Shown here: in pieces, positions 1-64,000 of the stretch | Layout of the letters: the number at the start of each line of letters is the position of its first letter | Position numbering within the stretch: position 1 is the first letter of the stretch | Assembly: GCA_902621305.1 (NCBI GenBank) | Contig: CACNLM010000001.1 | Coordinates: 137,005-201,004 of the forward strand | Direction: 5' to 3' | Source of the DNA: an uncultured Alphaproteobacteria bacterium | GTDB taxonomy: Bacteria; Pseudomonadota; Alphaproteobacteria; HIMB59; GCA-002718135 | DNA length: 64,000 nt | Program-made: the position numbers and the translations under genes | The notes under the pieces: model-generated | Told to the model about the DNA's origin: nothing | Seen by the model: the letters and a program-made list of their open reading frames with translations, nothing else | Databases searched by the model: none

Positions 1-2119
1 CAATAGAGCACCCAGCCATATCATAAGAATTTGTTTCGGCGTACTGAGGATATGCAGCTTGAGAAAGAGCTATTGATTTTTCATCATCAAATAGAGGTTT
101 AATAGCAGTAGCATTTCCAAAAACTCTACCTTCGCCTTGTAATGGTTTTATAATAGAGGTAGCTTGTACTTCGTGATCATATTGCGTGGCTATAAATTCT
201 TTTGATACAATATTTGGACTAGAGACAAGTTTATGTAGCTTATCTATCAAAGAACTTTTCTTAATTATTTTTTTCTTTTCTTTTTTAATTTTTGGAAAAG
301 ATGTTTTTAAATTTAATTTTGGATAACCTTCATGAAGAAATTCCATATCTAAATTGAGAATTTCAGTTTTATTGTATTTTACTATGGCTTTTTCTTTTTT
401 AATAAACTTACCAATTATTGTTGCTTCCACACCTCTTGCATTAAATCTATTTATAACTTTTTTTACGTTCGCTGGAGGTACTGCTAGTGTCATTCTTTCT
501 TGCGATTCAGAAACCCAAATCTCCCAAGGATATAATCCATTATACTTGAGAGGAACTTTTTCAAGATTAACTATAAAACCACCACTCTCTTTTGCCATTT
601 CTCCAATTGATGATGATAATCCTCCAGCTCCATTATCTGTTATGCTCGAGTAAAGATTTTCATCACGCAATTCTCGAATGATTACATCAGACATTTTCTT
701 TTGTGTTATGGGATCACCAATTTGTACTGCAGAAACTGGACTATTAGGATCTAATTCCTCCGATGAAAATGTTGCACCGTGAATACCATCTTTTCCTACT
801 CTGCCTCCAGCCATTAGTATGATATCCCCTGGATTAGCTTTCTTCTTATGTGATAATTTTCCTTTAATTTTTTTCGGAATAATCCCAACTGTTCCACAAA
901 ATACAAGTGGCTTTCCTGCAAACCGGTCATCAAAATATACATTACCTTGAGGAGTAGGAATACCCGAACAATTTCCCCCAACTCTAACACCACTTATAAT
1001 ACCCTTCGCAATAAAATTTGCTGGAAGCATTGGATCCTTATTTTTTTGACGATACAATTGATATTTCTTATTCGGGTCTGCTAAATAATATGCATACGTA
1101 TTCGCTATAGGTTTTGCTCCTTTCCCAAACCCAAGACAATCCCTATTAACACCAACAATTCCAGTGATTGCACCACCAAATGGATCTAAGGCTGAAGGTG
1201 TATTATGTGTTTCAACTTTATGACAAATAATCCAATCTTTATTAAATTCTATTCCACCAGCATTATCCGTAAAAAGAGAAACACAAAAATTATCTTTTCT
1301 TAATTGAATAATTTTTTCAGTAGCGCCTTTAATATATTTTTTAAATATACCTTCTTCAATATCATCAATTTTAGCTGAAAATATTTTGTGTTTACAGTGC
1401 TCGGACCACGTCTGAGCTAATGTTTCAATTTCTACATCTGTTGGTTTACGTTTTATAGTGGAAAAATAATTTCTTATGGTTTTTAAAGATTCTAGATCTA
1501 AGCCAAGTGTTCCTCTTCTAGATTTATCATTTTCTTCAATACCAAGTTTACCAATGAGGCTGAGATTATAATCAGAAATATCTAAATTAATTTCTTTTTT
1601 ACTATATTTTTTTTTCGGTAATTTTACCTTTTCTATTTTGAACTGATTTTTTTTAAAATTATTTAAATATTGTTTAAATGGATAAATCTTAATTGTTTGA
1701 ATTAAGGGATTTGCTTCATTTTTAGATATTTTGGTAATATCTTCTTTTCTTCCTTTTATTAAAATAATTTTTGTTGAACCAAGTTCAAAGCTTTTAAAAC
1801 TACTTTTTAGATTATCTTTGATTATTTCTTTTACAGTTGTAGCTATATTATCAGTAACACCTGGTAAAAATTTTATTTCTAAAACCCAGTTGAAATTACA
1901 ATAACTAGATAAAACCTTATTTACATTTTTTTTTGTTAATATTGTTTGAGAAACGTCATTAGAAATAAGTTTACTTATTTTAGTAAACTTTTGATCATCA
2001 AGATTTCTCGAAAAGAAATATCCATCTATAATTTTGATGGATTTATTGTTGTGTTCTTTTTGTAGTGAACTTTCTTTCCCTGTCTTCTCAATGGAGAGAA
2101 TTTGAATTGTATTTGTCAT
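1..2119 (-). CDS. purL: Phosphoribosylformylglycinamidine synthase, PurS-PurL fusion (C-terminus beyond window)
   Basis: ATP-dependent amidation of FGAR to FGAM in purine synthesis. About 706 residues are visible, starting from the ATG at 2119-2117; the 3' end runs off the left edge. The first ~200 residues precede the usual small-PurL start and resemble a PurS-like module. The PurL core follows: RRGTLGLDLESL near residue 200, WSEHCKH near 236, the ATP-site motif VETHNTPSALDPFGGA, and DHEVQATSIIKPLQGEG near 648. Alphaproteobacteria usually carry separate purS, purQ and small purL, so the fused form is unusual. No purQ is seen in the window. It is divergent from purM across 73 bp. PurL identity is firm; the PurS assignment of the N-terminus is inference. 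Confidence 0.93.
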   Translation of the reverse strand, partial: MTNTIQILSIEKTGKESSLQKEHNNKSIKIIDGYFFSRNLDDQKFTKISKLISNDVSQTILTKKNVNKVLSSYCNFNWVLEIKFLPGVTDNIATTVKEIIKDNLKSSFKSFELGSTKIILIKGRKEDITKISKNEANPLIQTIKIYPFKQYLNNFKKNQFKIEKVKLPKKKYSKKEINLDISDYNLSLIGKLGIEENDKSRRGTLGLDLESLKTIRNYFSTIKRKPTDVEIETLAQTWSEHCKHKIFSAKIDDIEEGIFKKYIKGATEKIIQLRKDNFCVSLFTDNAGGIEFNKDWIICHKVETHNTPSALDPFGGAITGIVGVNRDCLGFGKGAKPIANTYAYYLADPNKKYQLYRQKNKDPMLPANFIAKGIISGVRVGGNCSGIPTPQGNVYFDDRFAGKPLVFCGTVGIIPKKIKGKLSHKKKANPGDIILMAGGRVGKDGIHGATFSSEELDPNSPVSAVQIGDPITQKKMSDVIIRELRDENLYSSITDNGAGGLSSSIGEMAKESGGFIVNLEKVPLKYNGLYPWEIWVSESQERMTLAVPPANVKKVINRFNARGVEATIIGKFIKKEKAIVKYNKTEILNLDMEFLHEGYPKLNLKTSFPKIKKEKKKIIKKSSLIDKLHKLVSSPNIVSKEFIATQYDHEVQATSIIKPLQGEGRVFGNATAIKPLFDDEKSIALSQAAYPQYAETNSYDMAGCSI

Positions 2120-2192
2120 TATGAGTACGAATCAACTTAATTTACTATATTAATAGTTTACTCGTTAACGATTCGTTTAAAACTAATTAAAT
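2120..2192. promoter_or_regulatory. Divergent purSL/purM promoter region with paired GANTC sites
   Basis: This 73-bp gap separates the divergent start codons of purSL and purM. It holds a perfect 7-bp inverted repeat, ACGAATC (2127-2133) and GATTCGT (2170-2176). Each arm contains a GANTC site (2129-2133 and 2170-2174), the sequence methylated by CcrM, which is encoded at 14897-15967. The arms are symmetric about the middle of the gap. Operator or methylation-control function is inference. Confidence 0.4.
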
Positions 2193-3227
2193 ATGACAAC
2201 ATATAAAGAAGCAGGTGTTGATATAGAAAATACAGATGCCCTTGTTGAAGATATTTCTAAGCTAAGCAAATCAACTAACAGAAACGGAAATTTTGATAAA
2301 ATTGGTGGATTTGGTGGTATTTTTGATCTTAAAAATTGTGGATATGAAGATCCTTTATTGGTCTCTGGTACAGATGGCATAGGGACAAAAATATTACTAG
2401 GGATTGAAACTGACATTTTAGATGGTTTGGGTCATGATCTTGTTGGTATGTGCCTTAATGATATTCTTTGCCATGGGGCAGAGCCATTATTTTTTTTAGA
2501 TTACTATGCTTCTTCCAAGATTGATAAAAATTCTTTTTTAAAAATTATGAAAAGCATCACTGAAGCTTGTAAGATAAATAATTGTTCTCTTATTGGTGGT
2601 GAAACAGCAGAGATGCCTGGGCTCTATAAAAAAGATGATTTTGATTTTGCTGGATTTTGTGTTGGTGCAGTGGAGAGAAAAAAAATTTTACCTAAAAGAG
2701 ATATCATGAAAGAAGATGATCTTCTATATGGGATTAGATCTTCGGGTTTTCACTCAAATGGATATTCTCTGATTAGAAAGGTTTTAAAAGATAAAAATAT
2801 AGATCTACAAAAAAAAACAGAATTTAAATCATCCTACGAAACAAATGCAGCAGCCTTAATGGCTCCAACAAAATTATATTTTCCTTTTTTAAAAAAAATT
2901 TTAACAACAAATCTTATCAACGGTATTTCGCATATAACAGGCGGAGGTATTGTTGGTAATGCACCAAGAATGCTATCTGAAAATTTTTCAGCAAGGATTG
3001 ATAAAAAATTTATTTGTGATGAAGAAATTTTTCAATGGTTTCAAAGTTTAGCTAACATTTCAGAAGAAGAAATGTTTAAGACCTTTAATTGTGGATTAGG
3101 TTTGATAATGACTATTTCAAAAAATAATTACAAAGAATTTGAACAATTAATAAAAGATGAAAATTTAGATATTTTTGAAATTGGGAAAATAGAAGTTAAT
3201 AAATCATCAAGGTGCACAATTAGTTGA
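2193..3227 (+). CDS. purM: Phosphoribosylformylglycinamidine cyclo-ligase (AIR synthetase)
   Basis: Closes the imidazole ring: FGAM + ATP gives AIR. The 344 residues match the usual family length. The conserved ATP-binding segment SGTDGIGTK lies at residues 58-66, the GGETAEMPG motif is in the first domain, and HITGGGIVGNAPR is in the C-terminal domain. It is the first gene of a five-gene plus-strand run (purM-N-F-D-C). It overlaps purN by 4 bp (TTGA), which suggests translational coupling. Confidence 0.97.
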   Translation: MTTYKEAGVDIENTDALVEDISKLSKSTNRNGNFDKIGGFGGIFDLKNCGYEDPLLVSGTDGIGTKILLGIETDILDGLGHDLVGMCLNDILCHGAEPLFFLDYYASSKIDKNSFLKIMKSITEACKINNCSLIGGETAEMPGLYKKDDFDFAGFCVGAVERKKILPKRDIMKEDDLLYGIRSSGFHSNGYSLIRKVLKDKNIDLQKKTEFKSSYETNAAALMAPTKLYFPFLKKILTTNLINGISHITGGGIVGNAPRMLSENFSARIDKKFICDEEIFQWFQSLANISEEEMFKTFNCGLGLIMTISKNNYKEFEQLIKDENLDIFEIGKIEVNKSSRCTIS

Positions 3228-3793
3228 AAAAATTACAAGTTGCTATTTTCATATCGGGAAGAGGTTCCAATTTAGAATCACTAATACAATCATCATTGAA
3301 AAAACAGAGTTTAGTAGAGGTTCAATTAGTAGTCTCTAATAACTCCAAAGCAAAAGGTTTAACTATTGCCAAAAAAAATAAAATTCCATTCATACATTTT
3401 ATTCCAAGAAAAAATTTTGAAAACAAAGTCATGAAGTATCTAAAAAATATAGATATCATTTGTTTGGCTGGTTTTATGCAAGTTTTAGACTCAAAATTTG
3501 TCAGGCAGTGGCGATCGAGATTAATCAATATTCATCCATCTTATCTTCCAGCTTTCAAAGGCTTAAATGCTCAAGATCAGGCCATAAAGGCTAAAGCGAG
3601 CTATTCTGGTTGTAGTGTTCATTACGTTAACGCTAAAATTGACTCTGGAAAGATTATATTGCAAAAAAAAGTAAAGATTTTGAAGAAAGATAATACCGAA
3701 TCACTCTCAAAGAAAATATTGATAGAAGAGCATAAGGTTTATCCAAGAGCATTACAGATGGTTGCAAAAACACTTTTAACAAGACAACAGTAA
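3224..3793 (+). CDS. purN: Phosphoribosylglycinamide formyltransferase
   Basis: Transfers formyl from 10-formyl-THF to GAR. Of 189 residues, the SGRGSNLESL phosphate-binding loop is at 11-20 and the catalytic triad matches Asn102, His104 (INIHPSYLPAFKG) and Asp140 (KIDSGKI). The start is TTG at 3224, overlapping the purM stop as TTGA; no ATG lies near enough to replace it. A rare start with stop overlap fits reinitiation after purM. The enzyme uses the folate pool served by the one-carbon genes at the other end of the window. Confidence 0.95.
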   Translation: MKKLQVAIFISGRGSNLESLIQSSLKKQSLVEVQLVVSNNSKAKGLTIAKKNKIPFIHFIPRKNFENKVMKYLKNIDIICLAGFMQVLDSKFVRQWRSRLINIHPSYLPAFKGLNAQDQAIKAKASYSGCSVHYVNAKIDSGKIILQKKVKILKKDNTESLSKKILIEEHKVYPRALQMVAKTLLTRQQ

Positions 3794-3794
3794 G

Positions 3795-5282
3795 ATGAAA
3801 AATCGACTAAATTTCCTAAAAAAATTCGAGGTAAGGCAATCTCATGTTCCCAGATTTAATGAGGAGTGCGGTGTTTTTGGAATAAGTGGAACCAAAGATG
3901 CTGCTGCCTTAACAGCTCTTGGTTTGCATGCGTTGCAACATCGTGGTCAAGAAGGTTGTGGAATTGTAAGCTATGATGGCAACTCCTATCACTCAGAAAG
4001 AAAATTTGGATTAGTTGGCGATAATTTTACGAAGAAACATTCATTAGATAAGTTAAAGGGAAAAATTGCGATTGGACACAATCGCTATTCAACAACGGGT
4101 GGTGAAACAATAAGGAATATACAGCCTTTTTATGCTGACCTTCATGGTGGAGCTATTAGTATTGCCCATAATGGAAATTTAACCAATGCACTCCTTCTAA
4201 GAGAGCAAATGGTACGCGAAGGTGCAATATTTCAAACAACATCAGATACTGAAACAATTGTTCAACTTGTAGCTCGTTCAAAAAAGAAAGATATTTTAAA
4301 TAAAATTATTGATGCTTTAATGCAAATTCAAGGTGGTTATGCTTTATCAATTATTGCGAATGGTAAGTTGATTGGCGCAAGAGATCCATTAGGTATTCGA
4401 CCACTTGTTTTAGGTAAATTTAAAAATGCATTTATCCTTGCCTCTGAAACTTGCGCGCTAGACATTATAGGTGCAAAATTTATCCGTGAAATTGAAAATG
4501 GAGAAGTTGTAGTTATTAACGATAATAAAGTTGAAAGTAGAAGACCTTTTCCAAAAAAACAAATCAAACCATGTGTATTTGAATATATTTATTTTTCGCG
4601 ACCAGATAGTATCTTAAAAAATAAAACTGCCTATGAATATAGAAAAAATTTAGGAACATACTTAGCAAAAGAAACTGATATAAAACCTGATGTAGTCGTA
4701 CCAGTTCCAGATTCTGGTGTTCCTGCTGCGCTTGGTTTTAGTCAAGAGTCTGGTATTCCTTTTGAGTTAGGATTAATACGAAATCATTATGTGGGTAGGA
4801 CATTTATTGAGCCAACTCAGCAAATTAGAAGTTTAGGTGTAAAGTTAAAACTAAATCCTAACCAAAGTTCTATTAAAAAAAAGAAAGTTGTTTTAATTGA
4901 CGACTCATTGGTCCGAGGAACAACATCCACTAAGATAATAAAAATGCTTTATGATTTTGGCGCAAAAGAAGTCCATATGCGTATTGCTTCACCTGCAATT
5001 AAATATCCTGATTTTTATGGAGTCGATACTCCGACCCAAGAAGAATTATTGGCTGCAAACAAAAATTTAGAGGAAATGTGTAAATATATTGGAGCTAAAT
5101 CATTAAAATTTTTATCATTAGATGGTCTGTATCAAGCTCTTGGTTATGATGAGAGAGATAATGATAATCCTCAATTTACTGATCATTATTTTACAGGAGA
5201 GTATCCAGTCAGACCTTTAGATTACTTGAATGACGAAAGCTCAAAAAAACTATCATTTTTAAGTCTTGCTTCAAATAATTAA
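3795..5282 (+). CDS. purF: Amidophosphoribosyltransferase
   Basis: First committed step of purine synthesis: PRPP + glutamine gives phosphoribosylamine. The protein has 495 residues. The N-terminal Ntn glutaminase nucleophile is Cys25 in EECGVFGI, so a ~24-residue propeptide must be removed, as is usual for this family. HNRYSTTGG and AHNGNLTN mark the glutaminase domain; the PRPP loop VVLIDDSLVRGTTS marks the C-terminal phosphoribosyltransferase domain. It starts one base after the purN stop. Confidence 0.97.
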   Translation: MKNRLNFLKKFEVRQSHVPRFNEECGVFGISGTKDAAALTALGLHALQHRGQEGCGIVSYDGNSYHSERKFGLVGDNFTKKHSLDKLKGKIAIGHNRYSTTGGETIRNIQPFYADLHGGAISIAHNGNLTNALLLREQMVREGAIFQTTSDTETIVQLVARSKKKDILNKIIDALMQIQGGYALSIIANGKLIGARDPLGIRPLVLGKFKNAFILASETCALDIIGAKFIREIENGEVVVINDNKVESRRPFPKKQIKPCVFEYIYFSRPDSILKNKTAYEYRKNLGTYLAKETDIKPDVVVPVPDSGVPAALGFSQESGIPFELGLIRNHYVGRTFIEPTQQIRSLGVKLKLNPNQSSIKKKKVVLIDDSLVRGTTSTKIIKMLYDFGAKEVHMRIASPAIKYPDFYGVDTPTQEELLAANKNLEEMCKYIGAKSLKFLSLDGLYQALGYDERDNDNPQFTDHYFTGEYPVRPLDYLNDESSKKLSFLSLASNN

Positions 5283-5302
5283 TTAATGAATTATTTTTTT
5301 TC

Positions 5303-6580
5303 ATGAACGTTCTTGTCATTGGTAATGGTGGAAGGGAGCACGCATTATGTTATGGCATAAAACAATCTCCTAATTGTTCTAATTTATATTGTATTCCTGG
5401 AAGTGATAGTATCAGTGAAATTGCTTCTTCGATTATCACAGATATTAATGATCATGATGCTATTCTTCAATTTTGTCTAGAAAGTAAAATTGATCTAGTG
5501 GTGATAGGTCCAGAATTGCCTTTAACTAAAGGATTATCAAACCTTTTAATGAAAAATGCTATATTAGTTTTTGGTCCTGATCAAATGGGAGCTGAACTAG
5601 AAAAATCAAAAAAGTTTACAAAAGATATTTGTAAAAAATTAAATATTGCAACAGCTGCCTATGACGTATTTGACAACTATGATGATGCCTTAAATTTTTG
5701 TCAAAACCAATCCTATCCTCTTGTTATCAAAGCTGATGGTTTAGCAGCAGGAAAAGGAGTTATTATTTGTCAAAAAAAGGATGATGCAAAGGATGCGCTA
5801 ATTAAATGTTTTAAAGATAATTCTTTTGGTGATGCTGGTTCAGTTGTTGTTATTGAAGAATTTTTAGTTGGTGAAGAGGTAAGTTTATTTTCTCTTGTTG
5901 ATAAAAATGGATTTGTGTTGCCACTTACAACAGCACAAGATCATAAAAAAATCTTGGAAGGAGAAAAAGGTTTAAACACTGGTGGTATGGGAGCCTACAC
6001 ACCGGTTCCTTCTATTTCATCAAATAAAATGAATGAATTATCCAAAACATTTGTTGAGCCTATAGTTCAACATCTTGCTGAACAAGACATCAAGTATCAA
6101 GGAATGTTTTATGCAGGATTAATTCTAACAGATAAGGGTCCAAATTTACTCGAAATTAATGTTCGTTTCGGTGATCCTGAAACACAAGCAATTATTCCAC
6201 TATTAGAAACAGATTTATTAGAACTCCTTCATGCATCAGCGATAGGTACCCTAAATGAAATAAAAAAAATTAAGTGGAAAAATGATTATGCCATGACAGT
6301 AGTAATGGCTGCTCATGGATATCCTGAGAATTATAAAAAATTGACACCAATTAATAATTTGGAAAATCTTACTTTAACAACGGATGACTATCTATTTCAT
6401 GCAGGAACAATGCTTAAAGAAAACAAATGGCTCTCTAATGGTGGGCGTGTTTTAAATATTTCTAATACGGGTAAGGATTTAAAAACTATTAGAGAAAATA
6501 TTCACAATATAATCAATCAAATTAATTGGGATGAGGGATATTATCGAAAAGATATTGGTTGGAGATATATTAATGAGTAA
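5303..6580 (+). CDS. purD: Phosphoribosylamine-glycine ligase
   Basis: ATP-grasp ligase joining glycine to phosphoribosylamine to make GAR. The 425 residues match the family. The N-terminal GNGGREHAL, central ATP-grasp segment KADGLAAGKGV and metal-binding LEINVRFGDPETQ are all present. It lies 20 bp after purF and overlaps the likely purC start by 8 bp. Confidence 0.97.
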   Translation: MNVLVIGNGGREHALCYGIKQSPNCSNLYCIPGSDSISEIASSIITDINDHDAILQFCLESKIDLVVIGPELPLTKGLSNLLMKNAILVFGPDQMGAELEKSKKFTKDICKKLNIATAAYDVFDNYDDALNFCQNQSYPLVIKADGLAAGKGVIICQKKDDAKDALIKCFKDNSFGDAGSVVVIEEFLVGEEVSLFSLVDKNGFVLPLTTAQDHKKILEGEKGLNTGGMGAYTPVPSISSNKMNELSKTFVEPIVQHLAEQDIKYQGMFYAGLILTDKGPNLLEINVRFGDPETQAIIPLLETDLLELLHASAIGTLNEIKKIKWKNDYAMTVVMAAHGYPENYKKLTPINNLENLTLTTDDYLFHAGTMLKENKWLSNGGRVLNISNTGKDLKTIRENIHNIINQINWDEGYYRKDIGWRYINE

Positions 6581-7475
6581 TTCTTTTTTAGTTGAAGGAA
6601 AAACAAAAATTATTGAGAAAACAAATGATCAAAATATCATTCGAATTGTAACAAAAGATTTTTTAACAGGTGGGGATGCAGCGAAGAAAGAGGAAATTAA
6701 AGATATTGGAATACAAAAGACAAAACAAACAAGTAATGTGTTTAGTCTGTTAACCAAGGCAGGTATTGAAACATCATTTATTGAACAAGATTCGCCAAAT
6801 AGTCTTTTAAGTCATAACTGCAATATGCTTCCTTTGGAATTTGTAGTAAGACGCTATGCGTGGGGAAGTTATTTAAGTAGAAACACTCAATTTGCAAAAG
6901 ATAAAAGCAATCCTCATCAATTTGAAAACTTAGTTTGGGAAATATTTCATAAACAAGCCGTTGTTATCCCTCCGCATGTTTCAGAACCTGTTCAAATGGA
7001 TGAGAGTGAAGCGAGAAGACAATTTTTGAAAGATGGAAAATGGGAAGAGGGTGTGTTTACGGATCCATTTGTAAAAACTGGAGAAGAATGGGAGTTATTT
7101 TCAGCTAAACAACCTATTACAAGCAAAAGCTTAATGAAAACAAAAAAATTATTGTCTGATCAAGAATTAGAAATAGCTATTAATGGAATTATTCTTCCAA
7201 GTTTTGAGCTTATAGAAGACAAATGGAAAACTATTGAGACAATTGATGGTCCTATTCATTTGGTAGATATTAAGTTTGAGCTTGGTTTTAAAGTATCGGA
7301 TAACTCGTTAGTTTTATCTGATGTTGTTGATAATGATAGTTGGCGAATATGGCCTGGCGGAGATCCAACTAAACAATTAGATAAACAATCTTTTCGTGAA
7401 GGAGAAGGTTTAGTAAATGTTGCTAATAAATATCAACTGGTAACACAACTAACTGATCAATTTAATTTAAGTTAA
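6573..7475 (+). CDS. purC: Phosphoribosylaminoimidazole-succinocarboxamide synthase, long form
   Basis: SAICAR synthase: CAIR + aspartate + ATP. I place the start at ATG 6573 (300 residues), because the protein then opens with the family signature LVEGKTKIIEK. An in-frame ATG at 6531 would add 14 residues and overlap purD by 50 bp. Further motifs are EFVVRRYAWGSYLSRN and the C-terminal VLSDVVDNDSWRIWPGGDP. It is longer than the ~240-residue form common in bacteria. Last gene of the plus-strand pur run; it ends 4 bp from the convergent purK. Confidence 0.93.
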   Translation: MSNSFLVEGKTKIIEKTNDQNIIRIVTKDFLTGGDAAKKEEIKDIGIQKTKQTSNVFSLLTKAGIETSFIEQDSPNSLLSHNCNMLPLEFVVRRYAWGSYLSRNTQFAKDKSNPHQFENLVWEIFHKQAVVIPPHVSEPVQMDESEARRQFLKDGKWEEGVFTDPFVKTGEEWELFSAKQPITSKSLMKTKKLLSDQELEIAINGIILPSFELIEDKWKTIETIDGPIHLVDIKFELGFKVSDNSLVLSDVVDNDSWRIWPGGDPTKQLDKQSFREGEGLVNVANKYQLVTQLTDQFNLS

Positions 7476-7479
7476 TAAT

Positions 7480-8523
7480 TTATTTTTCAATAATCGTTAT
7501 ATGACCCATTTTTCTTTTATGTTTAATTTCTGTTTTTAAATAGTCATAAAAAAATTCATTATCCTTAAATGTTTTATTTCGATACGGTGTTATATCATCA
7601 CCAATTAAATTAATCATTTTGGCATTATACAATTTTTTTGTCTCAATTTTTTCTAAGCCACATACTGCTCGTACATGATTTTCAAATTGACTAATATTAT
7701 GAGAGTTCATTGTTAGATGTCCAGAATTATGAACACGAGGAGCAATTTCGTTAGCATATAAATTATCATCTGTATCAATAAAAAATTCTACACATAACGT
7801 TCCAATATAATCTAGTTTTTCTACAACTTGTTTTGCCCACTTAATTGATTTTATTCGTATGTCATTAGAGATATCACTTGGTATTGTTGAATATTTTAAA
7901 ATTTGTTCTTCATGAACATTCTCAATAGGATCATAGATCTCATAACTATTTTGATCATAACGAGTAATTACGACTGAAATTTCTTTTTTAAGATGAATGA
8001 GTTTTTCTAAAATGTATTCTTTTGTAAAATCAATTTCGTTCGTAATATCATCTACAGTGTTTAATTTATATTGACCTTTGCCATCGTATCCTAACGTTGT
8101 TGTTTTTAATAGACCTGGAAGCAAGTCTACATTTTCACTCAAATCTTTTCCATTTTTGACAGTTACATATTTTGTTGTTGTTATACTATTATCATTGAGA
8201 AATTTTTTTTCTGTTTCCCGGTGTTGAATGAGTCGATTAATTTCTGGTTTTGGTAAAACTTTTTTATTTTCATTAATTTTTTTTAATATTGTGAAGGGAA
8301 TATTTTCAAATTCATATGTAACAAGATCAACTTCATTAATAAAATTATTTATTGTTGTATCATCATCATACGGACCAAAAATAAATTTAGTCGCAAAGTG
8401 TTTCCCGGGTGCATCAGGATCATCACTTAATATTACGGTTTGTATATCTATTTTTTTTGCTGCATCTGCTAAAAGACTTCCTAATTGTCCACCACCGATA
8501 ATGCCAAGTGTGGGTGTATTCAT
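7480..8523 (-). CDS. purK: 5-(carboxyamino)imidazole ribonucleotide synthase
   Basis: ATP-grasp enzyme that carboxylates AIR at N5, feeding PurE. The 347 residues begin with GIIGGGQLGSLLADAA. The ATP-grasp core includes LKTTTLGYDGKGQYKL, and NEIAPRVHNSGHLTMN is the metal/substrate segment. It sits 3 bp downstream of purE, the usual pairing. The C-terminal end is convergent with purC. Confidence 0.96.
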   Translation of the reverse strand: MNTPTLGIIGGGQLGSLLADAAKKIDIQTVILSDDPDAPGKHFATKFIFGPYDDDTTINNFINEVDLVTYEFENIPFTILKKINENKKVLPKPEINRLIQHRETEKKFLNDNSITTTKYVTVKNGKDLSENVDLLPGLLKTTTLGYDGKGQYKLNTVDDITNEIDFTKEYILEKLIHLKKEISVVITRYDQNSYEIYDPIENVHEEQILKYSTIPSDISNDIRIKSIKWAKQVVEKLDYIGTLCVEFFIDTDDNLYANEIAPRVHNSGHLTMNSHNISQFENHVRAVCGLEKIETKKLYNAKMINLIGDDITPYRNKTFKDNEFFYDYLKTEIKHKRKMGHITIIEK

Positions 8524-8526
8524 GAC

Positions 8527-9018
8527 TTATGGTTTTTGTTTAACAGCTTTTGATTGTTTAGTTCGGTAATTTTTTAAATTTTTCTTAATTTCTTTATTTG
8601 TAAGAGCAATAATGGAAGCTGCAAATAAACCTGCATTCATTGCTCCATCTTCACCAATTGCCACACTGCCAACAGGAATACCCTTTGGCATTTGTACTAT
8701 AGATAACAAACTATCTAATCCTTTTAATTTGCGACTTTCTATTGGTACGCCGATTACAGGTATAGTTGTTAATGATGCAATCATTCCTGGTAAATGTGCA
8801 GAGCCTCCTGCGCCAGCAATAATGATAGAAATATTATTTTCTTCAGCTGTTTTGGCAAATTTAAACATTCTCTCTGGTGTACGGTGTGCAGAAACAATTT
8901 TAGTTTCAAACTTAACTTTCAGTAATCTTAAAATTTTTTCACAATTTTTCATGGTAGCATAATCAGATTTACTTCCCATCACAATTGCTACCTTATGTTT
9001 TGTTGATGCTGAGGTCAT
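8527..9018 (-). CDS. purE: N5-carboxyaminoimidazole ribonucleotide mutase
   Basis: Moves the carboxylate of N5-CAIR to C4, giving CAIR. The 163 residues carry the class I PurE signatures [23 protein letters not shown] (catalytic His) and [15 protein letters not shown]. It lies between guaB (42 bp upstream) and purK (3 bp downstream) on the minus strand, so guaB-purE-purK probably form one transcript. Confidence 0.97.
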
Positions 9019-9060
9019 TTTTATTTTATTTTATCAATTCAATGATGATTCGATACATTA

Positions 9061-10176
9061 TTACATAATGACATCGTGGACATTACTTTCGCGGGCTCCT
9101 GCTTTAGAAATAAACACAAACTTACAATTGCCTTGCATTTTCTTAATCGTTTTATGACCAGTGTAACCCATCGACGATTTTAAACCGCCAACAAGTTGAT
9201 ACGTTACATCTTCTATTTTACCTTTATATGGAACCATCCCTTCCACACCTTCTGCTACTAATTTTTTTGCATTCTTTGTTTCTTCTTGCGAGTATCGATC
9301 AAAAGATCCTTTTTGCATTGCTCCTACAGAACCCATACCTCTATAGGATTTAAATTTTTTACCTTTAATCGTTAATAATTTTCCTGGTGACTCTTCAGTG
9401 CCAGCAAATAAAGAGCCTATCATGCAAGCACTTGCACCACCTGCTATAGCTTTTGCAATATCACCTGATGTTTTTATTCCTCCATCTGCAATCACAGGAA
9501 TTTTAAATTTTTTGGCAACTTGAAATGTATCCATTACAGCTGAAAGCTGAGGAATACCAACACCTGTTACGACCCTTGTAGTACAAATTGATCCTGGTCC
9601 AATACCTACTTTAATAGCATCAACACCAGCACTAATTAAATCTGACGCAGCTTTTTTTGTAGCAATGTTACCAACAATAAGAGGAGTTTTTTTTAAAACT
9701 TTTTTTGCTTTTTCAATAAACTGTAAAGTAGTTTTTGTGTGTGCATGAGCAACGTCAATAAAGACTATATCAACACCAACTTTTAATAATTCTAATAGTC
9801 TTAAATAAGCATTATTTTCAACACCGATTGCAGCGCCTACCGCAATCTGTTTATTGGAATTAATTACAGCATTTTGAAATTTTTTAACGTTAACTTTAAA
9901 ACCATGAACTTTGTTAACTTCAATTGCTTGTTTATCAATTGGCATATTACGGTGAATAACACCTAGACCACCATTTAGTGCGAGATTGATCGCCATCTTA
10001 TTCTCTGTCACGGTATCCATAGCAGCGGAGAGTATGGGAATATGTAATTTTACTTTTCCTATGGTAATCGATGTATCAACATCTTTTGGTTTTACCTCTG
10101 AATATGCCGGTGAGAGCAGAACATCATCAAATGTGACGGAATAACTAGTATTTATCTGGTATGACATTTTCAACAA
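9061..10176 (-). CDS. guaB: IMP dehydrogenase lacking the CBS (Bateman) domain
   Basis: Oxidises IMP to XMP with NAD+. Only 371 residues, against ~490 for typical bacterial IMPDH. The barrel is complete: [13 protein letters not shown] at the N-terminus, catalytic Cys198 in [19 protein letters not shown], the mobile flap RYSQ, and the ESNVHDV C-terminus. The CBS pair normally inserted after about residue 95 is absent. The RY flap and VEGMVPYKG segment favour IMPDH over GMP reductase. A second Met at codon 4 is an alternative start. First gene of the likely guaB-purE-purK operon, divergent from the barrel gene. Confidence 0.93.
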
Positions 10177-10271
10177 TATTTATTTTCTTTTGATTTAATA
10201 AGTAAATAGCACAAATTTTAAAAAAGAAATAATGATGATATATTTTTTTAATATTTCGGTTATAACAAGTT

Positions 10272-11159
10272 GTGCTTAAAAAAATACTTATAATATTTCT
10301 TTTTATCCCTTTTAGTGCCTTTGCAGGTGATGAAGAAATAGCTAAAAAAAGTGTTATTGATAAATTTTCAAATGGCCTTTCATCTGCTATCGAAAATATA
10401 TTAGATGGTGAAGGAGATACACAAGTACAAATCATAGCTGGTGAAGATTACAAACCTGAATTTTCTATCGTGACTGTTAGGCCAATTTCTCACCATCCTG
10501 GTGTAGACTCAGTATTTGTTCAAATACAATTAAATGATACTAAAATTCGAGGTGATAACAGATTAAGCATTAATACAGGTCTTGGATATAGAAAACTTTC
10601 AGATGATAAATCTTCATTTGTTGGAGGTAATGTTTTTATTGATTATGATGAAGAAGGTAATGCAAGAGCAAGTATTGGTTTAGAGCTTCGTTCGTCAGCA
10701 TTTGAATTAATAGGAAATTACTACTCTGGAATTAGTGGTGATAAAACTGTTGGAAGCTTTACTGAAAGAACTTTAGATGGAATCGAATTAAGTGCAATAG
10801 GACAATTACCATATGTTCCATGGGTCAATATTATTGCTACATCATATGAGTGGGATGCAATAAAAAATTCCAAAAACTCAAAAGGCGAGAAGTATAGTTT
10901 AGAAATGACAATTACACCAAATCTTATTGCTGAACTAGGCTATGATGATAATAACATTGATGGAACAAATAATTTTGTAAAAATAATGTTTGTTTATCCA
11001 GCAAGAGAAACTCCAACAGCCTCCACTGATTTTATTAGTGATACAGCATTCCTTAAAGGAAATATGAGTTTAGAATTGTTATCAATTGTTCGAAGAACAA
11101 ATAAACAAATAATTGAGTCTGAAGGTACTGGCGTAATAATAGCAAGGACAGCAGAATAA
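10272..11159 (+). CDS. Inverse-autotransporter-type outer-membrane beta-barrel protein, no passenger
   Basis: GTG start; the signal peptide is about 18 residues, ending FSAFA before GDEE. The remaining ~275 residues follow the intimin/invasin barrel layout: a helical lead-in, LSINTGLGYRKLSDD, FVGGNVFIDYDEEGN, SIGLELRSSAFELIGNYYSG, a DGIELSAIGQLPYVPW segment and final strands ending KIMFVYP. About 50 residues follow the barrel, including VRRTNKQIIES, which resembles the post-barrel linker; then the protein stops. No surface passenger or LysM domain is seen. It is followed 2 bp later by a secreted protein gene. Family assignment is from remembered motif layout; function (adhesin anchor or secretion pore) is inference. 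Confidence 0.75.
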   Translation: MLKKILIIFLFIPFSAFAGDEEIAKKSVIDKFSNGLSSAIENILDGEGDTQVQIIAGEDYKPEFSIVTVRPISHHPGVDSVFVQIQLNDTKIRGDNRLSINTGLGYRKLSDDKSSFVGGNVFIDYDEEGNARASIGLELRSSAFELIGNYYSGISGDKTVGSFTERTLDGIELSAIGQLPYVPWVNIIATSYEWDAIKNSKNSKGEKYSLEMTITPNLIAELGYDDNNIDGTNNFVKIMFVYPARETPTASTDFISDTAFLKGNMSLELLSIVRRTNKQIIESEGTGVIIARTAE

Positions 11160-11161
11160 TT

Positions 11162-12013
11162 ATGATTAAATATTTAAAAATAATTACTTGCTTTTTATTA
11201 ATAGTGTTTTTTTATTCAGGTTCACTGACTGCAGCGGATTACGGCAGAGCTAGTGTTTATAAAGTTACTATGGAAGAATTGCACTTTTGTGAAGATTCTA
11301 AATGTGCAACATATACAAAGGTTTGTGATACATCAAAAACAGTAGATATCGCAGCAGTTACTGCCGGATCAGATGTTGCTTCTTGGTGCCCTCTAACAGG
11401 ATTACCAATGGGCACAACCTTTACTCACTTAAGAGTAAAACTTAATAGAGCTTTTACTTTAGCAGGAGTTGTTTTAGATAAAAATAGCACTACTGATTGT
11501 TATACAGGAGGCATAAATGATGCAACTGCCACTAAGACCGCTAATGGTAGCTCTGTTACAAATGCTTCAGTATCAGGTGATACAATTACAATTCCCTCAG
11601 GGACTCTGGAAGAAACAGTCATTTGGATTTACGATGGTAGGGGTGGTGGATCTTATATTACTGGTGCAGGTGGAAATACTTATTGGTGGAGTTATTATAC
11701 TCATTCGAACAGACCAACTGGATCAACTTCTTGGTGTGTAGGAACTACTGCAGGTACCCATAGTAATGCAGCTGGAGTTTGTGCTGATACTAATACGCAA
11801 TCAGCAACATGGGATGATGCTGCATCAGCTGATACTTTGCAAATTATTTACCCTTTTACCTCGGCTTATACAATTGGAGTTGTATCTCCTAAAGCAACTC
11901 TCTCTTTTGATACAAGTGAAGGTATGGGAGCAGAATGGTTGGGTCCATCAGGTTCAGAAGTATGTGAAATGAGTGTTGGGAAGGTAGGATTTACAGCAAC
12001 ATTATCAGATTAA
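11162..12013 (+). CDS. Secreted cysteine-rich protein of unknown function
   Basis: 283 residues with a clear signal peptide (lysine, hydrophobic core, LTAADYG cut near residue 25). The mature protein has eight cysteines, Gly/Ser/Thr-rich stretches and aromatic-rich segments such as GNTYWWSYYT, typical of a beta-rich extracellular or periplasmic fold with disulfides. I recognise no family. It starts 2 bp after the barrel gene, so the two are probably co-translated. It could be a trans-acting passenger or cargo of that barrel; this is inference from position only. Confidence 0.7.
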   Translation: MIKYLKIITCFLLIVFFYSGSLTAADYGRASVYKVTMEELHFCEDSKCATYTKVCDTSKTVDIAAVTAGSDVASWCPLTGLPMGTTFTHLRVKLNRAFTLAGVVLDKNSTTDCYTGGINDATATKTANGSSVTNASVSGDTITIPSGTLEETVIWIYDGRGGGSYITGAGGNTYWWSYYTHSNRPTGSTSWCVGTTAGTHSNAAGVCADTNTQSATWDDAASADTLQIIYPFTSAYTIGVVSPKATLSFDTSEGMGAEWLGPSGSEVCEMSVGKVGFTATLSD

Positions 12014-12693
12014 TTTTTTATATATTTATTTTACTTTTATCTTTGACTGTTTATGCAAATGATAATCTCCCTAGTTGCAAAATAGAAAATAACAAAGTCA
12101 TATCTCAAAATGTTTGTTCAGGCGCGATTAAAATAGGAGAAGAATTTACATATAAGGGAGAGTTTTATAATGGAAGAATAAATGGCAAGGGTATATTTAT
12201 TTGGCTTAATAAAAACTTATTTAATGATTATGTAGGTGAATTTAAGAATGATAGATTACATGGAAAAGGAAAATTAACTTGGGTTAATGGCGATGAGTAT
12301 ATTGGCAACTTTGTATTAGGCAAAATAGAAGGTTTTGGAAAAAAAAATTTTAAAAATGGTAATTACTACGAGGGCTATTTTGTTGATGGTGTATTTAATG
12401 GAAAAGGAAAATATATTGATATTAAAAATAATATTTATGAAGGAAATTTTAAGAATGGTAACTTTGAAGGCTTCGGAAAAATAATTTATGAAAGTGGAGA
12501 TTATTATAATGGGAATTGGAGAGATGGTAAAAGACATGGTTTTGGCTCTTTGCATTTAAAAAATGATGAAACCACTTATAAAGGAGAATGGAAAAATGGT
12601 TTACCGCATGGCATTGGCACTATTACTTATAAAGATGGAAAAATACAAAAAGGGAAGTTTCTTAAGGGTTTATTGATTGAATTAGTCAATTAA
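11989..12693 (+). CDS. Exported MORN-repeat protein (probable ATT start)
   Basis: Seven to eight MORN repeats (e.g. YVGEFKNDRLHGKGKLTW, YEGNFKNGNFEGFGKI) fill the protein after a short N-terminal segment with two cysteines. The only common start is TTG at 12043, which would leave no export signal. The same frame stays open upstream and reads a good signal peptide (IRLIFYIFILLLSLTVYA). That signal needs a rare start such as ATT at 11989, which has GGGAAGG just upstream and overlaps the previous gene by 25 bp. If TTG 12043 is right the protein is 216 residues. MORN repeats bind lipids or proteins; the role here is unknown. Confidence 0.7.
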   Translation: MYSNIIRLIFYIFILLLSLTVYANDNLPSCKIENNKVISQNVCSGAIKIGEEFTYKGEFYNGRINGKGIFIWLNKNLFNDYVGEFKNDRLHGKGKLTWVNGDEYIGNFVLGKIEGFGKKNFKNGNYYEGYFVDGVFNGKGKYIDIKNNIYEGNFKNGNFEGFGKIIYESGDYYNGNWRDGKRHGFGSLHLKNDETTYKGEWKNGLPHGIGTITYKDGKIQKGKFLKGLLIELVN

Positions 12694-12719
12694 TTTTTTA
12701 AATTATATGTGAGGCTCAA

Positions 12720-13199
12720 TCATATTTTATATTCAAAATTTTGAGTGGTTGGATTGATTTTAATTAATCTTGCACCATTACGAATATGGTAATGAGTAGC
12801 AACAGGAGTTAGAGGGGAAATAGTAATGATACTTTCAAACTGCTTTTTTGATTTAATATATTTTTGCAGTTCTTTCATAATCTTTTTACCTGCACCTTTT
12901 TTAAAAGACCACAAAGTATAGGCAATGGGAATTGATGCTTCATCCTCTTCAACACTCATTAAATCCATTTCTTTAATGGTTGTTGGTATTTCATTTGTAA
13001 AGGCAAAGCAGGCAATACCCTCAATATCATCCTTATATTTCAGACCAAAAATTTTTCTTCCTTTTGATGTACGAAAGTCATTATCGAGTTCTGGGCGCAC
13101 TGGATCATCAGATGGATTAACACCATCTAGTTCAACAAGTTCTGTTTTTTTGATCCAACTAAAGAAATCAAACTCGTATTTGTATCTGCCAATTTTCAT
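12720..13199 (-). CDS. GNAT-like acetyltransferase domain protein
   Basis: 159 residues, no signal peptide. The central segment AYTLWSFKKGAGKKIMKELQKYI resembles the acetyl-CoA binding loop and helix of GNAT proteins, and LTPVATHYHIRNGARLI resembles the late strand-helix of that fold. The N-terminus is not recognised. It stands alone, convergent with the MORN gene and divergent from the 13.2-13.5 kb RNA region. The GNAT assignment is moderate; the substrate is unknown. Confidence 0.55.
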   Translation of the reverse strand: MKIGRYKYEFDFFSWIKKTELVELDGVNPSDDPVRPELDNDFRTSKGRKIFGLKYKDDIEGIACFAFTNEIPTTIKEMDLMSVEEDEASIPIAYTLWSFKKGAGKKIMKELQKYIKSKKQFESIITISPLTPVATHYHIRNGARLIKINPTTQNFEYKI

Positions 13200-13306
13200 T
13201 TAAATTAATTGGAGCTTTATAAGATTTAGGAAATAAAGATAGTGAATTATATTCTTTTTAATTTATTTGCCAAATACTTTAGTATTAAATTTCACCAATA
13301 TATTAT
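13200..13306. other. AT-rich gap upstream of the unassigned RNA
   Basis: About 107 bp of very AT-rich sequence between the GNAT-like start and the promoter at 13307. It presumably holds the promoter of the minus-strand gene. I see no ORF or strong structure in it. Confidence 0.4.
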
Positions 13307-13335
13307 TTGAGAAAATAATTATAATTTTATAAAAT
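13307..13335 (+). promoter_or_regulatory. Sigma-70-like promoter of the unassigned RNA
   Basis: TTGAGA (13307-13312), a 17-bp spacer and TAAAAT (13330-13335) give a good housekeeping promoter. A perfect TATAAT also lies at 13336-13341 but lacks a spaced -35. Predicted transcription start is near G13343. Confidence 0.5.
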
Positions 13336-13373
13336 TATAATTGATCGTGCTCCCAAATAAAGGAGTTAAAAAA

Positions 13374-13394
13374 ATGAGTCCGCCAGCACAATAA
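13374..13394 (+). CDS. Possible six-codon leader ORF
   Basis: ATG at 13374 stands 7-8 nt behind AAAGGAG and encodes MSPPAQ before TAA at 13392. The same frame then stays open for 17 more codons (GWCPQPKPNKKYKQIFF) to a TAA at 13446. The Shine-Dalgarno lies inside a possible hairpin. It could be a leader peptide, or a small gene broken by one stop. Reality as a translated ORF is uncertain. Confidence 0.3.
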   Translation: MSPPAQ

Positions 13395-13485
13395 GGGTGG
13401 TGTCCACAACCAAAGCCAAACAAGAAATATAAGCAGATCTTTTTTTAAAAGGCCTCGCATTAGGTGATGAGCCGAATTTATAAAA

Positions 13486-13509
13486 CCCCCACATGCGGGG
13501 GTTTTTTTT
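13486..13509 (+). terminator. Strong rho-independent terminator
   Basis: CCCCC-ACATGC-GGGGG (13486-13501) with flanking A/T pairs, followed by eight T (13502-13509). It is one of the clearest terminators in the window and lies 68 bp before the MATE start. Confidence 0.85.
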
Positions 13510-13577
13510 ATTCTTAATACTTGAACAAATTATAAAAAACCTCAAAACGACTAACTAATAAAAATTCTATTCTTATA

Positions 13578-14891
13578 ATGTCATCAAAATCATCTATTCA
13601 AAATATTTTTAAATTATCTATCCCTATTTTTTTTGCAAATTTAGTCATTCCTTTTGTGGCTATTGTAGATACGGGTTTAATGGGTAATCTTGATAATGCT
13701 AGTTATTTAGTTGCGACCAGTATAGCGGCAAGTGTCTTTTCAATTCTTTTTGGTAGTTTTGGTTTTTTACGATCAGGTACGGTTGGAATGATCGCACAAG
13801 CAGATGGATCCAATGACTATGAAGAAATTATAAATATTTTTTTACGTAATATTACATTTGTCATTATAATTTCCCTCTTATTAGTTATTCTTCAAACATA
13901 CATATATAATATTTCCTTATCTATTTTTGAGTTATCGAAGGAAACAAAAATATATTTTAAATATTATTTTATCTTTCGTATTTACTCCTCTTTTGGTGAG
14001 CTAACAATTTTTGTAATTACAGGATTGTTTATTGGTCTCCAAAAAACAAAAACATCAAGCCTTATTGTCGGTTTCTATTCTATTGCCAATATAATTTTAA
14101 GTTTAGTCTTTGTTTTATATTTTAATTTAAATGTTTTAGGTGTTGCCTTAGGCACATTCGTCGCTTCAACGATGACAACAATAATCTTTTTATTCTATAC
14201 ATTCTATGATCTAAGCAAGATAACTAAATTAGAATTTAACACAAGAAAAATTTTTAATTTTAGTAAAGTAAAAAATATTTTTAATATTAATCTTAATATA
14301 TTTATCCGATCTCTTCTTCTTGCTTTTGCCTTCTTATATTTTACCTATCTTGGTAATTCTATCAGTGAAGAAACAGTAGCTGCAAATACCATTTTGCTAA
14401 ATTTTATAATGTTATCAGCTTATGTTCTTGATGCCTATGCTTTCTCTACAGAGGGTATTGTAGGGTATTCTATTGGATCAAAAAATAAACAATTATTAAG
14501 AGATGTTATAAAAAATTCCTTTATCTTAAGTACAGTAACTGGCTTAGTAATATGTGTAATCTTTTTCTTTAGTAAAAATTATTTCATTATTACAATGACA
14601 GATTTACCTGACATTCGAGAGATCAGTTTTTCATTCTCCTACTGGGTAATCATTATTCCTTTTGCAGCTTCTTTTTGTTTTCAATTTGATGGTATTTTTG
14701 TTGGTGCATCTCAGACAACAGAACTACGAAATGCCATGATTGTATCTGTCGCAATATATATCGTTGTCTCCTTCTTTTTAATTGCAAGTTATGGGAATAC
14801 TGGCTTATGGTTATCTCTTTGCCTTTTCTTTATTGCAAGAGCACTCACTCTGTTTGTCTATATGCCGAGAATTTATCAGCGTGTAGCATGA
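13578..14891 (+). CDS. MATE family efflux transporter
   Basis: 437 residues with about 12 hydrophobic segments and two internally similar halves, the usual MATE size. The N-terminal IPIFFANLVIPFVAIVDTGLMGNL is the family's helix 1-2 signature. The family exports drugs or metabolites against Na+ or H+. No Shine-Dalgarno is visible before ATG 13578. It lies downstream of the structured RNA and its terminator, so read-through control is possible. Convergent with ccrM (5 bp apart). Substrate cannot be told. Confidence 0.9.
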   Translation: MSSKSSIQNIFKLSIPIFFANLVIPFVAIVDTGLMGNLDNASYLVATSIAASVFSILFGSFGFLRSGTVGMIAQADGSNDYEEIINIFLRNITFVIIISLLLVILQTYIYNISLSIFELSKETKIYFKYYFIFRIYSSFGELTIFVITGLFIGLQKTKTSSLIVGFYSIANIILSLVFVLYFNLNVLGVALGTFVASTMTTIIFLFYTFYDLSKITKLEFNTRKIFNFSKVKNIFNINLNIFIRSLLLAFAFLYFTYLGNSISEETVAANTILLNFIMLSAYVLDAYAFSTEGIVGYSIGSKNKQLLRDVIKNSFILSTVTGLVICVIFFFSKNYFIITMTDLPDIREISFSFSYWVIIIPFAASFCFQFDGIFVGASQTTELRNAMIVSVAIYIVVSFFLIASYGNTGLWLSLCLFFIARALTLFVYMPRIYQRVA

Positions 14892-14896
14892 AAATA

Positions 14897-15967
14897 CTAA
14901 TTCAATTTATCTTTACGGTAATTAGATCGTATTTCATCTAGTAGGATTGATTTAGATTTATCTTTTACATGCCAAAAATCCCATCCATTACAACTTGGTA
15001 GTCCTTGTATTTTTGCTCCCATTTGATGAATAGAGCCTGTTAAATCTTTAATTTTAAGTGTTCCATCAATACTAACCGTAGCTTTAAAGCGTTCTTTTTT
15101 ATCTGTTAATACTGCACCTGGTGGAATAATTCCTTGCTCGACTAATTCACCAAAAGGTACTTTTGGTAATTCTTTTTTGCTCTTTGCAATAGTGACAACT
15201 TCTTCTTTCAATACTTTAGTTTTCTTTAATCGTTCTTTTGAAAGTTTAACGTAGTCTTTATCTTTTTCTATGCCAATAAAATTACGTTGTAATTTTTTTG
15301 CAACAACCGCAGTTGTTCCACTTCCAGAAAATGGATCAAGAATAAGGTCACCTTTGTTTGTTGAGGCTAATAAAATTCGGTAGAGGAGAGCTTCTGGTTT
15401 TTGTGTTGGGTGTGATCGTTGATTGTTATCTTTACGTAATCTTTCTTTCCCTGAACAGATAGGAATATACCAGTCACTTCGCATTTGTTTTCCTTCATTT
15501 AGTTCTTTGAGGTTTTGGTAATTGAATGTGTATTTTGCCTCTCTTGATGTTGTGCACCATAAAAGTGTTTCATGGGCATTTGTGAAACGTGTACCTCGAA
15601 AGTTTGGCATAGGATTTGTTTTATGCCAAATAATATCATTTAAAATCCATAAGCCTTCATCTTGGATTGTATAACCAACTCGTAATATATTATGATAACT
15701 TCCTATGACCCAAAGCGCTCCACCTTTTTTTAAAACACGTTTACATTCACTAAGCCAAGCATTGGTAAATTGATCATATTCTTTATAGGTACTAAATTTA
15801 TCCCAATCTTGTGTCACAGCTTCCACCGTTGTTTGATCAGGTCTATATAACGTATCTTTTAATTGAAGATTATAGGGTGGATCAGCAAAAATAAGATCAA
15901 CTGAATGATCTTTTAGTTTTTTCATTTCCTTAATCGAATCACCTAAGATAATTTGATTTTTCTTCAT
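14897..15967 (-). CDS. ccrM: CcrM-type adenine-N6 DNA methyltransferase (GANTC)
   Basis: Beta-class N6-adenine methyltransferase. Of 356 residues, catalytic DPPY is at 29-32 and the SAM-binding DPFSGSGTT at about 210. A ~80-residue C-terminal extension (GIIPPGAVL, GLPSCNGWDFW) is typical of cell-cycle methyltransferase CcrM of Alphaproteobacteria, which methylates GANTC and works with GcrA. No restriction partner lies nearby, fitting an orphan regulatory enzyme. Three GAATC sites lie within 70 bp upstream of its start. Confidence 0.94.
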   Translation of the reverse strand: MKKNQIILGDSIKEMKKLKDHSVDLIFADPPYNLQLKDTLYRPDQTTVEAVTQDWDKFSTYKEYDQFTNAWLSECKRVLKKGGALWVIGSYHNILRVGYTIQDEGLWILNDIIWHKTNPMPNFRGTRFTNAHETLLWCTTSREAKYTFNYQNLKELNEGKQMRSDWYIPICSGKERLRKDNNQRSHPTQKPEALLYRILLASTNKGDLILDPFSGSGTTAVVAKKLQRNFIGIEKDKDYVKLSKERLKKTKVLKEEVVTIAKSKKELPKVPFGELVEQGIIPPGAVLTDKKERFKATVSIDGTLKIKDLTGSIHQMGAKIQGLPSCNGWDFWHVKDKSKSILLDEIRSNYRKDKLN

Positions 15968-15979
15968 AATTGATAAAAA

Positions 15980-16033
15980 GAATCTTTAAGCAGATATGGA
16001 ATCAGGTCAATTGAGTTATCAACAGGCGGAATC
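15980..16033 (-). promoter_or_regulatory. Cluster of three GANTC sites upstream of ccrM
   Basis: GAATC occurs at 15980-15984, 15999-16003 and 16029-16033; the first and third sit in the repeat GAATCTTTA. In Caulobacter the ccrM promoter/leader also carries GANTC sites and responds to methylation state. The arrangement here suggests the same autoregulation; that is inference from position. Confidence 0.5.
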
Positions 16034-16071
16034 TTTAGGTAGGGATAACCTTAAATTTTGCCTAAAAACAT

Positions 16072-16093
16072 AAAAAAGGGGTCCGAAGACCCC
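16072..16093 (-). terminator. Terminator with cUUCGg loop
   Basis: On the minus strand the sequence reads GGGGTC-TTCG-GACCCC followed by TTTTTT. The closing C-G around TTCG is the extra-stable tetraloop form. It lies 126 bp downstream of rnhB and separates the rnhB run from ccrM. Confidence 0.85.
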
Positions 16094-16118
16094 AGGAATA
16101 ATTCATCAAATGGGAGGA

Positions 16119-16163
16119 ATGATGAAATATATTATTTATATAGTGTTTGTCGCATCTTTTTGA
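16119..16163 (+). CDS. Possible 14-codon hydrophobic mini-ORF
   Basis: Between the terminator and rnhB, GGGAGG at 16112-16117 precedes paired ATGs (16119, 16122). They open MMKYIIYIVFVASF before TGA. The peptide is almost wholly hydrophobic. It could be a small membrane peptide or chance. No promoter was identified and the rest of the 250-bp gap shows nothing clear. Confidence 0.2.
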   Translation: MMKYIIYIVFVASF

Positions 16164-16218
16164 AGCATAATAAAATAATATTTGGTATGCATTATTTGCA
16201 TGGATAAATTTAAGTAAT

Positions 16219-16833
16219 TTATTTTTTTAATAACGATTTAATTGGCTCAAATGATTTTCGGTGAAATTGAGTTACGCCGTGTTTGTGGATTGCATCAATA
16301 TGTTTTTTAGTTCCATAACCTGCATTTTTTTTCCAATCATAAAATGTAAACTTACGATGCAGTATACTCATCAGTCGATCACGGTGAACTTTTGCAATAA
16401 TAGATGCACTTGCGATCGACAAAGATTTTTTATCTCCTCCTATAATAGATTTTTCATTTTGATAATTTAATGAAAAGTTTCCATCAATAATAAGATGTGG
16501 ATTTTCAAAATTAAATTTATTTATTACTCTTTTCATCGATAATTTTGTTGCTTCCAAAATATTAATTGTATCTATTTCTTCTACACTTGCATACCCTAAG
16601 TAATACCGAAGCTTTTTTTCTTTTTGTAATTTTTTAAAAAATAAAAATAATTTTTCTCTTTGTTTTACTGTATGTTTCTTTGAATCAGTTATGGGTATTT
16701 CTGATTCTAAATCATCATAATTAGAAAAATAACATCCACAACTCACCACTGGGCCTGCCAATGGACCTCTACCTACTTCATCTAAACCAATTACAGGTCC
16801 ATTAATTGATTTCTCTATAGAAAAATCAGTCAC
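16219..16833 (-). CDS. rnhB: Ribonuclease HII
   Basis: Cleaves RNA in RNA-DNA hybrids and starts removal of misincorporated ribonucleotides. 204 residues. The GLDEVGRGPLAGPVV motif holds the catalytic Asp-Glu; later motifs are DGN, SIIAKVHRDR and GYGTKKH. Its start overlaps the moaB stop by one base (16833). Confidence 0.96.
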   Translation of the reverse strand: MTDFSIEKSINGPVIGLDEVGRGPLAGPVVSCGCYFSNYDDLESEIPITDSKKHTVKQREKLFLFFKKLQKEKKLRYYLGYASVEEIDTINILEATKLSMKRVINKFNFENPHLIIDGNFSLNYQNEKSIIGGDKKSLSIASASIIAKVHRDRLMSILHRKFTFYDWKKNAGYGTKKHIDAIHKHGVTQFHRKSFEPIKSLLKK

Positions 16834-17360
16834 TATTTCTCATTTAATCTTGGCATGATTTCAACAAAATTACAGGGCTTATGTCTAATGTCTAATTGAT
16901 GTTGTAAAATTTCATCCCAGCCATCTTTGCATGCACCTGTTGATCCAGGTAAACAAAAAACATACGTACTATTTATTAAGGCCGCAACTGCTCGTGATTG
17001 AATTGCCGATGTACCAATTTTTTCAAAACTAACTTGGCGAAATAATTCACCAAATCCATCGATATGTTTACTAGCAATAGCGTTTACAGCTTCTGGTGTT
17101 GTATCTCTTCCTGTTAGACCAGTCCCACCAGTTGTAATAATGCAATCAATGTCTTCTTCTTTTGACATTGTATCTAAGGTATTTTTTATTTGAGAGACAT
17201 CGTCTGGAATAATTGTACGTTTAATCATTATGTGACCAGCATCAGTAATTCGCTTTTCTAATGTATCACCAGATATATCATTCTCTTTAGTTCTTGAATC
17301 TGAGATTGTAATTATAGCAATGTTTATAGGGACAAAATCTAGAGAAGTATCAATTGGCAT
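16833..17360 (-). CDS. moaB: Molybdenum cofactor biosynthesis protein MoaB
   Basis: MogA/MoaB-fold protein that adenylylates molybdopterin. 175 residues with ITISDSRTKENDISGD near the N-terminus, TTGGTGLTGRDTTPEAV as the molybdopterin-binding signature, and SRAVAALINSTYVFCLPGSTGA near the end. It lies 6 bp after the lytic transglycosylase in a minus-strand run. No other moa gene is in the window. Confidence 0.93.
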   Translation of the reverse strand: MPIDTSLDFVPINIAIITISDSRTKENDISGDTLEKRITDAGHIMIKRTIIPDDVSQIKNTLDTMSKEEDIDCIITTGGTGLTGRDTTPEAVNAIASKHIDGFGELFRQVSFEKIGTSAIQSRAVAALINSTYVFCLPGSTGACKDGWDEILQHQLDIRHKPCNFVEIMPRLNEK

Positions 17361-17366
17361 ATCTTA

Positions 17367-19112
17367 TTAATAAAGTGGATCATTTCCATTTGCCAGCATT
17401 TTTAAGGAACGCATTTCCTTATTATTTTTATTTTGGTAAATCCAATATTTTGTTAAAATCTTTTCAATGAACCACCGTGTTTCTCTTGAAGGAATACTTT
17501 CCATAAAAAAGAGTGAGTCTTCCATATAATTTGTTTCATTTTTCCATTTTTGTAAATTTCCTGGACCACCATTATATGCTGCTGCTAGAAATATAAGATT
17601 TCTTGAAACTTGCTCTAGATCAAGAAGATAAGTTAAGTATTCTTGTCCTACCTCTAAATTTATTTCTGGATTTTTAAGAATATTACTGTTGCTTCTTTTA
17701 ACGTCTTTACTTTTTGTAATAAATTTGGCTGTTGAAGGTAAAACTTGCATTAAACCTATGGCACCATCTTTACTTTTTGCCTTAATGTTAAACATCGATT
17801 CTTGATGCATGAACGCGTGGAGTAATTCTTTTTCTAATTTGAAACCATCTCGAGGCTTCCACACACTAGTAGGGTAGTAGAGATAGGTTGGGACATACAT
17901 ACCAAAATTTTCTAGCTTATTGACAATTTTTAATTGAGTATAGGCAAGATCAAAATTTTCAGCAATTTGAATAGACTCCTTTGCTATTTCCTTATTTAAA
18001 ATAGAATTGATATGAACAATTTCTTTTTCTAATTCATCGGCAAATCCAACTTGTATCAGTGTCTGTATTCTTTTTCCCGCTGGTATATTCAAAATAGTAC
18101 TATTGTTTTTATTAAGATCAGTATGCTCTACCCATTCAATTTTTTTATCAACTCCTAAAATTTCTAGTGCAAGCATTCCATAAAAACTATTTGGATTATT
18201 AGAAGCTCTTTTTAACCAAAAATTAATATCATCATAGCGACCAAGTTTTGCATATGATCTAGCTGTCCAAAAACTACCTGATGTTTGATGCCACGCATCA
18301 TTTTTTAAACTAATCGAAAAGAGAGAAAAATATTCTGCAGCATCTTCATATTTTTCTAATCTCCAAGAACATAGACCAGCTGTCCAAGCTGCATAAGGAA
18401 CATATTTAGCAGAATTAATAAGAGCTTCAGAAGCATATTGAATTGCTAAATCATTTTTATTTGCTAAGAAATATCCTTTCGCTATTAATTCTTTTTGTTG
18501 ATCTATCTCAACTTGATCTAATAATAATTCTACATCTCTTTGATTTAATAGTTGTACTGCTCCTGTTGGCCAACCTTTATTTACTCTTGATTTGATACCA
18601 TTAATTAATTTTCTTTTTTCAGCTCTCTGATTGTTGGATAGTTTCTTTGAACTTTTATATTTACTAGTTTTTTTAATTATTACTTGTTCTGATTCTATTC
18701 CAATTGGAGCGCTAGGTTTAGTTGGACTTTTATAACCCGCTGGCATTCTTCGAATAGCCAATTTATAAATTTGTTTTGCTTGAGGGTGATCATTATATTT
18801 TTTAAGCCAATAATATAATTCTAAATATTTTGATCGATAACAATTAGGATGTAAAAATTTCTGCGCATAAATATGACCAAGCAAAGATTTATTTTTTATT
18901 TTTAAAATAAAATTATTTGCACTTTTCCATTTACATTTTTCCTGAAATTCATAAGCTTGTTGATAATTATATACATCTTCTTCACTAAGAACCTTTGTTG
19001 AGAAAATATTATCATATTTGATGACTATATCTTGTTGGTATGCATAGATTTGTTTTGAAAAAAAAATGAAGAATATAAAAAAACAAATAACAGAAAATTT
19101 TTTAAGATTCAT
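17367..19112 (-). CDS. slt: Soluble lytic murein transglycosylase (Slt70-like)
   Basis: Cleaves the MurNAc-GlcNAc bond of peptidoglycan in the periplasm. 581 residues with an N-terminal signal segment (hydrophobic residues ~8-24, ending IYAYQ). A long alpha-superhelical region follows. The C-terminal SLT domain has LLHAFMHQESMFN, with the catalytic Glu in HQES, GAIGLMQVLPSTAKFI and LAAAYNGGPGNLQKW. The start overlaps the udg stop by 11 bp. Confidence 0.93.
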   Translation of the reverse strand: MNLKKFSVICFFIFFIFFSKQIYAYQQDIVIKYDNIFSTKVLSEEDVYNYQQAYEFQEKCKWKSANNFILKIKNKSLLGHIYAQKFLHPNCYRSKYLELYYWLKKYNDHPQAKQIYKLAIRRMPAGYKSPTKPSAPIGIESEQVIIKKTSKYKSSKKLSNNQRAEKRKLINGIKSRVNKGWPTGAVQLLNQRDVELLLDQVEIDQQKELIAKGYFLANKNDLAIQYASEALINSAKYVPYAAWTAGLCSWRLEKYEDAAEYFSLFSISLKNDAWHQTSGSFWTARSYAKLGRYDDINFWLKRASNNPNSFYGMLALEILGVDKKIEWVEHTDLNKNNSTILNIPAGKRIQTLIQVGFADELEKEIVHINSILNKEIAKESIQIAENFDLAYTQLKIVNKLENFGMYVPTYLYYPTSVWKPRDGFKLEKELLHAFMHQESMFNIKAKSKDGAIGLMQVLPSTAKFITKSKDVKRSNSNILKNPEINLEVGQEYLTYLLDLEQVSRNLIFLAAAYNGGPGNLQKWKNETNYMEDSLFFMESIPSRETRWFIEKILTKYWIYQNKNNKEMRSLKMLANGNDPLY

Positions 19113-19812
19113 TTTTTAATTTTTCTTGTAACATTTGTAAATCTTCCCAAGAATATTTTTTATATTGAGGAGATCGAAGTAAAAAAGCTGGATGATAGGA
19201 GGCTATTGTAGGAATACCCTCTTCTAAATTAAGTGATTTGTATTCATGCCATTTGCCTCTGATTTTTCCAAGTGCAAGAGGTGTTGATAAAATAGCTTTG
19301 GCTGCGACACCACCTAATAGGAAGATAAATTTAGGTTTAATAATATCAATTTGTTTTTGCAAAAACGGTAAAAATTCTAAAATTTCATCGTCATTGGGTG
19401 TTCTATTTTCGGCTGGACGCCAATTAACTACATTAGTAATATAAACGTCTTCTCTTTGTAAATTAATGGCAAAAAGCATTTTATTTAATAGCTGTCCAGC
19501 TCTTCCTACGAATGGAATTCCTTGTTCATCCTCATCCCTGCCTGGTGCTTCACCAATTAACATTACTTTTGCATTTAAGTTACCGTCATAAACTACTAAA
19601 TTTTTTGCTGTTTTTTGAAGAGGAGATTTATGATTTTTAAGATCTTCAATAACACTATCAATTTTAGATTTTTTATCCCCAGTATCCTTGTCGAAACTAG
19701 GCTGCTCTAATTTTTTCTCATTTTCAAACCAGTTTCTAGGAGAATCCTGAAGAAAATAATTTACTCCTGAATTAATAATAAATTCTAAATTTTTTTTATT
19801 TGATTGATTCAT
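19102..19812 (-). CDS. Family-4-like uracil-DNA glycosylase without cysteines
   Basis: Removes uracil from DNA. 236 residues; motif A is IGEAPGRDEDEQGIPFVGRAG near 87-106, then ITNVVNWRPAENRTP near 125-139, and motif B SYHPAFLL near 205-212. Family 4 enzymes normally bind a 4Fe-4S cluster through four Cys. This protein has none: the usual Cys sites near residue 62 (NHKSPLQKTA) and 147 (ILEFLPF) carry other residues. The ~60-residue N-terminal extension is poorly conserved. Fold assignment is firm; activity without the cluster is inferred. Confidence 0.88.
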   Translation of the reverse strand: MNQSNKKNLEFIINSGVNYFLQDSPRNWFENEKKLEQPSFDKDTGDKKSKIDSVIEDLKNHKSPLQKTAKNLVVYDGNLNAKVMLIGEAPGRDEDEQGIPFVGRAGQLLNKMLFAINLQREDVYITNVVNWRPAENRTPNDDEILEFLPFLQKQIDIIKPKFIFLLGGVAAKAILSTPLALGKIRGKWHEYKSLNLEEGIPTIASYHPAFLLRSPQYKKYSWEDLQMLQEKLKNES

Positions 19813-19859
19813 GTAAAATTACAATTATCTATTCATAGTGTAACTATACTATATTTGAA

Positions 19860-21170
19860 ATGGTTAATTTAATTAAAACACTACAATTTATCTTAATTTT
19901 TCTGGTTATTAATTCTGGAGCTTTAGCTTTAACTAGCTCATCTTTTTTAATCTCACAATCTGCCTTTAATAATTATGATTATAGTTCCACTTTATTTAAA
20001 TTTAATATGGATAAAGTTACCCTATCTCAAGACAGTCTTTTAGATAAAGCTATTGCTGCAATAATTACAGAGGATCTAGTTTTAGCTTTAAAAATTGCTG
20101 ATAAAATCTTAAGTGAAAACAAAAATAACCCAGAAGCTTTAATTATAAAAACCACATCTCTTTACAAAGATAAAAAATTTAAAGACATCATTGAACTAAG
20201 AGATAATATGCTGCAACCAAGTGAATTATTAGACTTTATCTTTTTTGCTGATAACAGACTTAAAAATAATAGTACTATAAGTAATGCTCTAGTTGAATTG
20301 GTATCATCCTCATATTCAAGTAATGAACAAAGTCGTTTAAATTATAATTTTTTATTATTTTATACCTCACTCGCAAAAATACTTGATCCAAAAAACGACA
20401 GAGCAATGATTATTAAAGCAGAGTTATTTTCGCAAGTTGGACAAGATAAGGTTGCATCAGATATATATGCGAAGATAGATAAAGAAAGTATTTATTACTT
20501 AGATGCACAGAATAGTCTTGCTAGACATTACTTATTCAATAATACCTATGAGGAAGCTGAAACTAAAATTAAATCATTAGTTGAAAATAATAATAACAAT
20601 TATTCTCTTAAAAAAACTTTAGGTGATTTTTATCGTTACAATAAAAAGTATGATTTAGCTTTAGATGTTTATGATGAAATGATCAAAGAAAACCAGGATG
20701 ATCTCTGGAATATTTTTTATATGAGAGGTATTTGCTATGAACAAAAAGATGAATGGGACTTAGCTGAAAAAGATTTTTTACGATCCTTAGAAATTAAACC
20801 TGGAACACCAAATGTTTTAAATTATCTTGCATATGGTTGGGTTGAAAGAAATATTAAATTAGACCGTTCTTTGAAAATGTTAGAGGAGGCATATAAAGCT
20901 AATCCTGATAGTTTTTATATTATAGACAGTTTAGCGTGGGCTCATTTTAAAAAAAATAATCTTTCAGAAGCAGCAAGGTTAATGGAAAAGGTAATTGATA
21001 TTGCCCCTGGTGAAGCAATATCTCTAGACCATCTTGGCGATATTTATTATGCTATGAATAGAAAAAGAGAAGCAATTCATTTTTGGCAACAAGCGCTAGA
21101 ATTGGCTGAACCAGAAGATGAAATAACTGAAGATGTTCAAAGCAAATTAGATAATATTAATGCTGGATAA
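19860..21170 (+). CDS. Exported TPR-repeat protein
   Basis: 436 residues. An N-terminal signal segment (residues ~5-24, ending GALAL) is followed by TPR-type repeats throughout, clearest at DLALDVYDEMIKENQDDLWN, WDLAEKDFLRSLEIKPGTPN and REAIHFWQQALELAEPEDE. It resembles large periplasmic or outer-membrane-associated TPR proteins of Alphaproteobacteria found next to ispE. It overlaps ispE by 11 bp. The partner is unknown. Confidence 0.85.
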   Translation: MVNLIKTLQFILIFLVINSGALALTSSSFLISQSAFNNYDYSSTLFKFNMDKVTLSQDSLLDKAIAAIITEDLVLALKIADKILSENKNNPEALIIKTTSLYKDKKFKDIIELRDNMLQPSELLDFIFFADNRLKNNSTISNALVELVSSSYSSNEQSRLNYNFLLFYTSLAKILDPKNDRAMIIKAELFSQVGQDKVASDIYAKIDKESIYYLDAQNSLARHYLFNNTYEEAETKIKSLVENNNNNYSLKKTLGDFYRYNKKYDLALDVYDEMIKENQDDLWNIFYMRGICYEQKDEWDLAEKDFLRSLEIKPGTPNVLNYLAYGWVERNIKLDRSLKMLEEAYKANPDSFYIIDSLAWAHFKKNNLSEAARLMEKVIDIAPGEAISLDHLGDIYYAMNRKREAIHFWQQALELAEPEDEITEDVQSKLDNINAG

Positions 21171-21996
21171 AATAATTGAAAAATCACCTGCCAAAATTAA
21201 TTTATTTTTAAAAATTATAAATAGAAGAGATGATGGTTTTCATAATATTCGTAGTGGAATAACATTCATTGATCTTTTTGATGAGATAACTGTTCAACCT
21301 CACAGCAAATTTCAAGTAATCTATACGGGTAATTTCGCTCCAAAAAATAATCTATTTGAGGATTGCATTATTGATAAATTATTTACTTATATAAATAAAG
21401 ATAAACCTAAACTTCTTTTTACTATATCAAAAAATTTTCCTTATGAAGCTGGTTTAGGTTCTGCTTCCTCTAATGTTGCAAGTGTTATAAAAATTTTAGA
21501 AAATCTTGAGATAATAGAAAAGAAAAATATATTTGATTATGTTGATCTTGGTTCAGATGTCCCTATTTTCTTGAATCAAAAAGATGCTCTAGTTAGAGGT
21601 AGGGGAGATTTAATTGCTAATGTTCATTTTCCAAAATATTATTTCTTACTAATTAGACCGTCTTTCAAATGTTCTACAAAAAAAATGTATGATTCATTTC
21701 AACCTTCAGATTTTGATTATAATGCTGAATTTGATTTAGAAGAAATAAATGATCAAGATTCTGGAAATGATTTTGAAAAAATTCTTAAAAAAAATGAACC
21801 TGAATTTTTATCAATCATAAATTTTTTGGAGGATTTTGACGATGTTATATTTTCAAGACTAACTGGGAGTGGTTCTTGTATTTACAGTGTATTTGAAAAA
21901 AAAGAGCATGCTATAAATGCACAAAAAAAATTTCAACAAAAGTTTTCAAATCTATGGACACATCTAAGTGAAAATAATTTGGTTAATCTATTTTAA
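21160..21996 (+). CDS. ispE: 4-diphosphocytidyl-2-C-methyl-D-erythritol kinase
   Basis: GHMP kinase of the MEP isoprenoid pathway. 278 residues with SPAKINLFLKIINRRDDGFHN at the N-terminus and the ATP loop AGLGSASSNVAS; LGSDVPIF and LTGSGSCIYSVF follow. It overlaps the TPR gene by 11 bp and the convergent ligase gene by 14 bp at their 3' ends. Confidence 0.95.
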   Translation: MLDKIIEKSPAKINLFLKIINRRDDGFHNIRSGITFIDLFDEITVQPHSKFQVIYTGNFAPKNNLFEDCIIDKLFTYINKDKPKLLFTISKNFPYEAGLGSASSNVASVIKILENLEIIEKKNIFDYVDLGSDVPIFLNQKDALVRGRGDLIANVHFPKYYFLLIRPSFKCSTKKMYDSFQPSDFDYNAEFDLEEINDQDSGNDFEKILKKNEPEFLSIINFLEDFDDVIFSRLTGSGSCIYSVFEKKEHAINAQKKFQQKFSNLWTHLSENNLVNLF

Positions 21997-23551
21997 ATTC
22001 TTTCTTAAATTCTTTAATTGAAAGCACTTCATTTATCGGCTTGTCCCACCTAATTCTATGAATTCGTGGAAAACGCATAGCGACACCTGATTTATGTCTA
22101 GTGCTGGGGAATACATCGTCAAAGGCTACTTCTAAAATAATTTCTTTTTTTACTTCTCTTACAGGACCAAATTTATTGGTAGTATTATTTCTAATAAATT
22201 TATCTAAAACTAATAGTTCTTTATCTGTGTAACCGGAATATGCTTTTCCTATAGGAACTAATTCATTTTCTTTCCAAACACCAAACGTAAAATCTGAATA
22301 ATATGATGATCTTTTGCCATGTCCTCTTTGAGCATACATTAAAATAGCATCAACTAGTTTTGGATTTTTTTTCCATTTGTACCAATACCCTTTTTTTCTT
22401 CCTGGTAAATATTCACTATTTTTAAGTTTAATCATTACACCTTCATTTAAATCATCATAAAAATTATTTTTATATGTAGTTAATTCTTCCCATGTTGAAA
22501 AATTAATGATGGTAGATAAATCAATTTGATTAGTTGTATTTTCTTTTTGAAATTTTTCTAAATATTTTCTTCTTTCAACGAGAGATAATTTTCTTAAATC
22601 TTTTTCTTTATAAAAAAGGATATCATAAGCTCGTATAAAAACAGGAAACATTTTTTGGAGATCTTTTGACGCTTTTTTTCTATTTAATCTTTGTTGTAGA
22701 TCATTAAATCCAGAGGGCTTAAAATTTCCACCCACAAGTAATTCTCCGTCAATAACCGCTTCACCTTTAGTAGTTTCAATTATTTCTGGGAATGTAGATG
22801 ATATATTATCACCTGTTCTTGAGTATAGTGAAACACTGTTTGATGAAACCATAAGCTGAATTCTGATCCCATCCCATTTATATTCTGCTTGAAATTCATT
22901 CGCATCTAATCTTTTAAAATCTTTTTCCTCATCAATAGGATTAGCAAGCATCATAGGATGAAATAATTTTTTAAAATCTATTTTTGGTTTTGATGTTTTA
23001 TTTTTTAACCATTGAAATAAATTTTTATATGGAAATTCTAAACCATGCCAAATTTCCTCAATCTCATTTACAGATTTATTATACAGATCAGCTAAGGCCG
23101 TTTTGACTAATCTTTCTGAGACTCCAATTCGCAATCCACCTGTACAAATTTTAATTAAAGTCCACCTTTCGTTATTAGATAGTTCGCTCAAAACTTTACT
23201 AAACTCTGTATTAATTTCAGACTTTTTAATTTTTTTTATATTTTCTATTAAGGTAGATAAATTTTGTGATTTACCCTCTTTATTTGTTGGCCAAATTAAT
23301 GATATTGTTTCTGCTAAATCCCCAACATAGTCATATGAGTAATCAAATAAATGTTGATCTACTTGTTCATAGACAAGTTCTCTGAGTTTAGATGCTTTAA
23401 TAAATTGAAATGAAAGTTGGTCAGATAAAATTGCAAGCGCATATGCACGGTTGATATCAAGTATTTTAAAATAATCTTGAAGTAATTTAATTTTAGTATT
23501 TCGACTTGGTGTTAAAATTAAATTGTGAAGTAAGGAAGAAAATTTTTTCAT
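21983..23551 (-). CDS. ATP-dependent DNA ligase of the Lhr-associated repair island
   Basis: 522 residues. The N-terminal alpha-helical DNA-binding region (1-~200) is followed by the adenylation domain with motif I EYKWDGIRIQ (Lys nucleophile), then GEAVIDGELLVG, EGVMIKLKNSEY and YWYKWKK. C-terminal OB-fold motifs end MRFPRIHRIRWDKP. It matches the ligase placed with a metallo-beta-lactamase exonuclease, an Lhr helicase and PdeM in many proteobacteria. It overlaps the exonuclease gene by 4 bp. Likely acts in DNA-damage repair. Confidence 0.93.
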   Translation of the reverse strand: MKKFSSLLHNLILTPSRNTKIKLLQDYFKILDINRAYALAILSDQLSFQFIKASKLRELVYEQVDQHLFDYSYDYVGDLAETISLIWPTNKEGKSQNLSTLIENIKKIKKSEINTEFSKVLSELSNNERWTLIKICTGGLRIGVSERLVKTALADLYNKSVNEIEEIWHGLEFPYKNLFQWLKNKTSKPKIDFKKLFHPMMLANPIDEEKDFKRLDANEFQAEYKWDGIRIQLMVSSNSVSLYSRTGDNISSTFPEIIETTKGEAVIDGELLVGGNFKPSGFNDLQQRLNRKKASKDLQKMFPVFIRAYDILFYKEKDLRKLSLVERRKYLEKFQKENTTNQIDLSTIINFSTWEELTTYKNNFYDDLNEGVMIKLKNSEYLPGRKKGYWYKWKKNPKLVDAILMYAQRGHGKRSSYYSDFTFGVWKENELVPIGKAYSGYTDKELLVLDKFIRNNTTNKFGPVREVKKEIILEVAFDDVFPSTRHKSGVAMRFPRIHRIRWDKPINEVLSIKEFKKEFKID

Positions 23552-24537
23552 TCTATTTCCTCATCACCTCTTCCTTGGATGGAAAGTGGCTTTGAAACAA
23601 GATTTTGTTTCTTGCAATAATAAACTAATGCATCTTCCTGACCATGCGTAATAAGAATATTTTTTGCTTTTGATTTTTTAATTGTATCTACTAATTCATT
23701 CCAATCACTGTGATCACTAATAACTAAAGGTAATTCAATACCTTGTTGTTTTGCTCTTTGCTTAACTGTCATCCATCCACTTGCCATGCAAATAATAGGA
23801 TTAGGAAATCGTCTTGACCAACGATCCTTTAAAGCTGATGGGGGTGCAATAATTATTTTACCCTCATAAAAACTTTTATCCTTTAAAGAAACTTTTTCAA
23901 ACTTTCCAATATTAATTTTTTCTTTTGAATAATATTGGCATAACTTTTCTAGAGAGCCATGAATATAAATTGTCTCATTATATTTCTGCTGACGTAAAAG
24001 ATTCATTATTCTTTGCGCTTTGCCAAGTGAATACGCACCAACAATATGACAATTATTTTTATTTATCTTTACAGATCTTATGAGTTTTTGAATTTCATCT
24101 TTGGGATCTGGATGTTGAAATATGGGTAAGCCAAATGTTGCTTCAGTAATTAAAGTATCACATTTGACAAGTTTAAAATTTTTACATGCTTCATCTTTTC
24201 CTACTTTATAATCACCTGTGATGACTAAACGATGATTATTTTTTTCAATTAAAACTTGAGCACTACCCAAAATATGTCCTGCAGGGTAAAGAGTAAAATC
24301 ATAGTTTTTAATTGAATATTTTTGCCCGTATCTAAGAGGAGTAAATTTCTTCGCACATTTATCTCCGTAGCGAATTTTCATTATGTCTATTGTCTGCCTA
24401 GTAGCTATAACATGATCATGTCCAAATCTGGCATGATCTGCGTGACCATGTGTAATAATTGCTGTTTTTTTTGGCAATATTGGATCTATATGTACATTTA
24501 TATCTTTGATAAATAGCTGATGGTTAATGAAATCCAT
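23548..24537 (-). CDS. Ligase-associated metallo-beta-lactamase exonuclease
   Basis: 329 residues of the MBL / beta-CASP nuclease family. Metal-binding HGHADHARFGH is near residue 30. PAGHILGSAQVLIE and VITGDYK follow, then TEATFGLP, ISDHSDW and LITHGQEDALVYY at the end. It is translationally coupled to the ligase. Its start codon (24537-24535) directly abuts the likely lhr start (24538) in the palindrome CATATG. Confidence 0.92.
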   Translation of the reverse strand: MDFINHQLFIKDINVHIDPILPKKTAIITHGHADHARFGHDHVIATRQTIDIMKIRYGDKCAKKFTPLRYGQKYSIKNYDFTLYPAGHILGSAQVLIEKNNHRLVITGDYKVGKDEACKNFKLVKCDTLITEATFGLPIFQHPDPKDEIQKLIRSVKINKNNCHIVGAYSLGKAQRIMNLLRQQKYNETIYIHGSLEKLCQYYSKEKINIGKFEKVSLKDKSFYEGKIIIAPPSALKDRWSRRFPNPIICMASGWMTVKQRAKQQGIELPLVISDHSDWNELVDTIKKSKAKNILITHGQEDALVYYCKKQNLVSKPLSIQGRGDEEIE

Positions 24538-26970
24538 ATGAATATAAATAAATCGAATCTCTTATTATTACACCCCCTAAATAAGTGGATGAAGAAAAAA
24601 AAATGGTCCTGGTTTCCACATCAAATTGAAACGTTTCATCATGTTCGAAATGGGTCTGATGTTGTTGTATTTGCTCCAACTGGTGCTGGCAAAACATTAA
24701 CAGGGTTTATTAATCCAATAGATGATTTAATAAAATTAAAAAAATTTAAAGGTCTTCATACTCTCTATATTTCTCCATTAAAATCTCTTGCAAACGATAT
24801 TGTAAGAAATTTAGAGAAACCTATTAAAGAGCTTGATTTAAATATTTCATTTCAAGTAAGAACAGGCGACACAACACCATATAAAAAACAAAAACAAAAA
24901 CAAAAACCTCCTAATATCCTTATTACAACTCCTGAGTCACTTGCATTGTTAAATTCGTATGAGAATGCAAAAGAATTTTTTCACAATTTAAAATATATAA
25001 TTATCGACGAGATACACACTTTTTTGGATAATAAGAGAGCTGATCTTCTAAGTTTAAATATTGAAAGATTACAAACTTTCACTCCAAATTTACAACGAAT
25101 AGGTTTGTCAGCAACTCTCAAGAATAAACAAGACGCCAAAAAATGGCTCTGCCGCAAAAAACCAAAAATAGTTTCCTATGAAAATTCAGTTTTACCTAAG
25201 ATTAAAATTTTAGAATCAAAAGAACGTATTCCTTGGTCTGGTCATATGGCTACGTATTCTATTAATGAAATCTATAAAGAAATAATGAAATCAAAATTAA
25301 CTATTATTTTTGTTAATACGAGGGCACAAGCCGAATATATGTTTAAAAACTTATGGCTAATTAATAAGAAAAAATTAAAAATTGCTGTTCATCATGGTTC
25401 ATTAGAAAAAAACTTACGTTTAAAAGTAGAAAATAATCTTAGCAAAGGATTATTCGACTGTGTTGTTGCGACCTCTTCTTTAGAACTCGGATTAGACTAT
25501 GGAGATGTAGAAAAAATTATTCAAGTTGGAGCACCTAAAGGAATTAATAGATTATTACAGCGTGTAGGAAGATCAAATCATAATTTAAATACACCTTCAA
25601 AAGCAATTTTAGTACCTACTAATCGTTTTGAGTTTATTGAAGCAAAGGCTGCTATTGAAGAAATAAAAAAAAATAACTTAGATAAAATTGATTTGAAAAA
25701 GGGAAGTTTTGATGTTGTAGCTCAACATATTTTTGCAACGGCATGCGCAGGACAATTTGATAGTAATGATCTCTACAAAGAAATTATAAAAGCATACCCA
25801 TATAAAAATTTAAAATTTAATGATTTTAAGGCATTGATCAATCTCATACAAGATGGTGGATATGTATTAAAAAATTATGATCAATTTAAGAGAATCTTCC
25901 AATTGAGAGAAAATAAAAATATTTATAAGCTAGTAAATAAAAGGGAAACACGAAAATACCGCATGAATGTTGGAACAATAATTGAAAATCCGATGTTAAA
26001 AATAAAACTTGGAACAAAAACACTAGGAAATATAGAAGAAGTTTTTATTCAAAATCTTTCTCAAGGTGATTCATTTATATTTGCCGGTCAAGTTTTAGAA
26101 TTTCAATCGATGAAAAATAATTTAGTACAAGTTAAAAGAAGTAAATCTTTAATTTCAAAAATTCCATCATACTCTGGAGGTAGAATGCCATTATCAACAA
26201 ATTTAGCTAACTCAGTTAGGGCTTTAATATCAAAAAGTAATATGTGGGATTTATATCCAGAACAAATTACTGAATGGTTAAAAAGACAAAAAAATATATC
26301 TAAAATTCCAAAAAAAGATGAATATCTAGTGGAACAATTTCCCCGAAAAAAAAATTTTTATACTGTTATCTATACTTTTGTGGGATGGCATGCAAATCAA
26401 ACACTAGGGTTTTTGTTGCTGAGAGGCTTTAAGGAATTTAATTATAAACCTCTAGGTTTTGTTGCGAATGATTATGCTATTATTTTATGGTCTTTAAAAG
26501 AAGTTAAAGAAATTAAAACAATTCTAAATTTAGGATTGTTAGATAAACATTTAGATAATTATCTTGAAGAAACTTCAATAGTCAAAAGATTGTTTAGAGA
26601 TAATGCAATTATATCTTGTTTAATAGAAAGAAGGTTGCCAGGAATGGAAAAAACTGGAAAGCAAGTTTTATTTAGTTCTGATCTAATTTATACAGTTCTC
26701 AAAAAAAATGAACCAGATCACATTCTCTTAAAATCATCATATGAAGACGCAAAAAAAAATATGATTGATTATGATAGACTTAGAGAAATATTAAAAAAAA
26801 TTGATAAAAAAATTATATTAAAAAAACTTACAAGTATCTCACCATTGGCTGTTCCAATTATTCTTGAAATAAATAGAGAAAATTTATCAAAAAAAGAAAC
26901 TGATGAATATATTTTAGAGGATTTAGAAAATGAAATATTAAAAGAGGCTAATGTACTATCAATTAATTAA
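24538..26970 (+). CDS. Lhr-type DEXH-box helicase of the repair island
   Basis: About 810 residues. Motif I is APTGAGKT, motif II DEIH, motif III SATL, and motif VI QRVGRSNH. A C-terminal winged-helix / Lhr-associated region follows. I choose ATG 24538 (MNINKSN); an in-frame ATG at 24520 would overlap the exonuclease gene by 18 bp. A Gln/Lys run (KKQKQKQKP near residue 122) comes from a local AAAAAC repeat. Overlaps pdeM by 20 bp. Confidence 0.93.
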   Translation: MNINKSNLLLLHPLNKWMKKKKWSWFPHQIETFHHVRNGSDVVVFAPTGAGKTLTGFINPIDDLIKLKKFKGLHTLYISPLKSLANDIVRNLEKPIKELDLNISFQVRTGDTTPYKKQKQKQKPPNILITTPESLALLNSYENAKEFFHNLKYIIIDEIHTFLDNKRADLLSLNIERLQTFTPNLQRIGLSATLKNKQDAKKWLCRKKPKIVSYENSVLPKIKILESKERIPWSGHMATYSINEIYKEIMKSKLTIIFVNTRAQAEYMFKNLWLINKKKLKIAVHHGSLEKNLRLKVENNLSKGLFDCVVATSSLELGLDYGDVEKIIQVGAPKGINRLLQRVGRSNHNLNTPSKAILVPTNRFEFIEAKAAIEEIKKNNLDKIDLKKGSFDVVAQHIFATACAGQFDSNDLYKEIIKAYPYKNLKFNDFKALINLIQDGGYVLKNYDQFKRIFQLRENKNIYKLVNKRETRKYRMNVGTIIENPMLKIKLGTKTLGNIEEVFIQNLSQGDSFIFAGQVLEFQSMKNNLVQVKRSKSLISKIPSYSGGRMPLSTNLANSVRALISKSNMWDLYPEQITEWLKRQKNISKIPKKDEYLVEQFPRKKNFYTVIYTFVGWHANQTLGFLLLRGFKEFNYKPLGFVANDYAIILWSLKEVKEIKTILNLGLLDKHLDNYLEETSIVKRLFRDNAIISCLIERRLPGMEKTGKQVLFSSDLIYTVLKKNEPDHILLKSSYEDAKKNMIDYDRLREILKKIDKKIILKKLTSISPLAVPIILEINRENLSKKETDEYILEDLENEILKEANVLSIN

Positions 26971-27604
26971 TTTTGGAAATGAAGAATTTCATGCTTACTC
27001 AAATAAATCACTTTATTGCAAAAGACTAAATACTTTGATTGTATCAGATTTACATATAGGAAAATCTATTAGTTATGCAAAGAATAAGCAATTCTTACCT
27101 CCGTATGATACAAAAGAGATATTAAACAAAATTTTTGTTAGTTTAGATAAGATTAAACCAAGTAATTTAATTATAGTTGGTGATTTATTACACGATGTTT
27201 TTTCAACTTTGAGTATAAATGATCAAGATTATAAAAATCTTAGTCGATATATGAAAAATACTGATTTCATATGGATCAAGGGTAATCATGATAAAAATAT
27301 ACAAATTGAAGGTTTTAAAAATTTTACAAATTACAAAATTGAAAAATTTTTATTTACACACATACCTACCGAAACATCTTTATTTCAAATTTGTGGTCAC
27401 TATCATCCAAAAGTAAAAATTGTACACAGAGGGAAAACTATTTTTAAAACATGTTTCGTGCATAATGAAAAAATATTCATTTTACCAAGTTTTGGAATTT
27501 TAACAGGTGGGTTGGATATCAATTCAAAGGAAATAAGCGATGTATTAGGTAAGAAAAATTTGAATATTTATCCTGTGGGACAGGATAAAGTTTATAAATT
27601 ATAA
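26951..27604 (+). CDS. pdeM: Ligase-associated phosphoesterase/endonuclease PdeM
   Basis: 217-residue calcineurin-like metallophosphoesterase. Metal motifs in order: VSDLHIGKS (residues ~32-40), VGDLLHD, KGNHDK and CGHYHPKV. Position behind the Lhr helicase and opposite the ligase-exonuclease pair completes the known four-gene set. It is convergent with the next minus-strand gene (13-bp overlap). Confidence 0.9.
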   Translation: MYYQLINFGNEEFHAYSNKSLYCKRLNTLIVSDLHIGKSISYAKNKQFLPPYDTKEILNKIFVSLDKIKPSNLIIVGDLLHDVFSTLSINDQDYKNLSRYMKNTDFIWIKGNHDKNIQIEGFKNFTNYKIEKFLFTHIPTETSLFQICGHYHPKVKIVHRGKTIFKTCFVHNEKIFILPSFGILTGGLDINSKEISDVLGKKNLNIYPVGQDKVYKL

Positions 27605-28020
27605 TTAAAGTAGTTATTAATCACGATCCCAATTAAAATAATAAAATTTAATACAAATAATAAAACTGAAAGCAAATGCATATATTTAAAACTTGAAGAT
27701 GCTTTTTTATCACCTTCTAATTCTTTATCTCTAAAATCATTAATTTTAGGTGTTAAATAATTTCTATTAATAATAAAACTCATAGCCACTATTATTAATA
27801 AAATAGAATTTAAAATATTACTCGAAATATAACAAAGGACTAAAGATAAAATTGCTATTATAAATCCAAATAAAAACATTCGAGGAAAAATTGTTCTTAA
27901 AAATTTACTGCTAGCATTAGTACTTAAAGTGGCAAAGACTGAGGGTGAGACAACAGCCATAAAGAAGGTCATAGATCCTATCATGACTGCTAATAAAAAA
28001 TTAAGAGTATAAATTATCAT
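27592..28020 (-). CDS. Four-helix membrane protein, DUF4149-like
   Basis: 142 residues with four hydrophobic segments. VVSPSVFATL, the FPRMF segment and NRNYLTPKINDFRD followed by a KYMHLLSVLLFVLN helix match the DUF4149 (TMEM205-like) pattern. Function unknown. A perfect 10-bp hairpin stands just upstream of the start codon. Confidence 0.7.
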   Translation of the reverse strand: MIIYTLNFLLAVMIGSMTFFMAVVSPSVFATLSTNASSKFLRTIFPRMFLFGFIIAILSLVLCYISSNILNSILLIIVAMSFIINRNYLTPKINDFRDKELEGDKKASSSFKYMHLLSVLLFVLNFIILIGIVINNYFNYNL

Positions 28021-28026
28021 AGGTTT

Positions 28027-28050
28027 AATTGCTCTTCATAAAGAGCAATT
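28027..28050 (-). promoter_or_regulatory. Perfect 10-bp hairpin before the DUF4149-like start
   Basis: AATTGCTCTT (28027-28036), loop CATA, AAGAGCAATT (28041-28050). It ends 6 bp before the start codon of the minus-strand membrane protein and follows the TPR gene. No T-run follows on the minus strand, so it is not a plain terminator. It could mask the ribosome site or mark an mRNA processing end. Confidence 0.45.
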
Positions 28051-28057
28051 GTAATAT

Positions 28058-28522
28058 TTATGAATTATCAATTGCTGATTTTAATTTTCTATATTCCATA
28101 GAATTAGTTCCAGCTAAAGTTTCTAACTTTAACAACATTTCATTTGCTTTATTCATTTTTCCAAGTGTGATGTAAAGCTCACCTAGATATTCGTGTGCTC
28201 CTAAATGTTCAGGGTTTGCTTCTAATGCAATTTGGTATGCATCAAAAGCTTTGTCTAAATTTGGCTCACTATGTTTTCTGTAACTAAATCCAAGCAAATT
28301 ATATACATCAGCTTTTTTATCACCAAGATCTTTACGCTTAGACATTTTTTCAAGTAATTTGATCGATTTATCAAATTTCTTGTAATAGACTAATTCGTAA
28401 GCTTTATCGTAAAGCTTAATAACTTGTTCATCTGCAGACATACTTGAGCTACTGTCGTCTGAACTTGAAGCAGCAAATACACCAGAACTAATAAACAATA
28501 ATGTAAGTAATATTCTAATCAT
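28058..28522 (-). CDS. Small exported TPR protein
   Basis: 154 residues with a signal peptide (residues 1-18, cut at VFA-ASSS). A Ser/Asp-rich linker is followed by about three TPR units, e.g. DVYNLLGFSYRKHSEPN and EHLGAHEYLGELYITLGKMN. Probably a periplasmic binding scaffold; partner unknown. It lies upstream of the DUF4149-like gene on the same strand. Confidence 0.8.
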   Translation of the reverse strand: MIRILLTLLFISSGVFAASSSDDSSSSMSADEQVIKLYDKAYELVYYKKFDKSIKLLEKMSKRKDLGDKKADVYNLLGFSYRKHSEPNLDKAFDAYQIALEANPEHLGAHEYLGELYITLGKMNKANEMLLKLETLAGTNSMEYRKLKSAIDNS

Positions 28523-28579
28523 GAAAAACAGATATGTGTGTTTAATCTAATTTCAATATTCGTTTGTGAATTAATTTAC

Positions 28580-29038
28580 TTAATGGCAGGCAATATTATA
28601 TTTTTTTAATCTGTAATAATTATATGGCCACGGCGTTAGAAAGCCTGCAAGAAGCATTATAGGTATTACCCACCATACAAGTTTAGCGCCACCCATAATG
28701 ATCCAGTCAACTGCATTCATGGCTATTTCCATAGACACCATTGAAATTAAACTCATTCCTATGGCTGTTTTAAAAGCTTTGCTGATAATCATTTGCCTTG
28801 ATAAAACGACAGTCTCTAAAATGATGCTAGTAATAATACCATTAATGATTGCTAGGATCATAATATAAAGAGTAGGCCAAGGAATGCCAGTTAATTGAAA
28901 ATAGAGTATCGTTCCAAAATCGCCGATACTACATCCTAGCAAACACCAAGCAGTATTTTTAGCACTTTTTCTCCATGTATGTTTACATTTCCAATGAAAA
29001 CGTGGAGCTGGTTTTTTTAATGTTTCAGCAACAGACAT
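28580..29038 (-). CDS. DUF4396-like membrane protein
   Basis: 152 residues, four hydrophobic segments. The N-terminal HTWRKSAKNTAWCLLGCSIGD resembles the Cys/Gly pattern of DUF4396. Met-containing helices (ISMVSMEIAMNAVDWIIMGG) and WWVIPIMLLAGFLTPWPYNYYRL follow. No function is established. It starts 4 bp after the ASPIC/FG-GAP gene and may share its transcript. Confidence 0.65.
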   Translation of the reverse strand: MSVAETLKKPAPRFHWKCKHTWRKSAKNTAWCLLGCSIGDFGTILYFQLTGIPWPTLYIMILAIINGIITSIILETVVLSRQMIISKAFKTAIGMSLISMVSMEIAMNAVDWIIMGGAKLVWWVIPIMLLAGFLTPWPYNYYRLKKYNIACH

Positions 29039-29042
29039 TAAA

Positions 29043-30479
29043 TTATATTCCTTGTTTAAATTCGAATGTATTATTTATATCATTAATTTCATAACTATCA
29101 ATTGTACCATTCGTCCATTTGATTGTTATATTTTTAATGATTTCACCTTCACGTAAACCGTAATGTGCTACTGGTTCCATTTGACATAAATATCCTGAGC
29201 CTGCATCAATAGTCTTAGCGTGACTTCTTAAATTTGAATGTAATGTGACTGTTGCACCTCTAGCTGGAGCACCAAAAGTGTTTAGAGGCTTGATTCTTAT
29301 AAAATTTGTATTTGATACATTTGCCTTAAATAAACTGAGTGGCTGAGCTCCAGATTCACCATGAGAAATAAGTAATTCTAGAATTCCATCACCATCAATA
29401 TCAGCAACAGCAGCACCGGTTCCTAAACCCTGAGCTTCAAGTGCTTCTTCTAATTTAATTTCTTCTAGGTTTCCTCCATCAAGGATACGAAAGAGTTTAT
29501 TTGGTTGACCGATATTATTTAAAAAAATTTCATCATAACCATCATTATCAAAATCAGCTGATATAACTGTCCGTATTCTGCTTGGTGATCTAAAATCTAA
29601 TGATGACATATCGAGAAATGAATTTTTTTGTTTTACAAAAATACGATGATAACCTTCCCAGTTACTTGTTATAATATCAAGTTCACCTCTATACAAAAAA
29701 TCAGTTAAAGCAGTTCCTCGACCATTTTGAAAGGTATCTTGGACATTTTTTTCAATCGCAATATCATTAAATTTACCATTATTATTTTTATATAAAAAAT
29801 TTGGACCTCTCTCATTAGCAGCAAATATATCCATATTATCAGAAACTATATGTCCTGAGATAACAGCTCTTCCCCCAGTTATTTTATCAATTCCAAGAAT
29901 TGGCGCTAAGTCCTCAACTTCATTTTCTTCAATTTCATAAAATCTAGTAGGACCTCCATAATTAGCAACGTATATGCCATATTTTCCTGATCCATTTCTA
30001 TCTACACAAACAACTGATCTCCCTGCAGTTAAATTTAAATTTTCTAAATTTTTTTCTAACTCAAAATAATCGAATATATTATTATTATTATTATTGTCTA
30101 ATAATCTGTCAGAGTATTTTTTTTCTCCACTATACGTATCAGTATTTAGGAAATAAATTTCTTCAAAACCATCCTGATCAATATCACAAGCTGATACACC
30201 AATAGTATTCCTATCTTCATCAACGAATAAAGGATCTTGTATTATATTAATTAGTTTTCCATTTTTATAGCTAAGAGCTAAATTAGAGTAACCAAAACCT
30301 GCAACAACAAATTCAAAAGTTCCATCTTTATTAAAGTCAGTTACTGAAACTCCATAGCTTAATCGATCATTATTATTTTTAATTATATCAGAAATATTAG
30401 AGAAAAATTCTGCCTTAGCCATATTAGATATCAATATAATAAAAATAAAAATTAACTTTTGCATTTCAAGTATTATCAA
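29043..30479 (-). CDS. Exported FG-GAP/VCBS repeat protein with ASPIC/UnbV C-terminus
   Basis: 478 residues; signal peptide ends near NMAKAEFF (alternative Met at codon 6). Calcium-binding-like repeats recur: DFNKDGTFE, DIDQDGFEEI, DFDNDGYDEIFLNN, DIDGDGILELL, as in beta-propeller FG-GAP proteins. The final ~100 residues (FGAPARGATVTL, YGLREGE, ITIKWTNG) match the ASPIC/UnbV domain of CRTAC1-like proteins. A run of six Asn comes from a trinucleotide repeat at 30078-30095. It overlaps the upstream Cys-rich gene by 4 bp. Likely extracytoplasmic; role unknown. Confidence 0.85.
   Translation of the reverse strand: MIILEMQKLIFIFIILISNMAKAEFFSNISDIIKNNNDRLSYGVSVTDFNKDGTFEFVVAGFGYSNLALSYKNGKLINIIQDPLFVDEDRNTIGVSACDIDQDGFEEIYFLNTDTYSGEKKYSDRLLDNNNNNNIFDYFELEKNLENLNLTAGRSVVCVDRNGSGKYGIYVANYGGPTRFYEIEENEVEDLAPILGIDKITGGRAVISGHIVSDNMDIFAANERGPNFLYKNNNGKFNDIAIEKNVQDTFQNGRGTALTDFLYRGELDIITSNWEGYHRIFVKQKNSFLDMSSLDFRSPSRIRTVISADFDNDGYDEIFLNNIGQPNKLFRILDGGNLEEIKLEEALEAQGLGTGAAVADIDGDGILELLISHGESGAQPLSLFKANVSNTNFIRIKPLNTFGAPARGATVTLHSNLRSHAKTIDAGSGYLCQMEPVAHYGLREGEIIKNITIKWTNGTIDSYEINDINNTFEFKQGI
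30078..30095. repeat. (ATT)6 microsatellite
   Basis: Six perfect ATT units inside the FG-GAP gene encode six consecutive Asn. Length change would be in frame. Confidence 0.9.
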
Positions 30480-31165
30480 TTTGCCAATCTAATAAAAATA
30501 TCACCCATTCCAAAATTAAGTTCATCAAGAGGCATACTATTTCTAGCTTCGCACATGGGTCCAGTTATTTGGTCATTTTTTATATAATCTAAATCGTAAG
30601 CGTCACATTTTTTTGCGTTATGCAATAAACCAATAACAAGTTTGTTATCTACTGAGTATGTATGTTCTTTATTGAGTTCATTACCTTTACAAAAATAATC
30701 TCTATTAACAAGTTCGGGAAAATCATTTTTGTTACATGGATTATCAATAACGATTGCATAGATATTTTTTGATTGATCTTTAAAATCAATATTGATTTTT
30801 TTTGTTTCTGAATATTTCATTACATCGCATAAGCAAGGCCAACAACATTTATAATATTGACCACAAATTTTTTCATCATTTTCTGAATTAGTAAGAAAAA
30901 TTTCATCTGGCTGTGCATCTGGAGGAATTAGAGAACCTGAAACAGCACAGTATAACTTGTTAAATTGCATAAACTCTTCATATTCTAAGTTTTGATCTAA
31001 GATATATTTAAAAAATCTTGGGCCAGCCGCATTTCTGTTTCCATCAGGGAAAATAGTTGACCAATCATTAATAAGTCTTTCATACATTTTTTCTGTATTA
31101 GCATTGAGCTGAGAAACGGGTATAAATATTTGTAAGAATAAAACTATGGTAAGTAATTTTCGCAT
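30476..31165 (-). CDS. Exported cysteine-rich protein of unknown function
   Basis: 229 residues with a signal peptide ending near QLNAN. The centre carries a dense cysteine motif, CGQYYKCCWPCLCDVMK, plus further Cys pairs (NPCNK, YFCKG, KKCDAY, GPMCEA). No family is recognised; disulfide or metal/cofactor binding is plausible. The stop overlaps the start of the FG-GAP gene by 4 bp, so the two are coupled. Confidence 0.75.
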   Translation of the reverse strand: MRKLLTIVLFLQIFIPVSQLNANTEKMYERLINDWSTIFPDGNRNAAGPRFFKYILDQNLEYEEFMQFNKLYCAVSGSLIPPDAQPDEIFLTNSENDEKICGQYYKCCWPCLCDVMKYSETKKINIDFKDQSKNIYAIVIDNPCNKNDFPELVNRDYFCKGNELNKEHTYSVDNKLVIGLLHNAKKCDAYDLDYIKNDQITGPMCEARNSMPLDELNFGMGDIFIRLAN

Positions 31166-31286
31166 AAAATTTAAATAGGCTTAGCTTTTAAAATGTAAAT
31201 GTCTTGTTTTGAATCATTCTTGAATTAATACTGATTACTTTTTCTGCTTTTTATTACTTTTTATGGTATTGTCGCACTCGAAGAAT

Positions 31287-31315
31287 TTGACATATTTTGT
31301 GCTAAATACTAAGAG
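31287..31315 (+). promoter_or_regulatory. Promoter of tRNA-Gln
   Basis: Consensus -35 TTGACA at 31287-31292, a 17-bp spacer and a weak -10 TAAGAG at 31310-31315, 12 bp before the mature tRNA. The rest of the 160-bp gap back to 31166 shows no ORF. Confidence 0.6.
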
Positions 31316-31326
31316 TAATCAGAATT

Positions 31327-31401
31327 TGGGGCGTCGCCAAGCGGTAAGGCACCGGTTTTTGGAGTCGGCATTCGTAGGTTCGAATCCTACCGCCCCAGCC
31401 A
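31327..31401 (+). tRNA. tRNA-Gln (anticodon TTG)
   Basis: Acceptor TGGGGCG pairs with CGCCCCA. The anticodon stem CCGGT/GTCGG holds loop TTTTGGA, anticodon TTG. The T arm is GTAGG-TTCGAAT-CCTAC. CCA is encoded (31399-31401). Confidence 0.97.
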
Positions 31402-31425
31402 AATTCAAAATCCTTTTTGAATTTT
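31401..31425 (+). terminator. tRNA-Gln terminator inside the opposite gene's 3' end
   Basis: AAATTCAAAA (31401-31410), loop TCCT, TTTTGAATTT (31415-31424), then T-rich sequence. The stem begins on the last base of the tRNA and covers the stop codon of the minus-strand SH3 gene. Confidence 0.6.
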
Positions 31426-31992
31426 ATTTAGATAGTTAACACTATACCAATATAAATCATAAAATCTTTGGAAAAAATTAATATTAATTATTTCTTTTTC
31501 TTTAACACCCCAAATATATTTTTTATCTATCCAACCTTTAAAATTTCTTGAAGAAACCAAACACCAATCAATTTTACATTTTTCTAAAAAAATAATATTT
31601 CCTTTTCCTATTTCTCCAATCACATTGCCGTTCAAAGTGTTTAATAATTTAATTTTTTTATTATCATTTGATAAAACAATGCCTGTTCTAGTACCGGAAA
31701 TTAGACTTTTATGAATCCATCCAAAATTTTTCTGAAAATCTTCTACTTTTCTCCAATCTTCATATTCTTCCAATACTTTCAAGGGGTAATATTTTTTTAT
31801 GTATTTAATTTCAATAGGGTAATTCTTACTTGGACCTACTCGAATATTTGCATCATCGGATTTTAAAGACACATACCTGGGAATTTCAAGACCAGTTTCT
31901 TTACCAATCTCTGCATTACTTACTTGGCTAAAAATTATAATTGAAATGAATGCTATTAAGATTTGCATACTAATATTTCTATAAAGTAGCAT
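31405..31992 (-). CDS. Exported bacterial SH3-domain protein
   Basis: 195 residues; signal peptide near residues 8-27 (ends SNAEIG). Two SH3-like modules follow: one with ANIRVGPSKNYPI and WRKVEDFQKNFGWIHKSLI, a second with IGEIGKGNIIFL and WCLVSSRNFKGWIDKKYIWGV. This matches the SH3_4-type exported proteins common in Alphaproteobacteria, thought to bind the cell wall. It lies antisense between two plus-strand tRNAs, 4 bp from the first. Confidence 0.82.
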   Translation of the reverse strand: MLLYRNISMQILIAFISIIIFSQVSNAEIGKETGLEIPRYVSLKSDDANIRVGPSKNYPIEIKYIKKYYPLKVLEEYEDWRKVEDFQKNFGWIHKSLISGTRTGIVLSNDNKKIKLLNTLNGNVIGEIGKGNIIFLEKCKIDWCLVSSRNFKGWIDKKYIWGVKEKEIININFFQRFYDLYWYSVNYLNKIQKGF

Positions 31993-32009
31993 ACGATTTA
32001 TATAAAGTG

Positions 32010-32015
32010 TATAAT
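32010..32015 (+). promoter_or_regulatory. -10 box of tRNA-Arg
   Basis: A perfect TATAAT ends 7 bp before the mature tRNA. The sequence 17 bp upstream (TAGCAT, 31987-31992) is a weak -35 that overlaps the SH3 gene start. Confidence 0.5.
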
Positions 32016-32022
32016 ATTATAA

Positions 32023-32099
32023 GCGCCTGTAGCTCAATTGGATAGAGCGTATGACTACGGATCATAAGGTTAGGAGTTCGACTCTTCTCAGGCGCGCCA
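32023..32099 (+). tRNA. tRNA-Arg (anticodon ACG)
   Basis: Acceptor GCGCCTG pairs with CAGGCGC. The anticodon stem TATGA/TCATA holds loop CTACGGA, anticodon ACG. The T arm is AGGAG-TTCGACT-CTTCT. CCA is encoded (32097-32099). Confidence 0.97.
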
Positions 32100-32155
32100 A
32101 AGTTAAAATGTTATTATACAAATTTGTTCAAATCTATATTATTTAGAAGAATAAA

Positions 32156-33178
32156 ATGATAATTGATAAAAATACAAACAAAATAAAAAGTGATAAACGT
32201 TTATTAAATTTGTTTGTTAATACAAATTTTAATAATTTATCAATTAATTGCAATATACTTAAGGGTAATTTTTTTTCTGATTCATTTTACTATTTTCCAA
32301 TTACCGAAAATAATGAAACATTCTCATCATTATTTACAAGAGATCTTAACAATACTTCTCATTTTTACTCACAAAAATTTTTTGATAATTTTACAGACAA
32401 TAAAAATTCATTAAAAAATTTTAAAGGACTTTTTGTACTTGGATCAAATGCGGGAAATAATTATTATTCAAATCTATTACAATTTCTTCCAAGGATTTTC
32501 TTTAATAAAAAAACTAATCTTAAACTAGCAATTCACAGAAACTCATCAAACAAATATAGAAATTTTATTTCAAGCATTTTAAAATCTTTAAATATTGAAT
32601 TTACATTCGTGTTTTTAGATGATGATTTTTATCATTTTATCGATTCTGATTTTCCTCAGTTTTTAAATATGAATGATTCAATTAAAATTTTAAAAAAATT
32701 TATAAATACACAAACTAATAAAGAAATTAGTAAAAAAATATATATAACCAGAGAAGATTCTAATTATAGAAAAATTATAAATGAAGGCGATGTAGTAACT
32801 CTTTTGAGAGAGAAGGGATATAAAGTTATTAATCCTCAATTGTATGAAATTGATGAACAAATTGAAATCTTTTCAAATGCTGAAAAAATTATTGCTCCGC
32901 ATGGATCTAATTTAGCGAATATTATTTTTTGCAAACCTGGAACTGAAATTTTTGAAATCACACCTACATTTTTAGATAATGAAAAAATGCTCGAAGACAG
33001 ATATTTAAACCTATGTCTAATCAATAATCTTAAGCATAACAAAATCATTTCCGATACAGTTGAAGTTGAAAATCACTCTGTTTTAGCTAAAAAATATATT
33101 CATAAAAATGTATTATCTCAAAGCAATTACTATAAAAATCTAATTGTTAAAATACAGGAACTAAGTAAAATAATTTAA
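32156..33178 (+). CDS. Glycosyltransferase family 61 (DUF563) protein
   Basis: 340 residues. The C-terminal half has the GT61 signatures KIYITREDSNYRKIINE, IFSNAEKIIAPHGSNLANIIFCKPGTEIFEI. The N-terminal ~180 residues are Asn/Phe-rich and poorly conserved. Family members transfer sugars such as xylose or GlcNAc. It stands alone after tRNA-Arg and may modify surface polysaccharide; the acceptor is unknown. Confidence 0.8.
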   Translation: MIIDKNTNKIKSDKRLLNLFVNTNFNNLSINCNILKGNFFSDSFYYFPITENNETFSSLFTRDLNNTSHFYSQKFFDNFTDNKNSLKNFKGLFVLGSNAGNNYYSNLLQFLPRIFFNKKTNLKLAIHRNSSNKYRNFISSILKSLNIEFTFVFLDDDFYHFIDSDFPQFLNMNDSIKILKKFINTQTNKEISKKIYITREDSNYRKIINEGDVVTLLREKGYKVINPQLYEIDEQIEIFSNAEKIIAPHGSNLANIIFCKPGTEIFEITPTFLDNEKMLEDRYLNLCLINNLKHNKIISDTVEVENHSVLAKKYIHKNVLSQSNYYKNLIVKIQELSKII

Positions 33179-33179
33179 T

Positions 33180-34202
33180 TTAACAATCTTTTAAATATAT
33201 TGGAATTACAACACTAACATTAGTTTCTAAATTTCTACAAATCTTTTCGAAGGAATATTCATCTTTATTTTGATCTTTGTATTTTACCAACAGATTTTCA
33301 AATATTGAATTACTTACTTTATTTTCATAAATTTTGTAATCTTCAAATTCATTTTCTTTAATTATTAATTTTATAAGTGTTTCGTAATTCAAGATATCAT
33401 CAATCAAAAAATTATTTTTTGCTTGATTACTACTGTAGATTAAAGCTCCAATATTATTTTTAATATTTGAAATTTCAATTTTACGATTTCTTGAAACTTT
33501 TGTTATAAAATCATTATAAACATCATCAACGATATCTTGTAAATGTTTGATTTCATCACTTTTAGGTCGTCTAAATGGATTAAACAAATCCTTTCCTTCT
33601 CCAGCATTCTGATTAAAAACTTCTATTCCTTCTTTAGTCTCAATTGTTTGACCAAAGACTCCTGAAGATAGACTCGTTGGTGAATTATAATAAAACCAAC
33701 TTGGTCCGCTGACTCCTATGCTACCTATAATTGATCCATATGATGCAAATATTTTATCAGCTGTGGTTGCAACCCAGTATCCTCCAGATGCTAAAATTTC
33801 TTTTGTAAAAAAATATACTTTTATATTATTGTGTTTTTTAAATTCATAAATAATTTGTTCTAACTCAGCAGTAGCACTTACTGTTCCACCTGGAGAATTA
33901 ATGTTTATAATTAGGGCCTTGATTTGTAATTCTTTTAACTCTTCTAAATATGATTTTACCTGTAAAGGATTGATGTAATCGTAAAAATTATTTTCTAAAA
34001 CATTGCTGTTATTATTAAATATTGGCCCATTTAAATTAATATTAGCTATAATATTATTTGAACTAGGTATACCTTCAGTCATTACAAACTGTTTGTTCTC
34101 TAATTCATTAGAAAAATTAAGTACCAAATTAATAATTATTATAAAAATTAATAATGCACTCAAAAAACCAAGAGTTCTAAAAAAAACACTGAAAAATATC
34201 AT
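33180..34202 (-). CDS. sppA: Signal peptide peptidase SppA, single-domain
   Basis: Inner-membrane serine protease of the S49 family that digests cleaved signal peptides. 340 residues; one N-terminal membrane segment at ~8-30. NSPGGTVSATAELEQ and EILASGGYWVA (catalytic Ser) follow, then IGSIGVSG and the segment with the candidate catalytic Lys (GKDLFNPFRRP). The C-terminal ~80 residues are AT-biased and diverged. Divergent from groES. Confidence 0.88.
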   Translation of the reverse strand: MIFFSVFFRTLGFLSALLIFIIIINLVLNFSNELENKQFVMTEGIPSSNNIIANINLNGPIFNNNSNVLENNFYDYINPLQVKSYLEELKELQIKALIININSPGGTVSATAELEQIIYEFKKHNNIKVYFFTKEILASGGYWVATTADKIFASYGSIIGSIGVSGPSWFYYNSPTSLSSGVFGQTIETKEGIEVFNQNAGEGKDLFNPFRRPKSDEIKHLQDIVDDVYNDFITKVSRNRKIEISNIKNNIGALIYSSNQAKNNFLIDDILNYETLIKLIIKENEFEDYKIYENKVSNSIFENLLVKYKDQNKDEYSFEKICRNLETNVSVVIPIYLKDC

Positions 34203-34256
34203 TTTTTTTCAAAATATCATAACTTTGGCTAATTCGAATTTTTTTTTGTTTTCTTC

Positions 34257-34284
34257 TTGAATAGACTTTAATAATGCTTAAATA
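34257..34284 (+). promoter_or_regulatory. groESL promoter
   Basis: TTGAAT (34257-34262), a 16-bp spacer and TAAATA (34279-34284). The start site should fall inside the CIRCE element, so bound HrcA would block initiation. Confidence 0.55.
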
Positions 34285-34285
34285 A

Positions 34286-34312
34286 CTAGCACTCTCATAA
34301 TGAGAGTGCTAA
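34286..34312 (+). promoter_or_regulatory. CIRCE element (HrcA operator)
   Basis: CTAGCACTC (34286-34294), a 9-bp spacer and GAGTGCTAA (34304-34312). This matches the CIRCE consensus TTAGCACTC-N9-GAGTGCTAA with one mismatch. It lies 42 bp before groES and predicts HrcA heat-shock repression; hrcA itself is outside the window. Confidence 0.95.
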
Positions 34313-34354
34313 TAAAAAATTATTTAATTTCAATTAGTTAACAAAAGAGGAAAT

Positions 34355-34660
34355 ATGAAATTTAGACCTTTACATGATAGAGTCTTAGTAAAAAGAGTAG
34401 ACTCTGATCAAAAAACAGCAGGGGGAATAATTATCCCTGATACTGCCCAAGAAAAACCAATGGAAGGTGAAGTATTAGAAATTGGTTCTGGAGCAAGAGA
34501 TGAAACAGGAAAACTAGTACCTTTGGATGTCAAAAAAGGAGATAAAATACTTTTTGGAAAATGGTCTGGTACTGAAGTAAAAATGAATGGTGACGACTTT
34601 CTGATAATGAAAGAGTCTGACATCATGGGAATTATAACTTCAGGTAAGAAAAAGAAATAG
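34355..34660 (+). CDS. groES: Co-chaperonin GroES
   Basis: Cap of the GroEL folding chamber. 101 residues, with [13 protein letters not shown] at the N-terminus, [13 protein letters not shown] mobile loop, and [14 protein letters not shown] near the end. AGAGG precedes the ATG. It sits 21 bp before groEL behind CIRCE. Confidence 0.98.
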
Positions 34661-34663
34661 TAA

Positions 34664-36358
<1,695 letters not shown>

Positions 36359-36384
36359 TCTTTAATGAAATAATTATTAGAAGA

Positions 36385-36410
36385 GGGCAAATTTATTTGC
36401 CCTTTTTTTT
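36385..36410 (+). terminator. groESL terminator
   Basis: GGGCAAAT-TT-ATTTGCCC (36385-36402) followed by eight T. It ends just before the convergent GPx-like gene. Confidence 0.92.
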
Positions 36411-36412
36411 AT

Positions 36413-36949
36413 TTAAATTAATCGATCTATCAGATTTGTAATTTTTGTACTATTTGGTTTGGTCATAGAAGACCAAGATTTTACAAGTTGTCCATTTCTA
36501 TCAAAAAGATACTTATAAAAATTCCACTTTGGTTTTTCGTTATACTCATCGTCAATCCATGCATAAATTGGATGAGCACTACTTCCTTTTACATCCATTG
36601 GCGATGAAGTAACAAAACCTACCCCATAGTTAACTAAACATATTTTTTTAATATCCTCAGTATCTGAATATTCTTGATTGAAGGAATTGCTCGTAGTGGC
36701 TATTATTGTTAAATCACTTTTTCTGTAATCTAAAAATAAATTTTGAAGATCTTCATACTGTGGAGTGAAGCCACATCTTGAAGCTGTATTCACTATTAAA
36801 ATTGGTTTACCAATAAACTTTTCTAAGTTTATTTGATTACCGTCTATATCTTCAAATGAAAAGTCGTATAAATTCACATTTTCATTAGCTAATAATGTAT
36901 TCTTTAGGTTAAGCATAATCAAAAAAACAAGTAAAAATTTAATTTTCAT
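36413..36949 (-). CDS. Exported glutathione-peroxidase-like protein with altered active site
   Basis: 178 residues from the Met at 36949, chosen because it opens a signal peptide (MKIKFLLVFLIML...LLANEN); a Met 36 codons upstream would bury it. The thioredoxin fold has NTASRCGFTPQY with peroxidatic Cys59 and KWNFYKYLFD with Trp142 and Asn143. The usual NQF segment reads NSF (88-90), so the catalytic Gln is Ser. It may be a weak peroxidase or a thiol protein of the periplasm. Its start overlaps or abuts the divergent mscS start. Confidence 0.82.
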   Translation of the reverse strand: MKIKFLLVFLIMLNLKNTLLANENVNLYDFSFEDIDGNQINLEKFIGKPILIVNTASRCGFTPQYEDLQNLFLDYRKSDLTIIATTSNSFNQEYSDTEDIKKICLVNYGVGFVTSSPMDVKGSSAHPIYAWIDDEYNEKPKWNFYKYLFDRNGQLVKSWSSMTKPNSTKITNLIDRLI

Positions 36950-36974
36950 GTTAAAGTTAATAAATATATCGCTT

Positions 36975-38111
36975 ATGGAATCATTCAATAGCTTTACCAA
37001 CCTTTTTTTAGATGTTTGGAACAATGGTGTTTTTGGCATAAATGCTACAGATATCATAGTAAGTCTTGTAATTTTTCTATTTTTTTACTTACTGAGAAGA
37101 CTTATAGCTAGATTTATTCTTAATCGATTATCAAGAATTGTTTCAAAAACATCCAATAAAATTGATGATGCTGTAATTGAAGTACTTGATGGGCCATTAA
37201 AATTTTTCCCTGTTGTTATAGGTTTTTTTATAGCTTCTTCATATTTGGATGTTTCCGATAATAATCAAGATTTTTTAGATCTACTTAACAGATCTTTAAT
37301 AACAATTTTTATATTCTGGTTATTACATCAATTGATTATACCTTTTTCATTTGTAATAAAAAACTTTGAGTCAAAAATTTCAAAACCATTAGTTGATTGG
37401 ACACTCAAGGGTTTAAAAATTCTTGTCATTGTTCTTGGGGCTGTCGCGATATTAGAATTGTGGGGCATAAGAGTTGGGCCGGTAATTGCAGGATTAGGAT
37501 TGTTTGGTGTAGCGGTTGCATTAGGTGCTCAAGATTTATTTAAAAATTTAATCAGCGGAATTATGATCCTAATGGAAAAAAGATTTACTGTAGGCGATGT
37601 AATATTAGTTTCTGGAGAAGTGGAAGGAGTTGTAGAGCAAATTGGATTTAGATCAACACTTGTTAGAAGATTTGATTCAACACCAGTGATGGTTCCAAAT
37701 TATAAATTTGCTGAACAGTCCGTTACTAATTATACAAGAAGACATCACAGGCGTATCAGATGGCTAATTGGACTAGAATATAGGACAACAATTGATCAAC
37801 TAAAAAAAATAAGAGATGAGATACATGCTTTAATTAAAAAAGATGATAACTTTGCAAAAAATCTAAATGCAAGTTTCTACGTTCGAATAGATAGTTTTTC
37901 TGATAGTTCTATTGATATGCTAGTGCAGACATTTACTGTTACTAATGATTGGGCAGAATTTTTAAAAATAAAAGAAAATCTAGCTGTCAAAATAATAGAA
38001 ATAGTTGAAAATAATCAAGCTGGTTTTGCTTTCCCGAGTCAATCACTTTATGTTGAAAAATTATCAGATGAAAAAACAGAAATTTTTAATCCTCAATCTA
38101 CTAAGAAATAA
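36975..38111 (+). CDS. mscS: Small-conductance mechanosensitive channel family protein (MscS)
   Basis: About 378 residues. Several N-terminal membrane helices lead to the pore helix GLFGVAVALGAQDLFKNLISG, then the beta domain (FTVGDVILVSGEVEGVVEQIGFRSTLVRRFD) and a C-terminal alpha/beta domain. I prefer ATG 36975; the ATG at 36948 overlaps the divergent GPx-like start codon. The stop shares one base with the next gene's ATG (TAATG at 38111). Confidence 0.9.
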   Translation: MESFNSFTNLFLDVWNNGVFGINATDIIVSLVIFLFFYLLRRLIARFILNRLSRIVSKTSNKIDDAVIEVLDGPLKFFPVVIGFFIASSYLDVSDNNQDFLDLLNRSLITIFIFWLLHQLIIPFSFVIKNFESKISKPLVDWTLKGLKILVIVLGAVAILELWGIRVGPVIAGLGLFGVAVALGAQDLFKNLISGIMILMEKRFTVGDVILVSGEVEGVVEQIGFRSTLVRRFDSTPVMVPNYKFAEQSVTNYTRRHHRRIRWLIGLEYRTTIDQLKKIRDEIHALIKKDDNFAKNLNASFYVRIDSFSDSSIDMLVQTFTVTNDWAEFLKIKENLAVKIIEIVENNQAGFAFPSQSLYVEKLSDEKTEIFNPQSTKK

Positions 38112-39115
38112 TGAATGAAAATAATCGAGTAATTTCTGGTTCTCTTTTTATATTGTCCAGTATCGCTGTTGCATTTATTTTAAATTTCTCTCAACCTATA
38201 ATGGTCCCATTTGTTTTAGCACTTCTTTTAAGGATATTAATTGATCCAATAATCGATTTTCAGACTATAAATCTTCGTGTACACAGATTTATAGCAGTTT
38301 TTATTAGTATCTGTTTAATTGTACTTTTATTCTCAATTATAGTTCCTTTTATTGTTTCTTCTGTCGCCACATTTTTGGAATCTGCAGATGACTATAATCA
38401 AAAAGTAATAATTTTAATTGAGGCAGTTATAATACAACTTCAACAATTTGAAATTGATATTGATAGAGAAACAATAAGAAATACAATTTCAGAGTTACCC
38501 ATTACAAATTGGGCTGGAACTATATTAAGTAATAGTGCGAATTTTATTTCAAAGTTTCTCCTAGTTGTAATAATCACGCTTTTTTTATTACTTGGCACCC
38601 CTCCTAAGAATACTTCTGATGAGTGGAACGACATTATCAGATTAGTAAAAAAATATATATTTACAAAATTTTTAACATCGGCTTTTACAGGCATTGCTGC
38701 AGGTTTAATTTATTGGTTTTTAGGTTTAGAATTAGCCTTCATTTTTGGTAGCTTAACATTTATTTTAAATTTTATTCCAGTTATTGGTTCTGTAATTGCT
38801 GTTTTACTTCCATTACCAATTGCTTTCCTTCAATATAACGATCCAACACTAGTTGTATTAATTATAATATTACCTACTATTATTCATCAAATAGTAGGAA
38901 ATTTTGTAGAACCTAAAATATTTGGTGAGAGTTTTGGATTACACCCAATTACGATTATTTTATCCTTAATTTTCTGGGGAATGATATGGGGTTTTATTGG
39001 GGTTCTTCTTGCAGCACCTTTAACTGCAATAATCAGAATTACATTTGAAAGATTTGAAACAACCAAACAAATTGCAAGATTATTAGAAGGTAAGATTCAT
39101 ATTAAAGAAAATTAA
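38111..39115 (+). CDS. AI-2E family (PerM-like) transporter
   Basis: 334 residues, about seven hydrophobic segments. The pattern PFVLALLLRILIDP at the N-terminus and LNFIPVIGSVIAVLLPLP, GNFVEPKIFGESFGLHPITII near the C-terminus matches the UPF0118/AI-2E transporter family. Substrate unknown. Start shares a base with the mscS stop, and its own stop overlaps the convergent recX stop (39112-39115). Confidence 0.88.
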   Translation: MNENNRVISGSLFILSSIAVAFILNFSQPIMVPFVLALLLRILIDPIIDFQTINLRVHRFIAVFISICLIVLLFSIIVPFIVSSVATFLESADDYNQKVIILIEAVIIQLQQFEIDIDRETIRNTISELPITNWAGTILSNSANFISKFLLVVIITLFLLLGTPPKNTSDEWNDIIRLVKKYIFTKFLTSAFTGIAAGLIYWFLGLELAFIFGSLTFILNFIPVIGSVIAVLLPLPIAFLQYNDPTLVVLIIILPTIIHQIVGNFVEPKIFGESFGLHPITIILSLIFWGMIWGFIGVLLAAPLTAIIRITFERFETTKQIARLLEGKIHIKEN

Positions 39116-39597
39116 CTTAATATTTTTTTACATATATCATAACTAAAACCAGCCCTTGCCATTTTTGCTAATTTTTTTTCATAGCTTTCATTTTTTTCTA
39201 GCAATTTTTTTTTCTTAGCAAATATTTTCGCTGACTCTAATTCCCAATTTTCGTTATCTTGCTTCATTAAATTTAAATTATTTTGAATCTGAGATTTACT
39301 CACTCCTTTTTTTATCAAGTAATTAAAAATAAAATTTTTAGATTTTCCAGAATTAGATAAAGAAAGTATTTTTGTTGAGCTATATCTATCATCATCAATA
39401 AATTTATTTTTTTCTAATTTTAAAATTATACTTTCAATAATACCTATGAGTTTTTTTTTCTCAAAATTTGTTACATTTAATCTAAAAATTTTTCTTTTTA
39501 GTACATTAACTAAATTTTTCTTTGAGGAATCGTATTTACTTAAGTAATCAACCGCATATTTTAAGAGTTTTTTTTCGTCCACTAAATTAATATACAA
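39112..39597 (-). CDS. recX: RecX-family regulatory protein
   Basis: 161 residues made of three-helix RecX repeats, e.g. LLKYAVDYLSKYDSSKKNLVNVLKRKI and FIDDDRYSSTKILSLSNSGKSKNFI. RecX limits RecA filament growth. recA is not adjacent. Very Lys-rich, in line with the AT-rich genome. Confidence 0.8.
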   Translation of the reverse strand: MYINLVDEKKLLKYAVDYLSKYDSSKKNLVNVLKRKIFRLNVTNFEKKKLIGIIESIILKLEKNKFIDDDRYSSTKILSLSNSGKSKNFIFNYLIKKGVSKSQIQNNLNLMKQDNENWELESAKIFAKKKKLLEKNESYEKKLAKMARAGFSYDICKKILS

Positions 39598-39630
39598 ATA
39601 ATATAAATATATTAAAAGAAAACTCCTAAT

Positions 39631-40401
39631 ATGATTTACTATAATTACCTTTGTTTTCTTACATTAGTAAAAAAAGAAGTATTTAGGTTCTTAAAAGTTG
39701 GAATACAAACTGTTATTGGACCAGCTATTAGCTCTTTATTATTTTTAGCTGTTTTTAGTCTAGCTCTAGGTAGATCTGTTAATTCAATAAATGGTATTGA
39801 TCTTCCTTATTTTATTGCACCTGGTTTGATAATGATGACGATTCTTCAAAACTCTTTTGCTAATTCAGCATCAAGTATTGGTCAATCAAAATTTCAAGGT
39901 AATATTGTAGATATATTAATGGCTCCATTAAACAATGTGGAATTAGCGTTTGGATTTATAATTGGATCAGTGTGTAGAGGTGTTGTGTGCGGTATAGTAA
40001 CGACTTTAGGAGTTATGATATTTGTGCCTCTTCATGTTCACTCTTATGCAGCACTATTATTTTTCACACTAATGGGATGTACAATGATGGGAACTTTGGG
40101 TACAATTGTCGGTATTTGGGCAGACAAATGGGATCAGCAACAAGGTATAACTAACTTTATTGTTTTACCTCTTACTTTTTTATCAGGAACATTCTATTCA
40201 ATTTCAAGACTTCCTGAGTTTTGGCAGAAAGTTTCTTCATTTAATCCTTTCTTTTATAATATTGATGGTTTCAGATATGCTTTTACAGGTATTTCTGATA
40301 GTTCGTTAATTCATGGCTCAATATTCTTAATAATTATTAATATTATATTAATTTTAATATGCTATTTTATGTTTCTCAAAGGATATAAAATTAAATTTTA
40401 A
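39631..40401 (+). CDS. ABC-2 type transporter permease
   Basis: 256 residues, about six membrane helices. VKKEVFRFLKVGIQTVIGPAISSLLFLAVF, PYFIAPGLIMMTILQNSFANS and LTFLSGTFYSISRLPEFWQ are typical of the ABC-2/NodJ-like permease family exporting drugs or polysaccharides. No ATPase gene lies beside it, so its partner must be elsewhere. It precedes argD by 2 bp. Confidence 0.9.
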   Translation: MIYYNYLCFLTLVKKEVFRFLKVGIQTVIGPAISSLLFLAVFSLALGRSVNSINGIDLPYFIAPGLIMMTILQNSFANSASSIGQSKFQGNIVDILMAPLNNVELAFGFIIGSVCRGVVCGIVTTLGVMIFVPLHVHSYAALLFFTLMGCTMMGTLGTIVGIWADKWDQQQGITNFIVLPLTFLSGTFYSISRLPEFWQKVSSFNPFFYNIDGFRYAFTGISDSSLIHGSIFLIIINIILILICYFMFLKGYKIKF

Positions 40402-40403
40402 AT

Positions 40404-41579
40404 ATGGTTAACAAACCCTTATCAAATGTTATGCCAACTTATGGCAATAAAACTCTTGAATTTTCAAAAGGAAAAGGATCTTATTTATACACTAGTCAAA
40501 ACAAAAAATATTTAGATTTTGCAAGTGGAATAGCTGTAAACTCTCTTGGCCATTGTCATCCAAAACTAATAGAGGCACTGAATAAGCAATCGAAACAACT
40601 CTGGCATGTTTCAAACTTATATAAGATAAAAAAACAGGAACAATTTGCAAAATTACTTTGTAAATATTCTTTTGCAGACAAAGTATTTTTTACTAATTCT
40701 GGAACTGAGTCTATTGAATGTGGAATTAAAATAATTAGAGGATATCATTCATATCACAAGACAAAAAAAACAGAGATTATTACTTTTGATGGTGCTTTTC
40801 ATGGAAGAACTTACGGTGCACTTTCAGCTCAAAAAAATAAAAAATACTCTAATGGCTTCGGTCCTATGCTCAAAGGCTTTAAGCAAATTGAATTTAATAA
40901 TAAAAAAAAATTAATATCAGCAGTTAATAAAAAAACAGCTGGTATTATTATCGAACCAATTCAAGGAGAAGGAGGTATTCGTCCTGCTAATCTAAGTTTT
41001 TTAAAACTATTAAGAGATATCTGTAATGAAAACAAAATTTTACTTTTTTTTGATGAAGTTCAATGCGGATTTGGGAGATCTGGTAAATTATTCGCTCATG
41101 AATGGGCAAAAATAAAACCTGATATCATGTCTGTTGCAAAAGGTATAGGATCGGGTTTTCCACTTGGAGCTTGTATGTCAACAAACAAAGCATGTGTTGC
41201 AATGACTAAGGGCAGTCATGGATCAACCTATGGTGGTAATCCGTTAGCTATGAGTGTAGGTTTAGAAGTTTTAAAAGTTATCTCTAATAAAAAATTTCTT
41301 TCAAAGATTGATAAAATCTCAAGATATTTCTGGAAAAATTTAAAAGAATTAGAGCATACATCTAACATTATTTCAGAGGTTAGAGGTGCAGGACTTTTAT
41401 TGGGTATCAAAACAAATATTAGCAACATAGATTTTTCTGAACAACTTAAAAAAAATAAATTACTAAATGTGCCTGCTGCAGATAATACAGTAAGATTAGC
41501 TCCACCACTTATTGTATCTTATAAAGAGATTGATATATCAATTTCAATAATTAAAAAAAGTATGAAAGAATTATCTTAA
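40404..41579 (+). CDS. argD: Acetylornithine aminotransferase
   Basis: PLP enzyme making N-acetylornithine in arginine synthesis. 391 residues. FTNSGTESIECGIK is the phosphate-binding site, DEVQCGFGRSGK the cofactor-ring site, and SVAKGIGSGFPLGA carries the Schiff-base Lys; GSHGSTYGGNPLA follows. Its stop shares a base with the argF ATG (41579). Confidence 0.94.
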   Translation: MVNKPLSNVMPTYGNKTLEFSKGKGSYLYTSQNKKYLDFASGIAVNSLGHCHPKLIEALNKQSKQLWHVSNLYKIKKQEQFAKLLCKYSFADKVFFTNSGTESIECGIKIIRGYHSYHKTKKTEIITFDGAFHGRTYGALSAQKNKKYSNGFGPMLKGFKQIEFNNKKKLISAVNKKTAGIIIEPIQGEGGIRPANLSFLKLLRDICNENKILLFFDEVQCGFGRSGKLFAHEWAKIKPDIMSVAKGIGSGFPLGACMSTNKACVAMTKGSHGSTYGGNPLAMSVGLEVLKVISNKKFLSKIDKISRYFWKNLKELEHTSNIISEVRGAGLLLGIKTNISNIDFSEQLKKNKLLNVPAADNTVRLAPPLIVSYKEIDISISIIKKSMKELS

Positions 41580-42472
41580 TGAAACATTTTATTGATATTG
41601 ATAATTTTAAAAAAACAGAAATTGATGAAATAATTTCACTTGCAAAAAAAATAAAAAAAAATCCAAAAAAATATTCTTTATCTTGTAAAAATAAAACTCT
41701 CGGTTTAATTTTTGAAAAGCAGTCATTAAGAACACGATTAAGCTTCAATGTGGGAATGCAAAAATTAGGTGGTTTTGTTTTAGAACTGCAAAGTAAAGAT
41801 ATTGGTTTTGATAATAAAAGAGAAAAAGCAGAAGATGTTCTTAATGTATTAAGTCAATATATTGATTGTTTGATGATAAGAAATAATAATCACAAACAAA
41901 TAGTAAATTTAAGCAAAGAAAATATTCTTCCAATAATAAATGGCCTAACTGAATATAGTCATCCGTGTCAAATACTTGGAGATTTTTTAACACTTCAAGA
42001 GAAGTTTAAAAACTTTAAAAATTTAAGTATTGCTTGGATAGGTGATTATAATAATGTTTTACGTTCACTTATTCATTTGCAAAATATTTATAATTTTAAA
42101 CTTAATGTCATTATACCCAATCAAATTTTTAAAAATTATAAAAATGAATTTCATAAATGTAATAATAAAAATATGAACTACTATGATGATCCTTTTGAAG
42201 GTGTAAAAAAATCAAATTGCATAATGACTGATGTTTGGGTTTCAATGGGTGAAAAAAATTATAAAACTAAATATTTTAAAAATTTTACTGTTAATAAGAA
42301 AATTATGAGTAATGCATCAAAAAATGCAATATTTATGCATTGTTTACCAGCAAAAAGAGGGAAGGAAGTAACTTCAGATGTTCTTGATGGTAAAAGTTCT
42401 GTTGTATTAAAACAAGCAAAAAATAGAATGTATATTCAACAAGCGATATTGATTTATGTACTTAAAAAATAG
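41579..42472 (+). CDS. argF: Ornithine carbamoyltransferase
   Basis: Makes citrulline from ornithine and carbamoyl phosphate. 297 residues; the carbamoyl-phosphate loop reads SLRTR rather than the usual STRTR, then HPCQ, DVWVSMGE and HCLPAKRGKEVTSDV. The SMG and HCLP motifs favour ornithine over acetylornithine as substrate. Coupled to argD by a one-base overlap; overlaps the lipoprotein gene by 17 bp. Confidence 0.93.
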   Translation: MKHFIDIDNFKKTEIDEIISLAKKIKKNPKKYSLSCKNKTLGLIFEKQSLRTRLSFNVGMQKLGGFVLELQSKDIGFDNKREKAEDVLNVLSQYIDCLMIRNNNHKQIVNLSKENILPIINGLTEYSHPCQILGDFLTLQEKFKNFKNLSIAWIGDYNNVLRSLIHLQNIYNFKLNVIIPNQIFKNYKNEFHKCNNKNMNYYDDPFEGVKKSNCIMTDVWVSMGEKNYKTKYFKNFTVNKKIMSNASKNAIFMHCLPAKRGKEVTSDVLDGKSSVVLKQAKNRMYIQQAILIYVLKK

Positions 42473-43028
42473 TTTTATTTTAATTTTTTTTATCATTCTA
42501 TCTTGTCAGCCAGTTGAGATATTAAAACCAGTTGAAATTGATACTGCTAGATTTGAAAAAATATCAATATATGCAAAAAAAATTGAAGTTAATAAAAAAT
42601 ACAATTCAGTATTTTCCAAATCTAATATTGAAGATAAAATACAAAAATCTCCAGTTAATTTAATGGCTGAGTGGAATAGTCAAAACATTCTTAAACTTGG
42701 AAATGAAAACAAGTTAGTAATAAACATTTTAGATGCATCTATTAAAAAAACCGAAATCATGAATGTCGATGCTAAAAAATATGAGGAAAAAACTATTTTT
42801 AAGTACCAAGTATTTTATTTAGTTGAATATGAACTTTATGATAGTAGTAATTATTTAATAGCTAATACTACAGTAGAAGCTTCAAGATCCACAACTTCTC
42901 AAAAATATATTTCTTTAAATGAAACTGAAATAATTATTACTGATCTATTAGTTTCAGCAATGAGAGATTATATAAATGAAACGAAAAACCAATTATCAAT
43001 TTATATGAAAGATTATTTGAGTTTTTAA
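42456..43028 (+). CDS. Probable lipoprotein of unknown function
   Basis: 190 residues. N-terminal hydrophobic segment with lipobox-like IILSCQPVE (Cys17). The rest is soluble, mixed alpha/beta, with no family I recognise. It overlaps argF by 17 bp and the convergent trkH by 4 bp (shared TTAA stops). No link to arginine synthesis is evident. Confidence 0.75.
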   Translation: MYLKNSFILIFFIILSCQPVEILKPVEIDTARFEKISIYAKKIEVNKKYNSVFSKSNIEDKIQKSPVNLMAEWNSQNILKLGNENKLVINILDASIKKTEIMNVDAKKYEEKTIFKYQVFYLVEYELYDSSNYLIANTTVEASRSTTSQKYISLNETEIIITDLLVSAMRDYINETKNQLSIYMKDYLSF

Positions 43029-44473
43029 CTTCTCCAAAAATTTATAGATAATAAAACTAATACTGTAAAAATTTCTAACCTTCCAATAATCATAGTAATT
43101 GATAATATCCATTTAGCTCCATTATCTATTAAAAAATAATTTCCGCTAGGTCCAATTATTTCACCTAAACCGGGGCCAACATTTGATATTGCAGAGGCTG
43201 CTGCTGAAAAAGCAGTTAAAAAATCCAGATTGAATAAGCTTAAACTTACTGCTGATAAAATAAATAAAAATATATACATGAAGAAAAAGCCCATTATTGA
43301 GTTATAAGTATTTTCATTAACTGTTTTGCCATTAAATCGCATAACCAATACTGCATGAGGCTGAGTTAACTTTCTAATTTGTGTAATTGCGCCTCTAAAC
43401 AAAATTTGTAATCTAAATATTTTAATTCCACCAGTGGTAGATCCCGCACACCCACCAACAAACATAATAATCATCATTATAACAATCCCAAAACTTCCCC
43501 AATTGGAAAAGTTACTACTAGTATAACCAGTCCCAGTTAAAATTGATGTTATGTTGAATAAAGCAATTCTAAAAGCAGAAATTGCATCTATAGATTGATT
43601 AGTAGTTAGCCAAATTGTCGTTAACAAAATAATTATAAATAAAATTAGAAAGAATAATTTTATTTGATCATCTTTAAAAATCAATTTTTTTTGATTATGT
43701 AAAAATTGCAGATACAAGACAAATGGCAAACTTCCTACCAACATAAAAATAATACTTATACTTTCTATTTTAAATGAATTAAAATATGAAAATGATTCAT
43801 CATAATTAGAAAATCCACCAGTTGAAATCGTAGTCATTGCATGAATAATTGAATCAAAACCTTGCATTCCATTTACAAAATACAAAAAGGCACAAATAAC
43901 TGACAAAAAAACATAAAGTAGAAATAATTCAATTACAAACCGATTAACTTTTGGAATTGTTTTTTCATAAGGATCATCATGTTCCATGTGTAGCAGTTGC
44001 ATTCCACCAATTTGTAAAGTTGGTAATATAGCCATTGCAAGAACGATTATTCCTATTCCCCCAAACCATTGAAGAAGAGATCTCCAAATTAATATACCCT
44101 CTGATAAAATTTCTAAATTGTTAATCACAGTTGCACCAGTAGTAGTAATTCCACTTACTGACTCAAAAAAAGCATCTGTATATGAAAGTGAAGATGATGA
44201 ATACACAAATGGAATTGCACCAAAAAAAGATATTACTAACCATGATGAAATTGTTAATAAAAATGCTTGCCTGATTCCAAGCTTAATATTTTTTTTTCTA
44301 AATGAAAAATATAAAATTATACCAATAAAAAAAGTGATTAAGCTTGAGTAAAAAAATTGTAACCAATCATAATTACCATAATAAAGATCAAAGAACATTG
44401 GTATCAGCATTGCTACTGCTTCAATACATATTAGTATTCCAATTATATTTAATATTGACCTAAAGTCTCTCAT
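43025..44473 (-). CDS. trkH: TrkH-family potassium uptake protein
   Basis: 482 residues with about ten membrane helices and re-entrant pore loops: SVSGITTTGATV, TTISTGGFSNYD, SILTGTGYTSSNFS and SAISNVGPGLG are the four selectivity-filter segments. FVGGCAGSTTGGIK precedes the last. Imports K+ with a cytoplasmic TrkA partner that is not in this window. Confidence 0.95.
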   Translation of the reverse strand: MRDFRSILNIIGILICIEAVAMLIPMFFDLYYGNYDWLQFFYSSLITFFIGIILYFSFRKKNIKLGIRQAFLLTISSWLVISFFGAIPFVYSSSSLSYTDAFFESVSGITTTGATVINNLEILSEGILIWRSLLQWFGGIGIIVLAMAILPTLQIGGMQLLHMEHDDPYEKTIPKVNRFVIELFLLYVFLSVICAFLYFVNGMQGFDSIIHAMTTISTGGFSNYDESFSYFNSFKIESISIIFMLVGSLPFVLYLQFLHNQKKLIFKDDQIKLFFLILFIIILLTTIWLTTNQSIDAISAFRIALFNITSILTGTGYTSSNFSNWGSFGIVIMMIIMFVGGCAGSTTGGIKIFRLQILFRGAITQIRKLTQPHAVLVMRFNGKTVNENTYNSIMGFFFMYIFLFILSAVSLSLFNLDFLTAFSAAASAISNVGPGLGEIIGPSGNYFLIDNGAKWILSITMIIGRLEIFTVLVLLSINFWRS

Positions 44474-44485
44474 TGAGTTTGTGAA

Positions 44486-44878
44486 TTAATTTAATTTATT
44501 ATTTTCAAATGGTGTATCTAATGAAAACTGAGGTATTTGAACATCAAAAGAATTTCCATCATCGTCTTGCATCTCATAACTTCCTTCCATGAAGCCTGAA
44601 GAAGTAGTTAAAGGTGTGCCACTAGTATACTCAAACTTTTCACCTGGATTTAAAATAGGTTGTTCGCCTACCACACCTTTACCTCGTACTTCTTGAAGAG
44701 TACCATTAGCATCAATAATTTTCCAATGTCTATTTACCAGCTGTACTTTTTCATTACCTTGGTTATCAATTATTACTTTATACGCCCATACATAATGCTG
44801 ATCTTCAGGCTCAGATTGATCTTCAAGATAATAAGGCTTAACAGTAATATTAATTTTTTTTGTAGTTTTAGAATACAT
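44486..44878 (-). CDS. apaG: ApaG-domain protein
   Basis: 130 residues, beta-sandwich ApaG fold. VWAYKVIIDNQGNEKVQLVNRHWKI, VRGKGVVGEQPILNPGEKFEYTSG and GSYEM are the family's main segments. Physiological role is not firmly known. It lies 12 bp before trkH. Confidence 0.94.
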   Translation of the reverse strand: MYSKTTKKINITVKPYYLEDQSEPEDQHYVWAYKVIIDNQGNEKVQLVNRHWKIIDANGTLQEVRGKGVVGEQPILNPGEKFEYTSGTPLTTSSGFMEGSYEMQDDDGNSFDVQIPQFSLDTPFENNKLN

Positions 44879-44918
44879 TAAAAAAAGCTCAATATACCAA
44901 AATAATTATAAAAAAAAG

Positions 44919-45836
44919 TTAATTTGCTTTTTTTATTTCTACTCTTCTATTTGCGGGCTGTTTGGTGTCATCTGGAGTATCTACAGCTAAAGATTCCTCA
45001 CCTTTACCTAAAATTTTAATACTACTTTGATTAATTCCATAATTAATTAAAATTTCTTTTACAAACTCTGCTCTTTTGATTGATAATGATAAATTATATT
45101 TATTTGTTCCTTTAGTATCAGTATGTCCGACGACAAGATATTCATTAATATCACTTCCATAATTGTTTAAAAATGTTTTTATTTTATTTTTACTAACTTC
45201 AGATAAATTGAATTGATCAAAATCAAAATAAATTATTTGCATTAACTCTCGATTTTCATTTTTAGTCACAATTGTTACTTCATCTTTTGTTTCATTTTCT
45301 AAATTATTATCTTTGTTATTTAAAGTTTCTTGCTCATTTTCCTGAGTAGATATTTTTTCATAAATATTATGCATGGCTTTTAAGAAATCATTCTTGCAAC
45401 TATCAATATCCCATGTTTGCCAATTTTCTTCCTGTTGCTCTGACCAGCAATCTAACGACGAAATAGCTCTTGCTAAATTAAAAGGATCAATATTTTTAGC
45501 ATCTTTATAGATTACCATAAGATTTTCATATGCAATTTTTATTTCATCAATATTTTCTTCTGGTATTTTCCAATATGAAATTTCTTCTGGATATATTTCA
45601 TCAGTTTTTAAACTCTCAAGAGCTTTTTCAGAATATAATTTTGCGGAATTCCAATCGTGCATTTCTTCTGCCTCAAAAATAGCTCTTTTTTTGTATTCGG
45701 ATAGTAAGTGTTCTTGAAAGTTTTTTGGTTCTTTATTTTCCATTTTAGAGAGTTGTTTGTAACTAGCTGAACAACCACCTAAAAAAATTAGTAAAGAGAT
45801 AATAGGTAGTAATAATTTAAATTTCATAGAGTACAA
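44919..45836 (-). CDS. OmpA-family lipoprotein (Pal-like C-terminus)
   Basis: 305 residues. Lipobox LGGC near residue 22 gives an outer-membrane lipoprotein. A ~170-residue N-terminal region (WNSAKLYSEKALESLK, LDCWSEQQEENWQTWDI) is followed by a Glu/Asn-rich linker. The C-terminal peptidoglycan-binding domain has YFDFDQFNLS, VVGHTDTKGTNKYNLSLSIKRAE and NRRVEI. It likely tethers outer membrane to cell wall. A second Met at codon 4 is an alternative start. Confidence 0.88.
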   Translation of the reverse strand: MYSMKFKLLLPIISLLIFLGGCSASYKQLSKMENKEPKNFQEHLLSEYKKRAIFEAEEMHDWNSAKLYSEKALESLKTDEIYPEEISYWKIPEENIDEIKIAYENLMVIYKDAKNIDPFNLARAISSLDCWSEQQEENWQTWDIDSCKNDFLKAMHNIYEKISTQENEQETLNNKDNNLENETKDEVTIVTKNENRELMQIIYFDFDQFNLSEVSKNKIKTFLNNYGSDINEYLVVGHTDTKGTNKYNLSLSIKRAEFVKEILINYGINQSSIKILGKGEESLAVDTPDDTKQPANRRVEIKKAN

Positions 45837-45840
45837 ATAT

Positions 45841-45888
45841 CAAAATTTACTGTCAAAACTAAGACGAAATTTTGACCTAATTAAGGTC
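45841..45888. promoter_or_regulatory. Inverted repeats between the OmpA-like and DmdA-like genes
   Basis: CAAAATTT (45841-45848) pairs with AAATTTTG (45867-45874), and GACCT (45874-45878) pairs with AGGTC (45884-45888). They lie in the 142-bp divergent gap, close to the OmpA-like start. Operator role is inference. Confidence 0.3.
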
Positions 45889-45928
45889 CACCATTTTTTT
45901 TACATCACCTACATTTTATCATTGCAGA

Positions 45929-45947
45929 GTATTTAAAGATTAAATAC
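45929..45947. promoter_or_regulatory. Perfect 8-bp palindrome before the DmdA-like gene
   Basis: GTATTTAA-AGA-TTAAATAC, ending 31 bp before the start codon. It is a good operator candidate for the DmdA-like gene. AT-rich background weakens the case. Confidence 0.35.
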
Positions 45948-45978
45948 AGAAATAGCATATTTATTTAAGGAGTTTATA

Positions 45979-47310
45979 ATGATTAAACATTCTACGTCGG
46001 TGGATCAATCGGACAGAAAGGTTCCCTACAATTTAAGACAAAGTGGTCCTACACCAGTCCAAATGCTTATTTCAACCAGAGTGAGAAAATCACCTTATTG
46101 GCATTTGTCAATGGAGGCGGGATGTTGGAGAGCAACAGTTTATAATAGAATTTATCATCCAAGAGGTTACGTAAAACCTGAAGATGGTGGAGCAATGGTT
46201 GAGTATGAGGCAATTAAAAACCATGTTACTATGTGGAATGTTGCTGTTGAAAGACAAATTCAGGTTAAAGGTCCTGATGCCGAGGCATTTGTTGATTATG
46301 TCATAACAAGAGATGCTACTAAAATATCTCCAATGAGAGGAAGATATGTTATTCTTTGTAATCAATATGGCGGTGTTTTAAATGATCCTATTCTTTTAAG
46401 AATTTCAAAGGACGAGTTTTGGTTTTCATTATCTGACTCAGATATTGGTTTGTATTTACAGGGTGTAAATCATGATAATAGATTCAATGTTCATATTGAT
46501 GAAATTGATGTAAGCCCAGTTCAAATTCAAGGCCCTAAAGCGCATGCTTTGATGAATGATTTAATAGGTGATCAAGTGAAAGTTGATGAAATGCCATTCT
46601 ATGGACTTGCTGCTGCGAAAGTAGGGGGAAGAGATTGTATAATTTCTCAAACAGGTTTTTCTGGAGAAGCAGGATTTGAGATATATTTATATGACTCAAC
46701 AAAATATGCCGATGATATGTGGAATGCTGTTTTAGAGGCAGGAAAAAAACATAACCTTATGGTTATAGCTCCAGCTCATCACCGTAGAATTCAAGCAGGA
46801 ATTCTATCTTGGGGTCAAGATATGGATAATCAGCATAATCCTTTTCAATGTAATTTAGGCTATCAAGTATCTTTATCTGGTAAAGGTGAGTGGAATAAAA
46901 CTTCTGATTATGTTGGAAAAACTGTTCTTGAAAAGATGAAGGCTGATTTAAAAGATGGAAAAAAACCATACAAGCTTCAGTTAGTTGGATTAAGCTTAGG
47001 TGGAAAACCTATCGAAGAATATGCTCCTGATTTTTGGCTTGTTTCAGAAGATGGTAATGAACCTTGTGGATTCATAACATCTCCTTGGTATCATCCTGAG
47101 CAAGGAAGGAACATTGCTATGGGCTATGTGCCATTTGATGGAACTCTAAATAAAAATGGTTTTCCTATTGGAAATTTTGGTCGTAAATTCAAGGTTCATC
47201 TACCTGATCAATATGCAGACTCACCTGGTGTGCCAGTAGATGCAGAAGTTGTGCCAATTCCATTTACTGAATCACACAACGCTAATACTAGAGAAGTAGT
47301 AGATAAATAA
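45979..47310 (+). CDS. DmdA-like GcvT-family tetrahydrofolate methyltransferase
   Basis: 443 residues, AAGGAG before the ATG. The order of motifs matches DMSP demethylase DmdA: MWNVAVERQIQVKGPDA, LSDSDIGLYLQGV, QIQGPKAHALM, SGEAGFEIYLYD, RRIQAGILSWGQDMDN and NPFQCNLGYQVSL. DmdA of SAR11 is about 370 residues; this protein has a longer N-terminus and C-terminus. It probably moves a methyl group from a sulfonium or N-methyl substrate to THF. DMSP is one candidate; its place beside dimethylglycine and sarcosine genes allows an N-methyl compound. Family firm, substrate unsettled. Confidence 0.8.
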   Translation: MIKHSTSVDQSDRKVPYNLRQSGPTPVQMLISTRVRKSPYWHLSMEAGCWRATVYNRIYHPRGYVKPEDGGAMVEYEAIKNHVTMWNVAVERQIQVKGPDAEAFVDYVITRDATKISPMRGRYVILCNQYGGVLNDPILLRISKDEFWFSLSDSDIGLYLQGVNHDNRFNVHIDEIDVSPVQIQGPKAHALMNDLIGDQVKVDEMPFYGLAAAKVGGRDCIISQTGFSGEAGFEIYLYDSTKYADDMWNAVLEAGKKHNLMVIAPAHHRRIQAGILSWGQDMDNQHNPFQCNLGYQVSLSGKGEWNKTSDYVGKTVLEKMKADLKDGKKPYKLQLVGLSLGGKPIEEYAPDFWLVSEDGNEPCGFITSPWYHPEQGRNIAMGYVPFDGTLNKNGFPIGNFGRKFKVHLPDQYADSPGVPVDAEVVPIPFTESHNANTREVVDK

Positions 47311-47318
47311 AATATTTT

Positions 47319-47349
47319 AAGAAGCTCTATTTAATTAATAGAGCTTCTT
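47319..47349. terminator. Bidirectional terminator
   Basis: AAGAAGCTCTATT (47319-47331), loop TAATT, AATAGAGCTTCTT (47337-47349), flanked by A- and T-rich runs on either side. It separates the convergent DmdA-like and DsbA-like genes. Confidence 0.85.
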
Positions 47350-47969
47350 TATTTTAATAAAGCTTTAATTCTATCAATGGAGATATAACCAACAACAAGT
47401 TCTGCATTAACAAAAAAAGTCGGAGTACCACGCGCACCTGATCCATTAGCTAAAAAAGAACTCAGTCTTACAATATTATTAACACTTTCTTTTGTCATAT
47501 CGATATTTAATTTGGCATCATTTATCTCAAGGTTTTCAATTATCTGTTTTAGTTTTGCATTATTTAGATTTCCTTCAACTTCAAACAATGCATTATGAAA
47601 ATCGATACCTTTGTTTTGCATGTTTGCAGCTATAACCATATTTGCTAGTAATTTAGAAGACTCACTTAAAATTGGATGTTGCAGGAAAACTATCCTTGTA
47701 TCCTCTCTTTCGTTTGCAATTTGAAGCAATTCAGGATGGACTTTTTTACAGTATCCGCAAAAATAATCCATAAATTCAATAATGGTATTGTTCGCATTTT
47801 CATCACCAATTTGAACAATTCCCTCTTCAGGAATAACATCTAATATTTTTAAATGAAAAGGCTTAGACTCATCAAAAAAAAATTCTTTAATAGTCATTTC
47901 AGCCTTTATAGGAAGACAAATAAACGCACTCATTATAACCACCAAAATTATTTTTTTGAAGTATCTCAT
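47349..47969 (-). CDS. DsbA-family thiol-disulfide protein
   Basis: 206 residues with a signal peptide (ends LPIKAEM). The thioredoxin fold has active-site FCGYCKKVHPEL near residue 70, and the cis-Pro segment GTPTFFVN near 185. It resembles the DsbA/Com1 exported oxidoreductases. Probably forms or reshuffles disulfides in exported proteins; several Cys-rich exported proteins occur in the window. Confidence 0.88.
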   Translation of the reverse strand: MRYFKKIILVVIMSAFICLPIKAEMTIKEFFFDESKPFHLKILDVIPEEGIVQIGDENANNTIIEFMDYFCGYCKKVHPELLQIANEREDTRIVFLQHPILSESSKLLANMVIAANMQNKGIDFHNALFEVEGNLNNAKLKQIIENLEINDAKLNIDMTKESVNNIVRLSSFLANGSGARGTPTFFVNAELVVGYISIDRIKALLK

Positions 47970-47982
47970 GATTGACCCACCT

Positions 47983-48017
47983 TATTTAATATGATTAATG
48001 AAGTACAGTATTAAATA
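47983..48017. promoter_or_regulatory. Inverted repeat before dimethylglycine dehydrogenase
   Basis: TATTTAATA (47983-47991) and TATTAAATA (48009-48017), 17 bp apart, in the 54-bp divergent gap. The arms resemble the palindrome before the DmdA-like gene. AT-richness makes chance likely. Confidence 0.25.
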
Positions 48018-48023
48018 GTAATA

Positions 48024-50459
48024 ATGAAATCAAAGTCAAAAGTAGTTGTCATCGGTGGAGGTGCTGTAGGCGTTAGCACTCTTTATCATTTAGCCAAAAA
48101 GGGTTGGTCAGACGTAGTTCTGGTTGAAAGAAAGGAATTAACTTCAGGGTCAACATGGCATGCAGCAGGGTTACTTCCATTATTCAATATGAGTTATTCG
48201 GTAGGTCAATTGCATAAATACGCAGTCAAACTTTACAAAACTCTTGAAGAAGAAACAGGACAAAAAGTTGGTTTTAGTGTGGTTTCAAATATCCGTTTAG
48301 CAACTACTCAAGATAGAATGGATGAGTATTATCAATATTCAGGAGTAGCTAAAACAATAGGTGTAGATGTTAAATTTTTAACACCTGAACAAGTAAAAGA
48401 AATTTGGCCACTCTGTAATACAGATGGATTGATAGGTGCTATTCAGCATCCTGAAGATGGATACATTCAACCAGCTGATCTAACTCAAGCTCTTGCAAAA
48501 GGAGCAAGAGATAAAGGTGCAGAAATTTATAGAAATACTTCTGTAATAGGGATTAAAAAAAATAAAGATGACTTATGGATTGTAGAAACCGATAAAGGAT
48601 CAATTGAATGTGAGCATGTAGTTTCATGTAGTGGTAATTTTGCTAGACAGACTGGAAAGATGGTCGGACTTGATATCCCAGTTATACCTGTTGAACACCA
48701 ATACATAGTGACTGACGATCATCCTGAAATATTAAAAAGAAAAGAACAAGGACTTCCTGAAATGGGAGTCTTACGAGATTCTGATAGTTCTTGGTACATG
48801 CGTGAAGAAAGAGGAGGATTGATATTAGGACCTTATGAAAAAGGAGCTCCTGTTTGCTATGTTGATGGACCTGATAAAGAATCTGAATTCGAATTATTTC
48901 AAGAAGATCTAGAGCGTTTAGAACCACATATTGAATCAGCAATGCACCGTGTTCCTATTTTTGGAGAAGTTGGAGTTAAGAAAGTTTACAATGGTGCTAT
49001 TTGTTATACACCAGATGGAAGTCCAATCGTTGGACCAGCATGGGGGCTTAAAAATTTCTGGTTAAACGAAGGTCACAGTTTTGGAATTACTGCAGCTGGC
49101 GGAGCTGGATGGCAAATTGCTGAGTGGATAGTAGATGGTGAACCTACAATTGATATGTTAGGTGTAGATCCAAGAAGATTTGGTGATTATGCTACAGAGG
49201 CATATTTGATTAAAAAGAATGAAGAAGCTTACGCGAATGTCTTTACAGTACACTATCCTGATGAAGAAAGAGAAGAGGGACGTCCATTAAGACAAGCTCC
49301 TTGTTATGATAGATTAAAAAATCTTGGTGCAGTTTTTGGTCAAAAGTTTGGTTGGGAGCGCGCTAACTGGTTTGCTCCTTCAAAAGAATCACAAAAAGAT
49401 GATTGGTCATTTAGAAGATCAAAATGGTTTAAGCATGTTGGAAACGAGTGCTTAAATGTTCAGGAAAATGCCGGCCTTCTAGATATGACTGCGTTTGCTA
49501 AATGCCGGATTTCAGGACCTGGTGCAGAAGAGTTTCTAGACTACTTGGTTGCAAATAAAATTCCAAAAAAAATTGGAAGAGTTAATCTTTGTCATGCTTT
49601 AAACACTGCTGGAGGAGTTCACTCAGAATTCACAATTGCAAAAGAAAAAGAAAATTCCTTTTATTTAGTTTCAGCAGGTGCATTTCAACGATTAGACCAT
49701 GATTGGATTCATAAATGGATGCCCAAAGATGGATCAGTGATTTATGAAAATTTAACTAATAGTATGGGTGTTCTTGTTTTAGCTGGACCCAAATCAAGAG
49801 ATATTCTCTCTAAAATTACCAAGACTGATTTATCTAATGAAAATTTCCCTTGGTTATCATCAAAAAAAATTAATGTTGGTTTAGCTCCTAGTATCGCTAT
49901 GCGAATGAATTTTGTTGGCGAACTCGGATGGGAATTACATCATCCAATTGAATATCAAAACCATATTTTTGATAAATTGATGGAAGCAGGAAACGATCAT
50001 GGACTTAAACCATTTGGTATAAGAGCGATGGAAAGCTTACGTGTTGAAAAAACATATAAATTGGTTGGTACAGAAATGTCTATAGAATACGCAGCTTTTG
50101 AGTCTGGGTTAGATAGATTTGTACATTTAAACAAAGGAAATTTTATTGGAAGAGATTCTCTCGTTAAATGGCAGCAAAATGGATTTAAAAACAAAATGGT
50201 AACTTTAGAGGTTCATGATGTTGAAGATGCAGATGCATTGGGTAATAATCCAATTTATAATAATGGAAGAGTTATAGGTCGTGCGACAGGAGGTAACTAT
50301 GGTTTTAGAGTGAAAAAATCACTAGCTATTGGTATGGTGGATCCTCAATTTGCTGACATTGGTCAAAAATTAGAAATGGATATATTAGATAAAAAATACA
50401 ATGTAACTGTTATAGAGGATAGTCCTTATGATCCTAAAAATCAAAAACTAAAACAATAG
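48024..50459 (+). CDS. dmgdh: Dimethylglycine dehydrogenase-type flavoprotein (DAO-GcvT fusion)
   Basis: 811 residues: FAD-binding oxidase domain at 1-~400 ([25 protein letters not shown] holds the His that binds FAD covalently in this family), then a GcvT-like folate domain from ~430 ([44 protein letters not shown]). It oxidatively demethylates dimethylglycine or sarcosine and captures formaldehyde on THF. Followed at once by etfB-etfA-ETF:QO, its electron route. Dimethylglycine versus sarcosine cannot be decided by eye. Confidence 0.88.
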
Positions 50460-50460
50460 T

Positions 50461-51210
50461 ATGAAGTTACTTGTTACCGTAAAAAGAGTCATAGATTATA
50501 ATGTTCAAATCAGGGTTAAAGCTGATGGTTCTGGAGTTGAAAAAGATAATGTAAAAATGTCCATGAATCCTCCTGATGAAAATGCAGTAGAAGAAGCTCT
50601 ACGAATAAAAGAAGCTGGTAAAGCAGATGAGATTATAATTCTTTCAATAGGTAATGATAAGGCACAAGAAACTATTCGAACTGCATTAGCAATGGGAGCT
50701 GATAGGGGTATTCATATTAAAACAGACAATGATTTAGAACCTCTAGCTATTTCTAAAATAATTTCTAAAGTTGCTGAAGAAGAAAAACCATCAATTATTT
50801 TAATGGGAAAACAAGCAATCGACGATGACTCTAATCAAACTGGTCAAATGACATCTGCATTACTCAATTGGCCTCAGGCTACATTTGCATCTAAAATTGA
50901 AATTGATGGTCAAAATGCAATTGTTACTAGAGAAATAGATGAAGGTTTAGAAAGAATAAAAGTGTCTATACCATTTGTAGCATCATGTGATCTTCGACTG
51001 AATGAACCTAGGTATGCTTCTTTACCAAATATAATGAAAGCAAAGAAAAAACCAATTGATACAAAAGAAGCATCTTCACTTGGTATAAATATAGAACCTA
51101 GAATTGAACAAATAAAAGTAGAAGAACCACCTGTTAGACAAAAAGGAATTATGGTAAGTGATGTTGCTGAATTGGTTCAAAAACTTAAACATGAGGCAAA
51201 AGTTATATGA
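50461..51210 (+). CDS. etfB: Electron transfer flavoprotein beta subunit
   Basis: 249 residues: [22 protein letters not shown] at the N-terminus, [19 protein letters not shown], and the AMP-binding region [15 protein letters not shown]. Takes electrons from flavin dehydrogenases such as the adjacent dimethylglycine dehydrogenase. Starts one base after that gene and overlaps etfA by 4 bp. Confidence 0.97.
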
Positions 51211-52160
51211 CAATATTAGTATTAGCAGAACATAATAATATAGATATCAAATCATCAACCTTAAATACTATATCTGCAGCATCGCAAATAGACCAAGATA
51301 TCCATGTTTTGGTAACAGGCTATGAATGTGAAGAGTTAGCTAAAAATATCTCTAAATGTGAAAAAGTTTCAAAAGTATATTTAGCCAATAATGAAAAACT
51401 TAAAAACCCTATTGCTGAAAACATTGAGCCTATCGTTGTATCTTTGGCTAATAATTATTCCCACATAATGGCACCTGCAACAACATTTGGTAAAAACATT
51501 TTTCCTAGAATTGCCGTTAAACTAGATATGGCACAGGTTAGTGATGTTATAAAAATAATAAGTTCCGATACTTTTATGAGGCCAATTTACGCTGGTAACG
51601 CCATTGCAACAGTTAAATCAAATGACAAGATTAAAGTAGTAACAGTAAGACCAACATCGTTTGACCCTGTAGAAACTAGTGGTGGAAAAGAACAGGTCGA
51701 AAATATTTCTTTTGATAATGATAGTGGTAGTGTTGAATTTATAGATAGAGAAGAGTCTCAATCTGAAAGACCAGAGTTAAGTACTGCTCGGGTTGTGATA
51801 TCCGGTGGCAGGGGATTACAAAGTGCCGAAAATTTTAAACTTTTAAATGAAATAGCAGATAAGCTTAATGCGGCAGTTGGTGCTTCTCGTGCTGCTGTAG
51901 ATGCTGGTTATGTTTCTAATGATTATCAAGTTGGGCAAACTGGCAAAGTAGTTGTTCCAGATTTGTATATTGCCGTCGGTATTTCTGGTGCAATACAGCA
52001 CTTAGCAGGTATGAAAGAAAGTAAGGTAATTGTTGCAATCAATAAAGATGAAGAAGCACCAATATTTAATGTCGCTGACTATGGATTAAACGCTGATTTA
52101 TTTGAGGCATTGCCTCAATTATCCTCTGAACTGGATAAATTAAATACTATTCAACAATAA
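51207..52160 (+). CDS. etfA: Electron transfer flavoprotein alpha subunit
   Basis: 317 residues. The C-terminal FAD domain has [38 protein letters not shown] and [19 protein letters not shown]. Forms the ETF heterodimer with EtfB. Overlaps etfB by 4 bp (ATGA). Confidence 0.97.
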
Positions 52161-52183
52161 ATTAATTTATTACAATAAATAAA

Positions 52184-53812
52184 ATGGAAGTAGAACGCGA
52201 GTCAATGGACTATGATGTTGTAGTTGTAGGTGCTGGTCCATCAGGCCTTTCAACTGCAATTAAACTAAAACAGCTGAACCCTGAAATTAATGTTTGTGTA
52301 TTAGAAAAGGGATCAGAGGTAGGAGCTCATATTTTAAGCGGTAATGTTTTTGAAACAAGAGCACTCGATGAATTAATTCCTGATTGGAGAAGTAAAGACT
52401 CGCCAATTAAAACTAAAGTAACAAAAGAAAAGTTTTTATTCTTATCTAAGAAAGGCTCTTTAAATTGGCCTACATGGCTCCTTCCTAGTGTTCAAAAAAA
52501 TCATAAGAATTATATCATTAGTCTTGCAAATTTATGTAGATGGCTTGCAAGTGAGGCTGAGAGTTTAGGAGTAGAAATTTTTCCAGGATTTGCAGCATCT
52601 AAAATATTATATTCAGACGATGATCATGTAATTGGTGTTCAAACTGGTGATATGGGCATTGATAAAGATGGTAACAAAAAAGATAGTTTTGAACCAGGTA
52701 TTAATATTAACGCTAAAGTAACAGTATTTGCTGAGGGTTGCAGAGGTCATTTAGGCAAAGAACTAATTAAAAAATATAATTTATCAAAAGATAAATCACC
52801 TCAACAGTACGGAATTGGATTTAAAGAAATTTGGGAATTAGATGAAAGTCAGCATGAAGAAGGTCTTGTCATGCATACGGCGGGATGGCCATTAGATAAT
52901 GCAACCTATGGTGGTAGTTTTTGTTACCATGCTGAAAATAAACAAATATTTTTAGGATACGTAATAGGTCTTGATTATAAAAATCCTTATTTATCACCTT
53001 ACGATGAATTTCAAAAATTTAAAACTCATCCAGCAATTAAGAAAATTCTTACCAATGGAAAACGTATCGCTTATGGAGCAAGGGCACTTATTGAAGGTGG
53101 TATTCAAAGTTTACCTAAAATGTATATGCCAGGCGGATTACTAGTTGGATGTGATGCAGGCACTTTAAATATGCCAAAGATTAAAGGTTCACATACTGCA
53201 ATGAAAAGTGGAATTATAGCTGCTGAAACAATTATTGATTATTTAAGTAAATCTGTACCACTTGCAGCATATGAGGATAAATTTAAAAGTTCATGGCTCT
53301 ATAAAGAATTGTTTGCTGCAAGGAATGTAAAACCTAGTTTTAATTGGGGACTTATACCTGCAATAATATTTACAGGAATTGATCAAATAATATTTAGAGG
53401 CAAGCTTCCTTTTACATTAAAACATAAACACGCTGATCATGAAGCTTTACAATTAGCAAAAGATTCAAAAAAAATAGATTATCCAAAATATGATGGAATA
53501 TTTACGTTTGACAAAACCAGTTCTGTTTATTTGACTGGAACTAACCATGAAGCTGATCAGCCAGTGCATTTACAATTAAAGGATAAGGAATTACCAATAA
53601 AATTTACTTTAAATGTTTATGATGAGCCATCTCAAAGATATTGTCCTGCTGGTGTATATGAGATTGATAAGACAGACACTCAAAATCCTAAATTTGTAAT
53701 TAATGCACAAAATTGTATTCATTGTAAAACATGTGATATTAAAGAGCCATCACAAAACATAAATTGGGTTGTTCCTGAAGGTAGTGGGGGACCAAACTAT
53801 GCAAATATGTAA
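52184..53812 (+). CDS. Electron transfer flavoprotein-ubiquinone oxidoreductase
   Basis: 542 residues. The FAD site VVVVGAGPSGLSTAIKLKQ is near residue 11, and GLLVGCDAGTLNMPKIKGSHTAMKSG is mid-protein. A C-terminal 4Fe-4S motif (RYCPAGVYE ... NCIHCKTCDIK) holds four cysteines. It passes electrons from ETF to the quinone pool. An internal Met at codon 8 is an alternative start. It completes the dmgdh-etfB-etfA electron route. Confidence 0.96.
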   Translation: MEVERESMDYDVVVVGAGPSGLSTAIKLKQLNPEINVCVLEKGSEVGAHILSGNVFETRALDELIPDWRSKDSPIKTKVTKEKFLFLSKKGSLNWPTWLLPSVQKNHKNYIISLANLCRWLASEAESLGVEIFPGFAASKILYSDDDHVIGVQTGDMGIDKDGNKKDSFEPGININAKVTVFAEGCRGHLGKELIKKYNLSKDKSPQQYGIGFKEIWELDESQHEEGLVMHTAGWPLDNATYGGSFCYHAENKQIFLGYVIGLDYKNPYLSPYDEFQKFKTHPAIKKILTNGKRIAYGARALIEGGIQSLPKMYMPGGLLVGCDAGTLNMPKIKGSHTAMKSGIIAAETIIDYLSKSVPLAAYEDKFKSSWLYKELFAARNVKPSFNWGLIPAIIFTGIDQIIFRGKLPFTLKHKHADHEALQLAKDSKKIDYPKYDGIFTFDKTSSVYLTGTNHEADQPVHLQLKDKELPIKFTLNVYDEPSQRYCPAGVYEIDKTDTQNPKFVINAQNCIHCKTCDIKEPSQNINWVVPEGSGGPNYANM

Positions 53813-53858
53813 TATATTTGAAAAATACTTGTTTTATTTAAATTGATTCATTTTAATT

Positions 53859-54692
53859 ATGAATAAAAATAAAATTGTATTTACTTTTGCAACTGCGGAA
53901 GTAAATTTTATTGGTCAAATATTTATTAAGATTACTGAATTATTAACAGGAAAATTAAAATTAAAAAAATTATATGATGAATATTTATCTGAAAATAGAC
54001 CACCTGAGCTTTTTTGGGATGATGCAGTAGATAAATTAAATTTTACTTTGATAACTAATTTTCAGGACAGTAGTTACATTCCAAAAAAAGGAAAATTAAT
54101 TGTTATAGCAAATCATGCTTTTGGAGTTGCAGATGGTGTATGTATATGTTCAACAATTTCAAAAGTAAGACAAGATTATAAAATGGTGACACATAAAGTC
54201 TTAAGACAAGCAGAGGCAGTAAAAGATAAAATATTACCAATTGATTTTAATGAAAATAAAGAAGCTCTATTAACTAACATTAATACGCGTAAAGAAGCTG
54301 AAAAAGTTTTACATAATGAAGGTGTTTTAGTGCTTTTCCCTTCTGGAACGATAGCGACTAAACAAAACTTAAAAATTAATACAAAAGCTGACGATGGTGA
54401 ATGGAAACAATGGGTATCGAAATTAGTTCTTAAAACTAAAAGCCCTGTGTTACCAATTTATTTTGATGGTCAAAATAGTCAACTATACCATATTGCTAAT
54501 AAAATAGGTCAAACCTTTAGATATTCTCTGTGTATGTATGAACTAAAAAGAAAAATTGGCGATAATATTTATATGTATTTTGGCTCTTTAATTCCCTATG
54601 AAACTCTAAAAAATATTGGAGATATTAAACAAATTACCGAATATCTTAGATTAACCACGTACTCTTTGGATCCACAAATTAACAAAAATTAA
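53859..54692 (+). CDS. PlsC-like acyltransferase
   Basis: 277 residues. The motif IANHAFGVADG matches the NHPFG-type acyltransferase active site (His and acidic residue), and LVLFPSGTIAT is the second conserved block. This points to the hemolysin-related, OlsA-like branch that acylates lysophospholipids or lyso-ornithine lipids. Cytoplasmic-face membrane association is likely. Stands 46 bp after ETF:QO. The acceptor is unknown. Confidence 0.75.
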   Translation: MNKNKIVFTFATAEVNFIGQIFIKITELLTGKLKLKKLYDEYLSENRPPELFWDDAVDKLNFTLITNFQDSSYIPKKGKLIVIANHAFGVADGVCICSTISKVRQDYKMVTHKVLRQAEAVKDKILPIDFNENKEALLTNINTRKEAEKVLHNEGVLVLFPSGTIATKQNLKINTKADDGEWKQWVSKLVLKTKSPVLPIYFDGQNSQLYHIANKIGQTFRYSLCMYELKRKIGDNIYMYFGSLIPYETLKNIGDIKQITEYLRLTTYSLDPQINKN

Positions 54693-54730
54693 ATATTTAT
54701 TTTTTATAACTAGCGCCTTATAGAGCTCTT

Positions 54731-55423
54731 ATGGTAGGTTTTGTTGGTGAGCGTGCAAGAAAAAGAATAAGAAATAGATATTTATTTATTATATTTATTC
54801 TAGCAACATTTGGTATTTTTTTCTATTTGCCCTCCTTAGATTTTACAACAGAAGAAAAACAACCTTTGGATGAAATCATCCCAAGTAATGTTGTCGATGA
54901 ATCAAGCTTAAGAACTGAAATAGAAGAGTTAAAACTTGAATTATTCCAAAAAGATCAAAGGTTAAAATTTAGAGATGATCAAATTAAAAATCTTCGCAAA
55001 GAAATAAATGATTTAAATAATTCGTTTAACACTGTTAAAAATGATTACGAACAATCCCTAAGTAACATCTCAGATTTAGAGAATAACTCTGTAGAAAACT
55101 ATTCACAAAATATTGAGCAAATAAATTTGCTTGAAAATCAAATTACTGAATTAAAAAAAAAATTATCAAGAAACAAAAATTTAATTCTTAAATTAGAAAC
55201 TGAATTAGCTAATTCTACATCTGCTGAAAATATAGAAGAAGTAAATATTGAAAATTCAATATTAAAATCAGAAATTAATCAAATTAAAGAAAAAAATCTT
55301 AATTTTAAAAAAGAATTAAATAAATTAAAATTAACAATCGAAAATAAAGATTTGGAAATTCAAAAAAAAGATCAGGAGATTGAAGAATTAATTTATTTAA
55401 AAGATTTACAACATCATGGTTAA
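54731..55423 (+). CDS. Membrane-anchored coiled-coil protein
   Basis: 230 residues: a basic N-terminus (RARKRIRNRY), one membrane helix (residues ~18-36), then almost continuous coiled coil from ~60 to 225, rich in Leu/Lys/Glu heptads. No family recognised. Could be a scaffold or polar/septal protein. Convergent with the nuclease gene, 0 bp apart. Confidence 0.7.
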   Translation: MVGFVGERARKRIRNRYLFIIFILATFGIFFYLPSLDFTTEEKQPLDEIIPSNVVDESSLRTEIEELKLELFQKDQRLKFRDDQIKNLRKEINDLNNSFNTVKNDYEQSLSNISDLENNSVENYSQNIEQINLLENQITELKKKLSRNKNLILKLETELANSTSAENIEEVNIENSILKSEINQIKEKNLNFKKELNKLKLTIENKDLEIQKKDQEIEELIYLKDLQHHG

Positions 55424-55906
55424 TTATTTATTTTTTTTTCTAAATAAATAAGGTTCCTCAAAATCTCCAATCCATATTCCTCTTTTCTTCCGTTTTGCTT
55501 CTTCTTCTTCTTCAATATAATCTGTTGAATAATAACGATAAGCTATCGCCCATCCATTCAGAACCATTTCACTATTTAAATCTAAATTATCTTTGTAGCA
55601 GATGCCAATAAATCTATTATATCGATCCTTACCTTGTGTTATGCATTCAATTTTATTATTAGCAATTAATTCTTTTAAGAATTTTGTTGATTCCACACCA
55701 CAATTCCAAACTTTGCTATTTTTATTACATGTTTGATTTGTTTCAGGCGCATCAATAGCATGCAGTCTTATTTTATTTTTCTTAATATGTATAGTATCAC
55801 CATCAATTACTTTTGCTTTTCCAAATATAGTTTTGCCAGATGATACTGTGCTTAATGAAATTAAGATAAAAAATAAATTAAATATTAAGATTTTTACTAC
55901 CATCAA
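55424..55906 (-). CDS. Exported thermonuclease (SNase) family protein
   Basis: 160 residues. Signal peptide of ~23 residues (ends VSSGK); then the staphylococcal-nuclease fold with VIDGDTIHI, IRLHAIDAPETNQTC and GKDRYNRFIG, which carry the usual Asp, Arg and Glu active-site residues. Three Cys may form a disulfide. It overlaps soxG by 29 bp; a functional link is not evident. Confidence 0.88.
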   Translation of the reverse strand: MMVVKILIFNLFFILISLSTVSSGKTIFGKAKVIDGDTIHIKKNKIRLHAIDAPETNQTCNKNSKVWNCGVESTKFLKELIANNKIECITQGKDRYNRFIGICYKDNLDLNSEMVLNGWAIAYRYYSTDYIEEEEEAKRKKRGIWIGDFEEPYLFRKKNK

Positions 55907-56453
55907 CTAATAAATCATAAACATATTTTGCATGTGATCTGTTTAAATGTAAATCTAATGAAGTTTCTTCTTTATCGGTATTATTTCTAATAAAAAGTAT
56001 TGGAATTTTTATAAATATAGTTTGAGCTACAGAAAAATTAGTTTCCAAAATTTTTTCTAAGTTCGCGACAAGAAATTTAGAAAGTAAAATAAATACCTTT
56101 TCCCCTTCAAGCCGTAAAACAATTTTATTAAATGAAACATCAGTTATTGATGTTTTTTCTGGATTGAGTTTAGATTCTAATAGAGAAATAATTTCATGTT
56201 TCTCATTTTCTGGTGTTTCGACTAACCATTCATTAGGACCGAGCCACATAATACTAATATTATTATTAAAAATTCTTACATTTGGCTCAATTGGTAAAAC
56301 CAGGTTTAATACTGAGCCAATATTTTTCATAAATTCTTTATCTGAACTTTTACCTCGTATATTTATTTTACCTGATAGAGCTTTTTCTTCTATTGTTACT
56401 CCATTGTAATTTTTTTTATTTATTTTTAAAACATTACTGTAAGTTAAACTCAT
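55878..56453 (-). CDS. soxG: Sarcosine oxidase gamma subunit
   Basis: 191 residues, GcvT-like small subunit of heterotetrameric sarcosine oxidase. ISIMWLGPNEWLVETP and SITDVSFNKIVLRLEG are the best family matches, as is LHLNRSHAKYVYDLL at the end. Start overlaps the soxA stop by 4 bp. Confidence 0.88.
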   Translation of the reverse strand: MSLTYSNVLKINKKNYNGVTIEEKALSGKINIRGKSSDKEFMKNIGSVLNLVLPIEPNVRIFNNNISIMWLGPNEWLVETPENEKHEIISLLESKLNPEKTSITDVSFNKIVLRLEGEKVFILLSKFLVANLEKILETNFSVAQTIFIKIPILFIRNNTDKEETSLDLHLNRSHAKYVYDLLVDGSKNLNI

Positions 56454-59443
56454 TGATTAACCCTTTGATTCTCAGGATCAATAAATATTGGACTAGTTAT
56501 TTCCACTTCAATATTTTCATTTTCCATTGGAGCAATTAAAACGCTTCCTTTTTTTTCAAGACCACCTTTGATTAAAGCTAAAGCAAAAGAGCTTTTTAAA
56601 TTAGGTGAATAGTAACTAGAGGTCACGTGACCAACCATTTTCATAGGTAGGGCAGTTATTTCTTCAACCAATTGAGATCCTTCTTCAAGAACCTTATTTG
56701 GATCTTTAGTTCTTAATCCAACTAATTGTTTCCTATCTTTTTTAATAGTATCACTTCTATATAATGCCCTTTTACCAATAAAATCATATTTCTTCTTACT
56801 AACTATCCAGTCCATATCCAGATCTACTGGTGTCACTGACCCATCTGTTTCTTGACCAACAATAATAAATCCTTTTTCAGCACGAAGTACATGCATCGCT
56901 TCAGTACCATATGGCGTAATATTAAATTCTTTACCTTTATCTATACAAAGTTCCCAAAGATTTTTAGCATAGCCAGATGGCACATTTATTTCATAACACA
57001 TTTCCCCAGTAAAACTTATACGCATAACTCTACATTTTATTCCGTTTATATTAATATTCTTAAAACTCATATGAGGAAAATTTTCTTTCGAAAAATCAAA
57101 ATCTGGAACTAGTTTTTGCATTAATTTTTTTGAATTTGGGCCATTTAAGCTTATCGTTCCATAGTTTTCTGTTACGGAAGTTAAATATACTTCTAATTCT
57201 GGCCATTCTGTTTGTAGCCAATCTTCTAATTTTGACATTACTGATGCTGCATTTCCTGTAGTTGTTGACATAAGATAGTGATACTCATCTAATCTAGTTG
57301 TCACACCATCATCAATAACCATTCCATCGTCACCTAACATTACACCATATCGACATTTTCCAATTTCTAATTTTGACCATGAATTTGTATAAACTCTATT
57401 TAAAAATTCACTTACATCTCTACCCTTAATATCTATTTTACCAAGAGTTGATGCATCTAATATTCCTAGACTATCTCTAGTCGCTTTTACCTCTCTATTT
57501 AAAGCAGATTGAAAACTTTCATTCTTTTGAGGATAATACCAGGCTCTTTTCCATTGGCCTACGTCCTCAAATAAAGCTTTATTATCAATATGCCATTGAT
57601 GCATTGGGCTTGTTCTCTCTAAATCGAAAAATTCTTTAACATGACGCCCAGCAATTGCTCCAAATGTTACTGGTTTATAGGGTAAACGAAATGTTGTTGT
57701 ACCTAATTCAGAGATTTCAGTATTTGTTAATTTTGATATTATTCCAAGTGTATTAACATTACTGGTCTTGCCTTGATCAGTTGCCATTCCTGTAGTTGTA
57801 TATCGTTTGACATGTTCAATGGATTGAAAACCCTCTTTTAAAGCTAGTTTAATATCTTTTGCTGTTACATCGTTTTGAAAATCTACAAACATTTTTGTTC
57901 TCGTGATACTGTTCTTTGATGTAATCCAAACATTTTCGTGTTTGCCATGCTTTACATTATCTGATTTGTAATTTACTTCACCAAGTTCATTTTGCTGATT
58001 ACCATTTAAATATTTATATGTATCTTCTTCAGTTTTTATTAATATTTCATTTAAATTATAGTCACCATTGCAACTGCCAACACACAATGTATCTTGATAA
58101 ACTTCATTTGGAATAAAACTTCCATCTACATCTCTAAATTTAAGTTTTCCTTTTGATTGAGTAAATAAATGAACAGTAGGGGTCCAACCACCAGCAATTG
58201 CTAAAAGATCGCATTTAATATTAATAGAAGATTTTTCATTATTGTTTTCAGTTTTTATTTTTCTTAATTTAACTTCTCTAATTTTTAATCTTCCAACAGT
58301 ATCACTAATTTCATAACCTTTTAGTATAGTAATCCCTAATTTATTTGCTTTTTTAGGGTAATATCCATCACTACTATCTCTTGTATCGACAATAGCCTCT
58401 ACTTTTATACCTTGTTCAAAAAAATCTATTGCAGTTTCATAGGCACTATCATTGTTTGTAAAAAAAACTAAATTTTTTCCAGGTGCAACTCCATACTTAT
58501 TTAAGTATTTTTTCGCACTGTTAGAAAGCATAATACCAGGCCTATCATTATTGTTAAAAATTATTGGTCTTTCTATTGTGCCTGTTGCTAAAATAACTTT
58601 CTTTGATCTAATCTTCCAAATTCTTTCTTTAATATCATTTTTTTTATATAATCCTTTTTCTGGATCAATTTCTTGTACAGCTAATAATAAATTATAATTT
58701 AAATAAGCAAAACAAGTTGTATTTTTAACTATTTTTATATTTGAATTTTTAGAAAGTTTATCAACGATTTTATTTTTCCATTCATTAATTGGCAAGTTAT
58801 CTATTTTAATATCTTGATTTCCTGTAGATAAAATTTCACCTCCGAGATCATCTTCTTGCTCAATAAGTAATACTTTATAACTATTATTTGCTGCAATTTC
58901 TGCTGCAATTAACCCACTCACTCCTGCTCCAACGACTAGAACATCACAATGATAATGAAAATGTTCGTATTTGTGGGGATCATCTTTTTTTGGAGATTTA
59001 CCAAGTCCTGCAGCATGTCTTATAAAAAACTCATATACCTTCCAAAACTTTGGTGGCCACATAAAGGTCTTGTAGTAGAACCCTGCAGGAAAAAATGCTG
59101 ATAGTAAATCATTTATAGCGCCTGCATCAAATTTCACTGACGGCCAATTATTTTGACTAAAAGCTTTTAACCCCTCATATATCTGGACTTCAGTCACTCT
59201 TCTATTAGGTTCGGTATATTCTTTAGTCTCAAGCTGAACTATTCCATTAGGTTCTTCATTACCTGCGGTATAAATACCCCGCGGTCGATGATATTTAAAA
59301 CTTCTTCCTACTAAGTGAACATCATTTGCAAGAAGTGCTGAAGCTAGGGTGTCACCTTCAAATCCAAAATATTCTTTATTATCAAAATAAAACCTAACAG
59401 ACTTATTATTTTCGATATTTTTATTATTTTTGTATCGCATCAT
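56450..59443 (-). CDS. soxA: Sarcosine oxidase alpha subunit
   Basis: 997 residues. Domains in order: N-terminal 2Fe-2S-like ferredoxin fold (~10-100, RPRGIYTAGNEEPNGIV), NAD/FAD pyridine-nucleotide-disulfide domain (~165-490, DVLVVGAGVSGLIAA, ATGTIERP, CVGSCNG), and a GcvT-like folate-binding C-terminus (~590-990, GILDASTLGKIDIKGRDVSEFLNRVYTN split across two motifs, EINVPSGYA). With SoxB, D and G it oxidises sarcosine to glycine and 5,10-methylene-THF. Confidence 0.95.
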   Translation of the reverse strand: MMRYKNNKNIENNKSVRFYFDNKEYFGFEGDTLASALLANDVHLVGRSFKYHRPRGIYTAGNEEPNGIVQLETKEYTEPNRRVTEVQIYEGLKAFSQNNWPSVKFDAGAINDLLSAFFPAGFYYKTFMWPPKFWKVYEFFIRHAAGLGKSPKKDDPHKYEHFHYHCDVLVVGAGVSGLIAAEIAANNSYKVLLIEQEDDLGGEILSTGNQDIKIDNLPINEWKNKIVDKLSKNSNIKIVKNTTCFAYLNYNLLLAVQEIDPEKGLYKKNDIKERIWKIRSKKVILATGTIERPIIFNNNDRPGIMLSNSAKKYLNKYGVAPGKNLVFFTNNDSAYETAIDFFEQGIKVEAIVDTRDSSDGYYPKKANKLGITILKGYEISDTVGRLKIREVKLRKIKTENNNEKSSINIKCDLLAIAGGWTPTVHLFTQSKGKLKFRDVDGSFIPNEVYQDTLCVGSCNGDYNLNEILIKTEEDTYKYLNGNQQNELGEVNYKSDNVKHGKHENVWITSKNSITRTKMFVDFQNDVTAKDIKLALKEGFQSIEHVKRYTTTGMATDQGKTSNVNTLGIISKLTNTEISELGTTTFRLPYKPVTFGAIAGRHVKEFFDLERTSPMHQWHIDNKALFEDVGQWKRAWYYPQKNESFQSALNREVKATRDSLGILDASTLGKIDIKGRDVSEFLNRVYTNSWSKLEIGKCRYGVMLGDDGMVIDDGVTTRLDEYHYLMSTTTGNAASVMSKLEDWLQTEWPELEVYLTSVTENYGTISLNGPNSKKLMQKLVPDFDFSKENFPHMSFKNININGIKCRVMRISFTGEMCYEINVPSGYAKNLWELCIDKGKEFNITPYGTEAMHVLRAEKGFIIVGQETDGSVTPVDLDMDWIVSKKKYDFIGKRALYRSDTIKKDRKQLVGLRTKDPNKVLEEGSQLVEEITALPMKMVGHVTSSYYSPNLKSSFALALIKGGLEKKGSVLIAPMENENIEVEITSPIFIDPENQRVNQ

Positions 59444-59448
59444 TATTT

Positions 59449-59805
59449 TTAAAATCTATCTTTTTTTGATGTTGATAAATTCCCTGATCCAATACTTGGC
59501 TCACCTGAAGGAGTAGCTGGAATATTTGCTTTTAATTTAGGAGGAGCTTCTCCCATCTTATATACTGATAGAATTTCATCGGTTGAGGTATTTCTTGCTA
59601 AATTAAACCATTGTCTGCATCCATATTCATGGTTCCATCTTTCATAATGAATACCTTTTTCGTTCTTTCGCAAGAATAAATATTCTGCCCATTGATCATC
59701 AGAGAGTTCAGGAGGATTTTTTGGTCTTACAATATGAGCCTCACCTCCACAAGAAAATTCAGCTTGATCTCTTTCTCCACAGTATGGGCAATTTATTAAA
59801 AACAT
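59449..59805 (-). CDS. soxD: Sarcosine oxidase delta subunit
   Basis: 118 residues. Zinc-binding pattern INCPYCGERDQAEFSCGGEAH near the N-terminus and HEYGCRQWFNLARNT. The C-terminal ~25 residues extend slightly past the usual end. Lies 3 bp after soxB and 5 bp before soxA. Confidence 0.95.
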   Translation of the reverse strand: MFLINCPYCGERDQAEFSCGGEAHIVRPKNPPELSDDQWAEYLFLRKNEKGIHYERWNHEYGCRQWFNLARNTSTDEILSVYKMGEAPPKLKANIPATPSGEPSIGSGNLSTSKKDRF

Positions 59806-59808
59806 GAT

Positions 59809-61068
59809 TTAATGTGCTACGGCAGCTGCACCATGTTCATCAACTAATTCACCGCTAGAAAATCTATTTATTGTAAAAGGAGCATTTAATTCATGGGCTT
59901 GATCATTAGCTATAGTATGAGCAAATACCCAACCAGAACCTGGTGTTGCTTTGAAACCACCTGTTCCCCAACCACAATTAAAATATAGTCCATTTATGTG
60001 AGTTTTACTGATAATGGGGCTTGCATCAGGACATATATCTACAATCCCTCCCCAATGACGAAGCATTTTCATTCTAGAAAATATTGGAAACAATTCAACG
60101 ATCGCCATTAAAGTATCTTCAACAATGTTAAAGCCACCTCTTTGAGTATATGATGTATATCCATCTGTTCCAGCACCAATAACTAATTCTCCTTTATCTG
60201 ATTGAGATACATACGCATGAATTGTATTGGACATTACTACAGTATCAATAACTGGTTTTACTGGTTCTGAAACTAGAGCTTGCAATGGCTTACTCTCTAA
60301 AGGTAATTTAATTCCAGCCATATTGGCAATAACACTGGTATGACCTGCAGCAGCTATTCCAATTTTATCTGAATTAATAGTTCCTTTTGTTGTCTCAATA
60401 CCAGTTACATTTCCATTTTTTACATTAATACCAGTTACTTCACAATTTTGAATTATATCAACCCCCATCTCATCAGCTCCTCTTGCATAACCCCATGCAA
60501 CAGCATCATGTCTTGCAGTTCCTGCTCTTCTTTGTAGTGTTGCTCCTAAAACAGGATATCTAATGTTTGGTGAAGTATTTATTATTGGACAAAATTCTTT
60601 AACTTTCTTTGTATCAAGCCATTCACAATCAATATCATTTAGTCTGTTTGCATGCCACCGTCTTTTTAATTCTCTTACATCATGAAGATTATGAGCAACA
60701 TTCAAAACCCCTCTTTGAGAAAACATTACGTTGTAATTTAATTCTTGAGACATACCTTCCCAAAGTTTTAATGCATGCTCGTATAAAGCTGCACTTTGAT
60801 CCCATAAATAGTTTGATCTAATTATAGTGGTATTTCGCCCTGTATTCCCACCGCCTATCCAACCTTTTTCAATTACTGCAATATTATTAATTCCATGGTT
60901 TTTTGCTAAATAGTAAGCAGTAGTTAAACCATGTCCACCACCACCGACAATTATTGCATCATAACTTTTTTTTGGCTCAGGACTATTCCACGTCTTTTGC
61001 CAATTCTCATGATGATTTAAAGCATTTCTAGCAATAGATAGAAATGAGTATTTATTTTTATTAAACAT
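59809..61068 (-). CDS. soxB: Sarcosine oxidase beta subunit
   Basis: 419 residues, DAO-fold flavoprotein that holds the substrate site. [20 protein letters not shown] near residue 35, [19 protein letters not shown], and [19 protein letters not shown] near the C-terminus match SoxB. First gene of the soxB-D-A-G run; 20 bp downstream of fhs. Confidence 0.96.
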
Positions 61069-61088
61069 TATGACTCTTTATAGCAGTT

Positions 61089-62762
61089 TTAAAAAAGACC
61101 TTCAATTTCTCCATGGTCATTTAGCTTTATCGAATTTGCCGCAGGAACACTTGGTAGACCCGGCATGGTCATAATATCACCGCAAACAACTACTATAAAT
61201 TCTGCTCCTGATGACAATCTTACCTCTCTAATAGGTAAAACGTGGCCAGTAGGGGCACCTTTTAAATTAGGGTCAGTTGAAAAACTATATTGAGTCTTTG
61301 CAATGCAAACAGGCAATTTGCCAAATCCTTTAGTTTCAAAATCTTTCAATTGTTGACGTACTTTCGTATCTGCCACAACTTCACTTGCGTGATAAATCTC
61401 TTGTGCAATTTTTTCTATTTTTTTGAATAGAGTTAAATCATCTTCATATAAAAATTTAAATGTATTCTTATTATCTTCACAAATATCTATTACATTTTGA
61501 GCTAATTCAGTTGCACCATCACCACCATCGGACCAGTGAGTACACATAGAAGCCTTGACTCCTTGAGTTGTACAAAAACTTAGAACGGCATCAACTTCAG
61601 CTTTAGAATCAGTGACAAAATGATTAATAGCAACAGTTACTGGTAATCCAAATTTTCTAACATTATTAATATGTCTTTCTAGATTTACTAAACCTTTTTT
61701 AAGAGCATTTACATTTTCATTTTTTAAATCTTCTTTTGAAACATCGCCATGCATTTTTAGTGCTCTAATTGTAGCTACCAAAACCACACAATCAGGTGTT
61801 AAATTTGATTTTCTACATTTTATATCAAGGAATTTTTCTGCTCCTAGATCAGCGCCAAAGCCTGCTTCAGTTACAACGTAATCACTTAATTTTAAACTAG
61901 CTTTAGTTGCAATTACAGAATTGCAACCATGAGCAATATTTGCGAATGGCCCACCATGAATTATAGCAGGATTATTTTCTAACGTTTGTGTTATGTTTGG
62001 CCTAATAGCATCTTTTAATAACACTGTCATTGGACCTTCTGCCTTTAAATCTTTTGCATAAATAGCTTTTTTGTCTCGTGTATAAGCAATAGTTATATTT
62101 CCAATTCTCTCTTCAAGATCTTTTAAATCTTTTGCTAAGCAGAAAATTGCCATTATCTCCGATGCAACAGTAATATCAAAACCATCTTGTCTAGGATATC
62201 CATTTGCAACTCCTCCTAAATCAACAACAATAGATCTAAGTGATCTATCATTCATATCCATCACTCTCTTCCAAACAACCCTTCTAACATCAATATTTAA
62301 TTTATTTCCCCAGTAGATATGATTATCAATCAATGCAGAAAGTAAATTATGAGCGGATGTAATTGCATGAAAATCTCCAGTAAAATGTAAATTAATTTGC
62401 TCCATTGGTACTACTTGAGCATAGCCTCCACCAGCTGCACCACCTTTCATACCGAATGATGGTCCAAGACTCGGCTCTCTTAAACAAACTATTGATTTCT
62501 TTCCTAGTTTATTAAGACCATCACTTAATCCAACAGAAGTTGTTGTTTTACCTTCTCCTGCTGGTGTTGGAGTTATTGCTGAGACTAGAACAAGTTTACC
62601 ATCTTTATTTTTATTAAGTGACTCTATGTAGTCCAAGTTTATTTTTGCTATATGACGACCCATAGGACTGAAGGCATCAGGTGTGTCTGGTACATCAAGT
62701 CCTTTTAGAATTTCACTAATAGGCTTCATTTTAGCTTTTCTTGCTATTTCAATATCTGACAT
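61089..62762 (-). CDS. fhs: Formate-tetrahydrofolate ligase
   Basis: 557 residues, standard size. [19 protein letters not shown] is the ATP loop near residue 68, followed by [20 protein letters not shown] and [11 protein letters not shown] near the end. Interconverts formate and 10-formyl-THF, linking the demethylation genes to purine synthesis. Its Shine-Dalgarno AAGGAG runs into a GAGTC (GANTC) site. Confidence 0.97.
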
Positions 62763-62764
62763 GA

Positions 62765-62785
62765 GACTCCTTAATTATTAGATTC
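62765..62785 (-). promoter_or_regulatory. Two GANTC sites upstream of fhs
   Basis: GACTC at 62765-62769, directly after the ribosome site on the minus strand, and GATTC at 62781-62785 inside the hairpin TAGATT-CTT-AATCTA (reading 62779-62793). CcrM methylation could act here; inference. Confidence 0.3.
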
Positions 62786-62855
62786 TTAATCTATAAATTA
62801 ACTTAAATATCAAACAACTTTTGTTTCATTAAAAGATAAAAAAATTGTGAAGAAG

Positions 62856-63749
62856 CTAATTTAACTCGAATTTCTGTTTATTATTATAAGAAAAATCTGA
62901 GTTATTAAATTGATTTAACCACTCTGATGTTTTTTTCATACCACCAAACGCATAGAAGTGTATTTTTTCAAGTTTAGAGTCTTTGTTTATTTCGCTATGT
63001 TCAGCAAGATCATAAATTAATTTGTCAGGAGTGCTCAATGTTGCAAGTTTAGTTAAGTTAAAAGCCTGTTTTGTAATAAATCTTAAAGAATTTCCAATAC
63101 CGCAAGACCTTGCATAATTTACTAATGTTTTAATAGATGCAGGACCTGGTATCCCAGCGTGGATTGGTAATTTATTTCCAATTTTTACTAAGTGTTTTTC
63201 CCAGTCGATTAAAGATTTAGCTTCAAAAAAAAATTGTGTTGCTAAATACATTTTAAAATCAACATTTTTTGCAAAATCATTCTTCTGTTTAATTGCTAAA
63301 TCTAAATTTTCATTTGAAATATCTGGGCTACCTTCGGGATGTCCAGCCACACCTACAAATTGATAATTATATTTTGAAAGAAAATCTGTTTTTAAAACAT
63401 CAATTGAGGAAGAGATTTCGCCAGCTTGATTTCCACCACCACCAATAATTAAAATTTTTGAACACCCAGATTCATTTGCAAGTTCACCAATATATTTTTC
63501 TAAGTCATTTTTGTTTACAATAGTTCTCGCAGGCAAATGAGGTATAACATCATAACCTTCTAATTTTAATTTTTTTGCCGTTCTAATAACATTTTTTGAA
63601 TTTTCATCTGGTAAATAAGTTATATAAACGTCATGATTTTTATTAAGAAATTCAGAAAAGCCTCCATATTTTTCGTAAACATTTGGAGTTGTTTCTATAG
63701 AATAACTATTGAGAAAATTTTTAACAATATTAATGGTTTCTTTAGACAT
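62856..63749 (-). CDS. Methylenetetrahydrofolate reductase-like protein
   Basis: 297 residues with the MetF barrel pattern: VYITYLP and VIPHLPARTIVNKNDL, KILIIGGGGNQAGEI, VGVAGHPEGSPD, and AGIPGPASIKTLVNYARSCGI. It converts between 5-methyl-THF and 5,10-methylene-THF, or a close relative of that reaction. Next to fhs and sox genes it probably recovers methyl groups loaded on THF by the DmdA-like enzyme. It may differ from biosynthetic MetF. Confidence 0.82.
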   Translation of the reverse strand: MSKETINIVKNFLNSYSIETTPNVYEKYGGFSEFLNKNHDVYITYLPDENSKNVIRTAKKLKLEGYDVIPHLPARTIVNKNDLEKYIGELANESGCSKILIIGGGGNQAGEISSSIDVLKTDFLSKYNYQFVGVAGHPEGSPDISNENLDLAIKQKNDFAKNVDFKMYLATQFFFEAKSLIDWEKHLVKIGNKLPIHAGIPGPASIKTLVNYARSCGIGNSLRFITKQAFNLTKLATLSTPDKLIYDLAEHSEINKDSKLEKIHFYAFGGMKKTSEWLNQFNNSDFSYNNKQKFELN

Positions 63750-63782
63750 AAATTTTTAAAGATTTTTATATTAATTAAATAA

Positions 63783-64000
63783 ATGAACAACAAGTACTTT
63801 ACTATAATTACTTTTTATCAATTCAAAATAATTAAAGATAAAAATGATATAATTACTAAACTTAAAGATTTTTGCAAATTTAATAAAATAAAAGGTACAA
63901 TATTGATTGCTGATGAAGGCATTAACGGAACAATAGCTGGCTTAGAAAAAAACATAAATTCTTTCATTCTATATCTTGAAAATTTTAGTTTTGAGAAACT
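63783..64000 (+). CDS. trhO: tRNA uridine hydroxylase / rhodanese-like TrhO (partial)
   Basis: Only the first ~72 codons are inside the window. TILIADEGINGTIAG near residues 40-54 matches the N-terminal domain of the YceA/TrhO (UPF0176) family, which makes 5-hydroxyuridine at the tRNA wobble position. The rhodanese domain would lie beyond the right edge. Confidence 0.85.
   Translation, partial: MNNKYFTIITFYQFKIIKDKNDIITKLKDFCKFNKIKGTILIADEGINGTIAGLEKNINSFILYLENFSFEK

Follow-up and report, generated by a model that had tools for sequence, protein, structure and literature searches.

Relation to described leader-peptide and marine RNAs

The small RNA rnTrpL of Sinorhizobium meliloti is derived from an attenuator and acts in trans, and its leader peptide, peTrpL, is also reported to act in trans (Melior et al. 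2020, PMC7298713). In Candidatus Pelagibacter ubique, candidate structured RNAs have been described, several of which have no known function (Meyer et al. 2009, PMC2704228). The RNA reported here is encoded on the plus strand at 13342–13510 of a 64,000-nucleotide stretch of DNA from an uncultured alphaproteobacterium (the window), and is probably the product of a free-standing small RNA gene, acting most likely in trans. Both rnTrpL and this RNA are short alphaproteobacterial RNAs with a Shine–Dalgarno sequence, a tiny open reading frame (ORF), stem-loops and an intrinsic terminator, whereas the present RNA has no trp or biosynthetic operon downstream, carries a six-codon Pro-Pro peptide instead of a Trp peptide and is not tied to a regulated operon. 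No amino-acid biosynthesis operon matching a residue of the peptide lies downstream among the neighbours examined, and no sequence similarity between rnTrpL and the RNA was found by Rfam. The Shine–Dalgarno sequence with a short ORF, a trait of leader-peptide small RNAs, is conserved in all 13 copies from the genus, but not uniformly in G507 and G508, the genomes from two other genera of the same family in which the RNA occurs. By analogy, the RNA would work most like leader-peptide small RNAs such as rnTrpL, without being a member of them.

With the Pelagibacter RNAs it shares the character of a structured RNA in a small AT-rich marine alphaproteobacterial genome. The Pelagibacter motifs with which it was compared, by description only, are linked to rpsB, rpsL, ffh, pntA, rhtB/proC or rnhB1, and none of these is described beside a MATE gene with the anatomy found here. 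One of them, which is unnamed, lies between rnhB1 and a DNA methylase gene (Meyer et al. 2009, PMC2704228). A second region of the window, 15968–16218, is located between genes for a DNA methylase (14897–15967, minus strand) and RNase HII (16219–16833, minus strand); its minus strand folds more stably than shuffled sequence (z = −2.5) and has a strong terminator, it has no Rfam match and, by position only, it is a possible counterpart of this motif.

The window was searched against Rfam 15 at gathering and relaxed thresholds, and the other copies at relaxed thresholds, and only sub-threshold matches driven by the terminator were obtained, in agreement with the sequence-only reading, which had recognized no RNA class. 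The best of them was Phe_leader (RF01859), at 30.7 bits against a gathering score of 55 bits; it arose from an A-rich stretch and the terminator, and the RNA has neither Phe codons in its mini-ORF nor pheST downstream. A scan for tRNA and tmRNA returned two distant tRNAs only. A presumed resemblance to a hammerhead, CUGAUGAG...GAAA, was considered and dropped, as stem II and the essential C are missing from GUGAUGAGCCGAA. The RNA thus appears to represent a new small RNA family, ordinary in kind and unusual in combining strong conservation with a scattered occurrence and a six-codon ORF inside the RNA. It would add an undescribed family to the small-genome ocean alphaproteobacteria, a group with few known regulatory RNAs.

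Anatomy and conservation of the RNA gene

Transcription would proceed from the gene's own promoter, TTGAGA–17 nt–TAAAAT (13307–13335, plus strand), start at about 13342 and end at its own intrinsic terminator at about 13510, yielding an RNA of about 165 nt; the annotated gene, of about 165–170 nt, has its 5' end placed from the −10 box and its 3' end from the terminator. The promoter is the best plus-strand site near the RNA. The terminator (13482–13510, plus strand) consists of a 9-bp hairpin, AAAACCCCC-ACATGC-GGGGGTTTT, at 13482–13505 with a T run, and the ATG of the downstream gene, which encodes a MatE family member (Pfam E 8.7e-26), is found at 13578. Promoter, terminator and MATE start are all present as the sequence-only reading had described them. 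The single-sequence statistics of these elements are weak and unremarkable alone: eight promoter-like sites were observed versus 8.7 in shuffled sequence and one terminator-like site versus 0.6, and the single-sequence fold has a z of −1.40, with 17 of 200 shuffles equally good. The gene is judged to be real because of the comparison with relatives and not because of these statistics.

In that comparison, about 70 core nucleotides are invariant across the 13 genus copies. The block AGGGTGGTGTCCACAACCAAAG (13394–13415, plus strand) is invariant in 21 of 22 columns and is largely kept in G507 and G508, the hairpin P2 is invariant in 25 of 26 columns and the segment CATTAGGTGATGAGCCGAATTTAT (13458–13481) in all 24; the latter contains the invariant ATTAGGTGATGAGCCGAA (13459–13476, plus strand) with a small hairpin, P3 (GGT 13463–13465/GCC 13471–13473). 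Mean conservation in the same copies is 75% for the promoter spacer, 84% for the linker and 82–86% for the flanks. A TTGA −35 element recurs at a near-constant distance in the copies examined, with a spacer of 16–18 nt to a −10-like box; in G122 the automatic ranking preferred another promoter site, yet TTGATT-17-TAATTT is present. The terminator stem is kept in the genus copies with a variable loop, and both G507 copies have a different but equivalent terminator hairpin and T run, whereas no obvious terminator was recognized in the G508 copy. This conservation footprint is that expected from a promoter and an RNA gene, and such conservation makes the region far more than a chance assembly of signals.

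The consensus fold comprises P1 (CCGCC 13380–13384/GGUGG 13396–13400, plus strand), P2 (GCAG-A-(C/T)CTTTT...AAAAGG-C-CT-C-GC; 13433–13458, plus strand), P3 and the terminator. Over P1–P3, 92.8% of cells pair, and the covariation score was not matched by any of 500 shuffles. Two pairs of P2 are changed on both sides in the other genera (U-A to G-C and C-G to A-U), in P3 one G507 copy has C-G in place of U-G, and P1 is kept in most copies, with one C·U mismatch in G104 and G105. The covariation support for P1–P3 is considered to be moderate, coming from few pairs and from three divergent sequences. A further hairpin, CTCC (13350–13353)/GGAG (13362–13365), at 13350–13365 on the plus strand, had been proposed to hide the Shine–Dalgarno sequence AAGGAG (13360–13365). 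The Shine–Dalgarno sequence is conserved, with five of its six columns invariant in the 13 copies, and the hairpin is plausible, although the changes in its partner strand are only one-sided and compatible with pairing.

The mini-ORF and possible modes of action

Downstream of AAGGAG and a spacing of 8 nt, the RNA contains the six-codon ORF ATG AGT CCG CCA GCA CAA TAA (MSPPAQ*; 13374–13394, plus strand), and an ATG followed by five codons and TAA in this frame is kept in 13/13 genus copies. The encoded peptides conform to M(S/N)PP(T/A)(Q/L/F)* and occur as MSPPAQ, MSPPTQ, MNPPTF, MNPPTL, MSPPTL and MSPPTF. In G104 and G105 Pro codons are changed synonymously, CCG to CCC and CCA to CCG, and the first of these changes breaks a pair of P1; that a synonymous change occurs where it disrupts P1 favours a coding constraint. 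From this pattern, translation of the mini-ORF within the genus is probable, although the conservation of the ORF and that of P1 cannot be fully separated in these alignments. Outside the genus the frame is less regular: one G507 copy reads TTG ATA CCG CCA GTT GTC TGA, with a TTG start, the other has a 20-codon frame beginning ATG ATT CCA CCA, and the mini-ORF of G508 is without a standard start.

These features bear on a gene centred on the peptide, in which the short product (M-x-P-P-...) would be the main one, perhaps in a dual-function gene, and the remaining RNA its 3' UTR. Such a gene would explain why the Shine–Dalgarno sequence, ATG, frame and stop are kept in 13/13 copies and why the Pro codons change synonymously even when a P1 pair is lost, but the 3' non-coding part is far better conserved than the part coding for the peptide, and the length and start of the peptide differ in G507 and G508; we regard it as quite unlikely.

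For the free-standing small RNA, action in trans would most likely be mediated by AGGGUGGUGUCCACAACC and AUUAGGUGAUGAGCCGAA. These two near-invariant segments are the likely contact surfaces, either for base pairing with an mRNA or for the binding of a protein. A search for complementary target sites of the two conserved blocks with up to three mismatches in 14 genomes returned no plausible target, only the RNA itself and one conserved coding coincidence, short seeds being invisible to a search of this kind. The coincidence, a recurrent site, TTGATTGTGGACACCAAC, was rejected as an mRNA target since it lies on the strand opposite the reading frame of an aldehyde dehydrogenase.

Because the mini-ORF overlaps the 5' arm of P1, with its codons doubling as that arm, ribosome binding and P1 should be mutually exclusive. 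By opening P1, a ribosome on the mini-ORF would either expose the conserved GGGUGGUG arm or cover it, and the state of translation could in this way gate the activity of the RNA. In the more specific form of this proposal, a ribosome on the ORF, or one stalled at Pro-Pro, would open P1 and thereby turn the activity of a trans-acting RNA on or off. We hold this to be unlikely; if it were true, the RNA would let a streamlined marine bacterium sense translation or its proline/EF-P status. The mini-ORF within a hairpin is in any case a directly testable switch.

Distribution and independence from the MATE gene

The whole RNA region was found in 13 of the 102 genus genomes searched, as a single copy in the same neighbourhood in each, and at three places in the two other genera, once in G508 and twice in G507, with 73–87% identity between genera; the lack of conservation in related genomes that would have refuted the sequence-only reading is disposed of by these copies. 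A 20-nt core matches 11 public contigs, all from uncultured marine alphaproteobacterial isolates (for example AG-899-B06 and 'Pelagibacteraceae bacterium AG-337-I02'). In several hundred genomes sampled from the class and the phylum, DNA or covariance-model searches gave short or weak matches only, none of them convincing; the covariance-model search scored 10–24 candidates per genome under strict filters, by which distant members may be missed. The best covariance-model matches outside the family (L108–L110 and L133) were rejected, as they look like coding sequence or chance. Nothing relevant was found in 2.9 million viral contigs with four patterns, three exact and one gapped, a viral match (L053) being rejected as a chance Shine–Dalgarno match, and blastn matches to phage records covered at most 14% of the query. 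The RNA family is, on these searches, seemingly lineage-specific and so far limited to one family of uncultured open-ocean alphaproteobacteria.

Within the genus, none of the six genomes that are at least 90% complete has a strong match. The genomes searched are 55–96% complete, so absence from a single genome is weak evidence, and the firm evidence is provided by 18 intact empty junctions. On gene trees the genomes with and without the RNA are interleaved, a pattern consistent with gain and loss or with recombination. The near-invariant blocks of 22 and 50 nt indicate strong selection on a gene that is nevertheless dispensable in most of the genus, and the RNA offers a tractable case for the role of an accessory RNA in a streamlined genome.

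This distribution also bears on a housekeeping RNA (6S, SRP or a piece of tmRNA) too divergent for Rfam. The Rfam 6S model found no match in the genome under study (G000) or in 12 relatives, among them a one-contig genome of the same order that is nearly complete, which leaves a 6S RNA either undetected somewhere or lost; but the present RNA is not universal among relatives, being without a strong match in the six most complete genus genomes and interleaved with absence on the gene trees, one genome has two copies, and the predicted structure is three small hairpins and not the long bulged rod of 6S RNA. A housekeeping role, which the sequence-only reading had named as a possible undoing of its proposal, is thus extremely unlikely.

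In 10 of the 13 genus copies the RNA is situated directly upstream of the MATE gene and co-directional with it, the ATG lying 66–70 nt past the terminator, and the mini-ORF, hairpins and terminator resemble the anatomy of an attenuator. These features would suit a cis-acting leader, a riboswitch or peptide attenuator in which read-through into the MATE gene would depend on the Shine–Dalgarno hairpin, the leader peptide and the terminator. However, the junction between the 159-aa neighbour gene and the MATE gene is intact in 18 of 18 relatives that lack the RNA, where it measures 119–120 bp compared with 375–393 bp in ten RNA-bearing genomes. In G123, G124 and G125 the next gene encodes instead an unrelated exoprotein of 1771–1808 aa, with a putative filamentous-haemagglutinin-like start (by eye), the 159-aa gene still being upstream, and downstream of each G507 copy the first gene of appreciable size points towards the RNA (cold-shock-like in one and α/β-hydrolase-like in the other, by eye). 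A possible antiterminator pairing, GGGUGG in the 3' arm of P1 with the terminator arm, is predicted at −7.2 to −9.6 kcal/mol (about −7 to −10) versus −12.5 to −14.2 kcal/mol for the terminator hairpin, and the competition is too weak for a convincing antiterminator; a pairing comparable to or stronger than the terminator, as a MATE riboswitch or attenuator would need, was not found, nor was conserved linkage to a regulated gene.

The RNA is not the control region of the adjacent MATE exporter gene. As a family-wide function the MATE leader is largely refuted, and we consider this explanation very unlikely for the RNA. Of the two readings offered earlier, the MATE riboswitch or attenuator is not supported, while the independent small RNA is supported, with its own promoter and intrinsic terminator kept across contexts independently of the neighbours (the terminator being unrecognized in G508). 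Covarying stems together with linkage to MATE genes had been named as signs of a riboswitch; compensatory changes are found in P2, but the linkage is not conserved. The MATE gene does lack a ribosome site of its own, as had been remarked, but this is uninformative about the RNA because it is common to relatives without the RNA.

When the two junction types are aligned, copies of (T)ACTAATAT stand on either side of an extra segment of about 258 bp. This presence/absence module (13302–13561), bounded by the repeats ACYAATAT (13294–13301) and ACTAATAA (13554–13561), points either to an insertion that duplicated a short target or to a deletion between short repeats. The 8-bp direct repeat, as a possible target-site duplication, and the other loci occupied in G507 and G508 would fit the non-coding part of a mobile element, an insertion module without a cellular role. 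This is highly improbable: the RNA occurs once and in one neighbourhood in every RNA-bearing genus genome, no terminal inverted repeats were recognized, the core shows the conservation of a functional gene, no relatives were found in phages or viruses or in multiple copies, and deletion between short repeats accounts for the junction equally well.

The region of the 159-aa gene and the MATE gene is itself variable in the genus, some genomes carrying inserted genes there, among them those for large exoproteins of 1700–1800 aa and a rhodanese-like gene (L054, L057, L062, L063 and L090–L092). Just upstream in the window lie genes for an inverse-autotransporter β-domain protein (10272–11159), a secreted protein without a Pfam match (11162–12013) and a MORN-repeat protein (12043–12693), and gene sets related to 10272–12693 vary between genomes. 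In G507 and G508 (L084 and L082), a conserved 71-aa ORF (MLEKLL...C..C..., with a hydrophobic C-terminus) precedes the small RNA by about 90 bp.
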